Shown here: positions 1 to 64,000 of the stretch, piece after piece | Layout: every line of letters begins with the position of its first letter | How positions within the stretch are numbered: the first letter of the stretch is position 1 | Assembly (NCBI GenBank): GCA_002831545.1 | Contig: CP025095.1 | Location: 744,001-808,000 of the forward strand | Length of the DNA stretch: 64,000 nucleotides | From: Streptococcus suis | Lineage (GTDB): Bacteria; Bacillota; Bacilli; Lactobacillales; Streptococcaceae | Direction of reading: 5' to 3' | The notes under the pieces: model-generated | Seen by the model: only the letters and a program-made list of their open reading frames with translations | What the model was told of the DNA's origin: nothing | The model's database searches: none | Position numbers and translations under genes: made by a program

Positions 1-166
1 GAAGGAAGGAAAATCAGTTCTAACGATTGCCGTTGGTTGCACGGGCGGTCAACATAGAAGCGTAGCCTTTGCTAAACGCTTGGCAGATGATTTGGAGAAA
101 AACTGGATTGTCAATCGTAGCCATCGCGATAAGGACAGACGGAAGGAGACGGTCAACCGCTCATGA
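1..166 (+). CDS. rapZ: RapZ (YvcJ-like) nucleotide-binding protein, C-terminal end only
   Basis: Only the last 54 codons are in the window, read from base 2. They carry the RapZ-family signature CTGGQHRSV (starting near residue 13 of the fragment), followed by a basic tail. The family is a P-loop nucleotide-binding protein that senses glucosamine-6-phosphate signalling in enterobacteria and is linked to envelope control in Firmicutes. The stop TGA overlaps the next start by four bases (ATGA), so it is translationally coupled to yvcK, as in the usual rapZ-yvcK-whiA cluster. The 5' part lies outside the window. Confidence 0.9.
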
Positions 167-1137
167 GAAAACCAAAGATTACAGTTATCGGGGGCGGAAC
201 GGGAATTCCAGTCATTTTGAAGAGTTTGCGGGATAAGGATGTAGAGATTACCGCTATCGTGACGGTAGCTGATGACGGAGGATCTTCGGGGGAAATCCGC
301 CAGGCTTTGCAGGTGACCCCTCCAGGTGATTTGCGTAACGTCCTATTGGCTATGTCGGATATGCCCAAACTTTATGAACAAATTTTCCAGTATCGTTTTG
401 CGGATTCAGATGGACCCTTGGCTGGTCATCCACTAGGGAATCTCATCATTGCTGGCATTTCAGAAATGCAGGGTTCAACCTACAATGCGATGAGGTTGTT
501 GACGCGCTTTTTCCATACGACAGGGCGGATTTATCCATCTAGCGAACAGGCCTTGACTCTTCATGCTATTTTTACAGATGGGACCGAGGTAGCAGGTGAG
601 AGCAAGATTTCCAAGCATAATGGGATGATTGATCATGTCTATGTGACAAATTCTTATAACGATGATGAACCGAAAGCCAGTCGCCAGGTGGTTGAAACGA
701 TTATGGAAAGTGACATGATCGTACTTGGACCGGGTTCTCTTTTTACCTCAATCTTGCCGAATCTGATGATTTCTGACATTGGCAAAGCCCTAAAAGAAAC
801 CAAGGCTGAAGTGACCTATGTGTGCAACATTATGACCCAACGGGGAGAGACTGAGTTTTTCTCAGATGCGGACCATGTGGCGGTTCTCAATGCACACCTA
901 GCTGAACAATTCATTGATACAGTTTTGGTCAATATTGAGCCGGTTCCACAAGAGTATATGAATAGCAACCAGTTTGATGAATACTTGGTACAGGTAAAAC
1001 ACGATTTTGCAGGTTTGCAAAAACAGGCTAATCGTGTGATTTCTTCGAATTTTCTTCGTTTGGAAAATGGCGGAGCTTTCCATGATGGTGACTTGGTGGT
1101 AGAAGAGTTGCTCAAGATTTTGCAGGTGCGGCCATGA
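163..1137 (+). CDS. yvcK: YvcK/CofD-like gluconeogenesis and cell-shape factor
   Basis: This 324-residue protein is of normal family length. The N-terminal [14 protein letters not shown] motif (residues about 10-23) is the nucleotide-sugar-binding loop of the CofD/YvcK fold, and a second conserved [14 protein letters not shown] stretch follows near residue 190. Known family members bind UDP-GlcNAc and support growth on gluconeogenic carbon and correct peptidoglycan synthesis. The start ATG overlaps the rapZ stop, and its own stop overlaps whiA by four bases (ATGA), so the three genes form a tightly coupled operon. Confidence 0.93.
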
Positions 1138-2051
1138 GTTTTACAGTACAAGTAAAGGAAGAATTGCTGCTTCAGTCTAGCTCAAATAAGAGCGAGCTAT
1201 CTGCTATTATCAAATTATCAGGTAGTTTGGGCTTAGCTTCATCAGGTTTGACTCTTTCTATCAGCACGGAAAATGCAAAGATTGCCCGTCACATTTATGA
1301 ACTGTTACTCCATTTCTACCAGATTAAGGCTGAGATTCGCCATCATCAAAAACCTAATCTCAAAAAGAACCGTGTGTATGCAGTTTTGATAGAAGACGGC
1401 GTGAATGAGATATTGAACGATTTGCATTTGGCTGATAGCTTCTTTGGATTAGAGACGGGGATTTCTCCCTTGGTTTTGGAAAATGATTCGTGGAGTCAAG
1501 CCTATCTTCGTGGAGCATTTTTAGCGGCAGGCTCTGTTAAGGATCCTGAAAAAGGAAAATACCAGCTTGAAATAGCTTCTGTCTATAGTGACCATGCCAA
1601 TGACCTGGCCAATCTGATGCAGAAATTTCTTTTGGATGCCAAAGTCATTGAGCGAAGTAAGGGAACCATTACCTATCTGCAACGTGCAGAGGACATTATG
1701 GATTTTCTTTTGGTGATTGGAGCAGAAGAGACAAAGACAGAATTTGAGAATGTTAAATTGCTTCGTGAGGCTCGCAATGACCTAAATCGAGCTACAAATG
1801 CGGAAGCCGCTAATATTGCAAAGACGGTCAATGCTAGTATGAAAACAATCAATAATATTATCAAAATTATGGATACTATCGGTCTAGATCAGTTGTCAGG
1901 TGACTTGCAGGAGATTGCCCAGTTGCGAATTCAGCATCCAGACTATTCCATTCAGCAATTGGCGGATAGTCTAACGGTACCGATCACTAAAAGTGGTGTC
2001 AACCATCGTTTGCGAAAAATCAATAAGATTGCGGATGAATTGACTGACTAG
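1134..2051 (+). CDS. whiA: DNA-binding protein WhiA
   Basis: This 305-residue protein has the usual WhiA layout: a LAGLIDADG-like N-terminal domain ([11 protein letters not shown] near residue 123 is the degenerate homing-endonuclease motif) and a C-terminal helix-turn-helix ([13 protein letters not shown], with the final [10 protein letters not shown]). WhiA binds DNA and affects cell division and chromosome segregation in Firmicutes. It is translationally coupled to yvcK through an ATGA overlap and ends the operon before a strong hairpin terminator at 2181. Confidence 0.94.
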
Positions 2052-2180
2052 ATAGGTATACATAGAATGTTATAGTCATTTGAATTAACTTTGATACATC
2101 GTTACTCTCGGCTTGCCGTACTCTAGTATTGCTTGCACCTCAGTTCCTTGTCTGAAAGTTAATTCATTCGACGATACTAA

Positions 2181-2206
2181 GACTGGTTCGAAAGGACCAG
2201 TTTTTT
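2181..2206 (+). terminator. Rho-independent terminator after whiA
   Basis: ACTGGT and ACCAGT form a stem around a short loop (TCGAAAGG), followed immediately by six Ts. It ends the rapZ-yvcK-whiA transcript. The spacer just before it (about 2090-2170) has the core CTTGCCGTACTC, loosely like streptococcal BOX repeats, but is too diverged to call. Confidence 0.85.
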
Positions 2207-2334
2207 GTATGCTGTGATAGCAATCTTCTTCACTGGAATGACCCTGTTTTATGAATTTTTCAGTAATGATTAGCATATAACATTAATATATGTTAGAATA
2301 GATAGAAGGATACTTTAGCTAGAAAGGAGTTTTG

Positions 2335-3030
2335 ATGATAAGCAACGAACAATATGATTATCTAAGGGCACATCCAACTTTTGAACGTTTGACACGTGAT
2401 AGCTTTGATCAATTAGCTAAGCATATTCGTTTTCGAAAGATTCCTAAGGGACAAATCTTTTTTTACGCAGAGGATCCTAGAGATTATCTATTTGTATTGT
2501 ATAAGGGCTATGCTCGGATTGAGCAATATGATGAGACGGATAGTTTTACGTATTTGGACTATATTCGGCAGGGTGGTGCCTTTCCTTTTGGAGATATGTT
2601 TCAGGACAAACCTTATCATTATACTGCCATTGCCATAACGGACCTAGAGTATTTTATTGTACCGATGGTCTTGTTTGAAACCTTGTCGAAGATAAATCCG
2701 AGTCAAATGACTTATATCTGTCAAAAATTATCCAAAGTGCTTCGTTTTCAAGAGTTGCGCTTGCGAAATGCGATGCGTTCCAAGGCATCAGATCGAGTCG
2801 TTCAAGCCTTGGCTCTTCTTTATTGGGATATGTGCCAGCGAGAGCAGTTTGCTACCTTGCCATTTGAAATTCATATTCAAGAGATTTCGCGTTTAGCAGC
2901 TACGACACGGGAAACGGTTAGCTATGTTTTGAAGCAACTGAAGCAGAATGGAAAAATTGCTTATAGCCATAAACAGTTAACTTATTTAGATATTGATTAT
3001 TTCTTAGAAAATTTGACAGAAACTCATTGA
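2335..3030 (+). CDS. flpS: Crp/Fnr-family regulator FlpS, activator of the ADI operon
   Basis: This 231-residue protein has a cyclic-nucleotide-binding-like beta-roll (about residues 10-130, YAEDPRDYLFVLYKGYARIEQ) and a C-terminal winged helix (EISRLAATTRETVSYVLKQLKQ near 185-206). The ATG at 2335 is chosen because AAGGAG lies seven bases upstream; an in-frame TTG lies three bases earlier. FlpS is the described FNR-like regulator adjacent to the arginine deiminase operon in S. suis. No N-terminal FNR-type cysteine cluster is visible; two cysteines lie at IC-QKL and DMC-QRE. An inverted repeat (TAACAT..ATGTTA) at about 2279-2295 overlaps its -10 and may be an operator. Confidence 0.9.
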   Translation: MISNEQYDYLRAHPTFERLTRDSFDQLAKHIRFRKIPKGQIFFYAEDPRDYLFVLYKGYARIEQYDETDSFTYLDYIRQGGAFPFGDMFQDKPYHYTAIAITDLEYFIVPMVLFETLSKINPSQMTYICQKLSKVLRFQELRLRNAMRSKASDRVVQALALLYWDMCQREQFATLPFEIHIQEISRLAATTRETVSYVLKQLKQNGKIAYSHKQLTYLDIDYFLENLTETH

Positions 3031-3103
3031 AGTTTCTGTTTTTTATAAAAAATAAAAATTCATATAATGATATAACGCAAAGAATTATGCATAATATAGG
3101 CGA

Positions 3104-3175
3104 TATAATCGATAATTATTTATAAATAAGGTTGAAAATGTGAAGAATTTCTCAACATAAATGCGAGCGTTTTCA
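3104..3175 (+). promoter_or_regulatory. arcA control region with -10 box and cre-like site
   Basis: A TATAAT at 3104-3109 has no good -35 at 17 bp, which is typical of an activator-dependent promoter. TGCGAGCGTTTTCA at 3162-3175 matches 12 of 14 positions of the CcpA cre consensus and lies about 45 bases downstream of the likely start, a roadblock position. GTTGAAAA and TTCTCAAC (about 3131-3155) form an imperfect stem in the leader. Catabolite repression and FlpS/ArgR control of this operon are established for S. suis; assignment of these exact bases is inference. Confidence 0.6.
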
Positions 3176-3289
3176 AGTTTTTGTTTTTTTGCTCTGTTAA
3201 ACTATGGATGTAAAGAGGAAATGAGAGGCAGGAAAGCGTACGTTCCTCCTCGTTTCCCATCATGTATAAATCTACAAGGAGGACAGATC

Positions 3290-4519
3290 ATGTCAAACCA
3301 TCCAATTCATGTTTTTTCAGAAATTGGTAAGCTGAAAAAAGTTATGTTACACAGACCAGGTAAGGAAATTGAAAACCTGATGCCTGACTACCTAGAACGC
3401 CTACTCTTCGATGATATTCCATTCTTAGAAGATGCACAGAAAGAGCATGATGCATTTGCTCAAGCTCTTCGTGATGAAGGTGTCGAAGTACTCTACTTGG
3501 AAAAATTAGCTGCTGAGTCACTTGTTACACCTGAAATTCGTGAACAATTTATTGATGAATATCTCGAAGAAGCTAACATTCGTGGTCGGGCGACTAAGAA
3601 GGCAATTCGCAAGTTGTTGATGTCTATTGAAGATAATCAAGAACTGGTTGAGAAAACGATGGCTGGTGTTCAAAAGGCAGAATTGCCAGAAATCCCTTCT
3701 GAAGAAAAAGGTTTGACAGATTTGGTTGAATCCTCTTACCCATTTGCAATAGACCCAATGCCAAACCTTTACTTCACACGGGATCCATTTGCTACGATTG
3801 GTAATGCTGTTTCTCTTAACCACATGTATTCAGAAACACGGAACCGTGAAACCTTGTATGGTAAATATATCTTCACCCATCACCCAGAATATGGTGGAAA
3901 AGTTCCATTGGTTTACAATCGTGAAGCAACTACTCGTATAGAGGGTGGTGACGAATTGGTTCTTTCAAAAGATGTTTTGGCAGTAGGTATTTCACAACGT
4001 ACCGATGCTGCATCAATTGAAAAACTATTGGTAAATATCTTTGAACAGCATGTTGGCTTCAAGAAAGTATTGGCATTCGAATTTGCTAACAACCGTAAAT
4101 TCATGCACTTGGATACAGTATTTACCATGGTTGACTATGATAAGTTTACTATCCACCCAGAAATTGAAGGTGACCTTCGTGTCTTCTCTGTAACCTATGA
4201 AAATGATACGCTTCATATTGAAGAAGAACATGGTGACTTGGCAGAACTTTTGGCTGCGAACCTTGGTCTTGAAAAGGTAGAATTGATCCGTTGTGGTGGC
4301 GGTGATATGGTTGCTGCTGGTCGTGAGCAATGGAATGATGGTTCAAATACATTGACTATTGCACCAGGTGTGGTAGTTGTTTACAAACGCAATACGATTA
4401 CCAATGCAATCCTCGAGTCCAAAGGGCTTCGTTTGATTAAGATTGGCGGAAGCGAATTGGTTCGCGGTCGTGGTGGACCTCGTTGTATGTCAATGCCGTT
4501 TGAACGGGAAGACATCTAA
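3290..4519 (+). CDS. arcA: Arginine deiminase
   Basis: This 409-residue protein has the expected length. It hydrolyses L-arginine to citrulline and ammonia in the cytoplasm, the first ADI step. Guanidino-modifying family motifs are visible: [14 protein letters not shown] (substrate Asp), [24 protein letters not shown] (catalytic Glu/His region) and the C-terminal [16 protein letters not shown] with the catalytic Cys. The start at 3290 follows AAGGAGG at 3277-3283; a longer upstream frame lacks a ribosome-binding site. The stop overlaps the next start by one base. This enzyme supports acid tolerance and arginine-based ATP generation. Confidence 0.97.
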
Positions 4520-4959
4520 TGCCAAGTATAGAACGAACAACAATCGGTTCGGAAGAATGGCAACGCGCAGCCTCTATCTATGTCCGCTATAAGGTATTTG
4601 TCCTTGAGCGTGGTATTGCAAAGGAAGATGAATTTGACCAGAATGATACGGTAGGAAGAGTTTACGCCAATCTCTTTATTGGTGAAGAACCTGTTTCAAC
4701 GGGACGTTTTCTTCCTGTCGGCCCTGGTCAAGCTCGTCTAACCCGAATAGCCACTCTACCGAATTTTCGTGGAAAAGGCTATGGAAAAATGATTATCAGC
4801 TCTTTGGAAGCTTATGCACGTGAAGCAGGCTTTCATCAGTTGAATATACATTCGGAGTTAACTGCAAAGACTTTTTATGAGTCAGTTGGCTACCAAGCAA
4901 CTTCTGAAGTTTATCAAGAAGATGGAGAATGGTGCCAGACATTGACAAAATTTATTTAA
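4519..4959 (+). CDS. GNAT-family N-acetyltransferase inside the ADI operon
   Basis: This 146-residue protein has GNAT motif A (RIATLPNFRGKGYGKMIISSLE, acetyl-CoA pyrophosphate loop R/Q-x-x-G-x-G/A near residues 88-97) and the motif B-like FYESVGYQ near the end. It sits between arcA and arcB, overlapping the arcA stop by one base and followed by arcB after 18 bases, so it is certainly co-transcribed. Its substrate is unknown. Position suggests acetylation of an ADI intermediate, a toxic by-product or an ADI enzyme, but this is inference. Confidence 0.85.
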   Translation: MPSIERTTIGSEEWQRAASIYVRYKVFVLERGIAKEDEFDQNDTVGRVYANLFIGEEPVSTGRFLPVGPGQARLTRIATLPNFRGKGYGKMIISSLEAYAREAGFHQLNIHSELTAKTFYESVGYQATSEVYQEDGEWCQTLTKFI

Positions 4960-4977
4960 ACATTAGGAGAAGAGACA

Positions 4978-5991
4978 ATGACAAACGTATTTAAAGGTAG
5001 ACATTTCCTTGCAGAGAAAGATTTCACACGTGCAGAATTGGAATGGTTGATTGATTTCTCAGCTCATTTGAAAGATTTGAAAAAACGCAATATTCCACAC
5101 CGTTATTTGGAAGGTAAAAATATTGCTCTCTTGTTTGAAAAAACATCAACACGTACTCGTGCTGCCTTCACAGTAGCATCAATTGACCTTGGTGCCCATC
5201 CAGAATATCTTGGTGCAAATGACATCCAACTTGGTAAGAAAGAATCTACAGAAGATACTGCTAAAGTTTTGGGACGTATGTTCGACGGTATTGAATTCCG
5301 TGGTTTCAGTCAAAAAATGGTGGAAGAATTGGCAGAATTCTCTGGTGTGCCAGTATGGAATGGTTTGACAGATGCATGGCACCCAACTCAAATGTTGGCG
5401 GACTACTTGACTGTTAAAGAAAACTTTGGCAAGTTGGAAGGCTTGACTCTGGTTTACTGTGGTGATGGCCGGAACAACGTTGCTAACTCACTTTTGGTAA
5501 CAGGCGCTATCCTTGGTGTCAATGTCCATATCTTCTCTCCAAAAGAACTCTTCCCAGAAGAAGAAGTAGTTGCCTTGGCTGAAGGTTTTGCGAAAGAAAG
5601 TGGAGCACGTGTTCTCATTACTGATAATGCTGACGAAGCAGTCAAAGGCGCAGATGTTCTCTATACAGACGTTTGGGTATCAATGGGTGAAGAAGATAAA
5701 TTTGCTGAACGCGTTGCCCTCTTGAAACCATACCAAGTGAATATGGAATTGGTGAAAAAAGCAGAAAATGACAATCTCATCTTCTTGCACTGCTTGCCTG
5801 CCTTCCATGATACAAACACTGTTTATGGTAAAGATGTCGCTGAAAAATTCGGTGTAGAAGAAATGGAAGTAACAGACGAAGTATTCCGTAGCAAATATGC
5901 TCGTCACTTCGACCAAGCTGAAAACCGTATGCACACTATTAAAGCAGTGATGGCGGCTACTTTAGGGGATCCATTTGTTCCACGTGTGTAA
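4978..5991 (+). CDS. arcB: Catabolic ornithine carbamoyltransferase
   Basis: This 337-residue protein has STRTRAAFT (carbamoyl-phosphate binding, residues about 57-65) and HCLPAFHD (ornithine/citrulline binding, near 270). It catalyses phosphorolysis of citrulline to ornithine and carbamoyl phosphate, the second ADI step. The AGGAG site lies eight bases upstream of the ATG. Expected partners arcA, arcC and arcD flank it. A BOX-like repeat separates it from arcC. Confidence 0.97.
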
Positions 5992-5992
5992 T

Positions 5993-6192
5993 ACTCTTCG
6001 AAAATCAAACTCATACGTTGTTGCCTCGATTTGATGACTGAAAAGCTCCAGTGGAGGTTTTCAGCCTGTTCCCTTGAAGTATGAAAGGAACGGAGTTCTA
6101 TCTTCATATGTGAAGCGAACTTCGCTCTATTTCCAACCTCCAAAGGTTCCCCGAACCTTTGAAGCAAGTCTGATTTTGATTTTCATTGAGTA
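5993..6192. repeat. BOX-like dispersed repeat between arcB and arcC
   Basis: The segment opens with ATACTCTTCGAAAATCAAA and closes with the near-inverted TTTGATTTTCATTGAGTAT, which are the terminal sequences of streptococcal BOX elements. The interior contains GAACTTCGCTC and the hairpin AGGTTCCCCGAACCT. The same interior block (CCAACCTCCAAAGGTTCCCC) recurs at about 14156-14175 inside another repeat. Its location within an operon means it is transcribed and can fold, possibly tuning arcC/arcD expression relative to arcAB. Confidence 0.7.
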
Positions 6193-6300
6193 TATTCTCT
6201 AGTCATCGCAACCTCCGGGGGCTGGCACCCAGCCCCCTTATTTTGAGGGTAGATGTGTAAGCGATTACTATTTCGCGAAAGTGAGGAAAAAGCAAGAGAT

Positions 6301-7248
6301 ATGGCAAATCGTAAAATTGTAGTAGCCTTGGGTGGCAATGCCATTTTATCGTCCGACCCATCGGCTAAAGCACAAAAAGAGGCCTTGGTACAAACAGCTA
6401 AGCACCTTGTAAAATTGATAAAAAATGGGGACGACCTTATTATCACGCATGGTAATGGTCCTCAGGTTGGAAACTTACTTCTTCAAAACCTTGCTGCTGA
6501 TTCGGAAAAGAACCCAGCTTTTCCATTAGACAGTTTGGTAGCCATGACAGAAGGTTCGATTGGTTTCTGGTTGCAAAATGCCTTGGAAAATGAATTGCTC
6601 AAGGAAGGCATTGAAAAAGATGTAGCATCTGTTGTGACCCAGGTTATCGTGGATAAGAATGATCCCGCCTTCGAAAATTTGACCAAGCCGATTGGACCAT
6701 TCTATACAGAAGAAGAAGCGAAAGCAGAAGCAGAAAAGACTGGTGCAACCTTCAAAGAAGATGCTGGTCGTGGCTGGCGCAAAGTCGTTGCTTCGCCAAA
6801 ACCTGTAGGAATAAAAGAAATTGGTACCATTCGTACCCTTCTCAATGCAGGTGAGGTAGTCGTAGCTGCTGGAGGCGGAGGTATTCCAGTTGTCCAAGAA
6901 GCAGATGGCACCCTGACCGGTGTGGAAGCAGTTATCGATAAGGACTTTGCTTCTCAATGTTTGGCAGAATTGGTTGACGCAGACTTGTTTATCGTCTTGA
7001 CCGGTGTAGACTATGTCTTTGTTAACTACAACAAACCAGACCAAGAAAAATTAGAAACAGTTACCGTAGCTGAATTGGAAGAATATATCAAACAAAATCA
7101 ATTCGCACCAGGTTCCATGCTACCGAAAGTTGAAGCAGCTATTGCTTTTGTAAACAATAAGCCGCAATCAAAAGCAGTCATTACCTCATTAGAAAACTTA
7201 GGCGCTTTGATTGAATCCGATAGCGGCACTATCATTGTCAAAGGCTAA
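6301..7248 (+). CDS. arcC: Carbamate kinase
   Basis: This 315-residue protein begins [16 protein letters not shown], the amino-acid-kinase N-terminus with the GGNA phosphate loop. [13 protein letters not shown] and AAGGGGIPV are further family motifs. It transfers the phosphoryl group of carbamoyl phosphate to ADP, giving the ATP of the ADI pathway. The ATG at 6301 fits the family N-terminus; an in-frame ATG at 6253 would add 16 atypical residues. The Shine-Dalgarno is weak (GAGGAAAAAG). Confidence 0.96.
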
Positions 7249-7590
7249 GTAGCTGTATGTATCGTTGAGGCTTCTATTTATTGATGTACTCTGCATGCAA
7301 ATATAGTTTTTAAACTAGACGGGTTATTTATTGATGGAGTTAGGGGAGTGGGAGTGTTGATAGTCCTACAAGGGTTCCCTTTAATCGAAACATGAAGGTC
7401 TGGGCTTCTAAGCTCCCTCCCCTCTCATCCATTTCCTATCAAGTATCTATCTATAAGCAATGATTTCAGATAATAGACTGAAGGAGATAGACATCTCTTG
7501 AAGATAGGTGGATATTTGATACGGTTATTACGGATACAATTTCCCTTAAATAGGGGATAAACTTTTAAAATATTATAGGAGGTTTTTGCG
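7249..7590. other. 342-base arcC-arcD gap with G/C-block inverted repeat
   Basis: No gene is seen here. GGGGAGTGGGAG at about 7342-7355 pairs imperfectly with CTCCCTCCCC at about 7411-7422, and CCCCTCTCAT is shared with the end of the MITE-like repeat at 14353. This may be a decayed copy of that repeat. A good ribosome-binding site (AGGAGG) for arcD closes the gap. A separate arcD promoter is possible but not obvious. Confidence 0.4.
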
Positions 7591-9093
7591 ATGAGCGAAA
7601 AAGTGAAAAAAGGCTTTAAATTGCCTTCGTCTTATACAATATTGATGCTCATTATTGCCTTTATGGCAGTGATGACATGGATTATTCCAGCTGGTCAGTA
7701 TCAGGTTGATGAAGCCGGACATTTGGTGGCTGGTACCTATGAGAAGGTTGCTCAAAATCCACAAGGGATTTACGATGTTTTTATGGCTCCAGTTCGTGCC
7801 ATGCTTGGTCATGGTGCGACTGAAGCAGCGATTAACGTAGCATTCTTCATCATCATGGTTGGTGCCTTTCTTGGTGTAGTTAACGAAACAGGTGCACTTG
7901 ATGTAGGGATTGCTTCTATTGTAAAACGCTTCAAAGGTCGTGAAAAAATGTTGATTTACATTCTCATGACTTTGTTTGCCTTGGGAGGCTCAACCTATGG
8001 TATGGGTGAAGAAACAATGGCTTTCTTCCCACTCCTTGTTCCTGTTATGATGGCGGTTGGTTTTGATAGTATTACTGGTGTAGCCATCATCTTGCTAGGG
8101 TCTCAAATCGGCTGTTTGGCTTCTACTGTAAACCCATTTGCGACAGTTGTTGCTTCTGACGCAGCAGGTGTAAGTGTTGCGGATGGTATGATTTGGCGCT
8201 TTGTCTTCTTCGTTGTCATTCTCGCGATGGGGGTTCTCTTTGTAGCCAACTATGCTGAGAAAGTGAAAAATGATCCGACTAAGTCCTTGGTTTATAAACA
8301 ACGTGAAGCGGACATGCAACACTTTAATGTAACAGCAACTCAAGAAGTGAATGCAGAATTATCACCAGCTCAAAAACGTGTTCTCTGGGTATTTGTATTA
8401 ACATTTGTTCTCATGATTTGTAGCTTTATTCCATGGGAAGATTTGGGTGTGACTATCTTTACACAATTTAATGATTGGTTGATTGGTCTTCCATTCATCG
8501 GTCAAGTGATTGGTTCTTCAACAGCTGCTCTTGGTACTTGGTACTTCCCAGAAGGAGCAATGCTCTTTGGTATCGCAGGGATTGTAGTTGGTTTAGTTTA
8601 TGGTATGAGTGAAGAACGTTTGGTAAAATCCTTTATGTTCGGTGCGGCTGATATTTTCAGCGTAGCTTTGATTTGTGCTATCGCGCGTGGTATTCAAGTC
8701 ATCATGAACGATGGTATGATTACTGCCACTATTCTCCACATGGGTGAAGAAGGATTGCAAGGTTTGTCTTCACAAGTATTCATCATTTTGACATATCTCT
8801 TCTATCTACCAATGTCCTTCCTGATTCCATCTTCATCAGGTCTTGCAGGGGCTTCTATGGGTATCATGGCACCTCTTGGTGAATTTGTAAATGTACCAGC
8901 GAGCTTGGTTATCACAGCTTTCCAAGCTGCATCAGGTCTCTTGAACTTGGTGGCTCCAACATCAGGTATTGTAATGGGAGCCTTGGCACTTGGTCGTGTT
9001 GAAATTGGTACTTGGTATAAATTTGTAGGTAAGTTAATCGTAGGCATCATGATTGCCTCCATAGCTATTTTGGTCATTGCGACATTCTTCTAA
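7591..9093 (+). CDS. arcD: ArcD, arginine/ornithine antiporter of the YfcC type
   Basis: This 500-residue polytopic membrane protein has about 12 hydrophobic segments, starting SYTILMLIIAFMAVMTWIIP. By sequence it is a YfcC-family carrier (GSQIGCLASTVNPFATV and LIPSSSGLAGASMGIMAPLG are typical), the type that serves as ArcD in S. suis, rather than the APC-type ArcD of other bacteria. Its role is electroneutral exchange of external arginine for ornithine. It is preceded by AGGAGG with a nine-base spacer and followed by a terminator-like hairpin before arcH. Confidence 0.9.
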   Translation: MSEKVKKGFKLPSSYTILMLIIAFMAVMTWIIPAGQYQVDEAGHLVAGTYEKVAQNPQGIYDVFMAPVRAMLGHGATEAAINVAFFIIMVGAFLGVVNETGALDVGIASIVKRFKGREKMLIYILMTLFALGGSTYGMGEETMAFFPLLVPVMMAVGFDSITGVAIILLGSQIGCLASTVNPFATVVASDAAGVSVADGMIWRFVFFVVILAMGVLFVANYAEKVKNDPTKSLVYKQREADMQHFNVTATQEVNAELSPAQKRVLWVFVLTFVLMICSFIPWEDLGVTIFTQFNDWLIGLPFIGQVIGSSTAALGTWYFPEGAMLFGIAGIVVGLVYGMSEERLVKSFMFGAADIFSVALICAIARGIQVIMNDGMITATILHMGEEGLQGLSSQVFIILTYLFYLPMSFLIPSSSGLAGASMGIMAPLGEFVNVPASLVITAFQAASGLLNLVAPTSGIVMGALALGRVEIGTWYKFVGKLIVGIMIASIAILVIATFF

Positions 9094-9101
9094 TCGAAAT
9101 T

Positions 9102-9149
9102 CTGGGTCAGATTTTATCATGAATACAGATAAAATTTGGCTCAGTTTTT
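9102..9149 (+). terminator. Hairpin terminator between arcD and arcH
   Basis: CTGGGTCAGATTTTATC pairs with GATAAAATTTGGCTCAG (two G-T or mismatched positions) and is followed by five Ts. It probably attenuates transcription from arcD into arcH. A -10-like TATGATAGAAT follows at about 9155 and may drive arcH separately. Confidence 0.75.
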
Positions 9150-9211
9150 CCTTTTATGATAGAATAGTGCTAGAAAATATATCATATCTTATTATGTTGA
9201 AAGGGGACACA

Positions 9212-10552
9212 ATGAGAACAAGTTTTATTCAGTCATCGCATCAGGAGGCATGTATTCAAGCCATCCAAGAACTGGTTGCTTTTCCTTCTGTTTTGCAAGA
9301 ACATCAGGCAGATACGCCATTTGGTCAAGCGATTCAGGATGTTCTGGAGCACACGTTGGCTTTGACGGAAAAAATGGGTTTTAAAACTTATTTAGACCCT
9401 GCTGGTTATTATGGCTATGCTGAAATTGGGCAAGGCGAAGAATTATTAGCAATCCTTTGCCACTTAGATGTGGTACCTGCTGGTGATCTTAGTCAATGGC
9501 AGACGCCGCCTTTTGAGGCTGTGGTAGAGGGAGATTACATTATTGGACGCGGAGTTCAGGATGATAAAGGTCCTTCGATGGCGGCCTTATTTGCAGTAAA
9601 AGCACTTCTTGATGCGGGAGTCCAATTTAACAAACGGATTCGTTTCATTTTTGGAACAGATGAAGAGACCTTATGGCGGTGTATGAACCGCTACAATCAG
9701 TTGGAAGAAGTGGCAACTATGGGCTTTGCACCAGATTCTTCCTTCCCTTTGACTTATGCTGAAAAAGGATTGCTACAGGCCAAATTGCATGGTCCAGGTC
9801 ACCCTTGTCTGAGTATCGAAGCGGGAACTGCCTATAACGTAGTACCTGCCAAGGCAAGCTATTCTGGTCATTTATTAGCAGGAGTTATTGCGGAATTAGA
9901 TCAATTAGGCTTTGATTATGAAACCAAAGATGATCAAGTAACGGTTCTTGGTATTTCGCGGCACGCCAAGGATGCTGCCGAGGGGGTCAATGCCATTGTT
10001 CGTTTGGCAAAGGCTTTGGAACATTTTGAAAATCATCCAGCCTTGGACTTTATCGTCAATGCAGTTGGTGAAGATGCCACAGGATTTAAGCTTTTTGGTG
10101 ATGTGACCGATGAACCATCAGGGACACTCAGTTTCAATATTGCAGGTCTAACCATTAGCGCAAAAAAATCAGAAATTCGCTTGGACATTCGTATTCCTGT
10201 CACTGCGGATAAAGATGCCCTAGTTTCTACTTTACAAGCCAAAGCGCAATCATGTGGCTTGACCTATGAAGAGTACGACTACCTTGCTTCCTTGTATGTG
10301 CCATTAGACAGCCAGCTGGTATCTACGCTCATGTCTGTTTATCAAGATAAGACAGGAGATTTAACAAGCGAGCCAATCTCGTCAGGTGGGGCTACCTTTG
10401 CTCGTACCATGCCAAACTGTGTGGCCTTTGGTGCATGTTTCCCAGATACAGAACAAACAGAGCATCAGGAAAATGAACGCATGCCATTAGAAGACTTATA
10501 TAAAACAATGGATATTTATGCTGAGGCAGTCTATCGCCTAGCTGCGGAATAG
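9212..10552 (+). CDS. arcH: M20-family peptidase ArcH (PepV/Sapep-like dipeptidase)
   Basis: This 446-residue protein carries the M20 metal-binding motifs LAILCHLDVVPAGD (His, Asp) and GRGVQDDKGPSMAAL (bridging Asp), with the catalytic GTDEET further on. It probably releases amino acids, perhaps arginine, from peptides to feed the ADI pathway. The ATG at 9212 is chosen for the AAGGGG site and the family N-terminus; an upstream frame extension runs through the terminator hairpin. No arcT-like aminotransferase gene lies between arcD and arcH, although it is present in many streptococcal ADI loci. Confidence 0.87.
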   Translation: MRTSFIQSSHQEACIQAIQELVAFPSVLQEHQADTPFGQAIQDVLEHTLALTEKMGFKTYLDPAGYYGYAEIGQGEELLAILCHLDVVPAGDLSQWQTPPFEAVVEGDYIIGRGVQDDKGPSMAALFAVKALLDAGVQFNKRIRFIFGTDEETLWRCMNRYNQLEEVATMGFAPDSSFPLTYAEKGLLQAKLHGPGHPCLSIEAGTAYNVVPAKASYSGHLLAGVIAELDQLGFDYETKDDQVTVLGISRHAKDAAEGVNAIVRLAKALEHFENHPALDFIVNAVGEDATGFKLFGDVTDEPSGTLSFNIAGLTISAKKSEIRLDIRIPVTADKDALVSTLQAKAQSCGLTYEEYDYLASLYVPLDSQLVSTLMSVYQDKTGDLTSEPISSGGATFARTMPNCVAFGACFPDTEQTEHQENERMPLEDLYKTMDIYAEAVYRLAAE

Positions 10553-10586
10553 CCATATTATCAGTATTGAATAGTAAATTACAGTT

Positions 10587-10620
10587 TAAAAGCTCTTAGT
10601 GAAATATCTAAGAGCTTTTC
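10587..10620 (+). terminator. Terminator at the end of the ADI locus
   Basis: AAAAGCTCTTAG and CTAAGAGCTTTTC form a near-perfect stem around GTGAAATAT, with a short T-run. The remaining 259 bases to the argR stop (10621-10879) are AT-rich and hold no supported gene. Confidence 0.85.
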
Positions 10621-10879
10621 TTATGAAGAATAACATTGAAAGATGAGATAGAAATGTGTCACTGTTCACAAGAAGTGGACAAAAATATATGAAAGTGTGA
10701 CTTATTATATGCTATTTTAGAAATAGACCCCATCTGCATATAGAATAAGTCAAGTTAGACTATTCTACAATAAAACGCGTACATGTTATATTTTCGTTTA
10801 TGAGTATAAAGGGAAGTTATTGATAATTATTTGAAAAATTATCTTTAAAATTAAGTATGTTGTTTGTGAACACAAATTT

Positions 10880-11353
10880 TTATAATTTACTAAAGAAAAA
10901 TGGTGGAGTAAACTGTTTCAAGTGCTCGAAGCAAGCTTGTGCCCCCTCGACATCTTCACAAATGATGAGACAGACATCGTCACCGCAGACGGTCGCTACA
11001 ATTTGAGGAATCTCCATGGCATCCAAAATAGAACCGAATGAGTTGGCCAATCCAGGTAGGGTCTTGAGCACCACTTGATGTTGGATAGGTTTTAGCATGA
11101 CCAAAGCATCTTCCATATAGAGTCGCAGTCGTTTTTCCCAGCGAGTAGGAGCAATGGGGTTGATGACATAGTGAGAAGAATCATCTTCGTTGACTTTGAC
11201 AAGATTGAGCATCTTGATGTCACGGGAGAGGGTAGATTGGGTGACGGAGACTCCGTTGACCTCTAGTAATTCTTGCAATTCCTGCTGGGTATGTATTTTC
11301 TTCTCCATGATTAGAGACAGGATCAGCTGATGGCGGCTTTCAATCTTGTTCAT
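10880..11353 (-). CDS. argR: ArgR/AhrC-family arginine repressor
   Basis: This 157-residue protein has the N-terminal winged helix ([24 protein letters not shown], then [13 protein letters not shown], the recognition helix with the conserved SR) and a C-terminal hexamerisation/arginine-binding domain (LVMLKPI...[33 protein letters not shown]). Location next to the arc genes suggests it regulates them. The AGGAGGGCCCT before the ATG is a strong ribosome-binding site. It is on the opposite strand to arcH and shares the queA direction. Confidence 0.93.
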
Positions 11354-11416
11354 AGGGCCCTCCTTGAGATGTAAGGAAAATAAAATCTGAACTCAGAATA
11401 AATTGGTGATAACAGC

Positions 11417-12445
11417 CTATTGAATAAACATTGCATCCCCAAAACTAAAGAAGCGGTAACGTTCTTCAACAGCATGTTTATAGGCATCTAAGGTAAATTC
11501 TCTACCTGCAAAGGCAGAAACTAGCATAACCAAAGTAGATTTTGGCAGGTGGAAATTGGTTGAGAAGGCATCAACGATTCGGAAGGTGTAGCCAGGTTTG
11601 ATGAAGATATTTGTCCAACCAGAATCAGCTTCCAAACGGCCATCAAATTTATTACCGATGGTTTCGAGGGTGCGGATGGATGTAGTGCCGACTGCGACGA
11701 TACGACCACCGTTATCTTTGACCTGATTGAGGGTTTGAGCAGCTTCTGCTGATAGGTTATAGAATTCCGAGTGCATTTCATGCTCATCAACGTTATCAAC
11801 AGAGACTGGTCGGAAGGTCCCAAGCCCAACGTGAAGAGTCAAATAGACTAGCTTCACTCCTTTAGCTTCGATTTTTTCGAGTAACTCTTGGGTGAAATGT
11901 AGTCCAGCAGTTGGGGCTGCGGCAGAACCGTTTTCCTTGGCATAAACTGTTTGATAGCGTTCACGGTCTTCTAATTTTTCATGAATGTAAGGTGGAAGTG
12001 GCATTTCGCCTAGACTTTCCAAGACTTCCAGGAAGATACCTTCATAGGAGAATTCAACAATTCTTCCCCCGTGTTCTAATTCTTCTACGATAGTAGCAGT
12101 TAATCGTCCGTCACCAAAAGCGACTGTGGTACCGACCTTCAGACGTTTTGCTGGTTTGGCAAGAACTTCCCACTGATCACCTTGGGTATTTTTCAAAAGC
12201 AAAAGCTCAACATGTCCCATAGTTTCAGGCTTGTAGCCATAGAGACGGGCAGGCAGAACACGTGTATTGTTCATGACCAGAGCATCACCGGGATTTAGTT
12301 GGTCGATAATATGGTCAAAGTGACTGTCAACCATGCTCCGTTTTTCGCGGTCGAGGATCAATAGTTTAGAGCTGTCGCGCTTTTCAAGGGGAACTTGAGC
12401 GATAAGCTCTTCGGGTAAATCAAAATCAAAATCTGCAGTATTCAT
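11417..12445 (-). CDS. queA: S-adenosylmethionine:tRNA ribosyltransferase-isomerase
   Basis: This 342-residue enzyme transfers and isomerises ribose from SAM to preQ1-tRNA, giving epoxyqueuosine. Family motifs: [13 protein letters not shown] at the N-terminus, [14 protein letters not shown], and [14 protein letters not shown] with [19 protein letters not shown]. The ATG at 12445 is preferred because AAGGAG is properly spaced; a GTG six bases upstream is within the ribosome-binding site. It follows a small membrane-protein frame (12460-12627) by 14 bases. Confidence 0.95.
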
Positions 12446-12459
12446 ATTCACTCCTTAGA

Positions 12460-12627
12460 CTAAAATAAAATATAGGTAAAATAAATCAATAGGGCAAATG
12501 GCAAAGCCACCAATAGACTACCAATCAGGTAGAAAATAAACTTTAGGACCTTTGATTTAGAAATAAAATAGCCAGTAAGGCAGAACAGAATACCAATAAA
12601 AAATAAGTAAAAAAGCACATCTGTCAT
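12460..12627 (-). CDS. Small two-helix membrane protein upstream of queA
   Basis: This 55-residue frame begins MTDVLFYLFFIGILF and has two hydrophobic segments (about 4-22 and 29-50) separated by SKSKVLK. It ends 14 bases before queA, in the same direction. The extended -10 TGATATAAT ends only six bases before the ATG, so the transcript would be nearly leaderless, and no Shine-Dalgarno is visible. The function is unknown. It could alternatively be untranslated leader of queA. Confidence 0.5.
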   Translation of the reverse strand: MTDVLFYLFFIGILFCLTGYFISKSKVLKFIFYLIGSLLVALPFALLIYFTYILF

Positions 12628-12723
12628 AAATGTATTATATCATAGTTAGACACTTAAGTCTTGATGGATGGGAAGAGAATTAAAATTATTCGTGCTGATG
12701 TAATACTCTATAAGTATAAATTC

Positions 12724-12780
12724 TTGACAAAAATTGGTCTATACCATATAATAAAGAAAAACAATAAATGGTATAGACCA
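12724..12780 (+). promoter_or_regulatory. nagB promoter with two NagR (dre-type) operators
   Basis: TTGACA (12724-12729) and TATAAT (12747-12752) are separated by exactly 17 bases, a consensus sigma-A promoter. TGGTCTATACCA (12735-12746) fills the spacer and its exact reverse complement TGGTATAGACCA (12769-12780) lies just past the start site. Both match the GntR-type NagR/YvoA dre consensus TGGTCTAGACCA at 11 of 12 positions. Repression by NagR with relief by glucosamine-6-P or GlcNAc-6-P is inferred from the family. Confidence 0.85.
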
Positions 12781-12792
12781 AAGAGGTGTGTT

Positions 12793-13497
12793 ATGAAAAT
12801 TCATGTAGTAAATAATCAAGTTGAAGGAGCAACTGTAGCATTAGACATTTTGAAAGAAAAATTGAACGGAGGTGCCAAGGTATTAGGTTTGGCAACAGGC
12901 TCCAGTCCGTTAGAATTTTACAGATTGATTCGTGAGTCGGATTTAGACTTTTTGGATGTGACATCTGTAAACTTGGATGAGTATGTTGGTCTAGGTGAGG
13001 AGAGCGACCAATCCTATATTCATTTTATGAAGGAAAATCTTTTCAATGCCAAACCGTTTAAGAAATCTTATTTACCGAATGGTTTAGCGACAGATGTAGT
13101 TGCTGAAACAGAACGTTACAACCAAGTATTGGCAGAGCATCCAATTGATTTCCAAATTTTGGGTATCGGTCGCAACGGCCATATCGGTTTCAATGAACCA
13201 GGTGCTCCATTTGATGGTCAGACCCATCTGGTTGAATTGGCGCCATCAACCATCGAAGCCAATGCACGCTTCTTTGACAATCCAGAAGATGTACCCAAAC
13301 AAGCTATCTCCATGGGCATCGCCAACATTATGGCAGCCAAGACCATTGTTCTCATGGCCTATGGTCAGGAAAAAGCTGACGCCATTAAGGCGACTGTGGA
13401 AGGAGCAGTGACAGAAGATGTCCCAGCAAGCGTCCTCCAAAACCACGACAATGTCATCCTTATCCTCGACCAAGCGGCAGCAAGTAAATTAGTGTAG
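12793..13497 (+). CDS. nagB: Glucosamine-6-phosphate deaminase
   Basis: This 234-residue protein has the short, non-allosteric length usual in Firmicutes. [15 protein letters not shown] is the phosphate-binding loop, [13 protein letters not shown] the catalytic Asp region, and [16 protein letters not shown] the active-site Asn-Gly-His loop. It converts glucosamine-6-P to fructose-6-P and ammonia for amino-sugar use. The ATG at 12793 follows AGAGGTG; the longer upstream frame covers the promoter and operators and so cannot be coding. Confidence 0.95.
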
Positions 13498-13607
13498 TAT
13501 GTTGTAAACGATTATTCTTAGACATAAAGTTGGTTGTAACAGTGCAATAAGTATAATGTCTGAATGAATCTAGGTTCTTTTTCCATTATGAATTTGACAA
13601 AAATTGT

Positions 13608-13648
13608 GAAAAGGCATGTAACTTATATTTTTAAGGGCATGCCTTTTG
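13608..13648 (+). terminator. Terminator after nagB
   Basis: AAAAGGCATG and CATGCCTTTT form a ten-base stem with a long AT-rich loop, ending in a short T-run. The DNA from 13649 to about 13900 shows no gene; it is AT-rich and leads to a -10-like TATACT at 13904-13909 that belongs to the broken peptide gene described below. Confidence 0.75.
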
Positions 13649-13903
13649 CTATTCTGATAATCAATATCAGTTGTTATATATTGAATGGATTATAACATTA
13701 AGTTGGATGTGAGAGAAAATTTCGACAAGAGGTACTACTAAATTGCTGTCCTTTATCATGTTGAAAATTGATAGGAACAAGTGAAATGGGCAAAATAGTA
13801 TCATTTTCTCTACGTTTTGTATAACGTTTTCATTTTTTTAGGTAGTTTTATGGTTTTTATATAATCTTTTTCTAAAGTTGGTTTTTGAGTTATTTTTTTG
13901 TAC

Positions 13904-13935
13904 TATACTGTTACTACGTTTCCGATAGGAGGAAG
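13904..13935 (+). promoter_or_regulatory. Orphaned promoter and ribosome-binding site of a broken secreted-peptide gene
   Basis: A -10-like TATACT is followed by AGGAGGAAG (13927-13935), an excellent Shine-Dalgarno with no start codon at the proper distance. The MITE-like repeat begins about 18 bases later, and coding sequence for a signal-peptide protein resumes right after the repeat at 14364. The simplest reading is that the repeat inserted between the ribosome-binding site and the start codon. Confidence 0.55.
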
Positions 13936-13952
13936 CAAATATCTATACAAAG

Positions 13953-14360
13953 GAGGAGGCTGGGCAAAAAGCCCAGGACCACTACTCAGAGTTCGTGTCA
14001 ACATCTCAGCGCAGTGGTTGATTGGCAGATTTGTTCGTGTTTTACACTCCAAATCTGACCATTACGACTGATGCGAACAGTGTTCGCTTCATTTCCAACC
14101 TCTAACAGTCACTACTCTGACTTAACGACTGTTGCGGACTTCGTTCGCTATATCTCCAACCTCCAAAGGTTCCCCGAACCTTTGGAGCTATACGGGGGTG
14201 GGAGTTTAAAAGGTCTGGGAGACCTTTTAAAGTGGGAGATATAAGCTGACGGCAGTCAGCTCACATAAATTGATGTCTGGGAATAGACTGTTTCAGCTCA
14301 ACAACTGGAAATAAGGACTTGTTGACGAACTCTTTTTTAACTAGTCGAGTTCCCCCTCTC
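13953..14360 (+). repeat. MITE-like dispersed repeat, long copy (copy A)
   Basis: It begins GAGGCTGGGCAAAAAGCCC and ends GACGAACTC...GTCGAGTTCCCCCTCTC. Its first ~100 bases match the reverse complement of 22975-23076 almost base for base (for example GTCAACATCTCAGCGCAGTG), and its end matches the other end of that copy. The interior is longer because it carries a BOX-like block (CCAACCTCCAAAGGTTCCCC) also found at about 6138. The ends are imperfect inverted repeats (GAGGCTGGG versus GGGGAGTGGG). It has no coding capacity, so a non-autonomous element is inferred. Confidence 0.75.
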
Positions 14361-14363
14361 ATT

Positions 14364-14693
14364 GTAACAAAACGTAATTATAAAGTTGGCGCATGTGCTA
14401 TGGCACTTGCAGTGCTAATGACCACTGCAGGTGGTGCAGTTGTAAATGCAGAGCAACGACTTAATTCACCAGTTGGTTTTGAGTAACGTGACGAAGTACT
14501 TCTAGAGCTGAAAGAATCAACCCAACCTTTTGGTCAAGGTGTTCAACATTTAGAGCCTATCAACCCACCTGTGACTCAAATGGCTCCTTCTGTACAAAAA
14601 TCATCATGGTTTGGTTCATTTTGGGGAGGTGTACAAAAATTGTGGAATGCATTATGTTGTTCTGTGGGATTAACTTGGTGTAAAGTTAAATAA
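14364..14693 (+). pseudogene. Remnant of a small secreted peptide gene
   Basis: Reading from 14364 gives a basic N-terminus (TKRNYKVGA), a hydrophobic signal segment (CAMALAVLMTTAGGAVV) and the cleavage-like VNAEQ. A TAA follows at codon 41 (14484-14486), then 68 more sensible codons to a TAA at 14691. The C-terminus is aromatic and cysteine-rich (SSWFGSFWGGVQKLWNALCC, then SVGLTWCKVK). The start codon is lost (GTA where ATG or GTG is expected), and the repeat separates the frame from its ribosome-binding site. The family was not recognised; a secreted bacteriocin-like or membrane-active peptide is possible. Confidence 0.6.
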
Positions 14694-14855
14694 GTAATCT
14701 AGAGTTATAATCTTGTAATATTTAGTCAATTAATTTGAAAATCCTTCATACTTCACTAACTTTCTTAAATTATTTAATTTTCTATATATTACCCTCTTAA
14801 AAATCTTTTTCATCTATACATTCATAACTTTAATACTATCACTCAAAATAGTATG

Positions 14856-14887
14856 CCCTCTATGAAAATAGAGGGTTACATTTTTTT
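14856..14887 (+). terminator. Terminator downstream of the broken peptide gene
   Basis: CCCTCTAT and ATAGAGGG form a perfect eight-base stem around GAAA, followed by ACATTTTTTT. A fragment of the MITE-like repeat (TGAGATGTTGACACGAA at about 14894-14910, inverted relative to copy A) follows. The rest of 14694-15083 is AT-rich with no gene seen. Confidence 0.8.
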
Positions 14888-15083
14888 GCGAATGAGATGT
14901 TGACACGAATTCCATATTTCTTGAGTCTCGGTTGTAATTTTTCTTAGATAAATTAAAGAGTGAAAAGTTTAGGATGTAATTGTTCTAAACTTTTTATATT
15001 GCATTGATAAAAAAATACAGTCTTTGTGTAACAGGTATATTCTTGTATTTTTTTGTGAAAAAAGAAATAAATTGACAAAATTA

Positions 15084-15115
15084 TGGTAAAATGTAGGTTG
15101 ATTTAAAATTAATCA
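15084..15115 (+). promoter_or_regulatory. dlt operon promoter (extended -10) with palindrome
   Basis: TGGTAAAAT at 15084-15092 is an extended -10 element; TTGACA lies only nine bases upstream, so the usual -35 spacing is not met. TGATTTAAAATTAATCA at 15099-15115 is a TGATT/AATCA palindrome at the expected start site and could be an operator. The leader to dltX is about 110 bases. Confidence 0.5.
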
Positions 15116-15209
15116 TTTAATGAATGGAATGAGTTCGAAGTAAGTCAAGATTGACTAGACATTGTATTTAAAGTAATTCGCAGGAATAAGAGATGGAAGG
15201 AGATAGAAC

Positions 15210-15335
15210 ATGCAACATCCAGTTGTACGATTTATCTGTAGAACCCTGTTCTATTTTTTTATATTGTTACTACTTTTGTATCTGTATAGTTATTTAGACA
15301 TTGGACAGGGAGGATTTATCTATAATGAGTTTTAA
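15210..15335 (+). CDS. dltX: DltX, small D-alanylation membrane protein
   Basis: This 41-residue protein begins [20 protein letters not shown], has one transmembrane helix (about 10-30), and ends with the DltX-typical [10 protein letters not shown]. DltX is required for D-alanine transfer to teichoic acids, its C-terminus working with DltD/DltB. It is preceded by GGAAGGAG and overlaps the dltA start by 11 bases, so the two are coupled. It is easily missed because of its size. Confidence 0.88.
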
Positions 15336-16887
15336 AGAGGAGAGTATAAAAAAGATTAGCAGTATGTTAGAGCGGGTAGAGCATTTTGCGACAGAAAATC
15401 CTGACTACCCTGTTTACCATTATCTAGGACAGTTGTACAGTTATGGGGATTTAAAGGCAGATTCAGATTCTTTAGCAGCCCATATTGATAGTTTGGATTT
15501 ACCAGCAAACTCTCCTGTTCTTGTTTTTGGCGGACAGGAGTACCAGATGTTGGCAATCTTTGTTGCCTTAACCAAGGCTGGCCATCCATATATCCCTGTA
15601 GATAGTCATTCTGCTTTGGATCGGATTGAAGCTATTCTGGAAATAGCAGAGCCGAGTTTGGTGTTTGCGGTAGCAGACTTTCCGCTAGAGACAAGTTTGC
15701 CAGTGCTTGGTTTGTCTGAAGTTGAAGCCATTTTTGAGAAGAAGTCAACTTATCAGTTGATGCATCCTGTAAGTGGAGATGATACCTACTATATTATCTT
15801 CACTTCTGGGACAACGGGTAAACCAAAAGGGGTGCAAATTTCGCATGACAATTTGCTCAGCTTCACTAACTGGATGATAAGGGATAAGGAGTTTGCGCTA
15901 CCAGAGCGACCGCAAATGTTGGCTCAACCGTCCTATTCGTTTGACTTGTCGGTTATGTATTGGGCTCCGACGCTTGCCCTTGGTGGGACCTTATTTGCCC
16001 TACCGAAAGAGTTGACTTTGGATTTTAAGACCTTATTTGCAGCTATTCAAACTTTGCCATTTAAGATTTGGACTTCGACACCATCATTTGTAGATATGGC
16101 TTTGCTATCTCGTGAGTTTGATGGGGAACATTTACCAGATTTGACGCATTTCTATTTTGACGGAGAGGAGTTAACTGTAAAAACAGCTCAGAAGCTCCGC
16201 GAACGTTTTCCAAAAGCTGTGATTGTTAACGCTTATGGACCGACCGAAGCTACAGTCGCCTTATCAGCAGTTGCTATAACTAATGAGATGTTAGTGAATT
16301 ATAAACGTTTGCCGATTGGTTATACCAAACCAGACTCACCAACTTTTATTTTGGATGAGGATGGTCAAGTAGTACCGAATGGTCAACAGGGAGAAATTGT
16401 TGTATCAGGTCCTGCTGTCTCTAAAGGATATTTGAATAATCCTGAGAGAACCGAGGCGGCATTTTTCCAGTTTGACGGCTTACAGGCCTATCATACTGGG
16501 GATTTGGGTGTAATGACAGATGAAGGTCTGTTACTCTATGGTGGGCGTATGGATTTCCAAATTAAATATAATGGTTATCGTATCGAGTTGGAAGAAGTTG
16601 CCCAACACTTAAATAAATCAACCTATATTGAGGCTGCGGTAGCTGTTCCACGTTATAATGCTGACCATAAAGTGCAAAATCTGTTAGCTTATGTTGTCCC
16701 TAAAGCAGGGATTATGGAGCAGTTCGATCGAGAGTTGGAGTTAACCAGGGTCATCAAGCAGGAGTTAAAAGAACGGATGATGGATTATATGATGCCTTCG
16801 AAGTTTATTTATCGAGACAGTCTTCCTTTGACTGCAAATGGGAAGATTGATATTAAGGGATTGATCGCTGAGGTGAATGCTCAATGA
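15325..16887 (+). CDS. dltA: D-alanine--D-alanyl carrier protein ligase
   Basis: This 520-residue adenylating enzyme activates D-Ala and loads it onto DltC in the cytoplasm. The motifs are ANL-superfamily: [13 protein letters not shown] (P-loop, near residue 155), [20 protein letters not shown], and the C-terminal [10 protein letters not shown] with the catalytic Lys. The ATG at 15325 is used because GGGAGGA lies 12 bases upstream and the family starts here; a TTG at 15301 falls within dltX. The stop overlaps dltB. Confidence 0.96.
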
Positions 16888-18125
16888 TGGAGTTTTTCAA
16901 ACAGCTACCTCAGTTAGAGCCTTATGGGAATCCATTGTACTTTTTCTATTTAGTCTTAGCGCTAGTACCAATTTTTATAGGACTCCTTTTTAAAAAACGT
17001 TTCCCCTTGTATGAAACAGGTGTTAGTTTAGCCTTCATTGTCTTGATGTTTACAGGTACAAAGACAATGCAATTGCTGTCTTTATTGGCCTATATTATTT
17101 GGCAGACAATGTTGATTTTTTTCTACAAACATTATCGTCAACGGGCAAATCAAAGCTGGGTCTTCTATTTAATCGTGTGTTTAGCTGTTTTTCCGTTGAC
17201 TTGGGTAAAGTTGGCACCGACTTTTAGTCAGCATGGGGCAATTTTCGGTTTTTTAGGTATTTCTTATTTAACGTTTCGGTCGGTCGGAATGGTGATTGAA
17301 ATGCGGGACGGTTTACTAACGGAATTTAGTTTAGGGAGTTTTTTACGATTTTTGCTATTTATGCCAACTATTTCGAGTGGTCCTATTGATCGTTATAGAC
17401 GGTTTACGGAAGATTACAAACAAATTCCTGAGCGAACTGAGTTATTAAATATGCTCGATCAGACTGTGCATTATATTATGATGGGCTTCTTATATAAGTT
17501 TATTCTAGCCTATTTTATCGGGCATACTTTACTGGAGCCTTTAAAGGCAGTCGCCTTGGATCAAGGTGGATGGTTTAACTTACCTACTATTGGAGTTATG
17601 TATCTCTATGGTTTTGAATTATTCTTTGACTTTGCAGGCTATTCCATGTTTGCCATAGGTATTTCCAACCTTATGGGTATTCGCTGCCCAATTAACTTTG
17701 ATCAACCGTTCAAATCGCGTGATCTTAAGGAATTTTGGAATCGATGGCATATCAGCTTATCTTTTTGGTTCCGTGATTTCGTCTTCATGCGTCTGGTTAA
17801 GACTTTGTTAAAACATAAGGTTTTCAAAAATCGAAATACGGTATCTAATGTTGCCTATCTGCTAAATATGCTCTTGATGGGCTTGTGGCATGGTGTAACA
17901 TGGTATTATATTGCATATGGTCTCTTTCATGCTTTGGGGTTGATCATCAATGACGCTTGGATTCGTAAGAGGAAATCAATTAATTTAGCTCGAAAAAAAG
18001 CTGGGCAAGAACCACTGCTGGATAATCGTTGGACGAGTTTCGCTGGTATGTTTGTGACCTTCCATACGGTCATGTTCTCTTTCTTGATATTTTCAGGATT
18101 TTTAGATAAATTGTGGTTCAAGTAG
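16884..18125 (+). CDS. dltB: DltB, MBOAT-family D-alanyl transferase
   Basis: This 413-residue multi-spanning membrane protein belongs to the MBOAT family. The catalytic His lies in [20 protein letters not shown] (near residue 335), and [19 protein letters not shown] and [18 protein letters not shown] are conserved blocks. It moves D-Ala from DltC toward the outer membrane face for DltD. Its ATG overlaps the dltA stop (ATGA). Confidence 0.96.
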
Positions 18126-18168
18126 ACAATAGGTAACGATTGTATGAATCGTAGAAAGGAATAAAAAA

Positions 18169-18408
18169 ATGGATGTAAAAGAAACAATATTGAATATTAT
18201 CGAAGAATTATTTATGGAAGATGTATCTGAAATGATGGATGAAGACCTATTTGATGCGGGTGTTTTGGATAGTATGGGGACCGTAGAACTTATTGTGGAG
18301 TTAGAAAGTCGTTTTAATATTACAGTTCCAGTTTCAGAGTTTGGTCGTGAAGATTGGAATACAGCTAACAAAATCATTTCTGGTGTTGTGGAGTTGATGC
18401 ATGCGTAA
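18169..18408 (+). CDS. dltC: D-alanyl carrier protein
   Basis: This 79-residue acidic carrier protein has the 4'-phosphopantetheine attachment Ser35 in the motif [13 protein letters not shown]. Charged by DltA, it delivers D-Ala to DltB. AAAGGAA precedes the ATG, and the gene overlaps dltD by eight bases. Confidence 0.96.
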
Positions 18409-19666
18409 GCAATTGTGGCAGATTTTTGGGCCTGTGATTTGTGCAACGTTTTTAGTTATTCTCACCTTGTTGTTTTTCCCGAGTTCTTCTCGGTCAAATT
18501 TCAAAGAAGAAAAACAAGATGCAGTAGCATTGTCTTATATTAGTTTTAAGAGCAAATATAAGAAAAATAGAGCTCTGGGAGACAAAAATCATCGCTTTGT
18601 TCCTTTCTTTGGGTCAAGTGAATGGTCACGTTTTGATAGTATGCATCCGTCAGTGTTGGCAGATGCCTATCAGAGAGAGTATACTCCCTATTTGTTAGGA
18701 CAACGTGGTGCAGCTTCGCTGACACAATATTTTGGCATGCAACAGATTGGGGCACATTTAAAAAATAGTCAGGCTATCTATGTTGTTTCTCCTCAATGGT
18801 TTTCACCCAAAGGGGCATCATCTAAGGCATTTGAACAATATTTTAGTAGTGATCAAGCCACTCATTTTCTGCAAACAAGTGCTGAGGATGACTATGATAG
18901 ATATGCAGCAAAGCGTTTCTTAGAGCTTAAATCAGACTGTAGTTTGACAGGAATGTTTCAAAAAGTAGCTAGTGGTAAGGAATTGTCGAAATGGGATAGA
19001 GAGCAGTTGACCTGGCAAGCCTATTTATTAGAAAAGCAAGATGCCTTATTTAGTCGCTTTGCTGATTCTGGTAGTAATTTAGGATTGGTAGAAACGGAAG
19101 CGATGAAACTTCCAGAGCCTTTTTCCTATGACCGCTTGAGTAAAGTGGCTAATGAGGACGGGAGTCGTTCTACTCAATCAAATGATTTCCAAATTGATGA
19201 TAGGTTTTATAGAAATCGTCTTCAGTCAAAAATCAAAAAACTCAAACAATCCCAGACAAAAATATCTTATCTGCAATCACCGGAGTACAATGATTTTCAG
19301 CTGGTTTTGAATGAATTTGCTAAACATCAGACTGATGTGCTATTTGTAATTCCCCCAGTTAATGAACGTTGGATGAACTACACTGGTCTCAATAAAGATA
19401 TGTATCAGGCAACAGTAGCAAAGATTAAGTACCAGTTGACCAGTCAAGGTTTCAATCATATTGCTGATTTGTCGGAGCAGGGGGGGATAGATTATTTTAT
19501 GCAAGATACGATCCACATCGGTTGGCAAGGCTGGCTGGAGCTTGATAAGTATATCCACCCATTCTTGACAGAACAACAAGCACCTGTTCATTATCAGTTA
19601 AAAAAAGAATTTTTAACTTCTGAATGGGCTGCATATAAGGGAGATTTAAACTTATTTTTAAAATAG
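18401..19666 (+). CDS. dltD: DltD, D-alanyl-lipoteichoic acid biosynthesis protein
   Basis: This 421-residue protein has one N-terminal membrane anchor (about 7-27) and an extracellular SGNH-like esterase fold: [16 protein letters not shown] (catalytic Ser region) and [14 protein letters not shown] (the Asp..His pair) are visible. It completes D-Ala transfer to lipoteichoic acid on the outer face. D-alanylation reduces negative surface charge and cationic peptide sensitivity. It ends before a terminator at 19684. Confidence 0.95.
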
Positions 19667-19683
19667 TTAGATACAGTTATAAT

Positions 19684-19728
19684 AAAAAGCAAGAAGGCTT
19701 TGAATTAGGAAGTCTCCTTGCTTTTTTG
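19684..19728. terminator. Bidirectional terminator between dltD and ltrA
   Basis: AAAAAGCAAG and CTTGCTTTTTT pair around a 20-base loop; A-rich and T-rich flanks serve both strands, matching the convergent dltD and ltrA genes. Confidence 0.8.
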
Positions 19729-19754
19729 TTCTTTTACTGTAATAAACTGAATGA

Positions 19755-20872
19755 TTATATATCTTCCCCCAACAAACTGTGGTTGGCTTTGCGGAAGCGA
19801 ATAACATGATAGGCAACCATAGCGTGTGAGAGCAGGTTTAAGATAACAAATAGTAGGATATTTGAATGCCCATCCAGCAATAAGGCAACATTTCCAATTA
19901 GTAAAATGAGAGCATAGATGAACAGCCCTCTCCTGCCAACTTGATGGACTTGTTGATTATAGAAGGAGGTCGAAAGGATACCACTATAGAAGATAAGGTT
20001 TCCTACAATCAGCATGGGCAAGGCCAAAAATCATTATGATGACTAGGGAAAAGCTCCATTGCCACTGTGAAGAAATTCAAGCCAAGAACAATCACCAAAT
20101 GAGCGTATAGCAGAACAGTCGCATCTGCCTTGCGGTGATGGTTGATATTGAGATAGGTTTGCGAAATGTAAAACATAAAGGAGAACGCCATAGCCAAGAA
20201 GAAGAGAACACCAGTGAGTAGATGCGTCTGAATCGGATAATTCTTCAAAATCGCAATGACCGTTTCACCAAAAGTAATAATAGTAATCAACTGGCAGCGT
20301 TCTACGATATGAGGAAAGTTCATGACATCGTGACTGAGTTTGTCCTTGAAGAAATAGGAAATGACAAATGGAAGATAAAAAAGTAAGAGGCTCTTTTCAT
20401 CATAGGTCCAGAAATTGAAGTAGATAGCTACCGAAGCCAAGAAAAATACCAGCACATAAATCCCAAACATATAGAGACTATTTTTTATATCTGCCGTAAA
20501 ACCGATTTTTCGCCCCCGAAGGTAGTACTGCAAGCAAAGTAGCAAATAAGACAGGGTCAAAAAGATAGTAAAGGGCAGGGCTGTTGCTTCAAAATCATGA
20601 CTAAAGTTTAGGGATAATTGCCCCACCACAAACATGGACGCAATAATCGTGATAATATCCAACAAATCCCGTTCACCATATTTGTTGAGGTAAATCGTCT
20701 CATTAATCCACAAGGTCATAATAATCAGGTTAGCGGTGATAAAAGTTAGAATTTCCCTGAGACCGATATGGTCACCGTGCAAAAGTCCAGTCAGTGAAGA
20801 AGTGGCCAAGACAAAGACCAAATCATAAAATAATTCATAGTTGGATACGCGTTTTGCGATAATTTCAGACAT
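19755..20872 (-). pseudogene. ltrA: LtrA-family membrane protein, frameshifted
   Basis: The frame beginning MSEIIAKRVSNYELFYDLVFV at 20872 (AAGGAG upstream) matches the low-temperature-requirement LtrA family and has about nine hydrophobic segments. It runs off frame after FPSHHNDF and stops at 20009. The remaining 80 or so residues (ALPMLIVGNLIFYSG to SLLGEDI, ending 19755) continue in another frame. A single missing T in the five-T run near 20025-20029 would restore one open frame of about 372 codons. It may be a true mutation, a phase-variable tract or a sequencing error. Confidence 0.75.
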
Positions 20873-20945
20873 GTCAATCTCCTTTTCAAAAAAATCTGAA
20901 ATATTATACCATACGAAAAGGGAGGCTGTCATCTCCCTTTATTTC

Positions 20946-21902
20946 TTACAATGTCCAGTCCAAGTCTGGTCCGACTGGGACAATACCTGTTGGGTTAATG
21001 GTTTTGTGGCTACCGTAGTAGTGCTGCTTGATATGGTCAAAGTCAACCGTCTCCGCAATACCAGAGTGGTTGTAAATCCGCTTGGTATAATCCCACAAGT
21101 TTGGATAGTCAACCAAGGCCTTGATATTGCATTTGAAATGCCCAAAGTAAACAGGGTCGAAACGCACCAAGGTGGTAAAGAGGCGAATATCAGCCTCGGT
21201 CAATTGATTTCCCACTAGATAGTCCCTGACAGCCAAATGTTCTTCTAGTTTGTCCAAGGCAGCAAAGAGGTTGTTGACTTCTTTCTCATAGACTTTCTGA
21301 TTGGTTGAAAATCCAGCCTTGTAGACTCCGTTGTTGATGTTTGGATAGACAAAGTCATTCATGGCATCAATCTCAGCCTGTAGGTGTTCTGGATAGTAGT
21401 CATCATAGTTGCCTGTAATGTCATTGAAGGCGGTATTGAACATCCGCATAATCTCGGCAGACTCGTTGCTTACGATTGTATTGGTTTTCTTATCCCAAAG
21501 AACTGGAACGGTGACACGTCCTGTATAGTGTGGATCAGCCTTCAAATATACCTGATAGAGATAGTCGCTGTTAAAGAGGGAATCCTTGATCACGCCAGGT
21601 CCGTCTGCAAAAGTCCAGCCATTTTCTAACATGAGGGGATGAACGACAGACAAGGAAATATGGTCTTCCAAGCCCTTCAATTTTCGCATAATCAAGGTCC
21701 GACTAGCCCAAGGACAAGCCAGAGAAATATAGAGGTGGTAGCGACCAGACTCAGCCTTGAAACCGCCCTCTCCTGTTGGGCCTGCCTGTCCGTCTGGCAT
21801 AATCCAGTTGCGAAATTGTGTGATAGTACGGACAAATTTACCGCCTGTTGACTTGGTGTCATACCATTGATCCACCCATTTGCCATCTTGTAAAAGTCCC
21901 AT
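20946..21902 (-). CDS. Glutathionyl-hydroquinone reductase / omega-like glutathione S-transferase
   Basis: This 318-residue protein is of the ECM4/YqjG type. The catalytic Cys63 lies in HLYISLACPWASRTL, and the C-terminal helical domain contains NQLTEADIRLFTTLVRFDPVYFGHFKCN, typical of the family. It reduces glutathionyl-hydroquinones with glutathione. GGGAG precedes the ATG. The promoter region is shared divergently with rsuA. Confidence 0.87.
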   Translation of the reverse strand: MGLLQDGKWVDQWYDTKSTGGKFVRTITQFRNWIMPDGQAGPTGEGGFKAESGRYHLYISLACPWASRTLIMRKLKGLEDHISLSVVHPLMLENGWTFADGPGVIKDSLFNSDYLYQVYLKADPHYTGRVTVPVLWDKKTNTIVSNESAEIMRMFNTAFNDITGNYDDYYPEHLQAEIDAMNDFVYPNINNGVYKAGFSTNQKVYEKEVNNLFAALDKLEEHLAVRDYLVGNQLTEADIRLFTTLVRFDPVYFGHFKCNIKALVDYPNLWDYTKRIYNHSGIAETVDFDHIKQHYYGSHKTINPTGIVPVGPDLDWTL

Positions 21903-22040
21903 GAATTTTCTCCCTTACTGAAGAAATGGGAAATCCAATAGGATGATTGGATTTCCTTTGTAAAAAAATATATCACTAACTAGTATTATAAACTTTTTTC
22001 AAAAAGAGTCAAGCTATATGATTTGTGATACAATAGTCCC

Positions 22041-22757
22041 ATGAGATTGGACAAATGTTTAGAGAAAGCCAAAGTTGGCTCGCGTAAGCAAGTAAAAAAA
22101 CTTTTCAAAGCCCAGCAAATCAAGATTAACGGACGACCTGCTCAAAGCCTAAGCCAGATTGTTGACCCAGAGTTACAAACTATCCAAGTTTCGGGTAAAA
22201 AAGTTGCCTTAGAAGGTTCCGCCTATTATTTGCTTCATAAACCAGCAGGAGTCGTTTCTGCCGTGACAGACCAGGAGCATCAGACAGTCATCGACTTGAT
22301 TTCTCCGCAAGACAGTAGGGAATGTCTCTACCCAGTCGGTCGCCTGGACAGGGATACCGAAGGCCTAGTCCTCATTACCAACAATGGTCCGCTCGGTTAT
22401 CGCATGCTCCATCCCAGTCACCATGTGGACAAGGTCTACTATGTGGAGGTAAATGGATGCTTGGCTGAGGATGCTTCAAAATTTTTTGCCTCAGGTGTTA
22501 CTTTCTTGGATGGAACACGGTGTCAGCCTGCAGATTTGACTGTCTTGGAGGCTTCTTTGGACCATAGCAGAGCGACCATCAAGCTGGCAGAAGGTAAGTT
22601 TCATCAGGTCAAAAAGATGTTTTTAGCCTATGGTGTCAAGGTCACATATCTCAAGCGGATTTCCTTTGGTGGTTTTGAACTGGGGGATTTGGAACGAGGT
22701 ACATACAGACAACTCACACCAAATGAAATGGAACATTTATTCACTTATTTTGACTAG
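22041..22757 (+). CDS. rsuA: 16S rRNA pseudouridine-516 synthase (RsuA family)
   Basis: This 238-residue protein has an N-terminal S4 domain (RLDKCLEKAKVGSRKQVKKL) and the catalytic GRLDRDTEGLVLITNNG with the active Asp near residue 103. Family members modify small-subunit rRNA. It lies 13 bases upstream of the gpx start with its own ribosome-binding site, so the two were probably one transcript. Confidence 0.9.
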   Translation: MRLDKCLEKAKVGSRKQVKKLFKAQQIKINGRPAQSLSQIVDPELQTIQVSGKKVALEGSAYYLLHKPAGVVSAVTDQEHQTVIDLISPQDSRECLYPVGRLDRDTEGLVLITNNGPLGYRMLHPSHHVDKVYYVEVNGCLAEDASKFFASGVTFLDGTRCQPADLTVLEASLDHSRATIKLAEGKFHQVKKMFLAYGVKVTYLKRISFGGFELGDLERGTYRQLTPNEMEHLFTYFD

Positions 22758-22770
22758 AGGAGGATATATA

Positions 22771-23405
22771 ATGAACATTTATGATTTTACAGTACAAAAA
22801 CAAGATGGAACAGATCAGTCCATGGCTGAGTATCAAGGACAAGTTTTACTTATAGTCAATACAGCGCCAGGTTGTGGATTGGCACCCCAATACAAGGAAC
22901 TACAGGGGGAGTGGGAAAGAACTCGACTAAGTCAAAAAGAGTTCGTCTTCCCACCCCCGCACAGTTGATTAGGTTAGATTTGGAGTGTAAAACACGAACA
23001 AATCTACCAATCAACCACTGCGCTGAGATGTTGACACAAACACTGAGAAGTGGGCCAGGGCTTTTTGCCCAGCCTCATCGAGGCCAAGGTTTTGTAGTGT
23101 TGGATTTCCCTTGTAATCAATTTTTAAATCAGGCTCCCGGTTCTGCTGAAGACATCAATCAGATCTGTAGCTTGAATTATGGTACAACTTTTCCTCGTTT
23201 TGCTAAAATTGCTGTGAATGGATTTGAAGCTAGTCCGCTATATCGCTATCTTAAGAAAGAAAAATCAACCTTATTAGGAGGTCGAATTGAGTGGAATTTT
23301 ACCAAGTTTTTGGTGGATAGACAAGGGCGTGTGGTCAAACGATATTTACCAACAACTAGTCCATTAAAACTTAAAGAGGATATTGAATTTTACCTAGAAA
23401 AATAA
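22771..23405 (+). pseudogene. gpx: Glutathione peroxidase (BtuE/GpoA type), disrupted by a repeat
   Basis: The N-terminus MNIYDFTVQKQDGTDQSMAE and the peroxidatic region NTAPGCGLAPQYKELQ read in one frame to 22905. There the MITE-like repeat enters and leads to a stop at 22966-22968. After the repeat, GQGFVVLDFPCNQFLNQAPG and the rest of the family (IEWNFTKFLVDRQGRVVKRY) resume in a different frame and run to 23405. A few codons between the two parts are missing or replaced. The gene is therefore inactive, and peroxide handling must rely on other enzymes. Confidence 0.85.
22906..23076 (-). repeat. MITE-like dispersed repeat, short copy (copy B) inside gpx
   Basis: This is the reverse-oriented counterpart of the repeat at 13953-14360. 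The right end (minus-strand 5') reads GAGGCTGGGCAAAAAGCCC; the left end is GGGGAGTGGGAAAGAACTCG. The interior found in copy A between AAATCT and GACGAACTC is replaced here by only about 25 bases. No clear target duplication is visible around the gpx junctions. Confidence 0.8.
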
Positions 23406-23439
23406 CAAGAAGGCTGGAGTCATCTAGCCTTCTTGTTTT
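23404..23439. terminator. Bidirectional terminator between gpx and the iron transporter
   Basis: AACAAGAAGGCT and AGCCTTCTTGTT form a perfect 12-base stem, flanked by A- and T-runs, between two converging genes. The stem overlaps the gpx stop and lies just before the permease stop. Confidence 0.85.
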
Positions 23440-24425
23440 AGTAACCACAGAAAATAGGGAGCGCCGATAAGTGAGACGATGATGCCGGTTGGGATGCCTG
23501 TTCCGACAAGTAGTACCCGTCCTATGGTATCCGCTAGAAGTAGAATGAAGCTTCCTATTATCATAGTAGCTGGAATGATGACACGATGGTCATTTCCTAA
23601 CCATTTGCGCACAATGTGACCAGCAATGAGACCAACGAAGGTGATATTACCAACTAAAATGACACTAAGAGAGGCTAGGGCGGTAGCCAATACCAAGGTA
23701 GTCCGCCTTTCACGCTGTAAGTGGAGTCCCAAAGCCATGGCTGTCTGGTCGTTTAGATTCATAATATTGAGTGAGCGACTTCGACTAAACGTTGCCATCC
23801 ACACCAATAGAAGAAGAGGAGTATAGATTGCGATAGTTTTCCAATCTCCACCATTTACTCGACCGCTGAGCCACTGGATAATGTATTCCATCTTAAAGTC
23901 ATCTAATTGGCTGATGATGCTGACCATGATACCAGACAGCATGCTCGAAATTCCAACTCCCGTGATAATTAAGCGTGCAGGATGGATGCCGTACAGCTTC
24001 TTACGTGCAATCCAGTAAACTAGAAAAATGGTTAATCCACCGCCCATCATAGCAAATAGAGGCATGAGACTCAATAAGACAGGGCTGATTTTTGAAGAGA
24101 GACCGACAAATAGTGCCACAACAAGACCAGCTCCTGCGTTGATTCCTAATATTCCAGAATCTGCCAGAGGATTGCGGGTCAAAGTTTGTAGCAACAAACC
24201 CGCCAAAGCCAGAGAAGCCCCTCCGATAATGGAGGCGATTATTCTAGGTAAGCGAATTCGTCCAATGATCAGTAGAGTCGATGAACTAGCCTGCCCACTC
24301 ATGATGTCGATGAGATCCGAAAAGGATGAATTGCTATAGCCGATAGATAAGGAAAGTAGGAAAATGACAAATAAAAGGATCAGCAGGAATGTGAATATTT
24401 TTAGATAGTTGTGATGTCTTATCAA
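23424..24425 (-). CDS. FecCD-family iron-siderophore ABC permease (second)
   Basis: This 333-residue integral membrane protein has about nine to ten helices. FecCD hallmarks are visible: RLPRIIASIIGGASLALAGL, LLQTLTRNPLADSGILGINAGAG, and the Gly-rich GNITFVGLIAGHIVR that contacts the ATPase. It pairs with the upstream permease to form the channel. Its ATG overlaps the previous stop by four bases, so the two are coupled. Confidence 0.92.
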   Translation of the reverse strand: MIRHHNYLKIFTFLLILLFVIFLLSLSIGYSNSSFSDLIDIMSGQASSSTLLIIGRIRLPRIIASIIGGASLALAGLLLQTLTRNPLADSGILGINAGAGLVVALFVGLSSKISPVLLSLMPLFAMMGGGLTIFLVYWIARKKLYGIHPARLIITGVGISSMLSGIMVSIISQLDDFKMEYIIQWLSGRVNGGDWKTIAIYTPLLLLVWMATFSRSRSLNIMNLNDQTAMALGLHLQRERRTTLVLATALASLSVILVGNITFVGLIAGHIVRKWLGNDHRVIIPATMIIGSFILLLADTIGRVLLVGTGIPTGIIVSLIGAPYFLWLLKQEG

Positions 24426-25447
24426 AAGTGTTTCTCCTTTCTAATCAACCATAGGAAGCAAGGGAGACCAATGATACTGATGACTGCGCTAATGGGAGTT
24501 TCAACAGGTGGATTGATAGAACGGCAAACCAAATCTACCCAGATGAGGAAACTAGCCCCTGCAAAGGCAGTTAATGGCAAGAGTAGCTTGTAATTTTTCC
24601 CTGTAAACATTCGGATAAAGTGAGGAATAATGAGCCCGATAAAAGAAAGCGAGCCCATAAGAGCTACCGCAGAAGCTGAGAGTAGAAGGACAATTCCCAA
24701 CAAAACCAAGGTCATCAGTAAGGTTCGTTGACCTAGATTTTTAGCAACGGTTTCGTTGAGACTCAGGATGGTCAGCTGATGCGAAAAGAGTTGAGCAAGG
24801 ATGAGGCCAATGATGATAAGAGGAGCAATGATGGCCAGCATCTTCCAGTTTACCTGTACCAATCCCCCTGCTTGCCAGCCAATCACTGCAGTTGATAAAT
24901 CAAAGTAGATAGTAATAGCCTGACCAATAGCAGAAAATAGACTTGCTACCATGGCGCCAGATAAAATTAAACGGAGTTGATTGTAGCCTTTTTGCACCTG
25001 ATAAGCTAGACCAAAGACTAGACCGGCTGCCAGACAGGAGCCCAGTAAACATATTAATAAAATTTGACTGTAGTGCAAACCACCGAATAGAGCATAGGCA
25101 ATAATGAGAGCAAGTCCTGCTCCAGCATTGATTCCTAATAAGCCAGGATCGGCAATCGGATTGCGTGTAATTCCTTGCATCATTGCCCCAGCTTGGGCCA
25201 TGGCAGCTCCCACCAAGATGGCGGCTACCATTCTAGGCAAGCGTAAATCGATGATAACATCCTGAGCGGAAGAATCTGTCAGTGGATGCTTTAGGGTTTC
25301 TATCAGTTGTTGGTGGCTATAAGAAATAGCTCCAAAGCGTAAACTAAGATAGACTCCAGCTATGAAAGAAAGACAGATGATGAAAAAAACAAGCCAAATA
25401 TTCTTTGGCTTTGTTTTGGGATAACGAGAACTTGCTAGTTTGTTCAT
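24422..25447 (-). CDS. FecCD-family iron-siderophore ABC permease (first)
   Basis: This 341-residue membrane protein has matching FecCD motifs (RLPRMVAAILVGAAMAQAG, MMQGITRNPIADPGLLGINA, SLSFIGLIIPHFIRM). The ATG at 25447, 14 bases after the binding-protein stop and behind AAAGGA, is preferred over an in-frame start at 25498 that would overlap the preceding gene. It forms a heterodimeric channel with the second permease. Confidence 0.91.
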   Translation of the reverse strand: MNKLASSRYPKTKPKNIWLVFFIICLSFIAGVYLSLRFGAISYSHQQLIETLKHPLTDSSAQDVIIDLRLPRMVAAILVGAAMAQAGAMMQGITRNPIADPGLLGINAGAGLALIIAYALFGGLHYSQILLICLLGSCLAAGLVFGLAYQVQKGYNQLRLILSGAMVASLFSAIGQAITIYFDLSTAVIGWQAGGLVQVNWKMLAIIAPLIIIGLILAQLFSHQLTILSLNETVAKNLGQRTLLMTLVLLGIVLLLSASAVALMGSLSFIGLIIPHFIRMFTGKNYKLLLPLTAFAGASFLIWVDLVCRSINPPVETPISAVISIIGLPCFLWLIRKEKHF

Positions 25448-25460
25448 ATATCCAGTCCTT

Positions 25461-26390
25461 TTACTGAAGTTTTTGAATTTCTGAGACAAAGGCGTCAATT
25501 TGTAAATCTAAAGACATCGGATCGGAGAAGTAGAAGAGGTTATAGTCTATCTCGATGACGTGACCATTCTTTACAGCAGGTAGATTTTTCCAAATATCAC
25601 TTTCTTTGAGAGAGGCAGCTGCTTCTTTTGTTTTATCATTGACGTTAACAAGGACATAGTCGCCAACATATTCTGGAAGAGCTTCTTGAGATACCCCAAA
25701 CCAGCCTTCTTTATTGATGATGTCTTCTTGAACCTTTGCAGGAGCGGCAAAACCGAGAGCGCGATAGATTAATTCTCCACCACGACCAAAGTTATTACCA
25801 TAAAGGAAGATGTTCTTATCGAAGAAGTCCATGACGGTAAATGTTGAACTTGTATCAATCAATCCTTTCAATTCCTCTTTCGCAGTAGCAACTTTCTTAT
25901 CCCATTGATCTAACCAGGCTTGTGCTTCCTTTTCTCTTCCAAAAATCTGACCAATATCTGTCAGCATTTTCAAGTAGTCACTCTTTCCATAAGTGATTTC
26001 AATAACTGGAGCAATTTCTTTCAGTGTTTCTAAGTTATCATCACCAGCAAATACTAGAATGACATCTGGCTTTTGTGCGGCAATCGCTTCTGTATCTGCC
26101 GTTGTCAATTGTGGAACATCCTTTAGTTTGTCTCCAAAGACGGGACTATTTTTCTCTAAATCTAGACTATAGCTAGATACATCAATTCCTAATTGTAAGA
26201 GATAGCCTGTGTAAGAGTAAGCAAAGTTGACAACTTTTTTAGGATTTTTTGGAATGTCACCGTGGTAAGTAATGCCTTCAATCTTTGGCATGCTAGACAA
26301 TTCTACGTCTGTTGAAGAGGAAGAGGTAGAACAAGCTGTTAAGAAAACCAGCCCAACAAATAAACTAAAAATAGCTAAAAACTTTTTCAT
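25461..26390 (-). CDS. Siderophore/heme-type ABC substrate-binding lipoprotein
   Basis: This 309-residue lipoprotein has signal peptide MKKFLAIFSLFVGLVFLTAC with lipobox LTAC, so it is anchored to the outer membrane face. The class III binding-protein fold shows in KKVVNFAYSYTGYLLQLGI and PDVILVFAGDDNLETLKEIAPVI. It probably binds a ferric siderophore such as a hydroxamate; the ligand cannot be read from sequence. Confidence 0.9.
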   Translation of the reverse strand: MKKFLAIFSLFVGLVFLTACSTSSSSTDVELSSMPKIEGITYHGDIPKNPKKVVNFAYSYTGYLLQLGIDVSSYSLDLEKNSPVFGDKLKDVPQLTTADTEAIAAQKPDVILVFAGDDNLETLKEIAPVIEITYGKSDYLKMLTDIGQIFGREKEAQAWLDQWDKKVATAKEELKGLIDTSSTFTVMDFFDKNIFLYGNNFGRGGELIYRALGFAAPAKVQEDIINKEGWFGVSQEALPEYVGDYVLVNVNDKTKEAAASLKESDIWKNLPAVKNGHVIEIDYNLFYFSDPMSLDLQIDAFVSEIQKLQ

Positions 26391-26402
26391 TTTTTCTCCT
26401 TA

Positions 26403-27188
26403 TTATTTTTTTAAATCGTAAGTTAGCAAAATAGGGTAATCTTGACCAGCAACCTGCATCAATTGAGGTTCAATGCTAAAAATGTCCCTCAGTATCTCAG
26501 TTGTCATCATATTGGACACAGACCCATGGTAGCGAATATCTCCCTCTTTCATGGCAATCATATAATCTGAAAATCGAGCTGATAAATTGACATCGTGAAG
26601 GACCATCACAATGGTTTTCTGTCGGCTTTGATTCAGTTCTTTTAAAAGTTCTAAGACTTCCAATTGATGATTGAGATCAAGATAGGTTGTTGGTTCATCT
26701 AAGAAAATGGTATCCGTATCTTGGGCAAGTGCCATTGCAATCCAAACACGTTGCCTCTGACCACCTGATAAATCATCAACTGGTAACCTAGCGTAGGGAG
26801 CGGTCTGGGTGACTTCCAAGGCCCAGTTGATTTTCTCTCTATCCTGATCAGTGAGATGCCCCAGCCCATTTTGATGCGGAAAGCGACCATAGGAGACCAG
26901 TTCATAAACGGAAATCCCTTCTGTCGCTTCTAAGACCTGAGGGAGCAGGGCTAATTTTTTTGCAACTTCTTTGGTTGGTAGTTGTGAAATGGCTTGTCCA
27001 TCTAAATAGATAGCCCCTTCTTGAACAGGAATAATCCTTGTCAATGCCTTAAGCAAGGTCGATTTTCCACAGCCATTGGCACCAATGATTGTCGTTATAC
27101 TTCCTTTTGGAATACTTGTTGATAATTCATCAATAATAATCCGATTGTCGTAAGAGACTTGGATATTTTCCGCTTGAATCGAAGACAC
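26403..27188 (-). CDS. Iron-siderophore ABC transporter ATPase
   Basis: This 261-residue ATPase has Walker A GANGCGKSTLLKALT (near 36-50), signature LSGGQRQRVWIAMALAQ, and Walker B TDTIFLDEPTTYLDL. It is a FhuC/FepC-type energiser and the first gene of a four-gene transport operon. The start is a GTG at 27188 behind a strong AAGGAGGAG; no ATG fits. Confidence 0.93.
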   Translation of the reverse strand: MSSIQAENIQVSYDNRIIIDELSTSIPKGSITTIIGANGCGKSTLLKALTRIIPVQEGAIYLDGQAISQLPTKEVAKKLALLPQVLEATEGISVYELVSYGRFPHQNGLGHLTDQDREKINWALEVTQTAPYARLPVDDLSGGQRQRVWIAMALAQDTDTIFLDEPTTYLDLNHQLEVLELLKELNQSRQKTIVMVLHDVNLSARFSDYMIAMKEGDIRYHGSVSNMMTTEILRDIFSIEPQLMQVAGQDYPILLTYDLKK

Positions 27189-27233
27189 AAACTCCTCCTT
27201 ACCAGAATATGATTCATTAATAATTTGTTCCGA

Positions 27234-27306
27234 CCAGTATTATATCAAAAAAATTTATCAAAACAAAGAGTTTTCTGAAAAATTTAATTTAATGAGAATC
27301 GTTATA
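27234..27306 (-). promoter_or_regulatory. Iron transporter promoter with Fur-like box
   Basis: On the minus strand a TATAAT lies at about 27239-27244, some 50 bases before the GTG start. TTTAATGAGAATCGTTATA at 27288-27306 matches about 13-14 of 19 positions of the Fur consensus (GATAAT-GATAAT-C-ATTATC). Its position upstream of the -35 region is unusual for simple repression, so its role is tentative. Confidence 0.5.
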
Positions 27307-27333
27307 AAAAAGTCCTTGTCTGTGAACAAGGAC
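27306..27333 (-). terminator. Terminator after murE
   Basis: On the minus strand GTCCTTGTTC...GACAAGGAC is followed by TTTTTT. It directly follows the murE stop and overlaps the Fur-like box. Confidence 0.8.
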
Positions 27334-27339
27334 CCTATG

Positions 27340-28785
27340 TTACAAATATTGTTTTGCTACTTCGATGTCACCGTCATAGGCGGCTTTTTCGCCATTGACA
27401 ATCTGGTAGGCGTCAGCCCCCTTGCCTGCGATGATGACGGCATCTTTCGGAGAGCTTGTCTGACTCATGGCTGTGCGAATGGCTTCTTCCCGGTCCAAGA
27501 TGAAGTTGCTTGGACGGGTCATGTGGGCACGGATTTGTTCAGCGATAGCAGCGGGATCTTCACGGTTGGGATCATCAGCTGTCAGAATGACCTCAATCTG
27601 CGGATAGTCATTGAGCAGGAGTCCGAAGTCCTTGCGGCGACTTTCTCCCTTGTTGCCAGGAGCGCCTAAAATCAAGATGACCTTACCTGTCTGGTGTTCC
27701 AAGACGACATCGATTAACTTTTTCACACTGTCGCCGTTGTGGGCGTAATCGACAAAAACCTTGGCTCCGTTTTGCTGGGTCAGAACTTCCATACGACCAG
27801 GGACATTGGTTTGGGCAATCCCTGTGTGAATATCTTCCAGACTTGCTCCCAAGCGGAGACAGGCCAGTCCTGCTGCGATAGCATTTTCTTGGTTGAAGCC
27901 ACCAATCAGCTGGATGTCGTAATGGCCAGCCAATTTGCCAGTCGCTGTGAAGTCAAAACCTGCTGACTGGCTAATCTGGTTGTCAGAAGTCGGTCCATAG
28001 AAGTCATGGTCTTTGGAGCTAACTTGCTCTCTCACCACTTCAAAATGGTCCATCCCAGCATTGACAATGACTGCTCTGCTATTGTCCATCAAAAGACGCT
28101 TATGGTAGAAGTAGTCCTCAAAGGTCGGGTGCTCAATGGGGCCGATGTGGTCGGGGCTGATGTTGAGGAAGACGCCGACATCAAAGGTCAGCCCGTAAAC
28201 CCGCTTGACCAAGTAAGCCTGGCTGGACACCTCCATAATCAAGTGGGTCATGCCGTTTTGGACCGCCTTCGCCATCATGGCAAAGAGGTCCAGACTCTCA
28301 GGCGTGGTCAGGGTAGATTTGAAAAATGTCTTACCGTCCAGCGTGGTGTTCATGGTCGAAAGCATGGCAGGCTTGTGGCTGATGTTAAGAATGTTAAAAG
28401 CAAAATAAGCCGCCGTTGTCTTACCCTTGGTGCCGGTGAAGGCCAGGAGTTTAAGCTGTTTCTGGGGATGACCATGAAATTCCATGGCAATCAGGCTCAT
28501 GGCCTGCTTGATGTCATGGACGATGATAGCAGGAATGCCGACTTCATAGTCGATTTCAGACACGTAAAAAGCCAGCCCAGCCTCGATAGCTTTTTCCAGA
28601 AATTCCTTCTTAAAGGCCAAGCCTTTGGCAAAAAAGAGGGTCGTTGGACTAACAGTCCGGCTGTCATAGCTGAGGGCGTCAAACTGGACATCCGTCCATG
28701 TGCTGTCAGTCTGGTCATTCTGTTTGATATGGCGGAAGTTGTCATCCGCCTTCAATATTTCTAATACACGTTCAATTGTAATCAT
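27340..28785 (-). CDS. murE: UDP-N-acetylmuramoyl-tripeptide synthetase (L-lysine-adding)
   Basis: This 481-residue Mur ligase has the ATP loop [16 protein letters not shown] (near 117), [12 protein letters not shown], and the amino-acid-specificity motif DDPNREDP (near 405), the form seen in L-lysine-adding enzymes rather than DNPR of meso-DAP enzymes. It adds the third residue of the peptidoglycan stem in the cytoplasm. The gene is monocistronic and transcribed divergently from plsC. Confidence 0.95.
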
Positions 28786-28931
28786 GTTTCTATTGTAAAC
28801 CTATCTAGTGGTTTTTACAAGTCGATGCTATGTAAATAGTGGGTATTTTGACCGTAAATTTGAATGAATATGACATTTCTTCCTGAAGCAAATTTGTGCT
28901 ATAATAGAGGGGATTGAAAAAGGAGAAGTTT

Positions 28932-29678
28932 ATGTTTTATTCTTATCTACGAACACTATTAACTTTCTTGTTGTGGGCCATCAATGGCAATATTCATTAT
29001 CATGATAGGGAGAAGATTTTACCTCAGGAGGAAAATTATATTCTCATCTCCCCGCATAAAACCTTCTGGGATCCAGTCTTTCTTGGCTACGCTGCTGCTC
29101 CCAAGCAGTTCATCTTTATGGCCAAAAAAGAACTCTTCAAGGACCGTGGGTTTGGCTGGTGGATTTCAAAATGTGGAGCATTTCCAATTGACCGTGACAA
29201 TCCTGGCATGGCAGCCATCAAGTATCCTGTCAACATGTTGAAAAAAAGTGACCGCTCACTTGTCATGTTTCCTTCAGGAAGTCGTCATTCATCTGAGCTA
29301 AAAGGTGGTGTGGCGGTCATTGCCAAGTCAGCCAAGGTCAAACTCATGCCAGCTACCTATGTGGGTCCCATGACCATCAAAGGGCTCTTAGCTGGTGAGC
29401 GAATCGATGTGGCTTTTGGAAATCCTATCGATGTTTCGGACATCAAGCGTATGGATGATGCAGGTACGGCAGAAGTGACCCGTCGAATCGAAGCTGAGTT
29501 CAAACGCTTAGATGACCATGCGGCATCTTTCCAATCCAAGAAAAAACCAAATATCTTGACTTATATCTATCGTATCCCAGTTCTTTTGCTGGTTGCTCTT
29601 ATCTTGGGATTGACCTATGCCTTTAGCTATATCGCCAGCTTTTTCTGGCAACCAAGCACGCAGTTGGATAAAAAATAA
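28932..29678 (+). CDS. plsC: 1-acyl-sn-glycerol-3-phosphate acyltransferase
   Basis: This 248-residue protein has the HX4D catalytic motif in SPHKTFWDP (near 41-49), GAFPIDRDNPG, and MFPSGSRHSSELKGG, the acylglycerolphosphate acyltransferase blocks. A C-terminal hydrophobic segment (VLLLVALILGLTYAFSYIA) anchors it to the membrane. It makes phosphatidic acid. The ATG follows AAAGGAGAAG; a -10 TATAAT lies at about 28900. Confidence 0.92.
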   Translation: MFYSYLRTLLTFLLWAINGNIHYHDREKILPQEENYILISPHKTFWDPVFLGYAAAPKQFIFMAKKELFKDRGFGWWISKCGAFPIDRDNPGMAAIKYPVNMLKKSDRSLVMFPSGSRHSSELKGGVAVIAKSAKVKLMPATYVGPMTIKGLLAGERIDVAFGNPIDVSDIKRMDDAGTAEVTRRIEAEFKRLDDHAASFQSKKKPNILTYIYRIPVLLLVALILGLTYAFSYIASFFWQPSTQLDKK

Positions 29679-29685
29679 TATGATG

Positions 29686-29711
29686 AAACTCGTAAATTTG
29701 CGAGTTTTTTT
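29686..29711 (+). terminator. Terminator after plsC
   Basis: AAACTCG and CGAGTTT form a stem around TAAATTTG, continuing into seven Ts. Confidence 0.85.
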
Positions 29712-29746
29712 GTTTCTTTTACGAACTATATAGGTGGAGGTAATTT

Positions 29747-30409
29747 ATGGATACGATTAAAACTTATATAGAAATGCTGAAAGAATACAAGTGGCAGATT
29801 GCCCTGCCCGCAGTGGCTGGCTTGCTAATGGCGACGTTCTTAATCTTCAGTCAACCAGCCAAGTCTGATCAGACAGGACTGACAGATTTTCCACAGCTAG
29901 AGCAAACTTCTAGCAGCTCTGAGTTGGTCGAGGAAACCAGTGCAGAAGCAAGCGAAGAGCCCAGCCAGCTGGTCGTTGATGTCAAAGGAGCGGTAGTAAA
30001 GCCAGGACTCTACACTTTAGAAGCTGAAGCGCGTGTTAATGACGCAGTTGAAGCAGCTGGCGGCTTGACCAGTCAGGCAGATCCCAAGTCTGTCAATCTA
30101 GCTCAGAAGCTGAGCGACGAGGCGGTCGTCTATGTGGCCAGCAAGGACGAAAACATCTCGGTGGTGGCCAGCACGACTACCAGCTCTGCTATGTCCCAAG
30201 AAGAAAAAAACACTAATCTAGTTAATCTCAACACGGCGACCGAGGCGGACCTACAGACTATTTCGGGCATCGGTTCCAAGCGAGCGGCGGACATTATCGC
30301 CTATCGTGAGGCCAACGGTGGCTTCAAGTCGGTGGATGACCTCAACAATGTTTCGGGCATCGGCGACAAGACCATGGAAAGCATTCGGCCTTATGTCACG
30401 GTCGATTAA
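29747..30409 (+). CDS. comEA: ComEA, DNA receptor for competence
   Basis: This 220-residue protein has an N-terminal membrane anchor (about 18-36), a Ser/Glu-rich linker, an SLBB domain (VVDVKGAVVKPGLYTLEAEARVNDAVEAAGG) and two helix-hairpin-helix DNA-binding motifs (LQTISGIGSKRAADIIAYRE and LNNVSGIGDKTMESIRPYV). It binds double-stranded DNA outside the membrane and hands it to ComEC. No cin-box was identified in the short upstream region (29712-29746). Confidence 0.93.
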   Translation: MDTIKTYIEMLKEYKWQIALPAVAGLLMATFLIFSQPAKSDQTGLTDFPQLEQTSSSSELVEETSAEASEEPSQLVVDVKGAVVKPGLYTLEAEARVNDAVEAAGGLTSQADPKSVNLAQKLSDEAVVYVASKDENISVVASTTTSSAMSQEEKNTNLVNLNTATEADLQTISGIGSKRAADIIAYREANGGFKSVDDLNNVSGIGDKTMESIRPYVTVD

Positions 30410-32630
30410 GCTCCCCTGCCAGCCCATCCATCTGGCAGTCTTGGCGGTGGCAGCTTATTTTGCAGTCCACTCTTTTTCCCTCTTGACAATGGGCCTGTTG
30501 AGTTTCTTACTAGTTGTCTTTGGGTTTCGGCAAGGTAAGGCAGTTTTTCTCAAAACGCTGCCGCTTCTAGCCCTGTGCGGTTTGTTTTTCGGCTACCAAA
30601 AGGTCCAATGGGAGCGAGCAGATCAGTCAGCCTCAGAGCAAGTCACCACTGTGCAGGTCATTCCAGATACCATTGAAGTCAACGGGGACAGCCTGTCCTT
30701 TCGCGGTCGGGCTGACGGACAAACCTATCAGGTGTTTTACAAATTAGCCAGTCAGGAGGAACAGGCCTATTTTCAAAAGTTGACAGATTTGGTCCAGCTT
30801 GAAGTGGAAGCAGAGGTCAGCCTGCCAGCAGGTCAGCGGAATTTCAACGGTTTTGACTATCAGGCCTATCTGAAAACACAGGGCATCTATCGGACAGTTA
30901 AGATTTCTGCGATAAAGAAGATTGTCCCTGTCCAGTCGTGGAATATTTTTGACTGGCTATCAAGCTGGCGGAGGCAGGCTTTGGTTTATATCAAAACCAA
31001 TTTTCCGGCTCCCATGAGCCACTACATGACAGGGCTCTTGTTTGGGGAGCTGGATAGTGATTTCGACCAGATGAGCGACCTCTATTCTAGTCTGGGCATC
31101 ATTCATCTCTTTGCCCTGTCTGGCATGCAGGTGGGCTTTTTCATCGACAAGTTTCGCTGGATGTTGTTGCGTTTGGGCTTGACCAAGGAAACGGTAGATA
31201 AGCTGCAAATTCCCTTTTCTCTTGTCTATGCTGGTTTGACAGGTTTTTCCGTGTCGGTGGTGCGGTCCTTGGTCCAAAAAATTCTGGGTAATCTGGGCTT
31301 GCGGAAGTTGGATAACTTTGCGGTGACAGTCTTTGTCTGTCTGCTGATACTACCCCGATTTTTGCTGACAGCAGGAGGAGTGCTGACTTTTACCTATGCT
31401 TTTTTGCTGACGGTTTTTGATTTTGAAGACTTGGGGCAGGTCAAAAAGGCTGCGGTGGAAAGTCTCAGTATTTCACTTGGGATTTTGCCAGTGCTCATGA
31501 CCTATTTCTATGCCTTTCAGCCTTTGTCTATCCTCTTGACCTTTGCCTTTTCTTTTGTCTTTGATGTCCTGCTTTTGCCAGGTTTGTCAGTTATTTTTCT
31601 CTTGTCACCTCTGGTCAAGATGACTTGGGTCAACGGATTTTTTGTCTTTATGGAGAAAATCATTGTCTGGGTGGCTGATTTGGGATTGCGGCCTTGGATA
31701 CTGGGCAAGCCGTCTGGGGTAATTCTTGTTCTCTTGCTAGTCTGTCTCTTCTTACTTTATGATTTCCACAGGAAAAAGAACTGGCTCCTAGGTCTGAGCC
31801 TGGTCCTCGCTCTGCTATTTTTCATAACCAAACACCCGCTGGAAAACGAGGTGACGGTGGTGGATATCGGGCAGGGGGATAGCATCTTTTTGCGGGATAT
31901 GCGGGGGCGGACGGTCCTGATTGATGTGGGCGGTCGGGTCGATTTTGCGGCCAAGGAGGAGTGGCAGGAGCGGTCTTCGCAGGCAAATGCAGAGCGGACT
32001 TTGATTCCCTATCTGCATAGTCGGGGTGTGGACAGGATTGATAGTTTGGTCCTGACCCATACCGATGCAGACCATGTGGGCGATGTGCTGGAGGTGGCGA
32101 AGCAGGTCCAGATTGGTCGGATTTACGTGTCGCCGGGAAGCCTGACGGTGCCTGACTTTGTAGCCACGTTGAAAGAAATCAATGTTCCTGTTCATGTGGT
32201 GGCGGTGGGCGACCGCTTGCCGATTTTTGACTCCTATCTGGAAGTCCTCTATCCAGACGGTACGGGCGACGGTGGCAATAATGACTCTATTGTCCTTTAC
32301 GGTCGCTTGCTGAAAACTAATTTTCTCTTTACAGGGGACTTGGAGCAAGGGGAGCTGGACTTGATTAAAACCTATCCCAACCTGCCTGTCGATGTTTTGA
32401 AAGCTGGTCACCATGGCTCCCAGGGTTCCTCCTATCCTGAGTTTCTAGACCATATCGGAGCCAATATTTCCCTGGTATCAGCAGGAGAAAACAACCGCTA
32501 TAAGCATCCTCACCAAGAAACCTTGGACCGCTTTGACAGTCGAAATATCCAAGTCTATCGCACCGACCAGCAAGGAGCTATCCGTTTCCGAGGTTGGAAA
32601 GAGTGGACGATTGAGACGGTGAGGGAGTGA
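30393..32630 (+). CDS. comEC: ComEC, DNA uptake channel
   Basis: This 745-residue protein has an N-terminal OB-like region, a multi-helix competence domain (HLFALSGMQVGFF near 250) and a C-terminal metallo-beta-lactamase-like domain (TVVDIGQGDSIFLRDMRGRTVLIDVGG, then LTHTDADHVGD and LKAGHHGSQGSS). It carries single-stranded DNA across the membrane. The ATG at 30393 lies inside the comEA end (17-base overlap); a longer frame to 30306 would overlap comEA much more. It is GC-richer than its neighbours, like comEA. Confidence 0.92.
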   Translation: MSRSIKLPCQPIHLAVLAVAAYFAVHSFSLLTMGLLSFLLVVFGFRQGKAVFLKTLPLLALCGLFFGYQKVQWERADQSASEQVTTVQVIPDTIEVNGDSLSFRGRADGQTYQVFYKLASQEEQAYFQKLTDLVQLEVEAEVSLPAGQRNFNGFDYQAYLKTQGIYRTVKISAIKKIVPVQSWNIFDWLSSWRRQALVYIKTNFPAPMSHYMTGLLFGELDSDFDQMSDLYSSLGIIHLFALSGMQVGFFIDKFRWMLLRLGLTKETVDKLQIPFSLVYAGLTGFSVSVVRSLVQKILGNLGLRKLDNFAVTVFVCLLILPRFLLTAGGVLTFTYAFLLTVFDFEDLGQVKKAAVESLSISLGILPVLMTYFYAFQPLSILLTFAFSFVFDVLLLPGLSVIFLLSPLVKMTWVNGFFVFMEKIIVWVADLGLRPWILGKPSGVILVLLLVCLFLLYDFHRKKNWLLGLSLVLALLFFITKHPLENEVTVVDIGQGDSIFLRDMRGRTVLIDVGGRVDFAAKEEWQERSSQANAERTLIPYLHSRGVDRIDSLVLTHTDADHVGDVLEVAKQVQIGRIYVSPGSLTVPDFVATLKEINVPVHVVAVGDRLPIFDSYLEVLYPDGTGDGGNNDSIVLYGRLLKTNFLFTGDLEQGELDLIKTYPNLPVDVLKAGHHGSQGSSYPEFLDHIGANISLVSAGENNRYKHPHQETLDRFDSRNIQVYRTDQQGAIRFRGWKEWTIETVRE

Positions 32631-32643
32631 TGGTTTTAAAAAA

Positions 32644-32695
32644 GGGCCCTATAATCTCTCTGGTGGATTTACCCACTGCAGAAATTATAGTGCCC
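32644..32695. repeat. Long imperfect hairpin after comEC
   Basis: GGGC-CTATAAT pairs with ATTATAG-GCCC with one mismatch; inside, GGTGG and CCCAC also face each other. No T-run follows, so this is not a classical terminator and may be a remnant repeat or insertion-sequence end. The rest of 32696-32905 shows no gene. Confidence 0.45.
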
Positions 32696-32905
32696 ATTAG
32701 GGGAGTTGGATAGCCTCAGCTTTTTAGCAAGTTATTCATGTATGTAGTTTATTCTAGTTGGTACTCGTTTCTTATCTCCACAAAGTTCTTTGGAGAGGAG
32801 GTGAGAAGACGACATTACAGTCTCTCAGGATAGATTTGGTTGATTTCCCAAAAGTCCCTTCAGAAGGAGTTGATCGCTTCTGAGAAGTAATCTTATATTG
32901 AATCA

Positions 32906-32943
32906 CCCCAAAAGTTAGATAGAAATATCTAACTTTTTTGGGG
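32906..32943 (-). terminator. Terminator of the metalloprotease gene
   Basis: CCCCAAAAGTTAGATA and TATCTAACTTTTTTGGGG form a near-perfect long stem around GAAA. It lies 14 bases past the protease stop on the minus strand and can act on both strands. Confidence 0.85.
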
Positions 32944-32956
32944 TAGTATATATCAT

Positions 32957-35900
32957 TTACTTTTCCTTTTTAGTTTTGAGAAGAGACAAGATAGCCCAAC
33001 CAAGTCCTAAAGATACTAGGAAAATGTATCCCAATCTAGATAGGAAGTTTTCTTTTTGCTCACCAGTTTTTGGTAATAGTGCGCCATTGGTTTGTTGAAG
33101 CTGGCTCGGAGAAACGATAGCATCATGTTGTCTATTCGACAGATATTCTATCGATTTTGGTGTCTCTGCGAGCTTCATTGGAGTAGGGATTGCTTCATTA
33201 GTTGGCAATGTTGGTGGCAAAATCGGTACAAGATTTGGAGTATCTGGTTTTTCTTCCTTGTTTGGGAGGTTATCGGTACTGCGACTTCCGATTTTGATAA
33301 CTTGTTCAATCGGCTCAAGGAGGATGGTATCAGAAATAATTTCTTCATTGTTTCTTCCAACGACCGCTCCATTTATGAGAGCAATAATTTGTCGTTGACC
33401 GTCTTTTCCTTGTACAAGGATAATTTCTTCTCCCTGTTTCAACTGATTATCCACGATGTATTTCGTTTGGAAAGGAATTGGTATGATTGTTGTACTCCAT
33501 TTGAGTTCAGGTTTTATGTGTTGTTCAGGAGCAGTTTCGGGAACTTTTATTTCTAAAGTTCCGATTTTCACGACATGCTCAACTGGTTCGATTGTTTCCG
33601 TTACGGTGTTCGCAGTAATGTTTCCAGTTTTGGTATCCAGTGTGTAGGTCGTAGTGATGGTTTCCTTGCCTTCTTTCCCTTGAGTGACGGTCTCTATGTG
33701 TCCTTTTGGCAATTCAGGGTCTTCTACGGTAGTTGTCTTGTATTTCAAGACGTTGGTTACAACAACTGGTTTTGTACCGACAGCGACAATTTCGTTTTGT
33801 GGTTTTTCAAGGACTTCTCTTACCGGTTCAGAACCTTCTGTCTCAGTAATTTTTGCCTTTCCAAGTTTTCCGCCAGAGATGGTTTCTTTTTCCCCGGCTG
33901 TTCTGTTTTCGTCAGCTTGGTAGATAACTGTAAACGGAATCTCTTCGAATCGAACTGTTGTTTGAGGGGAAGATTTGGTTCCGATTTTCACGACATGCTC
34001 AACTGGTTCGATTGTTTCCGTTACGGTGTTCGCAGTAATGTTTCCAGTTTTGGTATCCAGTGTGTAGGTCGTAGTGATGGTTTCCTTGCCTTCTTTCCCT
34101 TGAGTGACGGTCTCTATGTGTCCTTTTGGCAATTCAGGGTCTTCTACGGTAGTTGTCTTGTATTTCAAGACGTTGGTTACAACAACTGGTTTTGTACCGA
34201 CAACGACAATTTCGTTTTGCGGTTTTTCGATACTTTCTCTTACCGGCTCAGAACCTTCTGTTTCAGTAATTTTATCTTTTCCAAGTTTTCCGCTAGAGAT
34301 GGTTTCTTTTTCCCCAGCTGTTCTGTTTTCGTCAGCTTGGTAGATAACTGTAAACGGAATCTCTTCGAATCGAACTGTTGATTGAGGGGAAGATTTGGTT
34401 CCGATTTTCACGACATGCTCAACTGGCTCGATTGTTTCCGTTACGGTGTTCGCAGTAATGTTTCCAGTTTTGGTATCCAGTGTGTAGGTCGTAGTGATGG
34501 TTTCCTTGCCTTCTTTCCCTTGAGTGACGGTCTCTATGTGTCCTTTTGGCAATTCAGGGTCTTCTACGGTAGTTGTCTTGTATTTCAAGACGTTGGTTAC
34601 AACAACTGGTTTTGTACCGACAGCGACAATTTCGTTTTGTGGTTTTTCAAGGACTTCTCTTACCGGTTCAGAACCTTCTGTCTCAGTAATTTTTGCCTTT
34701 CCAAGTTTTCCGCTAGAGATAGTTTCTTTTTCCCCAGCCGTTCTGTTTTCATCGGCTTGATAGATAACTGTAAACGGAACATCTTCAAAACGAACTGTTG
34801 TTTGAGGGGAAGATTTGGTTCCGATTTTCACAACTTTTTCGACTGGTTCAATTGTTTCCGTTACGGTGTTCGCAGTAATGTTTCCAGTTTTGGTATCCAG
34901 TGTGTAGGTTGTAGTAATGATTTCCTTGCCTTCTTTACCTTGAGTGACGGTCTCTGTGTGTCCTTTTGGCAATTCAGGGTCTTCTACGGTAGTTGTCTTG
35001 TATTTCAAGATGTTGGTTACAACAACTGGTTTTGTACCGACAGCGACAATTTCGTTTTGTGGTTTTTCAAGGACTTCTCTTACTGGCTCAGAACCTTCTG
35101 TCTCAGTAATTTTTACCTTTCCAAGTTTTCCGCTAGAGATGGTTTCTTTTTCCCCAGCCGTTCTGTTTTCGTCGGCTTGATAGATAGTTGTAAATGGAAT
35201 CTCTTCAAAACGAACGGTTGTTTGAGGGGAAGATTTGGTTCCGATTTTCACAACTTTTTCGACTGGTTCAATTGTTTCCGTTACGGTGTTCGCAGTAATG
35301 TTTCCAGTTTTGGTATCCATTGTGTAGGTTGTAGTAATGATTTCCTTGCCTTCTTTACCTTGAGTGACGGTCTCCGTGTGTCCTTTTGGCAATTCAGGGT
35401 CTTCTACGGTAGTTGTCTTGTATTTCAAGATGTTGCTTACAACAACTGGTTTTGTACCGACAGCGACAATTTCGTTTTGTGGTTTTTCAAGGACTTCTCT
35501 TACTGGCTCAGAACCTTCTGTCTCAGTAATTTTTGCCTTTCCAAGTTTTCCGCTAGAGATAGTTTCTTTTTCCCCAGCCGTTCTGTTTTCATCGGCTTGA
35601 TAGATAGTTGTAAATGGAACATCTTCAAAACGAACGGTTGTTTGAGGTGAAGATTCGTAGCGCCAGTAACCTGTATAGAAATGCTGTTTAGCAGTACTTT
35701 CAGAATCAAGTTCCCATCTGTCAAAGACCCATCTTCCATCCCCATCTACAACTATTTCAGTAATCGCTTCTGGTTGTGGAATCGCTTGATTAGGACTTTC
35801 CTTATCTTCTGGCAATAAATCTTCGACTTCACTTGGCAATATCTTATCAAGTTCTACGGATTCAAAATAATATCCTGCTGAGTAAGGCTGATGATAGATG

Positions 35901-38900
35901 TAATTTCCGTCTTTGTCCATTTTAAGTATTTCATCCAGCGGTATTAGCTTGACTGAAAGGCCACTTTGTTTAGAAGCAATAGTGACAAATGTCTTACCGT
36001 CTGATTCAGAGAAATTCATATCTTTGCGTTTAAACTGGATAGTCGCTTGTCCGTCTAAATCTTGTAAGGCTAATTGTCCCTTATCTGTGAATCCTAATAT
36101 TCCATCTCCTTTAAGTGATTGGAAACGAGCTTCTAAATCTCCCAAATTTATTTGGCTACCAGTTTCTACTGTTAATGCCTGTTGGATTGGATTGAGTGAT
36201 TGGCTGTTTAGGGAGATAAAGGAATTGTTTTTTACTATGAGATTTGAGATGTTTTTTAACTCTACATTACTTGCTTTGCTATTATTAAAAATAAGGGTTA
36301 CCTGATTGGTTTCAGGTGCTTGGAATTTATTGACCTGATTACTTTCGGAAGTGATTGTAACAGGAGAAGGTGTAGTCACTTCGACACCGTTTTTAATTTG
36401 TGTACCATTTGCAATCGCAATATCTGCGGCATTTTGGACGGTCATCTTATCGAAAACAGTTTCATTTGTATTTAAAATTTTCAAACTGGATTCACGCTTA
36501 TCAGTTGTATCTGCTGATGAACCTATGATAAGACTAGGGCGTTTATCAGTTTGACGATTGGATATAAGAGTGGATACATGATCCATTGTCACTTGACCAT
36601 CTATGTAGATGTTTCCAGGGACATTGCTTTCTGTTAAAGCATGAATACTTAAATTACGTAGGGTAACGTTATTTGAAATTTGAATACTCTCATTAAAAAT
36701 AATCGCATTTTCACTGCTATCACTCTCAATGGTAACTGCTTTATTGATGACGAGTGGAGTTCGCTCGGTGGCATTGCCGACCAGTTTGATGATAGTACCA
36801 TCTGTAGCTTTCTGCAAGGCTTCAGCCAAACTTCCCATAGGGGTATCTTCTGTCAGTCCTTGTCCGTTTCCGCCATTTTTTACATAGATAATGTCAGATT
36901 GTTTTGGTGCTTCAAAGATACTAGTTTCTAGATTGTTAAACTGTAGAGCTTTGTTTAGAATATCTAATTTAACTTTACGGACATTAGTTGCTAACCGAGC
37001 AACTGAAGCATTTTGAGCTGCTTGGTCTAGCTGCGATTGGGTAATAGTGGAACGACTGTTAAGAAGACTGTTAACTGAATTTCGATAGGTGGTTAATACT
37101 GCTAAGTCAGCTTTTATAGCTGTTTCTAACGCTTTCTCCAATTGGCTAGTTTGCCACAATTGATTAACCGGTTCCTTATCTTCTAACCGTTTGTATTGTG
37201 TTTTTTTGAAACTAGCCCAATCTGAATATTCGTTTCCTAGGATTGCTTTAAAAGCTTCTGAGTCGCTATTGTATCTGTTACTAATGTAACTTATAAAGGC
37301 ATCCCAGCCTTTCCATGCCAATATTTCATATGCATGTCGCTTGAAAGAGATATCTCCAACGGTATTATTGCCACTTGGAGCCTCTGAAGCACCGTAGAAG
37401 CTTTCTAGAAGTGGGACATGATCATATTGGTTATGACTTAATTCTGTTAGAATAGGGGAAATTCCACGAGGGATAAACTGACCACTGACTGCATCTTGGT
37501 CAACCAAATCATTGATACTGCTAGGTTTAGTAAGTGGAGCAGCTGTTAAATACCCAAACGGGATAAAGGCATCATTGGTAGAAGGGAGACTGGTGGTTGT
37601 CGTGCTAGTGTTAGAAGTGGTATTGCGAGGTACTTGGACGACCTTATTGAAATAAGTAGCTAATTCATTCTCTGCTAGGGATTTTAAAGCAACCCTTGCT
37701 TCGACTGCTTCTAAATAAGCAATTAAATCGACCAGGTTTTTGGTATAATTGGCCAACTCTTCTGTAGAAGTTTGAGGTGTTAATGCTTGAGTACGATTAG
37801 AACTTTCAGCAATAGTGAGAGCGGTATTCAAATTAAAGACAGGTTTGTACTCACCAGGAACACCGTTTTGTGTGTTATCGATGACTTCAAATAAACCTCT
37901 TGCATACACTTCAGGTCCTTGACCAGCTCGTCGACCTTCTTTTCGATAAGTTCCACCGAACAACCTAGCCTCATCGTTTGTATGAGTCATTTCGTGAGTG
38001 AACAGTGCGACACCTGAAAGGTTACTGTGCATAAAGCGTGTCTCGTAGGCTTTAATCATATTTTCACCGTTTGCAACACCTCCTAGTCCAACTCCTGAAC
38101 GAACATAATTTTCCCAGAGATTCATTGGAGAGAAGAAGTTGAGTACCGCAGAATGTGCAGAAGTGCCTTCGTTAGGTGACCAAGTGTGTGCTTTGGTGGT
38201 CTCGTTATAGACATTCATCGTATCGACTGCTAGTGTAAATGGAATAGTTGTACTATCTTTTTTAGCAGAGTTAAGGAAAGTCAACCAATTTTCTTGGTAG
38301 GTAAGGATTTTTTCGAAGAAAGTAGATGTAGGTTGTTGTACCCCACGTTCCTTGCTGTAGTTTTTCAACTCAGGGTACAGGTCTGTATACGAATCTAAAA
38401 GTCCAAGAGTCAAACTATTGCTAGTACCCGCAACGTAAATTCCTCTTCCTTGTGAGAGGATAGGGAGAATGTAATCTGGCTTATTTGTTTTCAATAAGTC
38501 AAATATGGAAATATTTGGGCTAGTTCCAATCAGTGCCTGAGATTGTTCTGTAAAGTAGCTATTGACATCTTTACCTTTTGATTGAGAAATTTTTTCAACC
38601 AATTCAGCCGTAGAATTAGTACCGGTATATTGGCTAATTAGGCGTTCCTTGAACTGATTCTGATTGAGATTTAAAGCAAGCGATCGTTTATCTGTAATAC
38701 GCCCACCATAAGCCATCAATCGGTCATAGGCACTTGTTTGGTCTGCTTGGATATTACCAATTGTGTGGGGAGTAAAGACAAGAGTTTGTGGTAAATCTTT
38801 TTCAAAGGAGTATTGCTGCTGGAGGTATAGGACACCACGATACAGTTGACTAAGATTATTTTTTAGAGTTTCAACTGTAAGTCCTGATTTTTCCGTAAGT

Positions 38901-39832
38901 AGCTGACCATTGTTATATGCAAGTAGTTGTTGGAAAGTGTTTTTCGCCTCAGGCGCAAGAGCTTCAATACTTGCATCTTCGTAGAGGTTTTTGTTCGCTT
39001 CAATCAGTGCTAATTTTCTTGCTTCTTCTACTTTTTCAGAATCAGAGAGATTTTTGTATTTTTCATCAGCCTTCACTTTTTTGATGAGTGGAACCAAATA
39101 TTTCATTGTATCAGAGGTATTTAAACTCTCTTTAGGTTTCACAACATCTAGTAAAGCTACTTTATCAGCGCTAGTTTCAAAGTTTGTGAGAATGAGGTTG
39201 TTAAGAGTTTGTTTCTCTTCAGCGTTTAGAGATGCTATCGTTTTAGACTGAGGGATGCTTCCTTTTTCGATTGCTTGGATTGCAGTATCATCAGTGGAAA
39301 CAGCTGTTGTTGGGGCTGTATTTGTATTTGCTGCTGTGCGAAGTGCAGTACTTCCTTCGATTGTACCAGCCGGCTCTTCTGAAAGGCTGGTTTCATTTGT
39401 TTCTGATTCAGTGGATAGTTCAGGAGTAGAAATAGTAGATGGCTTACTCGCTGTTTCCACAGTTTCGAGGGAGGCACTTGTTTGTGAACTGTCTTCAGTA
39501 TCAGAAGAGCTTGAAGGGGCTACCTCATTTTTACTGTCATTAGTGTTGCTGACAAGAGGGGCTACTTCAGGTTGTTCTTCTCTAGTCTTGTTTAATGCAG
39601 GATCTTCGTCGGTGTTTCCTGTATCTTGTTCCGCTTTTTCATTCACTAACGTTTCAACTGAATCTGCAGTTTCACTTCCGTCAGCTTCTACCTTGTCAGT
39701 TACAAAAGCTACAGTATCCTTTTCATCAGCTGCAACTGTAATACTTGCTTGAGCAAGAAAAGTAAAACCGATGCAAATAGAGACAACACCGATTGATAAT
39801 TTTTTTATTGTAAATCGCTGTTTCCGTTCCAT
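32957..39832 (-). CDS. LPXTG-anchored M26-type zinc metalloprotease with G5 repeats (IgA1 protease/Zmp-like)
   Basis: This 2291-residue surface protein has a YSIRK-like signal (RFTIKKLSIGVVSICIG), a Ser/Thr/Glu-rich region (40-190), a catalytic region with HEMTH at 613-617 in FTHEMTHTNDEARLFGG (M26-type zinc site), then a pectin-lyase-like beta-helix region (about 1030-1330, GTIIKLVGNAT, NNVTLRNLSIHA), five 140-residue repeats (1393-2092), a degenerate sixth unit, and LPKTGE plus membrane helix and KTKKEK tail. Sortase A should anchor it to peptidoglycan. The order differs from pneumococcal Zmps, whose LPXTG is N-terminal. The target is unknown; an immunoglobulin or host glycoprotein is inferred only from the family. 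Confidence 0.88.
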   Translation of the reverse strand: MERKQRFTIKKLSIGVVSICIGFTFLAQASITVAADEKDTVAFVTDKVEADGSETADSVETLVNEKAEQDTGNTDEDPALNKTREEQPEVAPLVSNTNDSKNEVAPSSSSDTEDSSQTSASLETVETASKPSTISTPELSTESETNETSLSEEPAGTIEGSTALRTAANTNTAPTTAVSTDDTAIQAIEKGSIPQSKTIASLNAEEKQTLNNLILTNFETSADKVALLDVVKPKESLNTSDTMKYLVPLIKKVKADEKYKNLSDSEKVEEARKLALIEANKNLYEDASIEALAPEAKNTFQQLLAYNNGQLLTEKSGLTVETLKNNLSQLYRGVLYLQQQYSFEKDLPQTLVFTPHTIGNIQADQTSAYDRLMAYGGRITDKRSLALNLNQNQFKERLISQYTGTNSTAELVEKISQSKGKDVNSYFTEQSQALIGTSPNISIFDLLKTNKPDYILPILSQGRGIYVAGTSNSLTLGLLDSYTDLYPELKNYSKERGVQQPTSTFFEKILTYQENWLTFLNSAKKDSTTIPFTLAVDTMNVYNETTKAHTWSPNEGTSAHSAVLNFFSPMNLWENYVRSGVGLGGVANGENMIKAYETRFMHSNLSGVALFTHEMTHTNDEARLFGGTYRKEGRRAGQGPEVYARGLFEVIDNTQNGVPGEYKPVFNLNTALTIAESSNRTQALTPQTSTEELANYTKNLVDLIAYLEAVEARVALKSLAENELATYFNKVVQVPRNTTSNTSTTTTSLPSTNDAFIPFGYLTAAPLTKPSSINDLVDQDAVSGQFIPRGISPILTELSHNQYDHVPLLESFYGASEAPSGNNTVGDISFKRHAYEILAWKGWDAFISYISNRYNSDSEAFKAILGNEYSDWASFKKTQYKRLEDKEPVNQLWQTSQLEKALETAIKADLAVLTTYRNSVNSLLNSRSTITQSQLDQAAQNASVARLATNVRKVKLDILNKALQFNNLETSIFEAPKQSDIIYVKNGGNGQGLTEDTPMGSLAEALQKATDGTIIKLVGNATERTPLVINKAVTIESDSSENAIIFNESIQISNNVTLRNLSIHALTESNVPGNIYIDGQVTMDHVSTLISNRQTDKRPSLIIGSSADTTDKRESSLKILNTNETVFDKMTVQNAADIAIANGTQIKNGVEVTTPSPVTITSESNQVNKFQAPETNQVTLIFNNSKASNVELKNISNLIVKNNSFISLNSQSLNPIQQALTVETGSQINLGDLEARFQSLKGDGILGFTDKGQLALQDLDGQATIQFKRKDMNFSESDGKTFVTIASKQSGLSVKLIPLDEILKMDKDGNYIYHQPYSAGYYFESVELDKILPSEVEDLLPEDKESPNQAIPQPEAITEIVVDGDGRWVFDRWELDSESTAKQHFYTGYWRYESSPQTTVRFEDVPFTTIYQADENRTAGEKETISSGKLGKAKITETEGSEPVREVLEKPQNEIVAVGTKPVVVSNILKYKTTTVEDPELPKGHTETVTQGKEGKEIITTTYTMDTKTGNITANTVTETIEPVEKVVKIGTKSSPQTTVRFEEIPFTTIYQADENRTAGEKETISSGKLGKVKITETEGSEPVREVLEKPQNEIVAVGTKPVVVTNILKYKTTTVEDPELPKGHTETVTQGKEGKEIITTTYTLDTKTGNITANTVTETIEPVEKVVKIGTKSSPQTTVRFEDVPFTVIYQADENRTAGEKETISSGKLGKAKITETEGSEPVREVLEKPQNEIVAVGTKPVVVTNVLKYKTTTVEDPELPKGHIETVTQGKEGKETITTTYTLDTKTGNITANTVTETIEPVEHVVKIGTKSSPQSTVRFEEIPFTVIYQADENRTAGEKETISSGKLGKDKITETEGSEPVRESIEKPQNEIVVVGTKPVVVTNVLKYKTTTVEDPELPKGHIETVTQGKEGKETITTTYTLDTKTGNITANTVTETIEPVEHVVKIGTKSSPQTTVRFEEIPFTVIYQADENRTAGEKETISGGKLGKAKITETEGSEPVREVLEKPQNEIVAVGTKPVVVTNVLKYKTTTVEDPELPKGHIETVTQGKEGKETITTTYTLDTKTGNITANTVTETIEPVEHVVKIGTLEIKVPETAPEQHIKPELKWSTTIIPIPFQTKYIVDNQLKQGEEIILVQGKDGQRQIIALINGAVVGRNNEEIISDTILLEPIEQVIKIGSRSTDNLPNKEEKPDTPNLVPILPPTLPTNEAIPTPMKLAETPKSIEYLSNRQHDAIVSPSQLQQTNGALLPKTGEQKENFLSRLGYIFLVSLGLGWAILSLLKTKKEK
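33556..35655 (-). repeat. Five 420-bp tandem repeats encoding paired G5 domains
   Basis: Five near-identical 420-bp units lie within the protease gene. Each encodes two G5-like modules, one ending VAVGTK and one ending VVKIGTK, so ten modules plus a divergent one beyond. G5 domains form extended stalks and often bind sugars or zinc. Units differ at few bases, e.g. TTVRFEDV versus STVRFEEI, and two subtypes appear (EKVV in the first two, EHVV in the last three). Copy number should be unstable by recombination. Assembly could also have collapsed or expanded the array. Confidence 0.93.
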
Positions 39833-39837
39833 ATTAT

Positions 39838-40000
39838 TTCCCCTTTTCTAGTTTATGTTACATTACTTAAAGTGTAGCAAAAATATAGCACTTTCGCAAA
39901 TAGAACACCTTGAGGAAACTGCCTTCTAGCGGTTGCTACTTCATTTTTATTTGTTGTGAAAGAATGGTATAATAAATGAAATAACATATTTGCAATAAGG
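39838..40000. promoter_or_regulatory. Divergent promoter region of protease gene and holA
   Basis: On the minus strand TTTGCG and TACACT are separated by 18 bases (about 39867-39897), about 35-65 bases upstream of the protease start. On the plus strand TATAAT at about 39969-39974 in GGTATAATAAATG can serve holA, about 70 bases upstream. No specific regulator site was identified. Confidence 0.5.
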
Positions 40001-40040
40001 GCTATATACTTAGTGATTTTGGAGATAATTAGAGGTAATA

Positions 40041-41072
40041 ATGCTAGTAATTGAACAGATTGAAAAATTAAAAAAAGAGAAGTTAGGTTCCTTGACCGTT
40101 CTATGCGGTGAGGATGTTGGACAATATCAGATTGCAAAGGATCTATTGTTGCGACAGATTGATTTCGATCCTGCAGACCTTAGTTTTGCCTATTTTGACA
40201 TGTCAGAAGCTGATTATAGTCAGGTGGATTTGGATTTGGTTTCTCTCCCATTTTTTTCAGACGAAAAAGTTGTCATACTGGATTATTTTTCTGATTTGAC
40301 CACAGACAAGAAGCGGCATTTGACGGACGATGAGCTTAAACAGTTTGAGGCTTATTTGGAAAATCCTGTCGAAACAACACGTTTGATTATCCTAGCTCCA
40401 GGAAAGTTAGATAGCAAACGACGCCTGGTTAAACTCCTCAAGCGAGATGGACTAGTATTAGAAGCAAATCCTCTGAAGGAGATGGATTTGAAAAATCATT
40501 TCCAAAAGGAGATAATGTGTCTTGGATTGCAGATGGGAGGAGAGGTTTTTCAATATCTCCTTGTTAAGTCTAATTTTGAGTTTGCTGAAATCAGTAAGAA
40601 CCTAGCTTTTCTTCAATCTTATAAGGGACAAGAGTTGATTACCATGGCAGATATTGATGCTGCTATTCCAAAGACCTTACAAGATAATATTTTTGACCTG
40701 ACACAAATGGTACTCCAGTCCAAAATGGATGAGGCACGTCAACTGGTGCGCGATTTACGATTACAGGGTGAAGACGAAATCAAACTAATCGCCATTATGT
40801 TGACCCAATTTCGGACGTATTTGCAGGTTCAAATGCTTCAAGAACAGGGCAAGAGTGAGTCGCAAATGGTGGCAGAATTGTCAGAAATCATGGGAAGGAA
40901 AGTTAATCCTTATCAGATCAAATTTGCCCTGCGTGATTCACGCCATCTGTCCATTGGATTTTTGAAAAAAGTTGTTCGATTATTGATAGAAACAGATTAT
41001 CAAATCAAGACAGGACGGTTTGATAAGGATTACTTGTTTGAACTTACATTGTTAAAAATTGCAACGAGTTAA
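40041..41072 (+). CDS. holA: DNA polymerase III delta subunit
   Basis: This 343-residue protein has the HolA layout: an AAA-like N-terminal domain (LTVLCGEDVGQYQIAKDLLL), ILAPGKLDSKRRLVKLLKRDG, NIFDLTQMVLQSKMDEARQLVRDLRLQGEDEIKLIAIML, and the C-terminal helical domain. It opens the beta clamp during loading. The clear neighbour sodA lies 91 bases downstream, as in many streptococci. Confidence 0.92.
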   Translation: MLVIEQIEKLKKEKLGSLTVLCGEDVGQYQIAKDLLLRQIDFDPADLSFAYFDMSEADYSQVDLDLVSLPFFSDEKVVILDYFSDLTTDKKRHLTDDELKQFEAYLENPVETTRLIILAPGKLDSKRRLVKLLKRDGLVLEANPLKEMDLKNHFQKEIMCLGLQMGGEVFQYLLVKSNFEFAEISKNLAFLQSYKGQELITMADIDAAIPKTLQDNIFDLTQMVLQSKMDEARQLVRDLRLQGEDEIKLIAIMLTQFRTYLQVQMLQEQGKSESQMVAELSEIMGRKVNPYQIKFALRDSRHLSIGFLKKVVRLLIETDYQIKTGRFDKDYLFELTLLKIATS

Positions 41073-41163
41073 GTGTCTGATTAGTAGTTTCAGACAAATA
41101 AATTGAAAAGGCTCTCACATTGGAGTAGAATAGAACTATCACTTAGTATAGGAGAAAACGAAA

Positions 41164-41769
41164 ATGGCAATTATTTTACCAGACCTTCCATACGCATACG
41201 ATGCCTTGGAACCACATATTGATGCAGAAACAATGACCCTGCACCATGACAAGCACCATGCAACTTATGTTGCAAATGCTAATGCAGCCCTTGAAAAACA
41301 CCCAGAAATCGGTGAAGACTTGGTAGCACTTTTGTCAGATGTGGAGCAAATTCCAGCTGATATCCGTCAAGCCCTTATCAACAACGGTGGCGGTCACCTT
41401 AACCATGCACTTTTCTGGGAATTACTTTCACCTGAAAAAACAGACATTTCAGCAGAATTGGCAGCCGATATTGATGCGACCTTTGGTTCATTTGATGCCT
41501 TCAAAGATGCCTTCACAACTGCAGCAACAACTCGCTTCGGTTCAGGCTGGGCTTTCTTGGTTGTCAACAAAGAAGGCAAGTTAGAAGTTATCTCAACTGC
41601 TAACCAAGACACACCAATCATGCAAGGTTTGAAACCAATCTTGGCATTGGATGTTTGGGAACATGCTTATTACCTCAACTACCGTAACGTCCGTCCAAAC
41701 TACATCAAAGCCTTCTTTGAAGTAATCAACTGGGACAAGGTTAACGAACTTTATAAAGCAACTAAATAA
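41164..41769 (+). CDS. sodA: Manganese superoxide dismutase
   Basis: This 201-residue cytosolic enzyme has metal ligands in [10 protein letters not shown] (His27 region), [14 protein letters not shown] (His81 region) and [13 protein letters not shown] (Asp/His near 163-167). The Gly-rich GGGHLNH and the Gln-containing TANQDTPI are consistent with Mn preference. It has a strong GGAGAAAACGAAA leader. It removes superoxide, and the nearby gpx being broken makes it more relevant for oxidative defence. Confidence 0.96.
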
Positions 41770-41776
41770 GAACAGT

Positions 41777-41802
41777 TCTCTTCCGTTTGGAAGAGATTTT
41801 TT
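41777..41802 (+). terminator. Terminator after sodA
   Basis: CTCTTCC and GGAAGAG pair around GTTT, followed by ATTTTTT. Confidence 0.85.
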
Positions 41803-42025
41803 AGTTGCGAAGAGTATTTTGGAGAGAACTGTGTATGGGAAGAGGGATGATTTTTCGTATTATGGATAAAAACAACAAGATATTTTCAGAAAAATGATGT
41901 AAAAGTAAGAATAAACGAATATTTTTATAATTTTTTGTTATAAATGACTGATTTGATATTGAAAAGCCGTAAAAAAAGGATTATTATAGATATGTCAATA
42001 TGAAAAAAATAGAAGGAGCATTGTT

Positions 42026-44056
42026 TTGCTTATGAAAAAGAATATTCGGTTGAAAAGCAGTGTACTAGCTCTTGTAGCTGGTTTTAGTGTCATTACAACA
42101 CAGGCTGTTTTAGCAGATGAATTAGCTGTCCAAATTATGGGAGTTAATGATTTCCATGGTGCGCTTGATACGACAGGGACAGCGCGATTGGAAGGGGAAA
42201 CAGTTCGGAATGCAGGAACTGCCGCCTTACTTGATGCTTACATGGATGATTCGCAAGCAGAATTTGAAGAAACAGCAGCAGAAACAGAAACACCTGCAGA
42301 GTCTATCCGTGTTCAAGCCGGAGATATGGTTGGTGCAAGTCCATCGAATTCTGGACTTTTACAAGATGAACCAACTGTAAAAGTCTTTAACAAAATGGAT
42401 GTTGAATACGGTACTTTGGGGAACCATGAATTTGATGAGGGACTTGATGAGTATAACCGTATCATGACTGGTGAGGCTCCAAAAGAAGGTCAGTTTAATG
42501 AGATTGTAGATAATTATACTCATGAAGCAGCCAAACAGGAGATTGTTATCGCTAACGTTATTGACAAAGAGACGGGTGAAATTCCGTATGGCTGGAAACC
42601 GTATGCTATTAAGACTATTCCTGTAAATGATAAAGAAGCAAATATTGGCTTCATTGGTGTAGTTACGACAGAAATTCCTAATCTTGTTTTGAAGAAAAAC
42701 TATGAGCAGTACACTTTTTTGAATGAGGCAGAGACGATTGCAAAATATGCGCGTGAGTTAGCTGAAAAGGGTGTAAATGCGATAGTTGTACTGGCTCACG
42801 TCCCAGCTACAAGCAAGGATGGTGTGGCTGCTGGTGAAGCTGCAGATATGATTGCTAAGCTAAATGAAATCTATCCTGAACACTCAGTTGACCTTGTGTT
42901 TGCCGGTCACAACCATGTCTATACAAACGGTACAACAGGCAAAACCTTGATTGTACAAGCTACCTCACAAGGCAAGGCTTATGCAGATGTTAGGGCTGTT
43001 TATGATACAGATATTGCCGACTTTAAAGATGTTCCGACTGCGAAAATTATTGCAGTGGCACCAGGGCAGAAAACACCAAGTCCAGAAATTCAGGCGATTG
43101 TAGACGAAGCAAATACCATTGTTAAAAAAGTAACAGAGCAAAAAATTGGTACGGCTAGTCAAGCGACAGATATTTCTCGCGAGGTAAATGAATTTAAAGA
43201 AAGTGCTGTGGGCAATTTAGTAACATCGGCTCAATTAGCTATTGCTAAGAAATCAGGTTATGATGTTGACTTTGCAATGACCAACAATGGCGGGATTCGG
43301 GCAGATTTGAAGGTCCAAGAGGATGGAACAGTTACTTGGGGAGCAGCACAAGCTGTTCAACCATTTGGGAATATCCTACAAGTCGTTCAAATGACAGGTG
43401 AGCAGATTTATACAGCCTTAAATCAACAATACGATGAAGGCGAAAAATATTTCCTTCAAATGTCTGGAATTAAATATATCTACACGAAAGCAGATAATCC
43501 AACGGAAGAAAATCCATACAAGGTTGTTAAAGCCTTCAAAGAAGATGGAACAGAGATTGTTCCGACAGAAACCTATACACTTGTCATCAATGACTTCCTA
43601 TTTGGCGGTGGGGATGGCTTCTCGATTTTCAAAGAAGCTAAACTGATTGGCGCTATCAATCCAGATACAGAAGTATTTGTTGAGTATTTGACTGATCTAG
43701 AAAAAGCAGGTCAAACCATTAGTGCAACTATTACAGGCAGAAAAGCATTTGTAGAGGAGTACGTAGAAGAAGCAAAAGCAGAAGAAAAAGGAGATGCTGC
43801 TGGGACAACTACCGATACGAAAACACCTGAAAAAGCAAACGACGGTGGCGATAGTGTAGCAAATCAGAAAGCAAACGAGCAACCGGCACCATCTGGAAGT
43901 ATGGCCCCTATTTCAAATAAGAAAACTGAAAAAGCATCAGGAAATCAAACACTTCCAAATACCGGTCAAGAAGCCCTAGGCTCCCTTCTTATTAGCTTGG
44001 GTGGCTTAGTTTCACTCGGAATGGCTGTCTCAATGAGACGTAAGGAAGGGGAATAG
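42026..44056 (+). CDS. Cell-wall-anchored 5'-nucleotidase / adenosine synthase
   Basis: This 674-676 residue exported protein has a signal peptide (LALVAGFSVITTQAVLADE), a calcineurin-like metallophosphoesterase domain (GVNDFHGAL, GTLGNHEFDEG, VLAHVPAT, FAGHNHVY), a 5'-nucleotidase C-terminal domain (NNGGIRADL, NDFLFGGGDGF), and the sortase signal LPNTGQ with membrane helix and RRKEGE tail. It probably hydrolyses extracellular AMP/ATP to adenosine, like the S. suis adenosine synthase Ssads, an immune-evasion factor. Either TTG 42026 (seven bases from GGAG) or ATG 42032 may be the start. Confidence 0.92.
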   Translation: MLMKKNIRLKSSVLALVAGFSVITTQAVLADELAVQIMGVNDFHGALDTTGTARLEGETVRNAGTAALLDAYMDDSQAEFEETAAETETPAESIRVQAGDMVGASPSNSGLLQDEPTVKVFNKMDVEYGTLGNHEFDEGLDEYNRIMTGEAPKEGQFNEIVDNYTHEAAKQEIVIANVIDKETGEIPYGWKPYAIKTIPVNDKEANIGFIGVVTTEIPNLVLKKNYEQYTFLNEAETIAKYARELAEKGVNAIVVLAHVPATSKDGVAAGEAADMIAKLNEIYPEHSVDLVFAGHNHVYTNGTTGKTLIVQATSQGKAYADVRAVYDTDIADFKDVPTAKIIAVAPGQKTPSPEIQAIVDEANTIVKKVTEQKIGTASQATDISREVNEFKESAVGNLVTSAQLAIAKKSGYDVDFAMTNNGGIRADLKVQEDGTVTWGAAQAVQPFGNILQVVQMTGEQIYTALNQQYDEGEKYFLQMSGIKYIYTKADNPTEENPYKVVKAFKEDGTEIVPTETYTLVINDFLFGGGDGFSIFKEAKLIGAINPDTEVFVEYLTDLEKAGQTISATITGRKAFVEEYVEEAKAEEKGDAAGTTTDTKTPEKANDGGDSVANQKANEQPAPSGSMAPISNKKTEKASGNQTLPNTGQEALGSLLISLGGLVSLGMAVSMRRKEGE

Positions 44057-44212
44057 GAAACAAGCATAAAAACGACAAACTTTCGAAGTACATTCTAGAA
44101 TTACTTCTTTTGGAGATTATCATGAGAGAAATACATAAAAACAATTGTGTTTCATCTTAGAGTAGGTTCTGCTTTTTGTAAAAATTTGAAAAAAACTTAT
44201 ATAACCTTGCTC

Positions 44213-44241
44213 TTGCAATCTGCTCTCTTCTAGTGTACAAT
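44213..44241 (+). promoter_or_regulatory. tRNA-Arg promoter
   Basis: TTGCAA (44213-44218) and TACAAT (44236-44241) are 17 bases apart and end 11 bases before the tRNA. Because the promoter and tRNA body stay outside the prophage, the tRNA can still be expressed in the lysogen. Confidence 0.75.
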
Positions 44242-44252
44242 AGAGAAGCAGA

Positions 44253-44324
44253 CTTCCCTTAGTTAAATGGATATAACAAATTCCTCCTAAGAATTAGTTG
44301 CAGGTTCGATTCCTGCAGGGGAGA
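44253..44324 (+). tRNA. tRNA-Arg (anticodon CCT), prophage integration target
   Basis: Acceptor CTTCCCT pairs with AGGGGAG; D-arm GTTA/TAAC; anticodon stem AATTC/GAATT with loop CTCCTAA, so anticodon CCT (reads AGG); T-arm GCAGG-TTCGATT-CCTGC; discriminator A. CCA is not encoded. The integrase gene follows 38 bases after the 3' end, on the other strand. Confidence 0.93.
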
Positions 44325-44340
44325 TGAAAATACAGTAAAA
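44303..44340. other. Probable attL at the tRNA-Arg 3' end
   Basis: The integrase gene abuts the 3' end of tRNA-Arg, and the tRNA is intact. This is the standard layout for a tyrosine-recombinase phage whose attP supplies the tRNA 3' end. The core should lie within the T-arm/acceptor region. The exact length cannot be set because attR is outside the window. Confidence 0.6.
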
Positions 44341-44363
44341 ACCCTTGATACACAAGGGTTTTT
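44337..44363. terminator. Terminator between tRNA-Arg and integrase
   Basis: AAAAACCCTTG and CAAGGGTTTTT are an exact 11-base inverted repeat with loop ATACA. It ends just within the integrase stop codon and can serve both strands. Confidence 0.85.
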
Positions 44364-45456
44364 AACTTTCTCGCCCCAAATCCGCCCCAAATTTTTCCAT
44401 TAAATTTCTGACTTTGGCGAATGATTCTTCTTGTTTTGCCTTGAATAAGTGCGAATATGTTTTCAATGTTTCGGTCGCATCCTTGTGTCCTACTAACTTG
44501 GCAATGGTCACAACGTCCACGTCATGATAGATTAGCCAGCTAACGTAGGTATGACGTAAGCCGTGTACATTAAATGTTTGACGTGTCTTTTTCTTTAAAA
44601 TTTTATTTTCGCCAGTCCCCGTCAATTTGGTAAACAATCTTTTATCTGGATTGTCTATATATCCAACTTTCATGTACTCGTCGTATGCTTTCAGCCACTC
44701 ACTGTCAAATGGCACATCTCGTTCTGATTGCGGATTCTTAGTAGGTCCCCAACCTTTCTTCTTTCCGTAAACCTTGTAAGTCCTGCGGATTCGTAAACAC
44801 ATATTTTCGCGGTCAACGATAGGCTCTGTAATGCCCGCTGCTTCCGAGAAACGAAGTCCAGTTTTTCCGATAGTGTACAGGAAGAAGTGGGACTGGTACT
44901 TGATTGTCTTTCGATAATCTGTGATTAATTGTTCGTATTCATCAAGTTCCAGGTACTTATCCTCCTCTTTCTTGGATTCGACATCGGAGAAAATCTTGAC
45001 AATTTCGGTAAAATCTTTTTTTAAAATTCCTTGGTGGAGAGCGACTTTAATCGCTGCCCTTATATGCGAGTTGAACCTTTTGACACTATCTTTCACATAA
45101 CGTTTCGCTAATTCGTTTATAATATTTTGATAGGAAGTAGCGTTTATTCTCGAGAGTTTCGTTTCATGGAAGTATCTAGTAATTAGCTTAAGGGTGTATT
45201 CATACTTGCCAAACGTTTCTGGTCCGACATGAGGCTTCTTGTGGATAAGCATCCACTTTTCAAAGTATTCCGCAAGGGTAATGTTCTTATCTTCCGCAAC
45301 GCCATTGGACAGCTCGATTTCTGCCTGTGAGGCGGCTTGAACAGCCTCTGTCTTGGTTCTGTACCCTGACTTTGATTTTTGCTTGTATGAGCCATCAGGG
45401 GCTTTATAAGAGATACGGTATTCCCAACCGTTATCTCTTTTTCTAAAGTATGCCAT
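44362..45456 (-). CDS. int: Tyrosine-recombinase phage integrase
   Basis: This 364-residue protein has an N-terminal AP2-like arm-binding domain (FRKRDNGWEYRISYKAPDGSY), a SAM-like core-binding domain (about 65-165) and a catalytic domain with Arg in GKTGLRFSEAAGI, HGLRHTYVSWL (His-x-x-Arg), GHKDATET and the nucleophile Tyr in LKTYSHLF. It catalyses integration and excision at the tRNA-Arg 3' end. It is last in the leftward arm and reads toward the tRNA. Confidence 0.95.
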   Translation of the reverse strand: MAYFRKRDNGWEYRISYKAPDGSYKQKSKSGYRTKTEAVQAASQAEIELSNGVAEDKNITLAEYFEKWMLIHKKPHVGPETFGKYEYTLKLITRYFHETKLSRINATSYQNIINELAKRYVKDSVKRFNSHIRAAIKVALHQGILKKDFTEIVKIFSDVESKKEEDKYLELDEYEQLITDYRKTIKYQSHFFLYTIGKTGLRFSEAAGITEPIVDRENMCLRIRRTYKVYGKKKGWGPTKNPQSERDVPFDSEWLKAYDEYMKVGYIDNPDKRLFTKLTGTGENKILKKKTRQTFNVHGLRHTYVSWLIYHDVDVVTIAKLVGHKDATETLKTYSHLFKAKQEESFAKVRNLMEKFGADLGRES

Positions 45457-45486
45457 TGATTTCCCCTTTCAAATCTGATAAAATGG

Positions 45487-45528
45487 GTATAGTAAAGAGA
45501 CCTACTGCAAAGCAGGTTTTTACTATAC
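45487..45528. terminator. Large nested hairpin upstream of the integrase
   Basis: GTATAGTAAA and TTTACTATAC are a perfect ten-base outer arm; inside, CCT-CTGC and GCAG-G pair around AAA. The inner part plus the T-tract looks like an intrinsic terminator. Its position 31 bases before the integrase start could instead give folded-leader control of int. Confidence 0.55.
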
Positions 45529-45559
45529 GGAATTACCCTACACTCAAGCTTTGGTCGGC

Positions 45560-45579
45560 GGAGAGTGTGGGGATTTTTT
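45560..45579 (+). repeat. 20-bp direct repeat, left copy, flanking the PemK-like module
   Basis: GGAGAGTGTGGGGATTTTTT occurs here and again, base for base, at 46233-46252. The toxin-like gene and its control region lie exactly between. Each copy ends in a T-run and follows a partly complementary ACACTC or CCACAACCTC, so both may also be terminators for plus-strand transcripts. Confidence 0.7.
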
Positions 45580-45581
45580 TG

Positions 45582-46016
45582 TTATTCGATATCTAATTGC
45601 AAGACTTCTTTGATTTTTGCTTTTAACTTGTCCAAATCTGTCTGGTCGAGTTGGTAGGCTGGTTTGTAGATTTTCTGGAATAGTGCCTTTCCTGATTTGT
45701 CAGTGAGGGGAACTCCAGAGGAGTCTACTTGCTTTTTGGTCTTGTAGATGATTTTGCGTTTGTCAATTTCTTGTATTTTTCGGACATAGGCGTAGGCTTT
45801 GGGTTTTGATGGTGTGTCTTGGTACTTAGTATTATCCAGCGTGATACCACCACGGTATTTTTTACCTGCTTTTTTGCCTGTTAATGGTACAACCAAGAGT
45901 GTGCCGTCTGTTTTATCTGGCGATGTCAGAATGATAGCGTAGTGCTTGCCGTAAAATTCATTTCCGCCTTTTTGTGTGAAATTGACAAGGTAGACTTCTC
46001 CTTGTTGGAATGCCAT
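45582..46016 (-). CDS. PemK/MazF-family toxin-like protein without a visible antitoxin gene
   Basis: This 144-residue protein starts MAFQQGEVYLVNFTQKGGNE at 46016 behind AAGGAGTTACC. The N-terminal half has the PemK/MazF SH3-like barrel (HYAIILTSPDKTDGTLLVVPLTGKK); the C-terminal half is a Lys-rich helical extension (KIYKPAYQLDQTDLDKLKAKIKE) not typical of MazF. MazF-type proteins are mRNA interferases; whether this one is active is unknown. No small antitoxin frame precedes it. Its leader holds two palindromic repeats. Confidence 0.75.
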   Translation of the reverse strand: MAFQQGEVYLVNFTQKGGNEFYGKHYAIILTSPDKTDGTLLVVPLTGKKAGKKYRGGITLDNTKYQDTPSKPKAYAYVRKIQEIDKRKIIYKTKKQVDSSGVPLTDKSGKALFQKIYKPAYQLDQTDLDKLKAKIKEVLQLDIE

Positions 46017-46072
46017 GGTAACTCCTTGATAAAAAAATAAGGTGCACTTAGAAAAGTACACCAGACTGTTTG

Positions 46073-46167
46073 TCCTTGACGAACAAGGCTTTATAAATAA
46101 ATATCGTATCCTTGACGAACAAGGCTTTTGACTAACCTCATTATACCAAAATGAGTGAAATAGTCAA
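46073..46167 (-). promoter_or_regulatory. Promoter and twin palindromic operators of the PemK-like gene
   Basis: On the minus strand TTGACT (46162-46167) and extended -10 TGGTATAAT (TATAAT at 46140-46145) are 16 bases apart. Two exact 20-bp copies of TCCTTGACGAACAAGGCTTT (46073-46092 and 46109-46128), each containing CCTTG-ACGAA-CAAGG, lie in the leader just after the start site. A partial TCCTTGAC copy overlaps the -35. The spacing (36 bp) suggests binding of a repressor, perhaps the toxin-like protein itself. Confidence 0.65.
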
Positions 46168-46232
46168 GGATATTTATTTCTGGTGTTGAATTTACCTCTC
46201 CCTATACACCTCCACAACCTCGCCGATGGTAA

Positions 46233-46252
46233 GGAGAGTGTGGGGATTTTTT
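46233..46252 (+). repeat. 20-bp direct repeat, right copy
   Basis: This is an identical copy of 45560-45579. It overlaps the stop codon of the next leftward gene at 46251. Confidence 0.7.
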
Positions 46253-46559
46253 ATTTGTTCAAAATTAAAGGAATGAGTATTCCTAAAATAGCAACTGCTG
46301 TTCCTATAGACCATAAAATAAGCTCTCGCTTATCTTTACGAGCTTGTTCTAGAGATTCTATTTTTTCATTGGCTAACTCAACTTTAAGATTAGCAAATAA
46401 ATTCTCTAACTTATTTTCAAAATTATCAAATTTTAAATCTACTTGTTTGGTCAATGCATCAAATTTTAAATCCGATTTTTCCGAGCTATGCTGAATATCA
46501 GTGCTGATTTTATCGAACTTCAAATCAATTTCAGATTTTGTGTATGTTTCTTGCGGCAT
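46251..46559 (-). CDS. Membrane-anchored coiled-coil phage protein
   Basis: This 102-residue protein begins MPQETYTKSEIDLKFDKIST. Heptad-like LKFD repeats (DLKFDKI, DLKFDAL, DLKFDNF) predict a coiled coil over residues 10-75, and a single C-terminal helix (ELILWSIGTAVAILGILIPLIL) anchors it. The start at 46559 has the strong site AGGAGG and its own extended -10 upstream. The frame stays open to an ATG at 46673 overlapping the previous stop, so a 140-residue form is possible. The function is unknown; such lysogeny-arm membrane proteins are sometimes superinfection-exclusion factors. Confidence 0.7.
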   Translation of the reverse strand: MPQETYTKSEIDLKFDKISTDIQHSSEKSDLKFDALTKQVDLKFDNFENKLENLFANLKVELANEKIESLEQARKDKRELILWSIGTAVAILGILIPLILNK

Positions 46560-46590
46560 AATAGAATCCTCCTGTTGTTTTCTTGATTCT

Positions 46591-46621
46591 ATTATATCAT
46601 GTGTAGTCTGTACTGGTACAG
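46591..46621 (-). promoter_or_regulatory. Internal promoter with palindrome
   Basis: On the minus strand an extended -10 TGATATAAT lies at about 46591-46599, preceded by the palindrome CTGTACTGGTACAG (46608-46621). It is placed to drive the coiled-coil membrane gene and overlaps the upstream coding extension. Confidence 0.5.
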
Positions 46622-46672
46622 ATAAGTTGTTCGGATTGGTTATTTTCATTGGGATTACTTTTTCGAGTGTCA

Positions 46673-47062
46673 TTATTTCGCTTTCTCCTCGAACGTGATG
46701 TATGTACTATAGGTATCCAAGATTCTTTCCATATTGTCTAAAGCTCGTAATTCAAGAACTATCATTAACTCTCCTTCCTGATCGATTGGAAAGATTGTTG
46801 AGAAGGTTCCGAATGCAAGCCCATAGCCGTCTTGGTATTTTATCATGTCGCCGGACTGGACGTTGAGAGTGACATTGTTCAGCAGGTGCAATTCTTCAGG
46901 TTTGTTGCCAGCAATGTAATATAGTACAATCACGTAGTCTTTATTGGGTACGAGGTTAAAAAAGAATACTTTAAAAGTTACCCCAAAATCTACTGGAAAT
47001 TTTGATATATCGTAAGCGACACCAAGCGGTGTATTAGCATCATCGCTATGATACAGTTTCAC
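46673..47062 (-). CDS. Uncharacterised phage lysogeny-module protein
   Basis: This 129-residue protein was not recognised. It begins MKLYHSDDANTPLGVAYDIS, alternates short beta-rich stretches (VTFKVFFFNLVPNKDYVIVLYYIAG, LNNVTLNVQSGDMIKY) and ends TYITFEEKAK, suggesting a beta-sandwich. No signal or membrane segment is seen. It lies between the ImmA-like gene and the coiled-coil gene, in the same direction, a usual place for accessory lysogenic-conversion or exclusion genes. Confidence 0.65.
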   Translation of the reverse strand: MKLYHSDDANTPLGVAYDISKFPVDFGVTFKVFFFNLVPNKDYVIVLYYIAGNKPEELHLLNNVTLNVQSGDMIKYQDGYGLAFGTFSTIFPIDQEGELMIVLELRALDNMERILDTYSTYITFEEKAK

Positions 47063-47121
47063 ATCTTGAATTTTTTCAATAAAATTCTTTCTTCATGACA
47101 TTTTTATTCCTTGCGTTATTG

Positions 47122-47502
47122 TCAAATCAAATTATTATATTCCTCAATCACCATGGTCTCGTTGACTGTGGTTTTTAAGTCGTATTTTTCCATAAAGCGA
47201 ACGTAATTAAATTCTTTGACATCGTCCATCAAGGCCAATTCTTCTTTGACCAGGTAATGGATCATATTCCTATCTGCTTGTAATTCATACTGTTCACGTC
47301 TACGGTCATATTGTGACGGATCATGACTTTGATGTCCAATTTCATGGTAGATGGTTTTCTTTTTTTCGATTTCATCAAGATATGTATCGACTGCAATCAA
47401 GTTGTGCTTTTTGTTATAGATACCCTTATTATCTGTATCCCTACCGTCAAAATAGACCAAATCAATACCACGTTCAGCGCATACTGATTCTGGTGTCATC
47501 AT
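47122..47502 (-). CDS. ImmA/IrrE-family metallopeptidase
   Basis: This 126-residue protein has the zinc motif YHEIGHQSHD (HEIGH at 53-57) and a later ELQADR that supplies the third ligand region, typical of ImmA/IrrE (DUF955). ImmA cleaves the phage repressor to trigger induction. It sits directly downstream of the CI-like gene (12 bases), the standard pairing. The ATG at 47502 is spaced better from AAGGAG than the TTG at 47508. Confidence 0.87.
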   Translation of the reverse strand: MMTPESVCAERGIDLVYFDGRDTDNKGIYNKKHNLIAVDTYLDEIEKKKTIYHEIGHQSHDPSQYDRRREQYELQADRNMIHYLVKEELALMDDVKEFNYVRFMEKYDLKTTVNETMVIEEYNNLI

Positions 47503-47514
47503 AGGCAAAACTCC

Positions 47515-47862
47515 TTATTTTCTATTTTTAATGCGAGTTTCTAGGATAGATGCAATTAAATCCAAATCTTCTTCATTGAGTTCGTGTCCATCATAAAAGA
47601 AACTTTCTGCTGCATCTTTTTTTAGATCTATTTCTGACAGACTTTCATCGGATGCAATCCGAGGATTATCTGTCCTACCTAATAGGTAATCAGTGGATAC
47701 GTTGAAGTAATTAGCTATTTCAGCCAATCGTTCGGCGTTGGGAGCTTTTGTTTTTAAAGTATAGAAATAATTTGTACTATATCCTAGATTTTCTTCTAAC
47801 TTCGCTAATGAAATCCCCCTCTTTTTAGCAAGTTCTTTTATTTTTTCTAGTGTTGAAAACAT
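47515..47862 (-). CDS. CI-like phage repressor (XRE family)
   Basis: This 115-residue protein has an N-terminal HTH (IKELAKKRGISLAKLEENLGYSTNYFYTLKTKAPNAERLAEIANYFNVSTDYLLGR, about 7-62) and a short acidic C-terminal region (SEIDLKKDAAESF...NEEDLDLIASIL). It lacks a LexA-like peptidase domain, which fits release by the adjacent ImmA-like protease. It probably binds the TCTAGAAAA-type sites upstream. Confidence 0.9.
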   Translation of the reverse strand: MFSTLEKIKELAKKRGISLAKLEENLGYSTNYFYTLKTKAPNAERLAEIANYFNVSTDYLLGRTDNPRIASDESLSEIDLKKDAAESFFYDGHELNEEDLDLIASILETRIKNRK

Positions 47863-47886
47863 TGTTAAATCAACCTTTCTAAGAGA

Positions 47887-47951
47887 TTGACAAAAAATAT
47901 TCCAAAAATCTAGAAAAAAGTATTGACTTATTCTAGAAAAAAGTATAGAAT
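47887..47951. promoter_or_regulatory. Repressor operator region with rightward promoter
   Basis: TCTAGAAAAAAGTAT occurs twice (47909-47923 and 47932-47946), 23 bp apart. TTGACT (47923-47928) and TAGAAT (47946-47951), 17 bp apart, form a rightward promoter with the second copy in its spacer. Related half sites (ATTCTAAAA, TTAGAAATGTTCTAA, TTATTCTAGAG) lie further right to about 48105, so this is a multi-site operator for the CI-like or Cro-like protein. Confidence 0.65.
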
Positions 47952-48152
47952 AGTTTTTGTAAGATGATTGAGTTAGAAAAAAACGAAGTCAAAAACATTC
48001 TAAAAAATTAAATAACACGGTCGCTAAACTGTATTTATAAATGATTAGAAATGTTCTAAACGTTGTTTTTATTATGCCTTGATTATAGACTTTATTCTAG
48101 AGTTTGTCAAGAAATTATATAAAATTTTCTAACTCTTTCGCTTACAAGCCCT

Positions 48153-48262
48153 TTGACAACTGAATAGAAACGTGGTAAGATATAGGGGAAAATAAGTGTT
48201 TCGATAAACCATCGGACAAAGAAAGCCCCCTGCTAACTTCCACATAAGCAGGGGGCTTTTTG
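48153..48262 (+). ncRNA. Antisense antitoxin RNA of an Fst-type type I toxin-antitoxin system
   Basis: TTGACA (48153-48158) and TAAGAT (48176-48181) are 17 bases apart; transcription should start near 48188 and end at the GC-rich hairpin AAGCCCCCTGCT/AGCAGGGGGCTT (48223-48258) with flanking T-runs on both strands. The RNA carries AAATAAGTGTTTC (48190-48202) and ACCATCGGAC (48208-48217). The same blocks recur at 48340-48363 across the toxin start codon. This is the pAD1 par RNA II layout: convergent transcription, shared terminator, two direct repeats giving antisense pairing in trans. Confidence 0.75.
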
Positions 48263-48268
48263 ACACTA

Positions 48269-48358
48269 TCAATCTTCGTCTAGCCATTTTTCAATGACAA
48301 GTAGAAGGATACCGACCACTAACGGGCCGATGATAGATGAAATAAGTGTTTCTACCAT
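48269..48358 (-). CDS. Fst-family type I toxin peptide
   Basis: This 29-residue peptide begins MVETLISSIIGPLVVGILLL and ends VIEKWLDED. It has a single membrane helix with a central Pro, then WLD and an acidic tail, which matches the Fst/Ldr family (pAD1 Fst). A GGGAGGTG Shine-Dalgarno precedes the ATG and an extended -10 TGATATAAT lies about 45-50 bases upstream on the minus strand. Membrane insertion and growth arrest are the family's action. It is far below usual gene-finder length. Confidence 0.8.
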   Translation of the reverse strand: MVETLISSIIGPLVVGILLLVIEKWLDED

Positions 48359-48460
48359 TGGACTTCTCACCTCCCTTCGAGGCGGTATCGTCAGTGCCAA
48401 TTTATATTATATCACGTTTCTATCAGTTCGATAGGGGCGTTTTTTTGTCTTATAGGAAAA

Positions 48461-48737
48461 ATAAAAAACGTACTCTATCTGCTTCATAGAGTACGCTACG
48501 GAAATTGATCTGCTCAGGCCAGAAGCAGTGGCACACGATACTTGACGAGTATCCGCACCTCGCACTGCTATCGGTTAGAAATATTTTTTCTTTTAAGTCA
48601 TTTCTGTTTGAGTCTGATATCGTCGACTATACCGGTAGAAGGTGACTGGCTTCTACAAATGAAAACATATTCCTACTGAGACACAGTATACCTCAAAAAC
48701 TCTGACAAAGAATATCACTCCTTTCGAGTTTATGATT
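48461..48737 (-). ncRNA. Structured non-coding RNA candidate in the phage control region
   Basis: On the minus strand TTTACA and TATAAT with a 17-base spacer (48744-48772) form a strong promoter; the transcript would end at CGTACTCTAT/ATAGAGTACG plus TTTTTT (48463-48495). Between lie long stems: GCAGTGGCACACGATACT against AGTATCCGCACC-TCGCACTGC (48525-48568) and GTAGAAG/CTTCTAC (48635-48656). No frame longer than about 14 codons fits, although AAAGGAG occurs near the 5' end. It is about 275 nt long. The class was not recognised. Confidence 0.55.
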
Positions 48738-48857
48738 AATTACATTATATAAAATGTAAGAAAATTTGTAAAGGGTTTCACTGTGAAAATACTTGAGCGG
48801 ACACGATTTCCTTTGATTTTTATTATTCATTATAACTTACAAGAAAGGAGAAATTAT

Positions 48858-49049
48858 ATGCCAAATGTGGACGGCGGTCGTCAAAAAGTATTGGAATACT
48901 TAAAAGACAACAATCTCACAATTACAACGTTAGCGGTGCAATACAGCATGGCTCGTCAGGATGTCACTAATATCTTGAATGGTAAACTAAAAAATCCACA
49001 AGCAAATCGTTTTATTGCTCGTGTGATTGAAGATTTTAAGATTCGGTAG
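48858..49049 (+). CDS. Cro-like HTH regulator, first rightward early gene
   Basis: This 63-residue protein begins MPNVDGGRQKVLEYLKDNNL and contains an HTH (ITTLAVQYSMARQDVTNILNGKLKNP, about 22-47). The ATG at 48858 follows AAAGGAG at eight bases; the longer upstream frame is not supported. It is opposite the CI-like repressor across the control region, so a Cro-like or antirepressor role is inferred. Confidence 0.75.
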   Translation: MPNVDGGRQKVLEYLKDNNLTITTLAVQYSMARQDVTNILNGKLKNPQANRFIARVIEDFKIR

Positions 49050-49092
49050 GTTCATAAAACTACCCAACTAACAAACTAGAAAGGAGAAGGGG

Positions 49093-49236
49093 ATGAGACC
49101 AAAACGTTATCCGTATCAAGGAAAAAAAGCTTCGACCACAGAAATAGTCAAAGCTTGGAAAAAAGATTGTTTAGAAATTTTACAAAAGCAGATAACTTCT
49201 ATTGAAGAGAAGTTAGCGCTACTTTATAACGAGTGA
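49093..49236 (+). CDS. Small basic phage early protein
   Basis: This 47-residue protein begins MRPKRYPYQGKKASTTEIVK with a coiled-coil-like C-terminus (LEILQKQITSIEEKLALLYNE). AAGGAGAAGGGG lies just upstream. It overlaps the tail of the opposing gene 49219-49437 by 18 bases. The function is unknown. Confidence 0.6.
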   Translation: MRPKRYPYQGKKASTTEIVKAWKKDCLEILQKQITSIEEKLALLYNE

Positions 49237-49437
49237 ACCGCCATGCTCAATGACAGTATATCCACTCTTCTCTAATTCTTGAATTATTTCTTCAACAGGC
49301 ATCGCATAGAGTTTTGGATTTATAGATGTTATCGGACTTGATAATCGTTCGTCAAAAGCAAATTTTAATTGATTATCCAAATCTGCCCAAGTCTTAAGCT
49401 TTTTTTGATTATTTGGTTTTGGGCTTAACTTGCTCAT
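49219..49437 (-). CDS. Small leftward gene embedded in the early region
   Basis: This 72-residue protein begins MSKLSPKPNNQKKLKTWADL behind AAGGAGAAGAAG and ends GYTVIEHGGSLVIK. It is the only leftward gene to the right of the control region and is tail-to-tail with 49093-49236. It resembles no family I can name; its HGGSLVI end is hydrophobic and beta-like. It is presumably expressed in the lysogen. Confidence 0.6.
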   Translation of the reverse strand: MSKLSPKPNNQKKLKTWADLDNQLKFAFDERLSSPITSINPKLYAMPVEEIIQELEKSGYTVIEHGGSLVIK

Positions 49438-49557
49438 ACTTCTTCTCCTTTCCTTAATATTTGACGCACAGGAGAAAATCACTTGATTTGGTAGTTAAAG
49501 TTGGATTTGTTTACCTGATTGTCATAAGTCGATAGTAACAAAAATATATAGAAAGGT

Positions 49558-49608
49558 CTATATATAGGAAAAATATCAGTCTAAAGACGGATTTAGCTCT
49601 ATATATAG
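49558..49608. promoter_or_regulatory. Twin CTATATATAG operators before an XRE gene
   Basis: The palindrome CTATATATAG occurs at 49558-49567 and 49599-49608, 41 bp apart, with a further AATATATAGAAAGG half site on the left. They lie between the leftward small gene and the rightward XRE regulator, whose start is 12 bases beyond. Autoregulation is inferred. Confidence 0.5.
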
Positions 49609-49619
49609 TGGTTTTGAAG

Positions 49620-49811
49620 ATGTGGGAGAAAATCGAAGAACTTGCTAATATCCGAGGAATGACTATCTACGCTTTAGCAAAGAAAGCAGGTATCAATTAT
49701 ACGATGTTGGCAGAACTAAAATCTGGGAAGAAGAAGGATATGATGTTTAGTAATGTTGTTAAAATTGCCAAGGCTCTTGATGTGAGTCTGGATGAATTAG
49801 CAAAAAGCTAA
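49620..49811 (+). CDS. XRE-family HTH regulator
   Basis: This 63-residue protein, MWEKIEELANIRGMTIYALA onward, is a single HTH_3 domain ending NVVKIAKALDVSLDELAKS. The ATG at 49620 has almost no Shine-Dalgarno, and a -10-like TATAGT lies close upstream, so a short leader is possible. It is a second Cro/antirepressor-type regulator in this phage. It is followed by a hairpin-less 81-base gap to the next gene. Confidence 0.8.
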   Translation: MWEKIEELANIRGMTIYALAKKAGINYTMLAELKSGKKKDMMFSNVVKIAKALDVSLDELAKS

Positions 49812-49892
49812 TAAAAATAGCCCCATGACGAAGTCAGGAGCTTACTAAAAAAATCACTTAAATTATAACACACGAAAGCGAGGTTTGACAAG

Positions 49893-50168
49893 ATGGATGA
49901 CATTGCTGAAAGCCTCATATCACGATTTATCAGTCAGCTAAAAGTCAGACTGGTAGAGGTTTTCGAGGTATTTAACCTAGAGCTTGCAATGCCTTTGCTA
50001 CTCAACAGCAAGCAGTGCAAGAAGTTGCTAGGTATTGCAAATGAAACGGAATTCCAGAGGGTGTCACACTTGAAGGATTTTCCAAGGATTGAAAAGAAGG
50101 GATCACACCCACGATTTCCACGGGATGCCGTGGTTGAGTGGATGAAAGAAAATTGGAGGTTATTATGA
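49893..50168 (+). CDS. DUF771-like phage DNA-binding protein (excisionase-like)
   Basis: This 91-residue protein has a C-terminal winged-helix-like segment (LLLNSKQCKKLLGI to HPRFPRDAVVEWMKENWRLL) of the DUF771/excisionase type, where the R-x-P-R-DAVVEWM end resembles DNA-binding excisionases. It could act as Xis for the integrase, or as an early regulator. Its stop overlaps the next start (ATGA). Confidence 0.65.
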   Translation: MDDIAESLISRFISQLKVRLVEVFEVFNLELAMPLLLNSKQCKKLLGIANETEFQRVSHLKDFPRIEKKGSHPRFPRDAVVEWMKENWRLL

Positions 50169-50440
50169 CAGAAGCGATATTTACATTAGGAATTTTCGCT
50201 CTGCCGATTTTGACGGCAGCAGTAGTAGAACAGCGGAAGGCGGAAAAGCAACGCAAGAAACGTGAAGCTAAATTGCTTAGGGAACAACTGACAGCCCTGG
50301 CTTGTGAACGTGCAGTTGAAGCTGATCGCTTAGCCTGGAAGAACTGTGTTAAACAGTCTCTTGCAAACTGGAAACCAATCAAGTTTGCAGATGATGCGCC
50401 AGCTCGAACGGCTAGAAAGTGGGGCAGACATGCACATTAG
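50165..50440 (+). CDS. Small phage protein with N-terminal hydrophobic segment
   Basis: This 91-residue protein begins MTEAIFTLGIFALPILTAAV, a membrane segment, then a strongly basic helix (EQRKAEKQRKKREAKLLREQ). It overlaps both neighbours by 4 and 11 bases, consistent with coupled translation. The function is unknown. Confidence 0.6.
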   Translation: MTEAIFTLGIFALPILTAAVVEQRKAEKQRKKREAKLLREQLTALACERAVEADRLAWKNCVKQSLANWKPIKFADDAPARTARKWGRHAH

Positions 50441-50579
50441 TAATGGGATTGGACGGGAAAATCAAATTGATCAGATTGTCTATTTCACAGGTAAAACACG
50501 ACAGTTTTATCAAGCTATGTCACCGTACGAACTTGCTGTGGAATTGAAAATCGTGAAGATCCAGGCAGGGCTAGTATGA
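50430..50579 (+). CDS. Small conserved phage protein
   Basis: This 49-residue protein begins MHISNGIGRENQIDQIVYFT and contains TRQFYQAMSPYELAVELKI, a pattern I have seen among small early phage proteins without assigned function. It overlaps the previous gene by 11 bases and the next by four. Confidence 0.55.
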   Translation: MHISNGIGRENQIDQIVYFTGKTRQFYQAMSPYELAVELKIVKIQAGLV

Positions 50580-50719
50580 CAATTTACGACAGAGAATACG
50601 TGTGTGACGATTGTCTTGAACAATGGGAATCGCGCTCAGAAGAACCAATGATATTTTGTCCATTCTGTATATCAGATGAAGAGCCGAGAGTTATCGGAAA
50701 GTGGAGGGCTTATGACTAG
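50576..50719 (+). CDS. Small zinc-ribbon-like phage protein
   Basis: This 47-residue acidic protein has two Cys pairs, CDDC near residue 10 and CPFC near residue 32, forming a probable zinc ribbon. It begins MTIYDREYVC and ends GKWRAYD. It overlaps the previous stop (ATGA) and the next start by eight bases. Confidence 0.65.
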   Translation: MTIYDREYVCDDCLEQWESRSEEPMIFCPFCISDEEPRVIGKWRAYD

Positions 50720-51056
50720 TATTGAAAGGATTAGGGAATACTATCGCGAACATCCGAACGCATCTTCTAAGGAAGTGTCAGAGGTATTGAAGATTAAAGA
50801 GAATACTGTCAAGGCTTCGATTTCTAAAGATGTGAAAAATCGTCGGGCAGTTCGTTTAGATAATGGTGGTATTGACTATACAGATTTTTTTGAGAAAGAT
50901 GAATGGTTAAAAGCATTCCGTGAGTATCAGAAAGAGATTCTGGAAGAGCAGATTGAAGTCCTGCGAGAAGCAAATCGTAGAGAGATTGATAGCAACCAGA
51001 TCCGCTTGAACGCTCGTGAGATACGGATGTTGCTGAATGATTTGGCTAGATTATGA
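50712..51056 (+). CDS. Winged-helix phage protein
   Basis: This 114-residue protein has an N-terminal HTH (MTSIERIREYYREHPNASSK, EVSEVLKIKENTVKASISKD) and a long charged helix (FREYQKEILEEQIEVLREANRREIDSN). GTGGAGG precedes the ATG at 50712. It is probably a DNA-binding accessory protein of the replication module. Confidence 0.65.
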   Translation: MTSIERIREYYREHPNASSKEVSEVLKIKENTVKASISKDVKNRRAVRLDNGGIDYTDFFEKDEWLKAFREYQKEILEEQIEVLREANRREIDSNQIRLNAREIRMLLNDLARL

Positions 51057-51241
51057 CAAGACAAGATTTAATTGAACTAATGGAAAGTGATGCAGCAATC
51101 GGCATCAAGGATTTTATGGCTATGCATGATCACTATGTTGCCTGCTTGATTACCCACAAGCAAGGTTACGACCATGACCAGTTGGAGTATATCGCTGCAT
51201 ACGTTAAATTTTTGGAAAATCATTTTATGGAGGACTTGTAA
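51053..51241 (+). CDS. Small early phage protein, unknown
   Basis: This 62-residue acidic helical protein begins MTRQDLIELMESDAAIGIKD and contains HDHYVACLITHKQGYDHDQL. It overlaps the previous stop (ATGA) and ends one base before the Gp157 gene start. No family was recognised. Confidence 0.6.
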   Translation: MTRQDLIELMESDAAIGIKDFMAMHDHYVACLITHKQGYDHDQLEYIAAYVKFLENHFMEDL

Positions 51242-51242
51242 T

Positions 51243-51719
51243 ATGGCGTTTTTGTACGAATTAGAAGGGATTTATGCCCAGCTTCAAGCTATGGAATTGG
51301 ACGATGAAACGTTTAATGACACGCTTGAAAGTATTGACTTTGAAGAAAATTTTGCGCAATCTTGCGAATGGTTTATCAAGATGCAACGTAATGCCGAAGC
51401 CGATGCAGAACGGTTTAAGGCTGAAAAAGACGCGTTCGCCAAAAAACAAAAAGAAGCTGAAGCAAGGGCGGAACGTTTTAAGGAACGTGTAAAAGAAGCG
51501 ATGATGTTAACTAATCAACAGAAGGTTGATACTGGATTATTTAAATTATCACTCCGAAAAACGGAAAGTGTCACTATTTTTGACCCATCGAAATTAGCAG
51601 ATGAATTTTTGAAAGTGAAAGTTGAACCGAATAAAACGGAAATCAAGAAAGCCATCAAGAATGGTCAAGTTGTTTTCGGAGCTGAACTGACAGAAGGGCG
51701 CAGTGTGGTAGTGAAATGA
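51243..51719 (+). CDS. Siphovirus Gp157-like protein
   Basis: This 158-residue protein has a long coiled coil (about 20-100, AEADAERFKAEKDAFAKKQK) and the C-terminal LFKLSLRKTESVTIFDPSKLADEFLKVK of the Gp157 family. Gp157-type proteins come just before the ATPase/helicase of siphovirus recombination modules, and one homologue was linked to phage resistance when expressed in a host. It is coupled to the next gene by ATGA. Confidence 0.85.
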   Translation: MAFLYELEGIYAQLQAMELDDETFNDTLESIDFEENFAQSCEWFIKMQRNAEADAERFKAEKDAFAKKQKEAEARAERFKERVKEAMMLTNQQKVDTGLFKLSLRKTESVTIFDPSKLADEFLKVKVEPNKTEIKKAIKNGQVVFGAELTEGRSVVVK

Positions 51720-52405
51720 AAATTACAAAAGCGACAGATATAACGTTAAATGATTCCTGTTATCTCATCTATGGGAACCCAGGGTTTGGGAAGACTTCGG
51801 CATTGAAATACATCCCAGGTAAGACCTTGGTGATTGATATTGACAAGTCATCCAAGGTTCTAAACGGGTGCGAGAATATTTCTATTGCGGAAGTAGACTC
51901 GCATAAAATCTGGGACGAATGGTTGAATGTTGTCAAAGAATTACTAAAAGGAGCGGCTGAACCATTCGACACCATCGTCGTCGACAATGTATCAGAACTC
52001 TTTCGGGCTTGCTTGGCGAATTTAGGTCGCGAGGGCAAGAACCACAGGGTGCCTTCTCAAGCGGACTACCAACGGGTAGATTTCACTATTTTGGATAGTT
52101 TGCGGGCCTTATTGCAGCTGAAAAAACGTATTGTGTTCACAGCTTGGGAGACTTCGGATCAGTGGACGGATGAAAATGGCATGATTTACAACAGGGCCAT
52201 GCCTGATATTCGTTCTAAGATTTTGAATAACTTCTTAGGCTTGACCGATGTGGTGGCTAGATTGGTCAAAAAGACCACTGAAGACGGCGAGGAAGTGAGA
52301 GGTTTTATTTTACAACCGTCGGCAAGTGTCTACGCAAAAAATCGTCTGGATGACCGTAAGGGGTGCAAAGTAGATGAGCTTTTCACTACGGAACTACCAA
52401 GTTGA
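51716..52405 (+). CDS. Phage AAA/RecA-like ATPase (Sak4-type)
   Basis: This 229-residue protein has Walker A GNPGFGKTSALKY (near 19-31) and Walker B-like DTIVVDNVSELF (near 86). The AAA_24/Sak4-type layout in a phage operon with Gp157, helicase and SSB-like protein points to single-strand annealing or strand exchange in recombination. It overlaps the helicase gene by 32 bases. Confidence 0.85.
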   Translation: MKITKATDITLNDSCYLIYGNPGFGKTSALKYIPGKTLVIDIDKSSKVLNGCENISIAEVDSHKIWDEWLNVVKELLKGAAEPFDTIVVDNVSELFRACLANLGREGKNHRVPSQADYQRVDFTILDSLRALLQLKKRIVFTAWETSDQWTDENGMIYNRAMPDIRSKILNNFLGLTDVVARLVKKTTEDGEEVRGFILQPSASVYAKNRLDDRKGCKVDELFTTELPS

Positions 52406-53786
52406 ACTGATTTTGGATATCAAGAAATCCATGCTTGCAGGCCACCGTAAAATCATGGTGCAGTCACCCCCACGGTCCGGAAAAACAGTTTGTATGGCTC
52501 ACATCGCCAAGAATGCGACAGATAAGCAAAAGACGGTACTGTTTTTCAGTCATCGCAAGGAAATCAACGAACAAGTTTTTGAGACATTCAGCCGCGCTGG
52601 TGTCGACATGGGATTGGTCTATATCGGTACAGTTGGTAGTATTGTCAGGAAGTTAGGAAAATTACCTTTGCCGACACTCATCTTGGTGGATGAAGCGCAT
52701 CATATCAAGGCTAGTCAATACCAACAGATTTTAAAATATTATCACCAGGCGGTACAGTTGTTTTTTACAGGAACTCCGATACGCTTGGATGGTTCTGGTT
52801 TTGACGATATGGCGGATGATTTGGTTGTCGGTAAATCTATCCTGTGGTTGCAGGAACATGGCAATATTTCAGAGTTTGACTATTATTCTATCAATCTGCT
52901 TGATCAGGCAAAGCTAAGGAAACGGCAGGGCGAGTACACGAACCAGTCGATTGATGATAGTTTTGATTTCAAGCAACAGCACGGCGATTACTTGAGCCAT
53001 TACGAACGTTTGGCAAAGGGAAAACAAGCTATCGTATATTGCCATAGCGTAGAATACGCTGAGAGGGTTTCTAAGCGATTTTTTGAAGCAGGGTACCAAT
53101 CAGCCGTAGTGTCTGGAAAAACTCCGAAAGTCGAACGAGAGCGGGCAATGCGTGCCTTTCGTGACGGAGAAGTGACTATCATGGTGAACGTCAATTTATT
53201 TACTGAAGGGATTGACTTGCCAGGTGTTGACGTCTGCATCATGCTACGACCGACGGCATCGTTAAGTTTGTATTTGCAGTTTGCAATGCGCGCCTTGAAT
53301 CCCAGAGATGGCAAACGTGCCATACTGATAGATCATGTCGGAAATCACATTCGGCACGGTCTGCCAAACGATGACCGCTACTGGACCTTGGAAGGCGTTG
53401 ATAAAACAAAATCATCCAGTAAAGAGAAGGAAGAGGCGCCTAAGACTTGCGAGAATTGCTTTGCGACATTTTATAGGGATAAGATTGTCGATGGAAAATG
53501 TCCTTACTGTGATGAACCATTGAAAATTATCAAGGATATTGAACAGGAGGCAACAAATGAAACGTTAACTTTAATCAACCAGGGGATGGAGTTTGTCTCT
53601 ATCCGCGGTGAGATGATAGAAGTGACACGGGAAGAGGCTTTGGTCTACAAGCGTGTCAAACGATATGGTAAGAAATACGAGAGATGTGAGTCTCTCGCAG
53701 AATTAAAAGCATTTAGAATTATCCACGGTTACGCCCCAGGCTGGCTGTGGCACAAACAAAAAGAATTAAACCTTTGGAGGAATTAA
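52374..53786 (+). CDS. Phage DEAD/DEAH superfamily II helicase
   Basis: This 470-residue protein has Q-like YQVELILDI, Walker A SPPRSGKTVCMAH (motif I), DEAH in LILVDEAHHIKASQ (motif II), FTGTPIR (III), YCHSVEYAERV (IV) and VNLFTEGIDLPGVD...QFAMRALNPR (V-VI). A C-terminal four-Cys zinc ribbon (CENCFATF...CPYC) follows. It is probably the replicative/recombination unwinding helicase of the phage. The ATG lies inside the previous gene. Confidence 0.92.
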   Translation: MSFSLRNYQVELILDIKKSMLAGHRKIMVQSPPRSGKTVCMAHIAKNATDKQKTVLFFSHRKEINEQVFETFSRAGVDMGLVYIGTVGSIVRKLGKLPLPTLILVDEAHHIKASQYQQILKYYHQAVQLFFTGTPIRLDGSGFDDMADDLVVGKSILWLQEHGNISEFDYYSINLLDQAKLRKRQGEYTNQSIDDSFDFKQQHGDYLSHYERLAKGKQAIVYCHSVEYAERVSKRFFEAGYQSAVVSGKTPKVERERAMRAFRDGEVTIMVNVNLFTEGIDLPGVDVCIMLRPTASLSLYLQFAMRALNPRDGKRAILIDHVGNHIRHGLPNDDRYWTLEGVDKTKSSSKEKEEAPKTCENCFATFYRDKIVDGKCPYCDEPLKIIKDIEQEATNETLTLINQGMEFVSIRGEMIEVTREEALVYKRVKRYGKKYERCESLAELKAFRIIHGYAPGWLWHKQKELNLWRN

Positions 53787-53788
53787 GA

Positions 53789-54259
53789 ATGGGACTTTTT
53801 ACAGTAAATTATGAAGCAGCAGAACAATTTTCATCTATCGAAGACGGAACTTACGAAGTATTTATTTCACATGTGGAGCAATCTGCAAGTAAAGGTGGCA
53901 CCGACTTCTTGGATATTCGCTTGAAAATCCGTGAGGACTTCCAGCAGAAGTTCCGCAACAATCTTATCTTTGACAAGATTTGGATCAACAAAGAAACCTT
54001 GCAATACCCTGAATTTGCTCTTCAGCGTTATGCTAAGGCGGTAAAATTGCCTGAAAACATTGAAATTCAGACCGTGGAGCAGTTTTTGAACCTTATCAAG
54101 GGTAAGAACTTGAAAGTCACGGTTAAGAATGAGCAGTCTGAATACAACGGTAAGACCTATGACAACCTGAATATCAAGAAATACGAGCAATCAGAATTGC
54201 CACCAGTTGCTGTCCAAGCTAGTCAGCCTGTTGTGGATGACTTAGATTTGCCATTCTAA
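53789..54259 (+). CDS. DUF669 protein with SSB-like acidic tail
   Basis: This 156-residue protein has the DUF669 core (YEVFISHVEQSASKGGTDFLDIRLKIR) and ends VVDDLDLPF, closely similar to the acidic DDDxPF tip that bacterial SSB uses to recruit partners. Placed between the helicase and primase, it probably is the phage single-stranded DNA-binding protein. GGAGG precedes the ATG at 53789; the helicase stop is two bases upstream. Confidence 0.85.
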   Translation: MGLFTVNYEAAEQFSSIEDGTYEVFISHVEQSASKGGTDFLDIRLKIREDFQQKFRNNLIFDKIWINKETLQYPEFALQRYAKAVKLPENIEIQTVEQFLNLIKGKNLKVTVKNEQSEYNGKTYDNLNIKKYEQSELPPVAVQASQPVVDDLDLPF

Positions 54260-54263
54260 GACT

Positions 54264-55070
54264 ATGGCAGGAATGGTAGAATACGCCTTGCACTATGCTC
54301 GCCTTGGTTTTTCTGTCATTCCGATTGATAAGAAGAGCAAACGGGCCATAACAGCGTACAAGGATAAGACTTTTTCAGAATTAGAAATCAAGCGTCTGTG
54401 GCGTGATAACCCAGATGCCAACATAGCTGTAAAAACAACGGATTTCTTTGTTATTGATATTGATGTTCGAGATGATGTGGATGGCTATTCCAGTTTTGAA
54501 GAATGGGAATTGAAACAATATATCCCTGCCACTCTACAGGCGACAACGCCGAGTGGTGGCAGGCATATATTTCTCAAGAAACCTAAAGGTGTTCAAATTA
54601 GTCAAGATATTAAGGTTCGTCCAGGAATTGATATCAAAGCCCACCCGAACAATTATGTCTTGGTAGCACCTAGCAACAATCCCAAGGGAAAATATGTCTG
54701 GGATCAGTCTGTCGAAGAGATGGCAGAGGCTCCGATGGAGCTGTTGGACATCTTACAAGCAGAGAAGAAACCAAGCAAAATCAATTTTATAACTAAATAC
54801 AACCCAGAATACAGCAGTAAAACAGCTAAGCTATTTGAACAAATTGTTTTCGGTTTGGGTGATGAAGGTGGAAGAAACAATAATCTAGCTAGTTTGATTG
54901 GCGGGTTATTGATCCGTGGTGTTGATGAGGAGGCAGCTTATATGTTAGCAAAAATAGCTAATCATTACACGCCAAGTCCTCTATCTCAGCAGGAGGTAGA
55001 TAGGACATTTGAAAGTATGTTAAGAAAGGAGCTTGATAGGCGAAGTGGTATTGGATATAGCGAAGATTAA
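54264..55070 (+). CDS. Phage bifunctional primase-polymerase (prim-pol)
   Basis: This 268-residue protein has the AEP prim-pol fold: FSVIPIDKKSKRAI, the catalytic DIDVRDD (residues about 69-75), GGRHIFLKKP and the DIKAHPNNYVLVAPS block. A helical C-terminus (GRNNNLASLIGGLLIRGVDEE) links to the helicase. It makes primers on phage DNA. It overlaps the D5-like gene start by about 26 bases. Confidence 0.9.
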   Translation: MAGMVEYALHYARLGFSVIPIDKKSKRAITAYKDKTFSELEIKRLWRDNPDANIAVKTTDFFVIDIDVRDDVDGYSSFEEWELKQYIPATLQATTPSGGRHIFLKKPKGVQISQDIKVRPGIDIKAHPNNYVLVAPSNNPKGKYVWDQSVEEMAEAPMELLDILQAEKKPSKINFITKYNPEYSSKTAKLFEQIVFGLGDEGGRNNNLASLIGGLLIRGVDEEAAYMLAKIANHYTPSPLSQQEVDRTFESMLRKELDRRSGIGYSED

Positions 55071-56598
55071 AGCAGAGTACGAAAACGTCGTTCCACATCC
55101 AGCTGTCTACGAAAAACCGACCGACTGGCGTGAGATTCGTCTGGCCTGTCGTGATTACAGAAACGACTGGCTGGAAAAGGCTAAGTGGAAAGAAACGCAG
55201 TATGGAACCATGGAAGAAATAAAAGAGCCACCGAAACGCTTGACAGAGTTAGCTGTTGCGGAAGGTTTGGAACAAATCCTATATGTCATCAACCTACCGA
55301 ACGACAGGGTGGCGGTTTATGATCCTGACGCTGGTTATTATCATAAAGACCCATCTTTTGCTTACAAGGTTATCAGATTGTTAGAACCTACTTTTACCGA
55401 GACACGGTCCAAGAACGTACTATTCATGTTAGCAGCAACCAAACGGAAATATCTATATGATGGATTCTCATGCGATTTTTCTATCGGGGATTACCAGGAT
55501 CCGAAACGTTTCATTCTGGTGAAAAACGGTATTTTTGACAAACAGTTGAAGAAGATGTCGGGTTTTACCCATCGGTTCGTGGCATTTTCAACCATTGAGA
55601 CAGAGTATGATCCGTTTGCGGCATCACCAAACATTGACGGTTGGGATGTAGATAGTTGGTTACTGGATTTGATGAGCGGTGACGAAGACTTGGTTCATCT
55701 CTTATGGCAGGTTATTTCAGCCAGCCTAAATGGGAACTACTCGTACAGGAAGTCTATCTGGTTTGTCGGTGAAGGAAATGACGGTAAGGGTACGGTCCAA
55801 CAATTGATTACAAATATTGTCGGTATCCGTAATGTAGCAACCTTGAAACTGAATCAGTTTTCGGAACGTTTCGCCTTGTCAATGATTGAAGGTAAAACTG
55901 TTATCATCGGGGACGATGTGCAGGCTGGTGTTTACATTGATGAATCGTCGAATTTTAACAGCGTCGTGACTGGTGAGCCAGTATTAGTCGAGGAGAAGAA
56001 TAAGCAACCTTACTCGACCGTGTTCAAAAAAACCGTCATTCAATCAACCAACGAATTGCCGAGGTTTAAGAATAAAACCAACGGAACCTATCGGCGTTTT
56101 CTTATCATCCCCTTTCGGAAGACATTTTCAGCCAAGGAAGATAATTGGCAGATTAAGGATGAGTACATCAATAGGGATGATGTGAAACAGTATGTGTTGA
56201 AAAAAGCCCTTGAGTTAAACTTCACACGATTCAGCGAGCCACAGGCAACGCTGGATGTCTTGGAAGAATTTAAATCTAGCAACGATACAGTTAAAGCGTT
56301 TATTGACGAATGGTTCGGAACATTTCAATCCGAACGCCTGCCGGTCCGTTTCTTGTGGTGGTTGTATCAGGAGTGGTGCAAAGAAGAAGGGATTACAAAA
56401 GTGGCTAAAGGAAAGTTTGAACGTCAGCTCATAAAATTACTCCCTGCAGAATGGGAGAAGAAAAGAGCAAAACCGACAAGGAGATTCAAACCATCGCTGG
56501 ATGTTCCTCGCAGATATACAGGTTTTTATTGGGATAACGATAACGACCCTAACACGACTGCAGTTTGTCTTGATAAAAAGTTACTGGTTACTGATTAG
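55045..56598 (+). CDS. Phage P4/D5-family primase-helicase
   Basis: This protein is about 517 residues. The SF3 helicase core has Walker A GEGNDGKGTVQQLI (near 240), Walker B VIIGDDVQAG and the sensor STNELPRFKNKTNGTYRRF. An N-terminal D5_N region precedes it. Together with the separate prim-pol it forms the replication initiator. Only weak starts exist: TTG 55033, GTG 55045 or TTG 55051, with AAAGGAG at 55025-55031; GTG 55045 is chosen tentatively. Its 3' end runs into iteron-like repeats. Confidence 0.9.
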   Translation: MVLDIAKIKAEYENVVPHPAVYEKPTDWREIRLACRDYRNDWLEKAKWKETQYGTMEEIKEPPKRLTELAVAEGLEQILYVINLPNDRVAVYDPDAGYYHKDPSFAYKVIRLLEPTFTETRSKNVLFMLAATKRKYLYDGFSCDFSIGDYQDPKRFILVKNGIFDKQLKKMSGFTHRFVAFSTIETEYDPFAASPNIDGWDVDSWLLDLMSGDEDLVHLLWQVISASLNGNYSYRKSIWFVGEGNDGKGTVQQLITNIVGIRNVATLKLNQFSERFALSMIEGKTVIIGDDVQAGVYIDESSNFNSVVTGEPVLVEEKNKQPYSTVFKKTVIQSTNELPRFKNKTNGTYRRFLIIPFRKTFSAKEDNWQIKDEYINRDDVKQYVLKKALELNFTRFSEPQATLDVLEEFKSSNDTVKAFIDEWFGTFQSERLPVRFLWWLYQEWCKEEGITKVAKGKFERQLIKLLPAEWEKKRAKPTRRFKPSLDVPRRYTGFYWDNDNDPNTTAVCLDKKLLVTD

Positions 56599-56815
56599 GT
56601 TACCGAACTTTTATAGATAGGTAACCTAGTCAAACCCTTGATATTACTGAGTTTTTGATAAAAAAGTTACTGGTTACCTATCTTCTCTTATTATTTATTA
56701 AATTATAAATATATAAAATATATATAAATAGAAAATAGGGGGTAACGGGTAACTTTTAGGGGTGGAACAAGGGCTAAACCCTTGATATGACTGGTTTTTT
56801 GGAGGTTATCTATCT
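56580..56815. other. Candidate phage replication origin: iterons around an AT-rich core
   Basis: GGTTAC/GGTAAC occurs at least six times in both orientations (56586, 56598, 56620, 56672, 56741, 56748), several as GGTTACC/GGTAACC. AAACCCTTGATAT-x-ACTG-x-TTTTT repeats at 56632-56655 and 56776-56800. Between them lies about 50 bases of almost pure A/T (56688-56738). No gene is present. Placement straight after the primase-helicase gene fits an origin bound by that protein. Confidence 0.6.
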
Positions 56816-56849
56816 TTTTTCGAGATGTGTAACCTTTAGTAGGAAATAT

Positions 56850-57179
56850 ATGGAAAAAGAACATAAAATACAAAATGATATTCGAGTTGGTTTGACGGAG
56901 GCTGGTTGTCTGGTCTTCCGTGCCAACGTTGGCAAAGTCCGTACGTCTGATGGACGATACTTTGACACAGGTCTGCCAAAAGGTTTTAGTGACTTATTTG
57001 GATTTAGACAAGACGGACAAATATTTTTCATCGAAGTAAAAAACGAAAAGGGTCGTGTACGACCAGAGCAAGAGAAATTTATCGATCGAATGCAAAAGTT
57101 CGGCGCCTTAGCCGGTGTGGCTAGGAGCGTTGAGGATGCGATGGATATCGTAGGAGGAAAAGCAAATGGAACAATTTAA
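56850..57179 (+). CDS. VRR-NUC domain nuclease
   Basis: This 109-residue protein has the PD-(D/E)XK core: GLPKGFSDLFGF (catalytic Asp), IFFIEVKNEKGRVRPEQ (Glu-x-Lys and the following Gln). Standalone VRR-NUC proteins in phages are thought to be Holliday-junction or flap nucleases. The ATG at 56850 follows AGGA; the longer frame runs back into the candidate origin. It overlaps the next gene by 14 bases. Confidence 0.9.
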   Translation: MEKEHKIQNDIRVGLTEAGCLVFRANVGKVRTSDGRYFDTGLPKGFSDLFGFRQDGQIFFIEVKNEKGRVRPEQEKFIDRMQKFGALAGVARSVEDAMDIVGGKANGTI

Positions 57180-57399
57180 CAACGTAACCAAACCAAAACA
57201 TTACCAAGGTAAGTATGGTATGGAAGCCTTGGATGTGGTCAAGAATTTTATCGGCAATCTAGCCGGCGAATGTGCTTATTACTGGGGCAATGTCATCAAG
57301 TATCTGTTGCGATTTCAGCAGAAGAACGGTGTCGAGGACTTGAAGAAGGCTAGACAACATTTGGATTGGTTGATTGAGGAGATGGAGGATGTATCTTGA
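57166..57399 (+). CDS. DUF3310 phage protein
   Basis: This 77-residue protein has the DUF3310 signature: KPKHYQGKYGMEALDVVKNF, ECAYYWGNVIKYLLRF, and KKARQHLDWLIEEM. It is a common small protein in phage nucleotide/replication regions, possibly a nucleotide kinase-like accessory. It overlaps the methyltransferase start by four bases. Confidence 0.88.
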   Translation: MEQFNNVTKPKHYQGKYGMEALDVVKNFIGNLAGECAYYWGNVIKYLLRFQQKNGVEDLKKARQHLDWLIEEMEDVS

Positions 57400-58481
57400 A
57401 ATTTCTTGACCTATTTGCTGGCATTGGCGGTTTTCGTCTTGGTATGGAACGTGCCGGTCACGAATGTATCGGTTTTTGCGAAATAGACCAATTTGCCAGA
57501 AAGAGCTATAAGGCGATACATGATACGGAAGGAGAATTTGATTTTCATGACATTACAAGAGTCACAGATGAGTCTGTTAGAGGAATCGGACGTGTGGACG
57601 TTATCTGTGGAGGATTTCCGTGCCAGGCTTTCAGCATTGCTGGAAAGCGAGCAGGATTTGAAGATACTAGAGGGACTTTGTTCTTTGAGATTGCTAGGTT
57701 CGCATCTATTCTCAGACCTAAATATCTATTCCTTGAGAACGTCACTGGACTCCTTAACCACGACAACGGAAATACATTTGAGACCATCCTCGGAGCGTTG
57801 GATGAATTGGGGTATGATGCGGAATGGCAAGTGTTCAACAGCAAGAATTTTGGAGTCCCCCAAAACAGAGAGCGGGTGTTTATTATCGGACATCTTAGAG
57901 GAGCAGGTGGACGAGCGATATTTCCTTTCGGAGGAGATGACACAGCGATTGAACAAGACAAGCAAGGCGTAGTCGTTCAAGTCGGAAATTTGCTTGATAC
58001 AGATAGTTTTGGAGGCAATCCGCAAGTAGGTCGTATCTATGATCCAAACGGCATCTCTCCTTGTCTCAATACGATGCAAGGTGGCAATAGAGAGCCTAAA
58101 ATCATCCAACGAGGCCACGGATACAATCAGGGTGGCGAGCATGATATCACCCCGACATTGACCAGCAACAGCTGGCAGGAGAATAATCATGTTAAGGTTT
58201 ATGATTTTTACAACCGAAAAACCAAAGACGAGGTTGGCACACTCACTGCCAGTGGCCATCAGGGGAATACCAAAGCAGGGACATTCGGCATATTAGATGG
58301 TATCCGCATCCGCAAACTGACACCTCGCGAGTGTTGGAGGTTGCAAGGTTTTCCAGATTGGGCGTTTGATAGAGCCCAGGCAGTAAACAGTAATAGTCAA
58401 CTATACAAGCAAGCTGGTAACTCAGTCACGGTTAATGTGATTGAGGCGATAGCGAGAAAATTGGAGGAAACAGATGAATAA
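57396..58481 (+). CDS. Phage C5-cytosine DNA methyltransferase
   Basis: This 361-residue protein has motif I FLDLFAGIGGFRLGME (4-19), motif IV GGFPCQAFSIAGKR with catalytic Cys76, motif VI ENVTGLL, motif VIII QNRERVFIIG, and motifs IX-X RKLTPRECWRLQGF...QLYKQAGNSVTVNV. The target domain is between about 180 and 290. No matching endonuclease is nearby, so it is orphan and probably shields phage DNA from host restriction. It starts with TTG behind GGAGGA; its stop overlaps the next gene by eight bases. Confidence 0.93.
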   Translation: MKFLDLFAGIGGFRLGMERAGHECIGFCEIDQFARKSYKAIHDTEGEFDFHDITRVTDESVRGIGRVDVICGGFPCQAFSIAGKRAGFEDTRGTLFFEIARFASILRPKYLFLENVTGLLNHDNGNTFETILGALDELGYDAEWQVFNSKNFGVPQNRERVFIIGHLRGAGGRAIFPFGGDDTAIEQDKQGVVVQVGNLLDTDSFGGNPQVGRIYDPNGISPCLNTMQGGNREPKIIQRGHGYNQGGEHDITPTLTSNSWQENNHVKVYDFYNRKTKDEVGTLTASGHQGNTKAGTFGILDGIRIRKLTPRECWRLQGFPDWAFDRAQAVNSNSQLYKQAGNSVTVNVIEAIARKLEETDE

Positions 58482-58818
58482 CACAATTGAAAACGTAAAG
58501 ATAACCAAAACTTTCTTGGGCAGAGAAGACCATGGAATTTTAACTTGTTATCTGACTGTTGAGGGATATGGATTTGGAGTATCTATTGGAGGATACTGCC
58601 TAGATAAATACGACGAACACAAGAAAAAACGAGTAGCTTTTCACAAGAGCTTTGAGCTGATAGACCGTATCTTGGAGGTTGCCGGTGCAAATAGCTGGGA
58701 AGAACTGCAAGGGAAGTATATACGTGTTAAGAGTAACGGTTTTGGAGGTAGAGTAACGAAGATTGGAAATCTTATTAAAGATGATTGGTTGGACTTTGAT
58801 ACCTTTTTCAAGGAGTAA
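58474..58818 (+). CDS. Conserved phage protein, unknown function
   Basis: This 114-residue protein begins MNNTIENVKITKTFLGREDH and contains GILTCYLTVEGYGFGVSIGG, FHKSFELIDRILEVAGANSWEE and VKSNGFGGRVTKIGN. It looks like a compact alpha/beta protein of the kind found beside phage DNA-metabolism genes. GGAGG precedes it, and it overlaps the methyltransferase. Confidence 0.7.
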   Translation: MNNTIENVKITKTFLGREDHGILTCYLTVEGYGFGVSIGGYCLDKYDEHKKKRVAFHKSFELIDRILEVAGANSWEELQGKYIRVKSNGFGGRVTKIGNLIKDDWLDFDTFFKE

Positions 58819-58822
58819 ACAG

Positions 58823-59371
58823 ATGAATAAACAGGAAGCGATAGAGATTATTGAGCAATCAAAAATAAAAATAGCTAACAGAGAGAGGGTAATATTTAAA
58901 GCAGGCGAAATTATAGGAGGATGTGTCCAGGTCGATTATGTACCACTTGAAGTTGTTGTGAACACGATTGACCAAATCCACGAACCGCAGAAGGTTGTGG
59001 TGCCGAAGTTTATCGCTGATAGTATCGAATATTGCAAAAATAAAGAAGGGTATGGATTGCTCCGTGCAATGGATTACTGCGATGAATACAATGATACTGG
59101 CGAATGGTTAGAGCACAACCAAGAGACTTTCGCCCTAGCGTGGCTTTTCGGCTATGAGATTGAGCAGGAGAAACTGTACACAGTTGAACTTCCCAACCCT
59201 AACAACATCGGAACTGAAGTTCACATACTTATGATGAATGGTTTTAAGCAGGTAGTTATCAAAAAAGAGCTAGGTAATGACTGGAAAAAGAAAAAAGGTT
59301 TTCAACTAACTGAAGAAGAAATCAAAAAGGATTTTGAGTGGGCTTGGCAGTTTAGAGAAGAAGTAGATTAA
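58823..59371 (+). CDS. DUF1642-family phage protein
   Basis: This 182-residue protein has the DUF1642 pattern: VPLEVVVNTIDQIHEPQKVV, VPKFIADSIEYCKN, WLEHNQETFALAWLFGYEIE, and the C-terminal LTEEEIKKDFEWAWQFREEV. It is typical of lactic-acid-bacterium phages; the function is unknown. AAGGAG lies 10 bases upstream of the ATG at 58823. Confidence 0.82.
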   Translation: MNKQEAIEIIEQSKIKIANRERVIFKAGEIIGGCVQVDYVPLEVVVNTIDQIHEPQKVVVPKFIADSIEYCKNKEGYGLLRAMDYCDEYNDTGEWLEHNQETFALAWLFGYEIEQEKLYTVELPNPNNIGTEVHILMMNGFKQVVIKKELGNDWKKKKGFQLTEEEIKKDFEWAWQFREEVD

Positions 59372-59383
59372 GGAGGCGAACAA

Positions 59384-59761
59384 ATGACAACAGCACAAAC
59401 TTATTTTTATGTTTTTGACCAAAATAATTCTGGAGGTTACTTTGTAATTGATGAAAATGTAACGTCTGAAATCATTATTGAAGCTACAGAAGAGGCAAAG
59501 GCATTAGAGCGATTAGAAGAAATTCTAAGCCAAAAACCTGAATATATGGAATACTGTTCTTGTTGTGGTGAGCGTTGGTATCCAGAATACTCTGATGTTT
59601 ACACACGTTATTGGGTTAGTGATGAGCAGTATGAAGAATTTGAAGAAGTAAGAGATGGGCATGAGGCTATGTTCTATCCTTTGGATGGAGAGCATAGACT
59701 TATACCTTGGTCGAGGTATAGTATGTATGAGTATCTTCCTAAAAAGGAGGTAAATGGATGA
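59384..59761 (+). CDS. Acidic phage protein with zinc-knuckle-like cysteines
   Basis: This 125-residue protein begins MTTAQTYFYVFDQNNSGGYF. A CSCCGERWYPEYSD motif near residue 57 has three clustered cysteines. The rest is rich in Glu, Tyr and Trp (YWVSDEQYEEFEEV). It was not recognised beyond being a DUF7296-like early phage type. It overlaps the next gene by four bases. Confidence 0.65.
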   Translation: MTTAQTYFYVFDQNNSGGYFVIDENVTSEIIIEATEEAKALERLEEILSQKPEYMEYCSCCGERWYPEYSDVYTRYWVSDEQYEEFEEVRDGHEAMFYPLDGEHRLIPWSRYSMYEYLPKKEVNG

Positions 59762-59913
59762 ATGGACCTATCTTAGATATTTTACTTAATCTAATAGTTC
59801 TATCTGGACTGATAGGAATGTTGCTGCTTATATGGATACTTATTATCGGCATGATAGGTTTATTTTTGAAAGAGGTAAAAACGACACCGAAGTCTAAGGA
59901 AGAGGTGGAGTGA
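59758..59913 (+). CDS. Small single-helix membrane protein
   Basis: This 51-residue protein begins MNGPILDILLNLIVLSGLIG and is hydrophobic to about residue 37, then charged (KEVKTTPKSKEEVE). AAAGGAGG lies upstream, and it is coupled to both neighbours by overlapping stop and start. It is unlikely to be a holin at this early-region position; the function is unknown. Confidence 0.65.
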   Translation: MNGPILDILLNLIVLSGLIGMLLLIWILIIGMIGLFLKEVKTTPKSKEEVE

Positions 59914-60092
59914 TGGAAAAAGATATTGAGTTACTTACGGAGTTAAAAGGACAATTCGTTGAGACGATGGTGGTAGAAAGCCAAAAACTGATATTCAATG
60001 CAAATGCAATAAATAAGTGCGGCGAGTATGTCAGAGCTTTGTCCAATGCTATACAGATGATGAAGGAGGCAGAAAATGATACCGAAGTTTAG
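59913..60092 (+). CDS. Small helical phage protein
   Basis: This 59-residue protein begins MEKDIELLTELKGQFVETMV. AGAGGTGGAG precedes the ATG at 59913. It overlaps the YopX-like gene by 17 bases. No family was recognised. Confidence 0.55.
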   Translation: MEKDIELLTELKGQFVETMVVESQKLIFNANAINKCGEYVRALSNAIQMMKEAENDTEV

Positions 60093-60471
60093 GGCGTGGG
60101 ATAAGATATCTCATGCGTGGAGACATGATATATACATTGGGCTTGATGGTTTAGCTAAGGACCTTTCCCGCACGGGAGAAGAGCCTTTTGAATTACCTTT
60201 AGACAATGTCATCCTCATGCAATCCACAGGGCTGTTTGATAAAAACGGTCAGGAGATATTTGAAGGAGATGTGGTTAAAATAATGGATGAGGATGGCGAT
60301 TCAGAAATAAGTGCAGTCACTTTTAAACATGGTGCATCAGGTATGACAATCACTGGGGTATTTGTACCCTTTGTTACTATGATTGTGGAGGCTACGGTTG
60401 ACTACACTCTTGAAATCATCAGCAACATCCATGCAAATCCTGAGTTGGTGGAGGGGGTAGAAAATGAATGA
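60076..60471 (+). CDS. YopX-family phage protein
   Basis: This 131-residue protein has YopX features: N-terminal IPKFRAWDKISHAWRHD and LMQSTGLFDKNGQEIFEGDVVKIMDEDG, with an SH3-like barrel. The family is named from SPbeta and is common in Gram-positive phages, without known function. It overlaps both neighbours. Confidence 0.88.
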   Translation: MIPKFRAWDKISHAWRHDIYIGLDGLAKDLSRTGEEPFELPLDNVILMQSTGLFDKNGQEIFEGDVVKIMDEDGDSEISAVTFKHGASGMTITGVFVPFVTMIVEATVDYTLEIISNIHANPELVEGVENE

Positions 60472-60670
60472 AAAACTAGGCGTGCTACTGGTCGATGCGC
60501 CAGAGCCGAGACATGCAAAGTATAACTACTTAGAATATAGCGATGGAACTCACAGTATTTTCATGGCAGATGCAAAAGAAACGGTTAGGGCAGAGGCGAT
60601 GCTTTGCACCCAAGAAGAAGCTAAAAAATACCCACAATTTCGATGGGTAGCGTTGGATGATTTATCTTAA
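60464..60670 (+). CDS. Small phage protein, unknown
   Basis: This 68-residue protein begins MNEKLGVLLVDAPEPRHAKY and ends YPQFRWVALDDLS. It overlaps the YopX-like gene by eight bases and has AAAATG right after GGAGGGGGTAG. No family was recognised. Confidence 0.6.
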   Translation: MNEKLGVLLVDAPEPRHAKYNYLEYSDGTHSIFMADAKETVRAEAMLCTQEEAKKYPQFRWVALDDLS

Positions 60671-60697
60671 AAATTAAAAATACAAAAGGAGTAGAAT

Positions 60698-61102
60698 ATG
60701 ATTTACAAAATTAATGTTGATGGAAATGAAATTGAATACGGAGCGTTGGTTGAAAAATCAAGCTTTACAGAGAAAGAGTGGTCAGCAATCTATGCAGAGG
60801 TTGTAAAGCAAAATCAACCAGTAGTTTATGAGCAGAAAAAAGATGATACTGATTACATCAATGCATTCGGAGCGCTGATTTCACTTGAAGAACGCTATGA
60901 AGCCTTGCTGGACTTACTGCCACAGGAGGAATTTTCATATGCTGGAGCCCATCCAAAGTGGGTAGCTGATGCGGTGGAAGAAAGTACCCTTGATAAAGAA
61001 ACGACAAAGGAAGATGTTGCCTCTTTGCTAGAACAATGTGAAACACTTGAAGATTTGAAAGAGGGGTTGGTTGACTATTTTGAGTTGGAGGAATTAACCT
61101 AA
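60698..61102 (+). CDS. Acidic phage protein, unknown
   Basis: This 134-residue, strongly acidic protein begins MIYKINVDGNEIEYGALVEK and ends KEGLVDYFELEELT. AAAGGAG precedes the ATG at nine bases. A DNA-mimic or inhibitor role is a possibility given its charge, without further support. The following 220 bases to 61322 hold no gene; they contain CCGACTGTCACAGGTCGG and the GGTGGGGG stretch near 61288. Confidence 0.6.
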   Translation: MIYKINVDGNEIEYGALVEKSSFTEKEWSAIYAEVVKQNQPVVYEQKKDDTDYINAFGALISLEERYEALLDLLPQEEFSYAGAHPKWVADAVEESTLDKETTKEDVASLLEQCETLEDLKEGLVDYFELEELT

Positions 61103-61322
61103 TCTAAGGCTATCCGACTGTCACAGGTCGGTTGGTCATTCTGCCGAAAATAAATTAAAAAGGAGGACTCCTTTGTAGATTAAAGTCACATTATTGGACC
61201 AATGGCAGTAAGGTCAGCCACAAATAAAATAAATAGAAAGTAATTGCAAATGGTATCATAGTCCAACTCCCTATTGTGGTACGGGTGGGGGACGAATATT
61301 ACAAAATTGGAGGAATAAATCA

Positions 61323-62171
61323 ATGTACGGAAATGAATTTCAAGTAACAAAACGTCAGGTAGCAGCAGGCGCTACAATTATTGGACTTATTATTTTTGCA
61401 GTATTTTTTAGATTGACCGCAGTTGTCAAAATTCCAGCAAATACCGTAGGTGTGAAGGTGTCGGCATTCAACGGAGTACAAGAAAAGACTTTACAGACGG
61501 GCTACCATCTGAAAGTTCCATTTGCTGATAAGGTGTATAAGTTACCGACATCAGTTCAGACCAAGACCATGGAAGCTATCACGACACAGACGAAGGATGG
61601 TCAGTGGTTGAATACCAATATTGACGTCAAGTACAAGGTCAACAAGGCAGAAGCTATGACTGTATTTACTAACTACACAGACCTGGAAAATGTGAGTAAT
61701 AGCGTTGTCGCTCCAGCTGTGCAACGGGCCATTGAATCAGTGACAGGTGAGTATGATATTTACGAAGTACTAGGCTCTAAGCGTACAGAAGTTTATGGCA
61801 AGATTGACCAGAAACTAAAAGAGCGGTTCGCAGCTGACAACTTGGAATTTGTATCATTTACTATCACTGACCAAGATGCAGGCGATGAAATCGAAAAAGC
61901 CATCAAAGATGAATCTGTTAAGCAGAAACAAGTAGATTCAGCTAAGCAGGATCAAGAGAAAGTTAAAATAGAAGCTGAAACTAAAAAAATCCAAGCTCAA
62001 GCCGATGCCGATGCAGAGGTTATCAAGGCTCAAGGTCAAGCAAAAGCCAATGCTGAATTGAATAACTCTATTTCGGATAATTTGATTCGAATGAAAGAAG
62101 CTGAGGCTCGTTTGGAGCATGGCTGGGTTGAAGTTATCACACAAGGGGATGTGATTACGAATCAAGAGTAA
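61323..62171 (+). CDS. SPFH/prohibitin-like membrane protein
   Basis: This 282-residue protein has one N-terminal membrane helix (AAGATIIGLIIFAVFF, about 15-30), an SPFH domain (VVKIPANTVGVKVSAFNGVQ, TLQTGYHLKVPFADKVYKLP, NVSNSVVAPAVQRAIESVTG) and a long C-terminal coiled coil (DSAKQDQEKVKIEAETKKIQAQ). SPFH proteins form cage-like membrane scaffolds with proteases or stress factors. Phage versions exist, and a role in membrane protection or host-protease control is inferred only. GGAGG is 10 bases upstream. Confidence 0.88.
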   Translation: MYGNEFQVTKRQVAAGATIIGLIIFAVFFRLTAVVKIPANTVGVKVSAFNGVQEKTLQTGYHLKVPFADKVYKLPTSVQTKTMEAITTQTKDGQWLNTNIDVKYKVNKAEAMTVFTNYTDLENVSNSVVAPAVQRAIESVTGEYDIYEVLGSKRTEVYGKIDQKLKERFAADNLEFVSFTITDQDAGDEIEKAIKDESVKQKQVDSAKQDQEKVKIEAETKKIQAQADADAEVIKAQGQAKANAELNNSISDNLIRMKEAEARLEHGWVEVITQGDVITNQE

Positions 62172-62180
62172 CAAAAAAAG

Positions 62181-62235
62181 CCAAGGCACTCTCTGCCCTG
62201 GCTGTGGTAAATAACTCACATACATTATACCACAA
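62181..62235 (+). terminator. Hairpin pair after the SPFH gene
   Basis: GCCAAGGCA/TGCCCTGGC and then TGTGGTA/TACCACA are two inverted repeats in tandem just after the SPFH stop. No long T-run follows either, so termination would be partial; it could hold an mRNA end or leader fold for the next gene. Confidence 0.4.
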
Positions 62236-62249
62236 AAAGGAGACAGAGA

Positions 62250-62672
62250 GTGAACAAGGCTAAAGAGCTCTTGAATGAGCTACAAAATCTTGATATGGAT
62301 ATTCAAAGCCGTATAGATGAAATCAATGAGCTTGAGGCAGGTTTGCTCTCAAGCCCCAAGTGGACGGCAGACAAGGTCAAGGGTGGTCAGGCTAAAAAGG
62401 TTGATGATGTCTATACCCAGCTGATCGTGATGAAAGAGGCGATTGAACAAGATACCAATGAAGTTATTAACAGGAAACTTGAGTTAGGTAGATTGATTAA
62501 CAAGCTGAAAAATCCAAAGAGCAGGTCAGTCCTCAGAATGACTTACATTACTAAGATGTATGTTGATGATGTTTGTGACAAAATGGGTATCAGTAGAACC
62601 ACTTTCTATACTTGGAGGAATACGGCTATCTGTGAGTTGAATGATGTTTTGGAACAAATGGAACTAAATTGA
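62250..62672 (+). CDS. ArpU/DUF1492-like phage late transcription regulator
   Basis: This 140-residue protein starts at GTG 62250 behind AAAGGAG. The N-terminal coiled coil (LLNELQNLDMDIQSRIDEIN) and C-terminal sigma-70-region-4-like HTH (RSVLRMTYITKMYVDDVCDK, MGISRTTFYTWRNTAI) fit the DUF1492/ArpU family that turns on late genes. Position at the end of the early arm, just before the tRNA and terminase region, supports this. Confidence 0.82.
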   Translation: MNKAKELLNELQNLDMDIQSRIDEINELEAGLLSSPKWTADKVKGGQAKKVDDVYTQLIVMKEAIEQDTNEVINRKLELGRLINKLKNPKSRSVLRMTYITKMYVDDVCDKMGISRTTFYTWRNTAICELNDVLEQMELN

Positions 62673-62782
62673 ACTTTACAAAACCGTACTGAACAAATCA
62701 ATACTTGTTAGCACAGTTTTTATATTCTGCTAGAATGGTAGTATCAAGAAATAAGGGTAAGGCAGTAAGCCTTCCCTGACAT

Positions 62783-62872
62783 GGAGAGTTGGCAGAGTTG
62801 GTCGAATGCGCCCGTTTGCTAGACGGGTGGCCGCCTACGTGCGGTCCGTGGGTTCGAATCCCACACTCTCCT
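62783..62872 (+). tRNA. Phage-encoded tRNA-Ser (anticodon GCT)
   Basis: Acceptor GGAGAGT/ACTCTCC; anticodon stem CCCGT/ACGGG with loop TTGCTAG (anticodon GCT); long class II variable arm CCGCCTACGTGCGG; T-arm GTGGG-TTCGAAT-CCCAC. CCA is not encoded. It is the only clearly intact phage tRNA in view and reads AGC/AGT serine codons. Confidence 0.92.
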
Positions 62873-62961
62873 TTGAGTGTTTGTGTCCCAGAACGGGGTA
62901 AGTCGTTGGACGAGAATTCATATATCACTCATTAACTTTGAAATGGTTGCGGATGCGACTA

Positions 62962-63036
62962 GGCCCTGTATGATTGCACAGCTACTTATATCCTAGGTAA
63001 GTTATAAGTTGGGCGGTTTGATTCCGCTAGGGGTCT
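62962..63036 (+). tRNA. Degenerate tRNA-like element, possible Arg (CCT)
   Basis: GGCCCT pairs with GGGGTC (with G-T pairs), stem CTTAT/GTAAG closes loop ATCCTAG (anticodon CCT), and GGCGG-TTTGATT-CCGCT resembles a T-arm. However the D-arm has no GG and hardly pairs, the T-loop lacks C56, and the variable loop is about ten bases. It may be a decayed or unusual tRNA-Arg copying the anticodon of the integration-site tRNA, or an unrelated structured RNA. Confidence 0.3.
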
Positions 63037-63051
63037 TTCTCCTATATTTTT

Positions 63052-63080
63052 CCCACACAACGAAGTGTGGGTTTTTATTT
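63052..63080 (+). terminator. Terminator before the ParB-like gene
   Basis: CCCACAC and GTGTGGG form a perfect stem around AACGAA, followed by TTTTTATTTT. It closes the early/tRNA transcript. Confidence 0.88.
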
Positions 63081-63104
63081 TATTGAGGAACGGAGGTGAT
63101 AAGA

Positions 63105-64000
63105 TTGCTAAAAATTGAGTATGTGCCAATCAACAACATCTTCCCTTATTATAATAATGCCAGAAATAACGATGGGGAAGCTGTTAAAAAAGTAGCAACT
63201 TCAATAAAAGAGTTTGGTTTTCAACAACCTATCTTAGTCGATGAAAACAATGTGATAATAACAGGACATACAAGGCTCAAAGCCGCGCTTTCAATTGGAT
63301 TAAGCACAATACCTATTGCTTATGCTGACAACCTGACGGATGAACAGGTTCGAGCGTATAGACTGGCTGATAATCGTGTAGCCGAGTATTCAAGTTGGGA
63401 CAAAGCCGCGCTTGCCTTAGAACTTGAGGCCTTTGAAACAATTGACATGTCAGATTTTGGTTTTGATTTATCGGGTTTTGAGTTAGCTTCAGAAGACGAA
63501 CTCCCAATAAATGAGTTACGTAAGGATGGGATAATTGACAAAGAACATTACAGTGAATCACATAGAGAAACCACTGTCAACCAATATAATTTGCGTGATT
63601 ATGACGCAACTCGTGTCGACGGTAAATATAACATTCCATCACTTGAGCCGGTTACCTATGTGCCGAGTAAATTACAAGGTTTTAACTATATCCTTAACAA
63701 GCCCGATTATTCTGCTGGGATACACTTTTTTCTAGATGACTATCAATTCGAAAGGATTTGGCAGAGGCCAGAATTTTATATCGAAAAACTTACTGAATTC
63801 GATTGTGTCTTAACGCCAGATTTTAGTCTTTACCAAGACATGCCGATAGCTATGCAGATTTGGAATGTGTACAGGTCTCGATTAATTGGACAGATGATGC
63901 AAAACTATGGTTGTACAGTTATTCCGACTGTATCTTGGTCACGTCATGAGAGTTTTGTATTTTGCTTTGATGGTTTGCCACGAAATGCAACTCTCGCAGT
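63105..64000 (+). CDS. ParB-like N-terminal domain fused to DUF4417 (3' truncated)
   Basis: The frame starts at TTG 63105 behind GGAGGTGAT and is open to the window end (298 codons seen). Residues about 1-110 are a ParB/Srx-type domain: VPINNIFPYYNNARNNDG, FGFQQPILVDENNVIITGHT (GHTR nucleotide motif), ADNRVAEYSSWD. After a linker (SEDELPINELRKDGIIDKEH) comes a DUF4417-like domain: LNKPDYSAGIHFFLDDYQFE, LTPDFSLYQDMPIAMQIWN, GCTVIPTVSWSRHESFVFCF. ParB-like proteins adjacent to terminase are common; the fused partner's role is unknown. Confidence 0.82.
   Translation, partial: MLKIEYVPINNIFPYYNNARNNDGEAVKKVATSIKEFGFQQPILVDENNVIITGHTRLKAALSIGLSTIPIAYADNLTDEQVRAYRLADNRVAEYSSWDKAALALELEAFETIDMSDFGFDLSGFELASEDELPINELRKDGIIDKEHYSESHRETTVNQYNLRDYDATRVDGKYNIPSLEPVTYVPSKLQGFNYILNKPDYSAGIHFFLDDYQFERIWQRPEFYIEKLTEFDCVLTPDFSLYQDMPIAMQIWNVYRSRLIGQMMQNYGCTVIPTVSWSRHESFVFCFDGLPRNATLA

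Follow-up and report, generated by a model that had tools for sequence, protein, structure and literature searches.

A probable Fst/par type I toxin-antitoxin module with a PR-leader layout in a Streptococcus suis prophage

The prophage described here probably carries a type I toxin-antitoxin (TA) module of the Fst/par family, placed between its cI-like repressor and its cro-like gene in what appears to be the leader of the lytic promoter PR; the RNAs and the toxicity are predicted. The case is built from the anatomy of the module, its homology to known toxins, the co-variation of toxin and antitoxin, and the position, orientation, and terminator "cap" of the module in related phages.

The window, that is, the whole stretch of 64,000 nt that was analysed, corresponds to C1:744001-808000 of a 2.72-Mb single-contig genome, and the prophage occupies its right part. 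It possesses an integrase (44362-45456, minus strand), a PemK/MazF-like toxin gene between integrase and cI (45585-46016, minus; PF02452, 4e-11), an ImmA/IrrE-type M78 peptidase (47122..47508, minus; PF06114, 4.2e-10), a cI-like repressor identified with Pfam (HTH_19; 47515..47862, minus), the cassette, and then the early genes, the first of which encodes a cro-like small HTH protein (48858..49049, plus). The HTH matches of the latter are weak and all fall under the cut-off; in L050, L108, and phiST1, the plus-strand genes that follow cI begin with its homolog. In a search for the attachment site, a second copy of the tRNA-Arg 3' region was not found in the prophage's own genome. There is also a tRNA-Ser gene at 62783-62872, within a part of the window that is still prophage-like.

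The toxin ORF (48269..48358, minus, stop included) encodes a hydrophobic peptide of 29 amino acids, MVETLISSIIGPLVVGILLLVIEKWLDED, and is preceded by a good Shine-Dalgarno sequence, AGGGAGGTGA. The peptide contains the PXXXG motif (PLVVG) and a charged C-terminal tail, EKWLDED, and has the length of about 30 residues that is characteristic of the family. Its matches to the two curated models lie below their cut-offs, namely, Pfam PF13955 (Fst_toxin; E 4.2e-5, 23.8 bits against a cut-off of 36) and NCBIfam NF033608 (type_I_tox_Fst; E 7.2e-5, 22.5 bits against 26). An HMM built without the window peptide scores it at 48.1 bits, and among relatives that share its frame, those of the MMEL and MCET types exceed both cut-offs, the MFEL type (L108; scanned in Pfam only) exceeds that of Pfam, and the MVDY and MCDF types (MCDF scanned in Pfam only) fail the curated cut-offs. 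The peptide alone is too short to be used as bait, since a tblastn search with E up to 10 hit just one phage record out of 50,697 (Javan576, 100% identical, E 4). PF13955 matches at E up to 0.001 are present in 54/247 genomes of the genus, its own included; Fst itself is therefore common in streptococci.

The antitoxin (RNA II) would be transcribed from the opposite strand, where a promoter-like site, TTGACA-17-TAAGAT, is found at 48153..48181 (plus, 10/12 matches); relatives have a similar site followed by the start AGGGGAA. Judging from the -10 and the T run, the antitoxin RNA is predicted to be about 74 nt long (48189..48262, plus), and the sequence 48189-48263 folds at -30.6 kcal/mol (z -6.4). 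Two direct repeats are shared by the predicted RNAs. Repeat a, AAATAAGTGTTTC (13 nt), is found in the antitoxin at 48190..48202 on the plus strand and within the toxin ORF at 48340..48352 on the minus strand, while repeat b (10 nt, read from the sequence) is found in the antitoxin as ACCATCGGAC (48208..48217, plus) and at 48354..48363 on the minus strand, which reads ACCATTGGAC on the plus strand and covers the toxin start codon (48358-48356). Both RNAs would end at a bidirectional intrinsic terminator (48222..48259) with fully complementary arms of 13 nt (48222-48234 and 48247-48259), which is T-rich on both strands. This hairpin is missing from our consensus terminator scan because its loop exceeds the length that the scan allows. 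Rfam gave no family at the gathering threshold near the module, and its leader matches (best L20_leader, E 0.023, 24.8 of 58.7 bits) were dismissed as chance matches to a hairpin followed by a T run.

The predicted toxin promoter has an extended -10, TGATATAAT (48406..48414, minus), and a poor -35; the -10 was read from the sequence and could be aligned in relatives. The two promoters are convergent (48153-48181 plus and 48414-48406 minus), both being consensus matches, and promoter-like sites in the region are only modestly above shuffled sequences (10 found; mean 5.5, sd 2.5). In the predicted 181-nt toxin mRNA, a 5' stem-loop (48368..48384, minus; predicted stem 48384-48379 / 48373-48368) pairs the Shine-Dalgarno region, and the Shine-Dalgarno sequence lies inside the stem in both the MFE and centroid structures. 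No YUNR motif was found within the terminator loop of the toxin RNA, UAUGUGGAAGUU, although two straddle the stem borders. The two opposed promoters also have an inverted repeat in common (48164-48184 and 48403-48423) that changes together between phage groups, as TAGAAACGTG, TAGAGCATGTG, or ATCGTATGTG-like versions, and the sole exact match to its antitoxin-side core within the window is that site itself. We record this as an observation and not as an operator, because the cap hairpin described below explains much of the toxin-side sequence.

Relatives were collected by blastn with 47860-48860, which matched 83 of 50,697 phage records, 15 of which were fetched. An Fst peptide is present at the site in 10 of these 15, two of which carry two in tandem, and the recorded hosts of the carriers are S. 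suis, S. pyogenes, S. agalactiae, and S. pneumoniae; in the other five, no Fst peptide was found at the site, nor any cassette DNA by blastn. Together with the best 80 of 551 IMG/VR loci and 17 genome loci, both found with the repressor as bait, and the window itself, these records make up 113 loci, of which 102 are distinct by sequence. Fst was detected in 26/102 distinct cI loci (with the best 80 of 551 from IMG/VR), which is not a prevalence because the loci were chosen by their similarity to the window locus, and these 26 loci are not independent of one another. They contain 31 modules, all on the cI strand, and both counts are unchanged with a cleaned HMM and with an HMM lacking the window peptide. 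Measured from cI, the end of the cI-proximal Fst lies at 386-424 nt in 22/26 loci and at 746-749 nt in the other four, where this Fst stands behind another module encoding a hydrophobic peptide (seen in L004, L105, and L110). In 54 of the 76 loci without Fst, the first plus-strand ORF begins within 330 nt of cI, that is, the site is essentially empty.

The bounds of the whole cassette, 48148..48462 (both strands), were derived from the empty site of Javan577, in which just 3 bases separate the counterparts of window positions 47460-48147 and 48463-49099, and 48148-48462 is missing as a block. L050 matches at 97.5% over 47119-48146 and resumes at cro (48842), lacking both the Fst cassette and the element that follows it. 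Since these clean empty sites occur in close relatives, we regard the Fst module as a discrete cassette. L108 matches to 48445 and resumes at cro (48843), and the match of L109 also ends at 48445, with both the next element and the window's cro unmatched. Javan577 and others have the next element but no Fst, and L108 has Fst but not the next element, so the two inserts come and go independently. The second insert (48463-48760, minus) possesses a promoter-like site (48772-48744, 11/12), a terminator (48497-48467), and a conserved micro-ORF (48708-48673) encoding MSEFLRYTVSQ, which according to the alignment reads MSEFLKETVSQ in Javan497 and P9; blastn places it in 13/113 loci, with and without the Fst cassette.

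These relatives bear on several claims made in an earlier note on this DNA. The cassette bounds are corrected here to 48148-48462, next to the operator cluster rather than inside it. That the placement between cI and cro is unusual is not supported: 26/102 similarity-chosen loci have Fst there, two are annotated there in phage SF39, and about 30% of the S. agalactiae (GBS) cluster A prophages have an fst-like TA according to excerpts of PMC11357604. The note had named as counter-evidence homologous prophages that keep the site and lose the peptide frame and the repeats. None was found among the prophages compared: in Javan577 and L050 the entire cassette is missing as one unit, and in L094 and L133 the frame is retained around different small hydrophobic peptides, each with its own repeats.

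Small hydrophobic peptides of this sort are encoded at L004:2884-2982, L094:2007-2111, and L133:1644-1739 and 1972-2070, where they occupy the same promoter-terminator frame. They have their own repeats and no match to the Pfam Fst or NCBIfam models, and we propose those of L004, L094, and L133 as candidate divergent type I toxins.

Selection on the antisense pairing is most strongly indicated by the co-variation of toxin and antitoxin. Duplexes were compared for nine representatives of 10 distinct peptides, one having been dropped as its antitoxin start motif could not be found; two pairs among the nine are nearly identical. The toxin and antitoxin RNAs of the same module pair at a mean of -36.5 kcal/mol, versus -20.2 kcal/mol for 72 swapped pairs, and the own duplex is the best, or tied with a near-identical twin, in 9/9 rows. 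In a second set of four modules, the own pair was best in 3/4, the exception being the outer toxin of L133, which scores -35.0 with the inner antitoxin of Javan576 versus -34.3 with its own. The prophage pair and a second Fst copy in the same genome show the same behaviour, with -19.2 and -14.5 when cross-paired and -31.8 and -39.4 for their own duplexes.

This specificity of antitoxins for their own toxins argues against a decayed or neutral passenger without function, a reading that we consider very improbable. So does Javan576, whose peptide is identical and whose module DNA is 97% identical to those of the window, though the cI side is only 69% identical. What speaks for a passenger is that 76/102 distinct loci do without Fst and that the codon changes are not clearly purifying: relative to L003 and L108 there are 6 and 7 synonymous and 12 and 12 non-synonymous codons, respectively, and second codon positions account for 3 and 1 of the 29 differences in each.

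A PR-like promoter, TTGACT-17-TAGAAT (47923..47951, plus), with the operator-like TTCTAGAA in its spacer, is faced by a promoter-like match on the cI strand, TTGACA-17-TATAAT (48082..48110, minus). Facing promoter-like sites of at least 10/12 each are found in 101/102 loci, the plus site 50-75 nt and the minus site 215-265 nt from cI; only L144, which comes from a Clostridium bin, differs, with a minus site but no plus site. In the window, the arms of the facing promoters form a 47-nt imperfect inverted repeat, and similar arms can be recognized by eye in other phages. The plus site is likely to be PR because it is the only site of that strength in the 330 nt of five empty-site phages (L050, L015, L017, L129, and L143). 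The cassette is downstream of the facing pair and would therefore lie in the PR leader, with its antitoxin strand the same as the PR strand. No copy of TTCTAGAA, allowing up to 1 mismatch, was found inside the cassette (48148-48462). Over the whole window, TTCTAGAA has 37 matches versus a shuffle mean of 46, which is no enrichment; 47908, 47931, and 48095 are therefore called operators on the strength of their location within the facing promoters.

The module continues beyond the toxin promoter into an intrinsic terminator on the plus strand, the cap (48414..48446; T run 48440-48446), which overlaps that promoter and whose hairpin folds at -12.4 kcal/mol (z -5.8). The cap is present on 26/26 outermost (cro-proximal) Fst modules, at -11.0 to -13.9 kcal/mol, and on 0/5 inner modules, which stem from three array types; two of these have no hairpin and three reach -1.7 to -2.2 kcal/mol. 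Across 28 modules, L094 and L133 included, there are three families of cap stem, ACGTTTCTATC, ATGCTCTATC, and GTACGTTATC, in each of which the partner arm is altered to match. The ACGTTTCTATC stem occurs with three toxin types (MVET, MFEL, and MLLT) and the ATGCTCTATC stem with four (MMEL, MVDY, MELL, and MLEL); the cap thus goes with position rather than with the toxin.

For comparison, we used 38 distinct Fst modules from 31 whole-genome loci (L001 and L018-L047), which are assumed to be chromosomal. By the same hairpin measure, 34/38 of these modules also show some hairpin with a T run upstream, which weighs against treating the cap as special on that measure alone; neither the cap motif (0/38) nor the AGGGGA antitoxin start (0/38) was found among them. 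The second Fst module of the prophage's own genome belongs here (C1:160770; L001:1477-1581): it has its own repeats and no cap terminator, and adjoins a divergently directed 353-aa gene. Tandem modules, with two or three near-identical toxins within about 1 kb, are seen in L024, L031, and L047.

When viral contigs were scanned for an exact cap pattern that fits the ATGCTCTATC family only, 12 stretches were returned, and 3 of the 12 contigs were already among the IMG/VR loci. In all 12, cI is on the toxin strand, an Fst-like peptide lies behind the cap, and the next plus-strand ORF begins 17-21 nt past the cap pattern, these being stretches of one cap type. No plus-strand promoter of at least 9/12 was found between the cap and the next gene in L007, L108, L109, or L052. 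In the window, a weak promoter-like site (48798-48826, 9/12) is present between cap and cro, in the second insert. If the cap works as a terminator, some of these phages face one about 20 nt ahead of their first early gene, which raises a testable question about the lytic switch and whether TA modules take part in it.

These observations suggest another reading, namely, that the module chiefly controls the lytic switch, its two PR-leader terminators attenuating cro and the early operon while the TA function is secondary. We think it possible but doubtful; it is compatible with the TA reading. Its support comes from the PR-like site, which keeps the same offset in 101/102 loci with or without the cassette, from the short distance between cap and next ORF in all 12 contigs of one cap type, from the four loci with no intervening promoter, and from the way in which the cap tracks position rather than toxin. 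Against it, the switch does not need the cassette, as 76/102 loci manage without Fst, and the second insert puts a weak promoter-like site between the window's own cap and cro. Nor does the PR leader show a conserved RNA fold suggesting antitermination: RNAalifold on 18 sequences predicted just 4 pairs, at -0.33 kcal/mol and confined to the vicinity of the cI promoter/operator arm, and so does not support an antiterminator.

We return to the TA reading, for which the following mechanism may be proposed. A 29-aa peptide that inserts into the membrane would be encoded by an mRNA of roughly 180 nt with its Shine-Dalgarno sequence folded away, and an antisense RNA of roughly 74 nt, made from its own promoter, would pair with this mRNA at the shared terminator hairpin and the two repeats and so block translation. 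Transcription, toxicity, and RNA half-lives are inferred. The module is an exchangeable cassette that sits ahead of cro, in the likely PR leader. Because its antitoxin lies on the same strand as PR, antitoxin would be made from its own promoter in the lysogen and also from PR in lytic growth, and the toxin would act only once the prophage DNA, and hence the short-lived antitoxin, is lost. The likeliest role is thus addiction as the benefit of the cassette, a judgement that we hold in even balance. The plus-strand cap most likely serves as insulation, keeping the antitoxin promoter from turning on cro in the lysogen.

The scores below both curated cut-offs, the lack of an Rfam family, the missing YUNR motif in the terminator loop, the equivocal codon changes, and the L133 mismatch count against the TA reading. 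There is a further counterpoint that the TA account leaves unexplained: if PR drives cro, two plus-strand terminators of the module stand in its way. We put forward, tentatively and expecting that it may well not hold, that the TA cassette is wired into the lysis-lysogeny switch of many temperate phages of streptococci as both addiction module and conditional attenuator, tying toxin silencing to lytic entry. The PR transcript would then read the antitoxin, pass two terminators, the second of them fused to the toxin promoter, and only then reach cro.

Two further roles, both raised in the earlier note beside post-segregational killing, should be kept in mind. With short-lived antisense antitoxins, a halt in transcription should in general exhaust the antitoxin and so release the toxin; by this logic the module could defend against superinfection through abortive infection when an incoming phage shuts off host transcription. 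We rate this as unlikely, nothing found in the analysis favouring it. Similarly improbable is that the toxin acts on prophage induction and aids lysis or phage release, since antitoxin and PR share a strand in 26/26 Fst loci, and induction should thus raise the antitoxin and not the toxin. There is, nevertheless, a precedent in hokW-sokW of prophage Sp5 (excerpts of PMC8621323), and the region of S. mutans TnSmu1 that holds Fst-Sm is strongly induced on depletion of ImmR, the strand not being stated in the excerpted text (PMC10233336).

The closest known counterpart is par of the Enterococcus faecalis plasmid pAD1 (Fst / RNA I / RNA II), in which, as outlined in the available passages of PMC7472228, the antisense RNA pairs with the terminator loop first and with the repeats next, and the toxin mRNA stays untranslated. 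On the same partial account, the two have in common convergent promoters, one bidirectional terminator serving both RNAs, direct repeats that span the toxin start and are read in opposite directions, a stem-loop over the Shine-Dalgarno sequence, and a peptide with a PXXXG motif in its hydrophobic part and a charged tail. The earlier note had proposed an Fst-type TA with the pAD1 par layout, which is supported by layout, homology, and toxin-antitoxin co-variation; the 29-residue peptide, plus-strand promoter, and hairpin that it named are all present, as are its two repeated blocks at the toxin start, to which must be added that the toxin promoter is an extended -10 and that the module runs on to the terminator at 48414-48446. 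The differences are that pAD1 par is on a plasmid and the window module on a prophage, that the window's toxin promoter overlaps a plus-strand terminator, and that there is no YUNR motif inside its terminator loop, a motif that the same excerpts report as not being in all Fst homologs. The window peptide also has a conserved tryptophan where pAD1 Fst has valine.

Fst-Sm/srSm of S. mutans TnSmu1 likewise pairs an Fst toxin, with an mRNA of about 200 nt, with an antisense RNA of about 70 nt, and adjoins a cI-like ImmR / ImmA pair on a mobile element (excerpts of PMC3543317 and PMC10233336). According to the same excerpts, Fst-Sm lies beyond immA, between SMU.219 and SMU.220, whereas the window module is between cI and cro in the PR leader. 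The prophage system hokW-sokW of E. coli Sp5 is also a type I TA with a small membrane toxin; it belongs to another toxin family, and the consulted part of PMC8621323 has induction lowering the antitoxin, the reverse of what the window layout predicts.

Streptococcus phage SF39 (OK173051.1) resembles the window in place, strand, and layout, having two annotated Fst modules in tandem with different toxins and antitoxins; these are named in the record, and no paper on them was found in the open-licence PMC literature. An fst-like TA on streptococcal prophages is, moreover, described for S. agalactiae cluster A (excerpts of PMC11357604, which give neither its position nor its regulation), and PMC7472228 includes, in the part available, a general statement that Fst occurs on phages. 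Searches of the open-licence PMC literature turned up no description of the cap, the orientation rule, or the swapping of toxins within an unchanging frame. The Fst family and its presence on streptococcal prophages are thus already known. What this comparison adds is a small-peptide TA module at one immunity-region site in phages whose recorded hosts are S. suis, S. pyogenes, S. agalactiae, and S. pneumoniae, its contents being swapped within a constant promoter-terminator frame, and its fixed, one-way, terminator-capped placement looks new.
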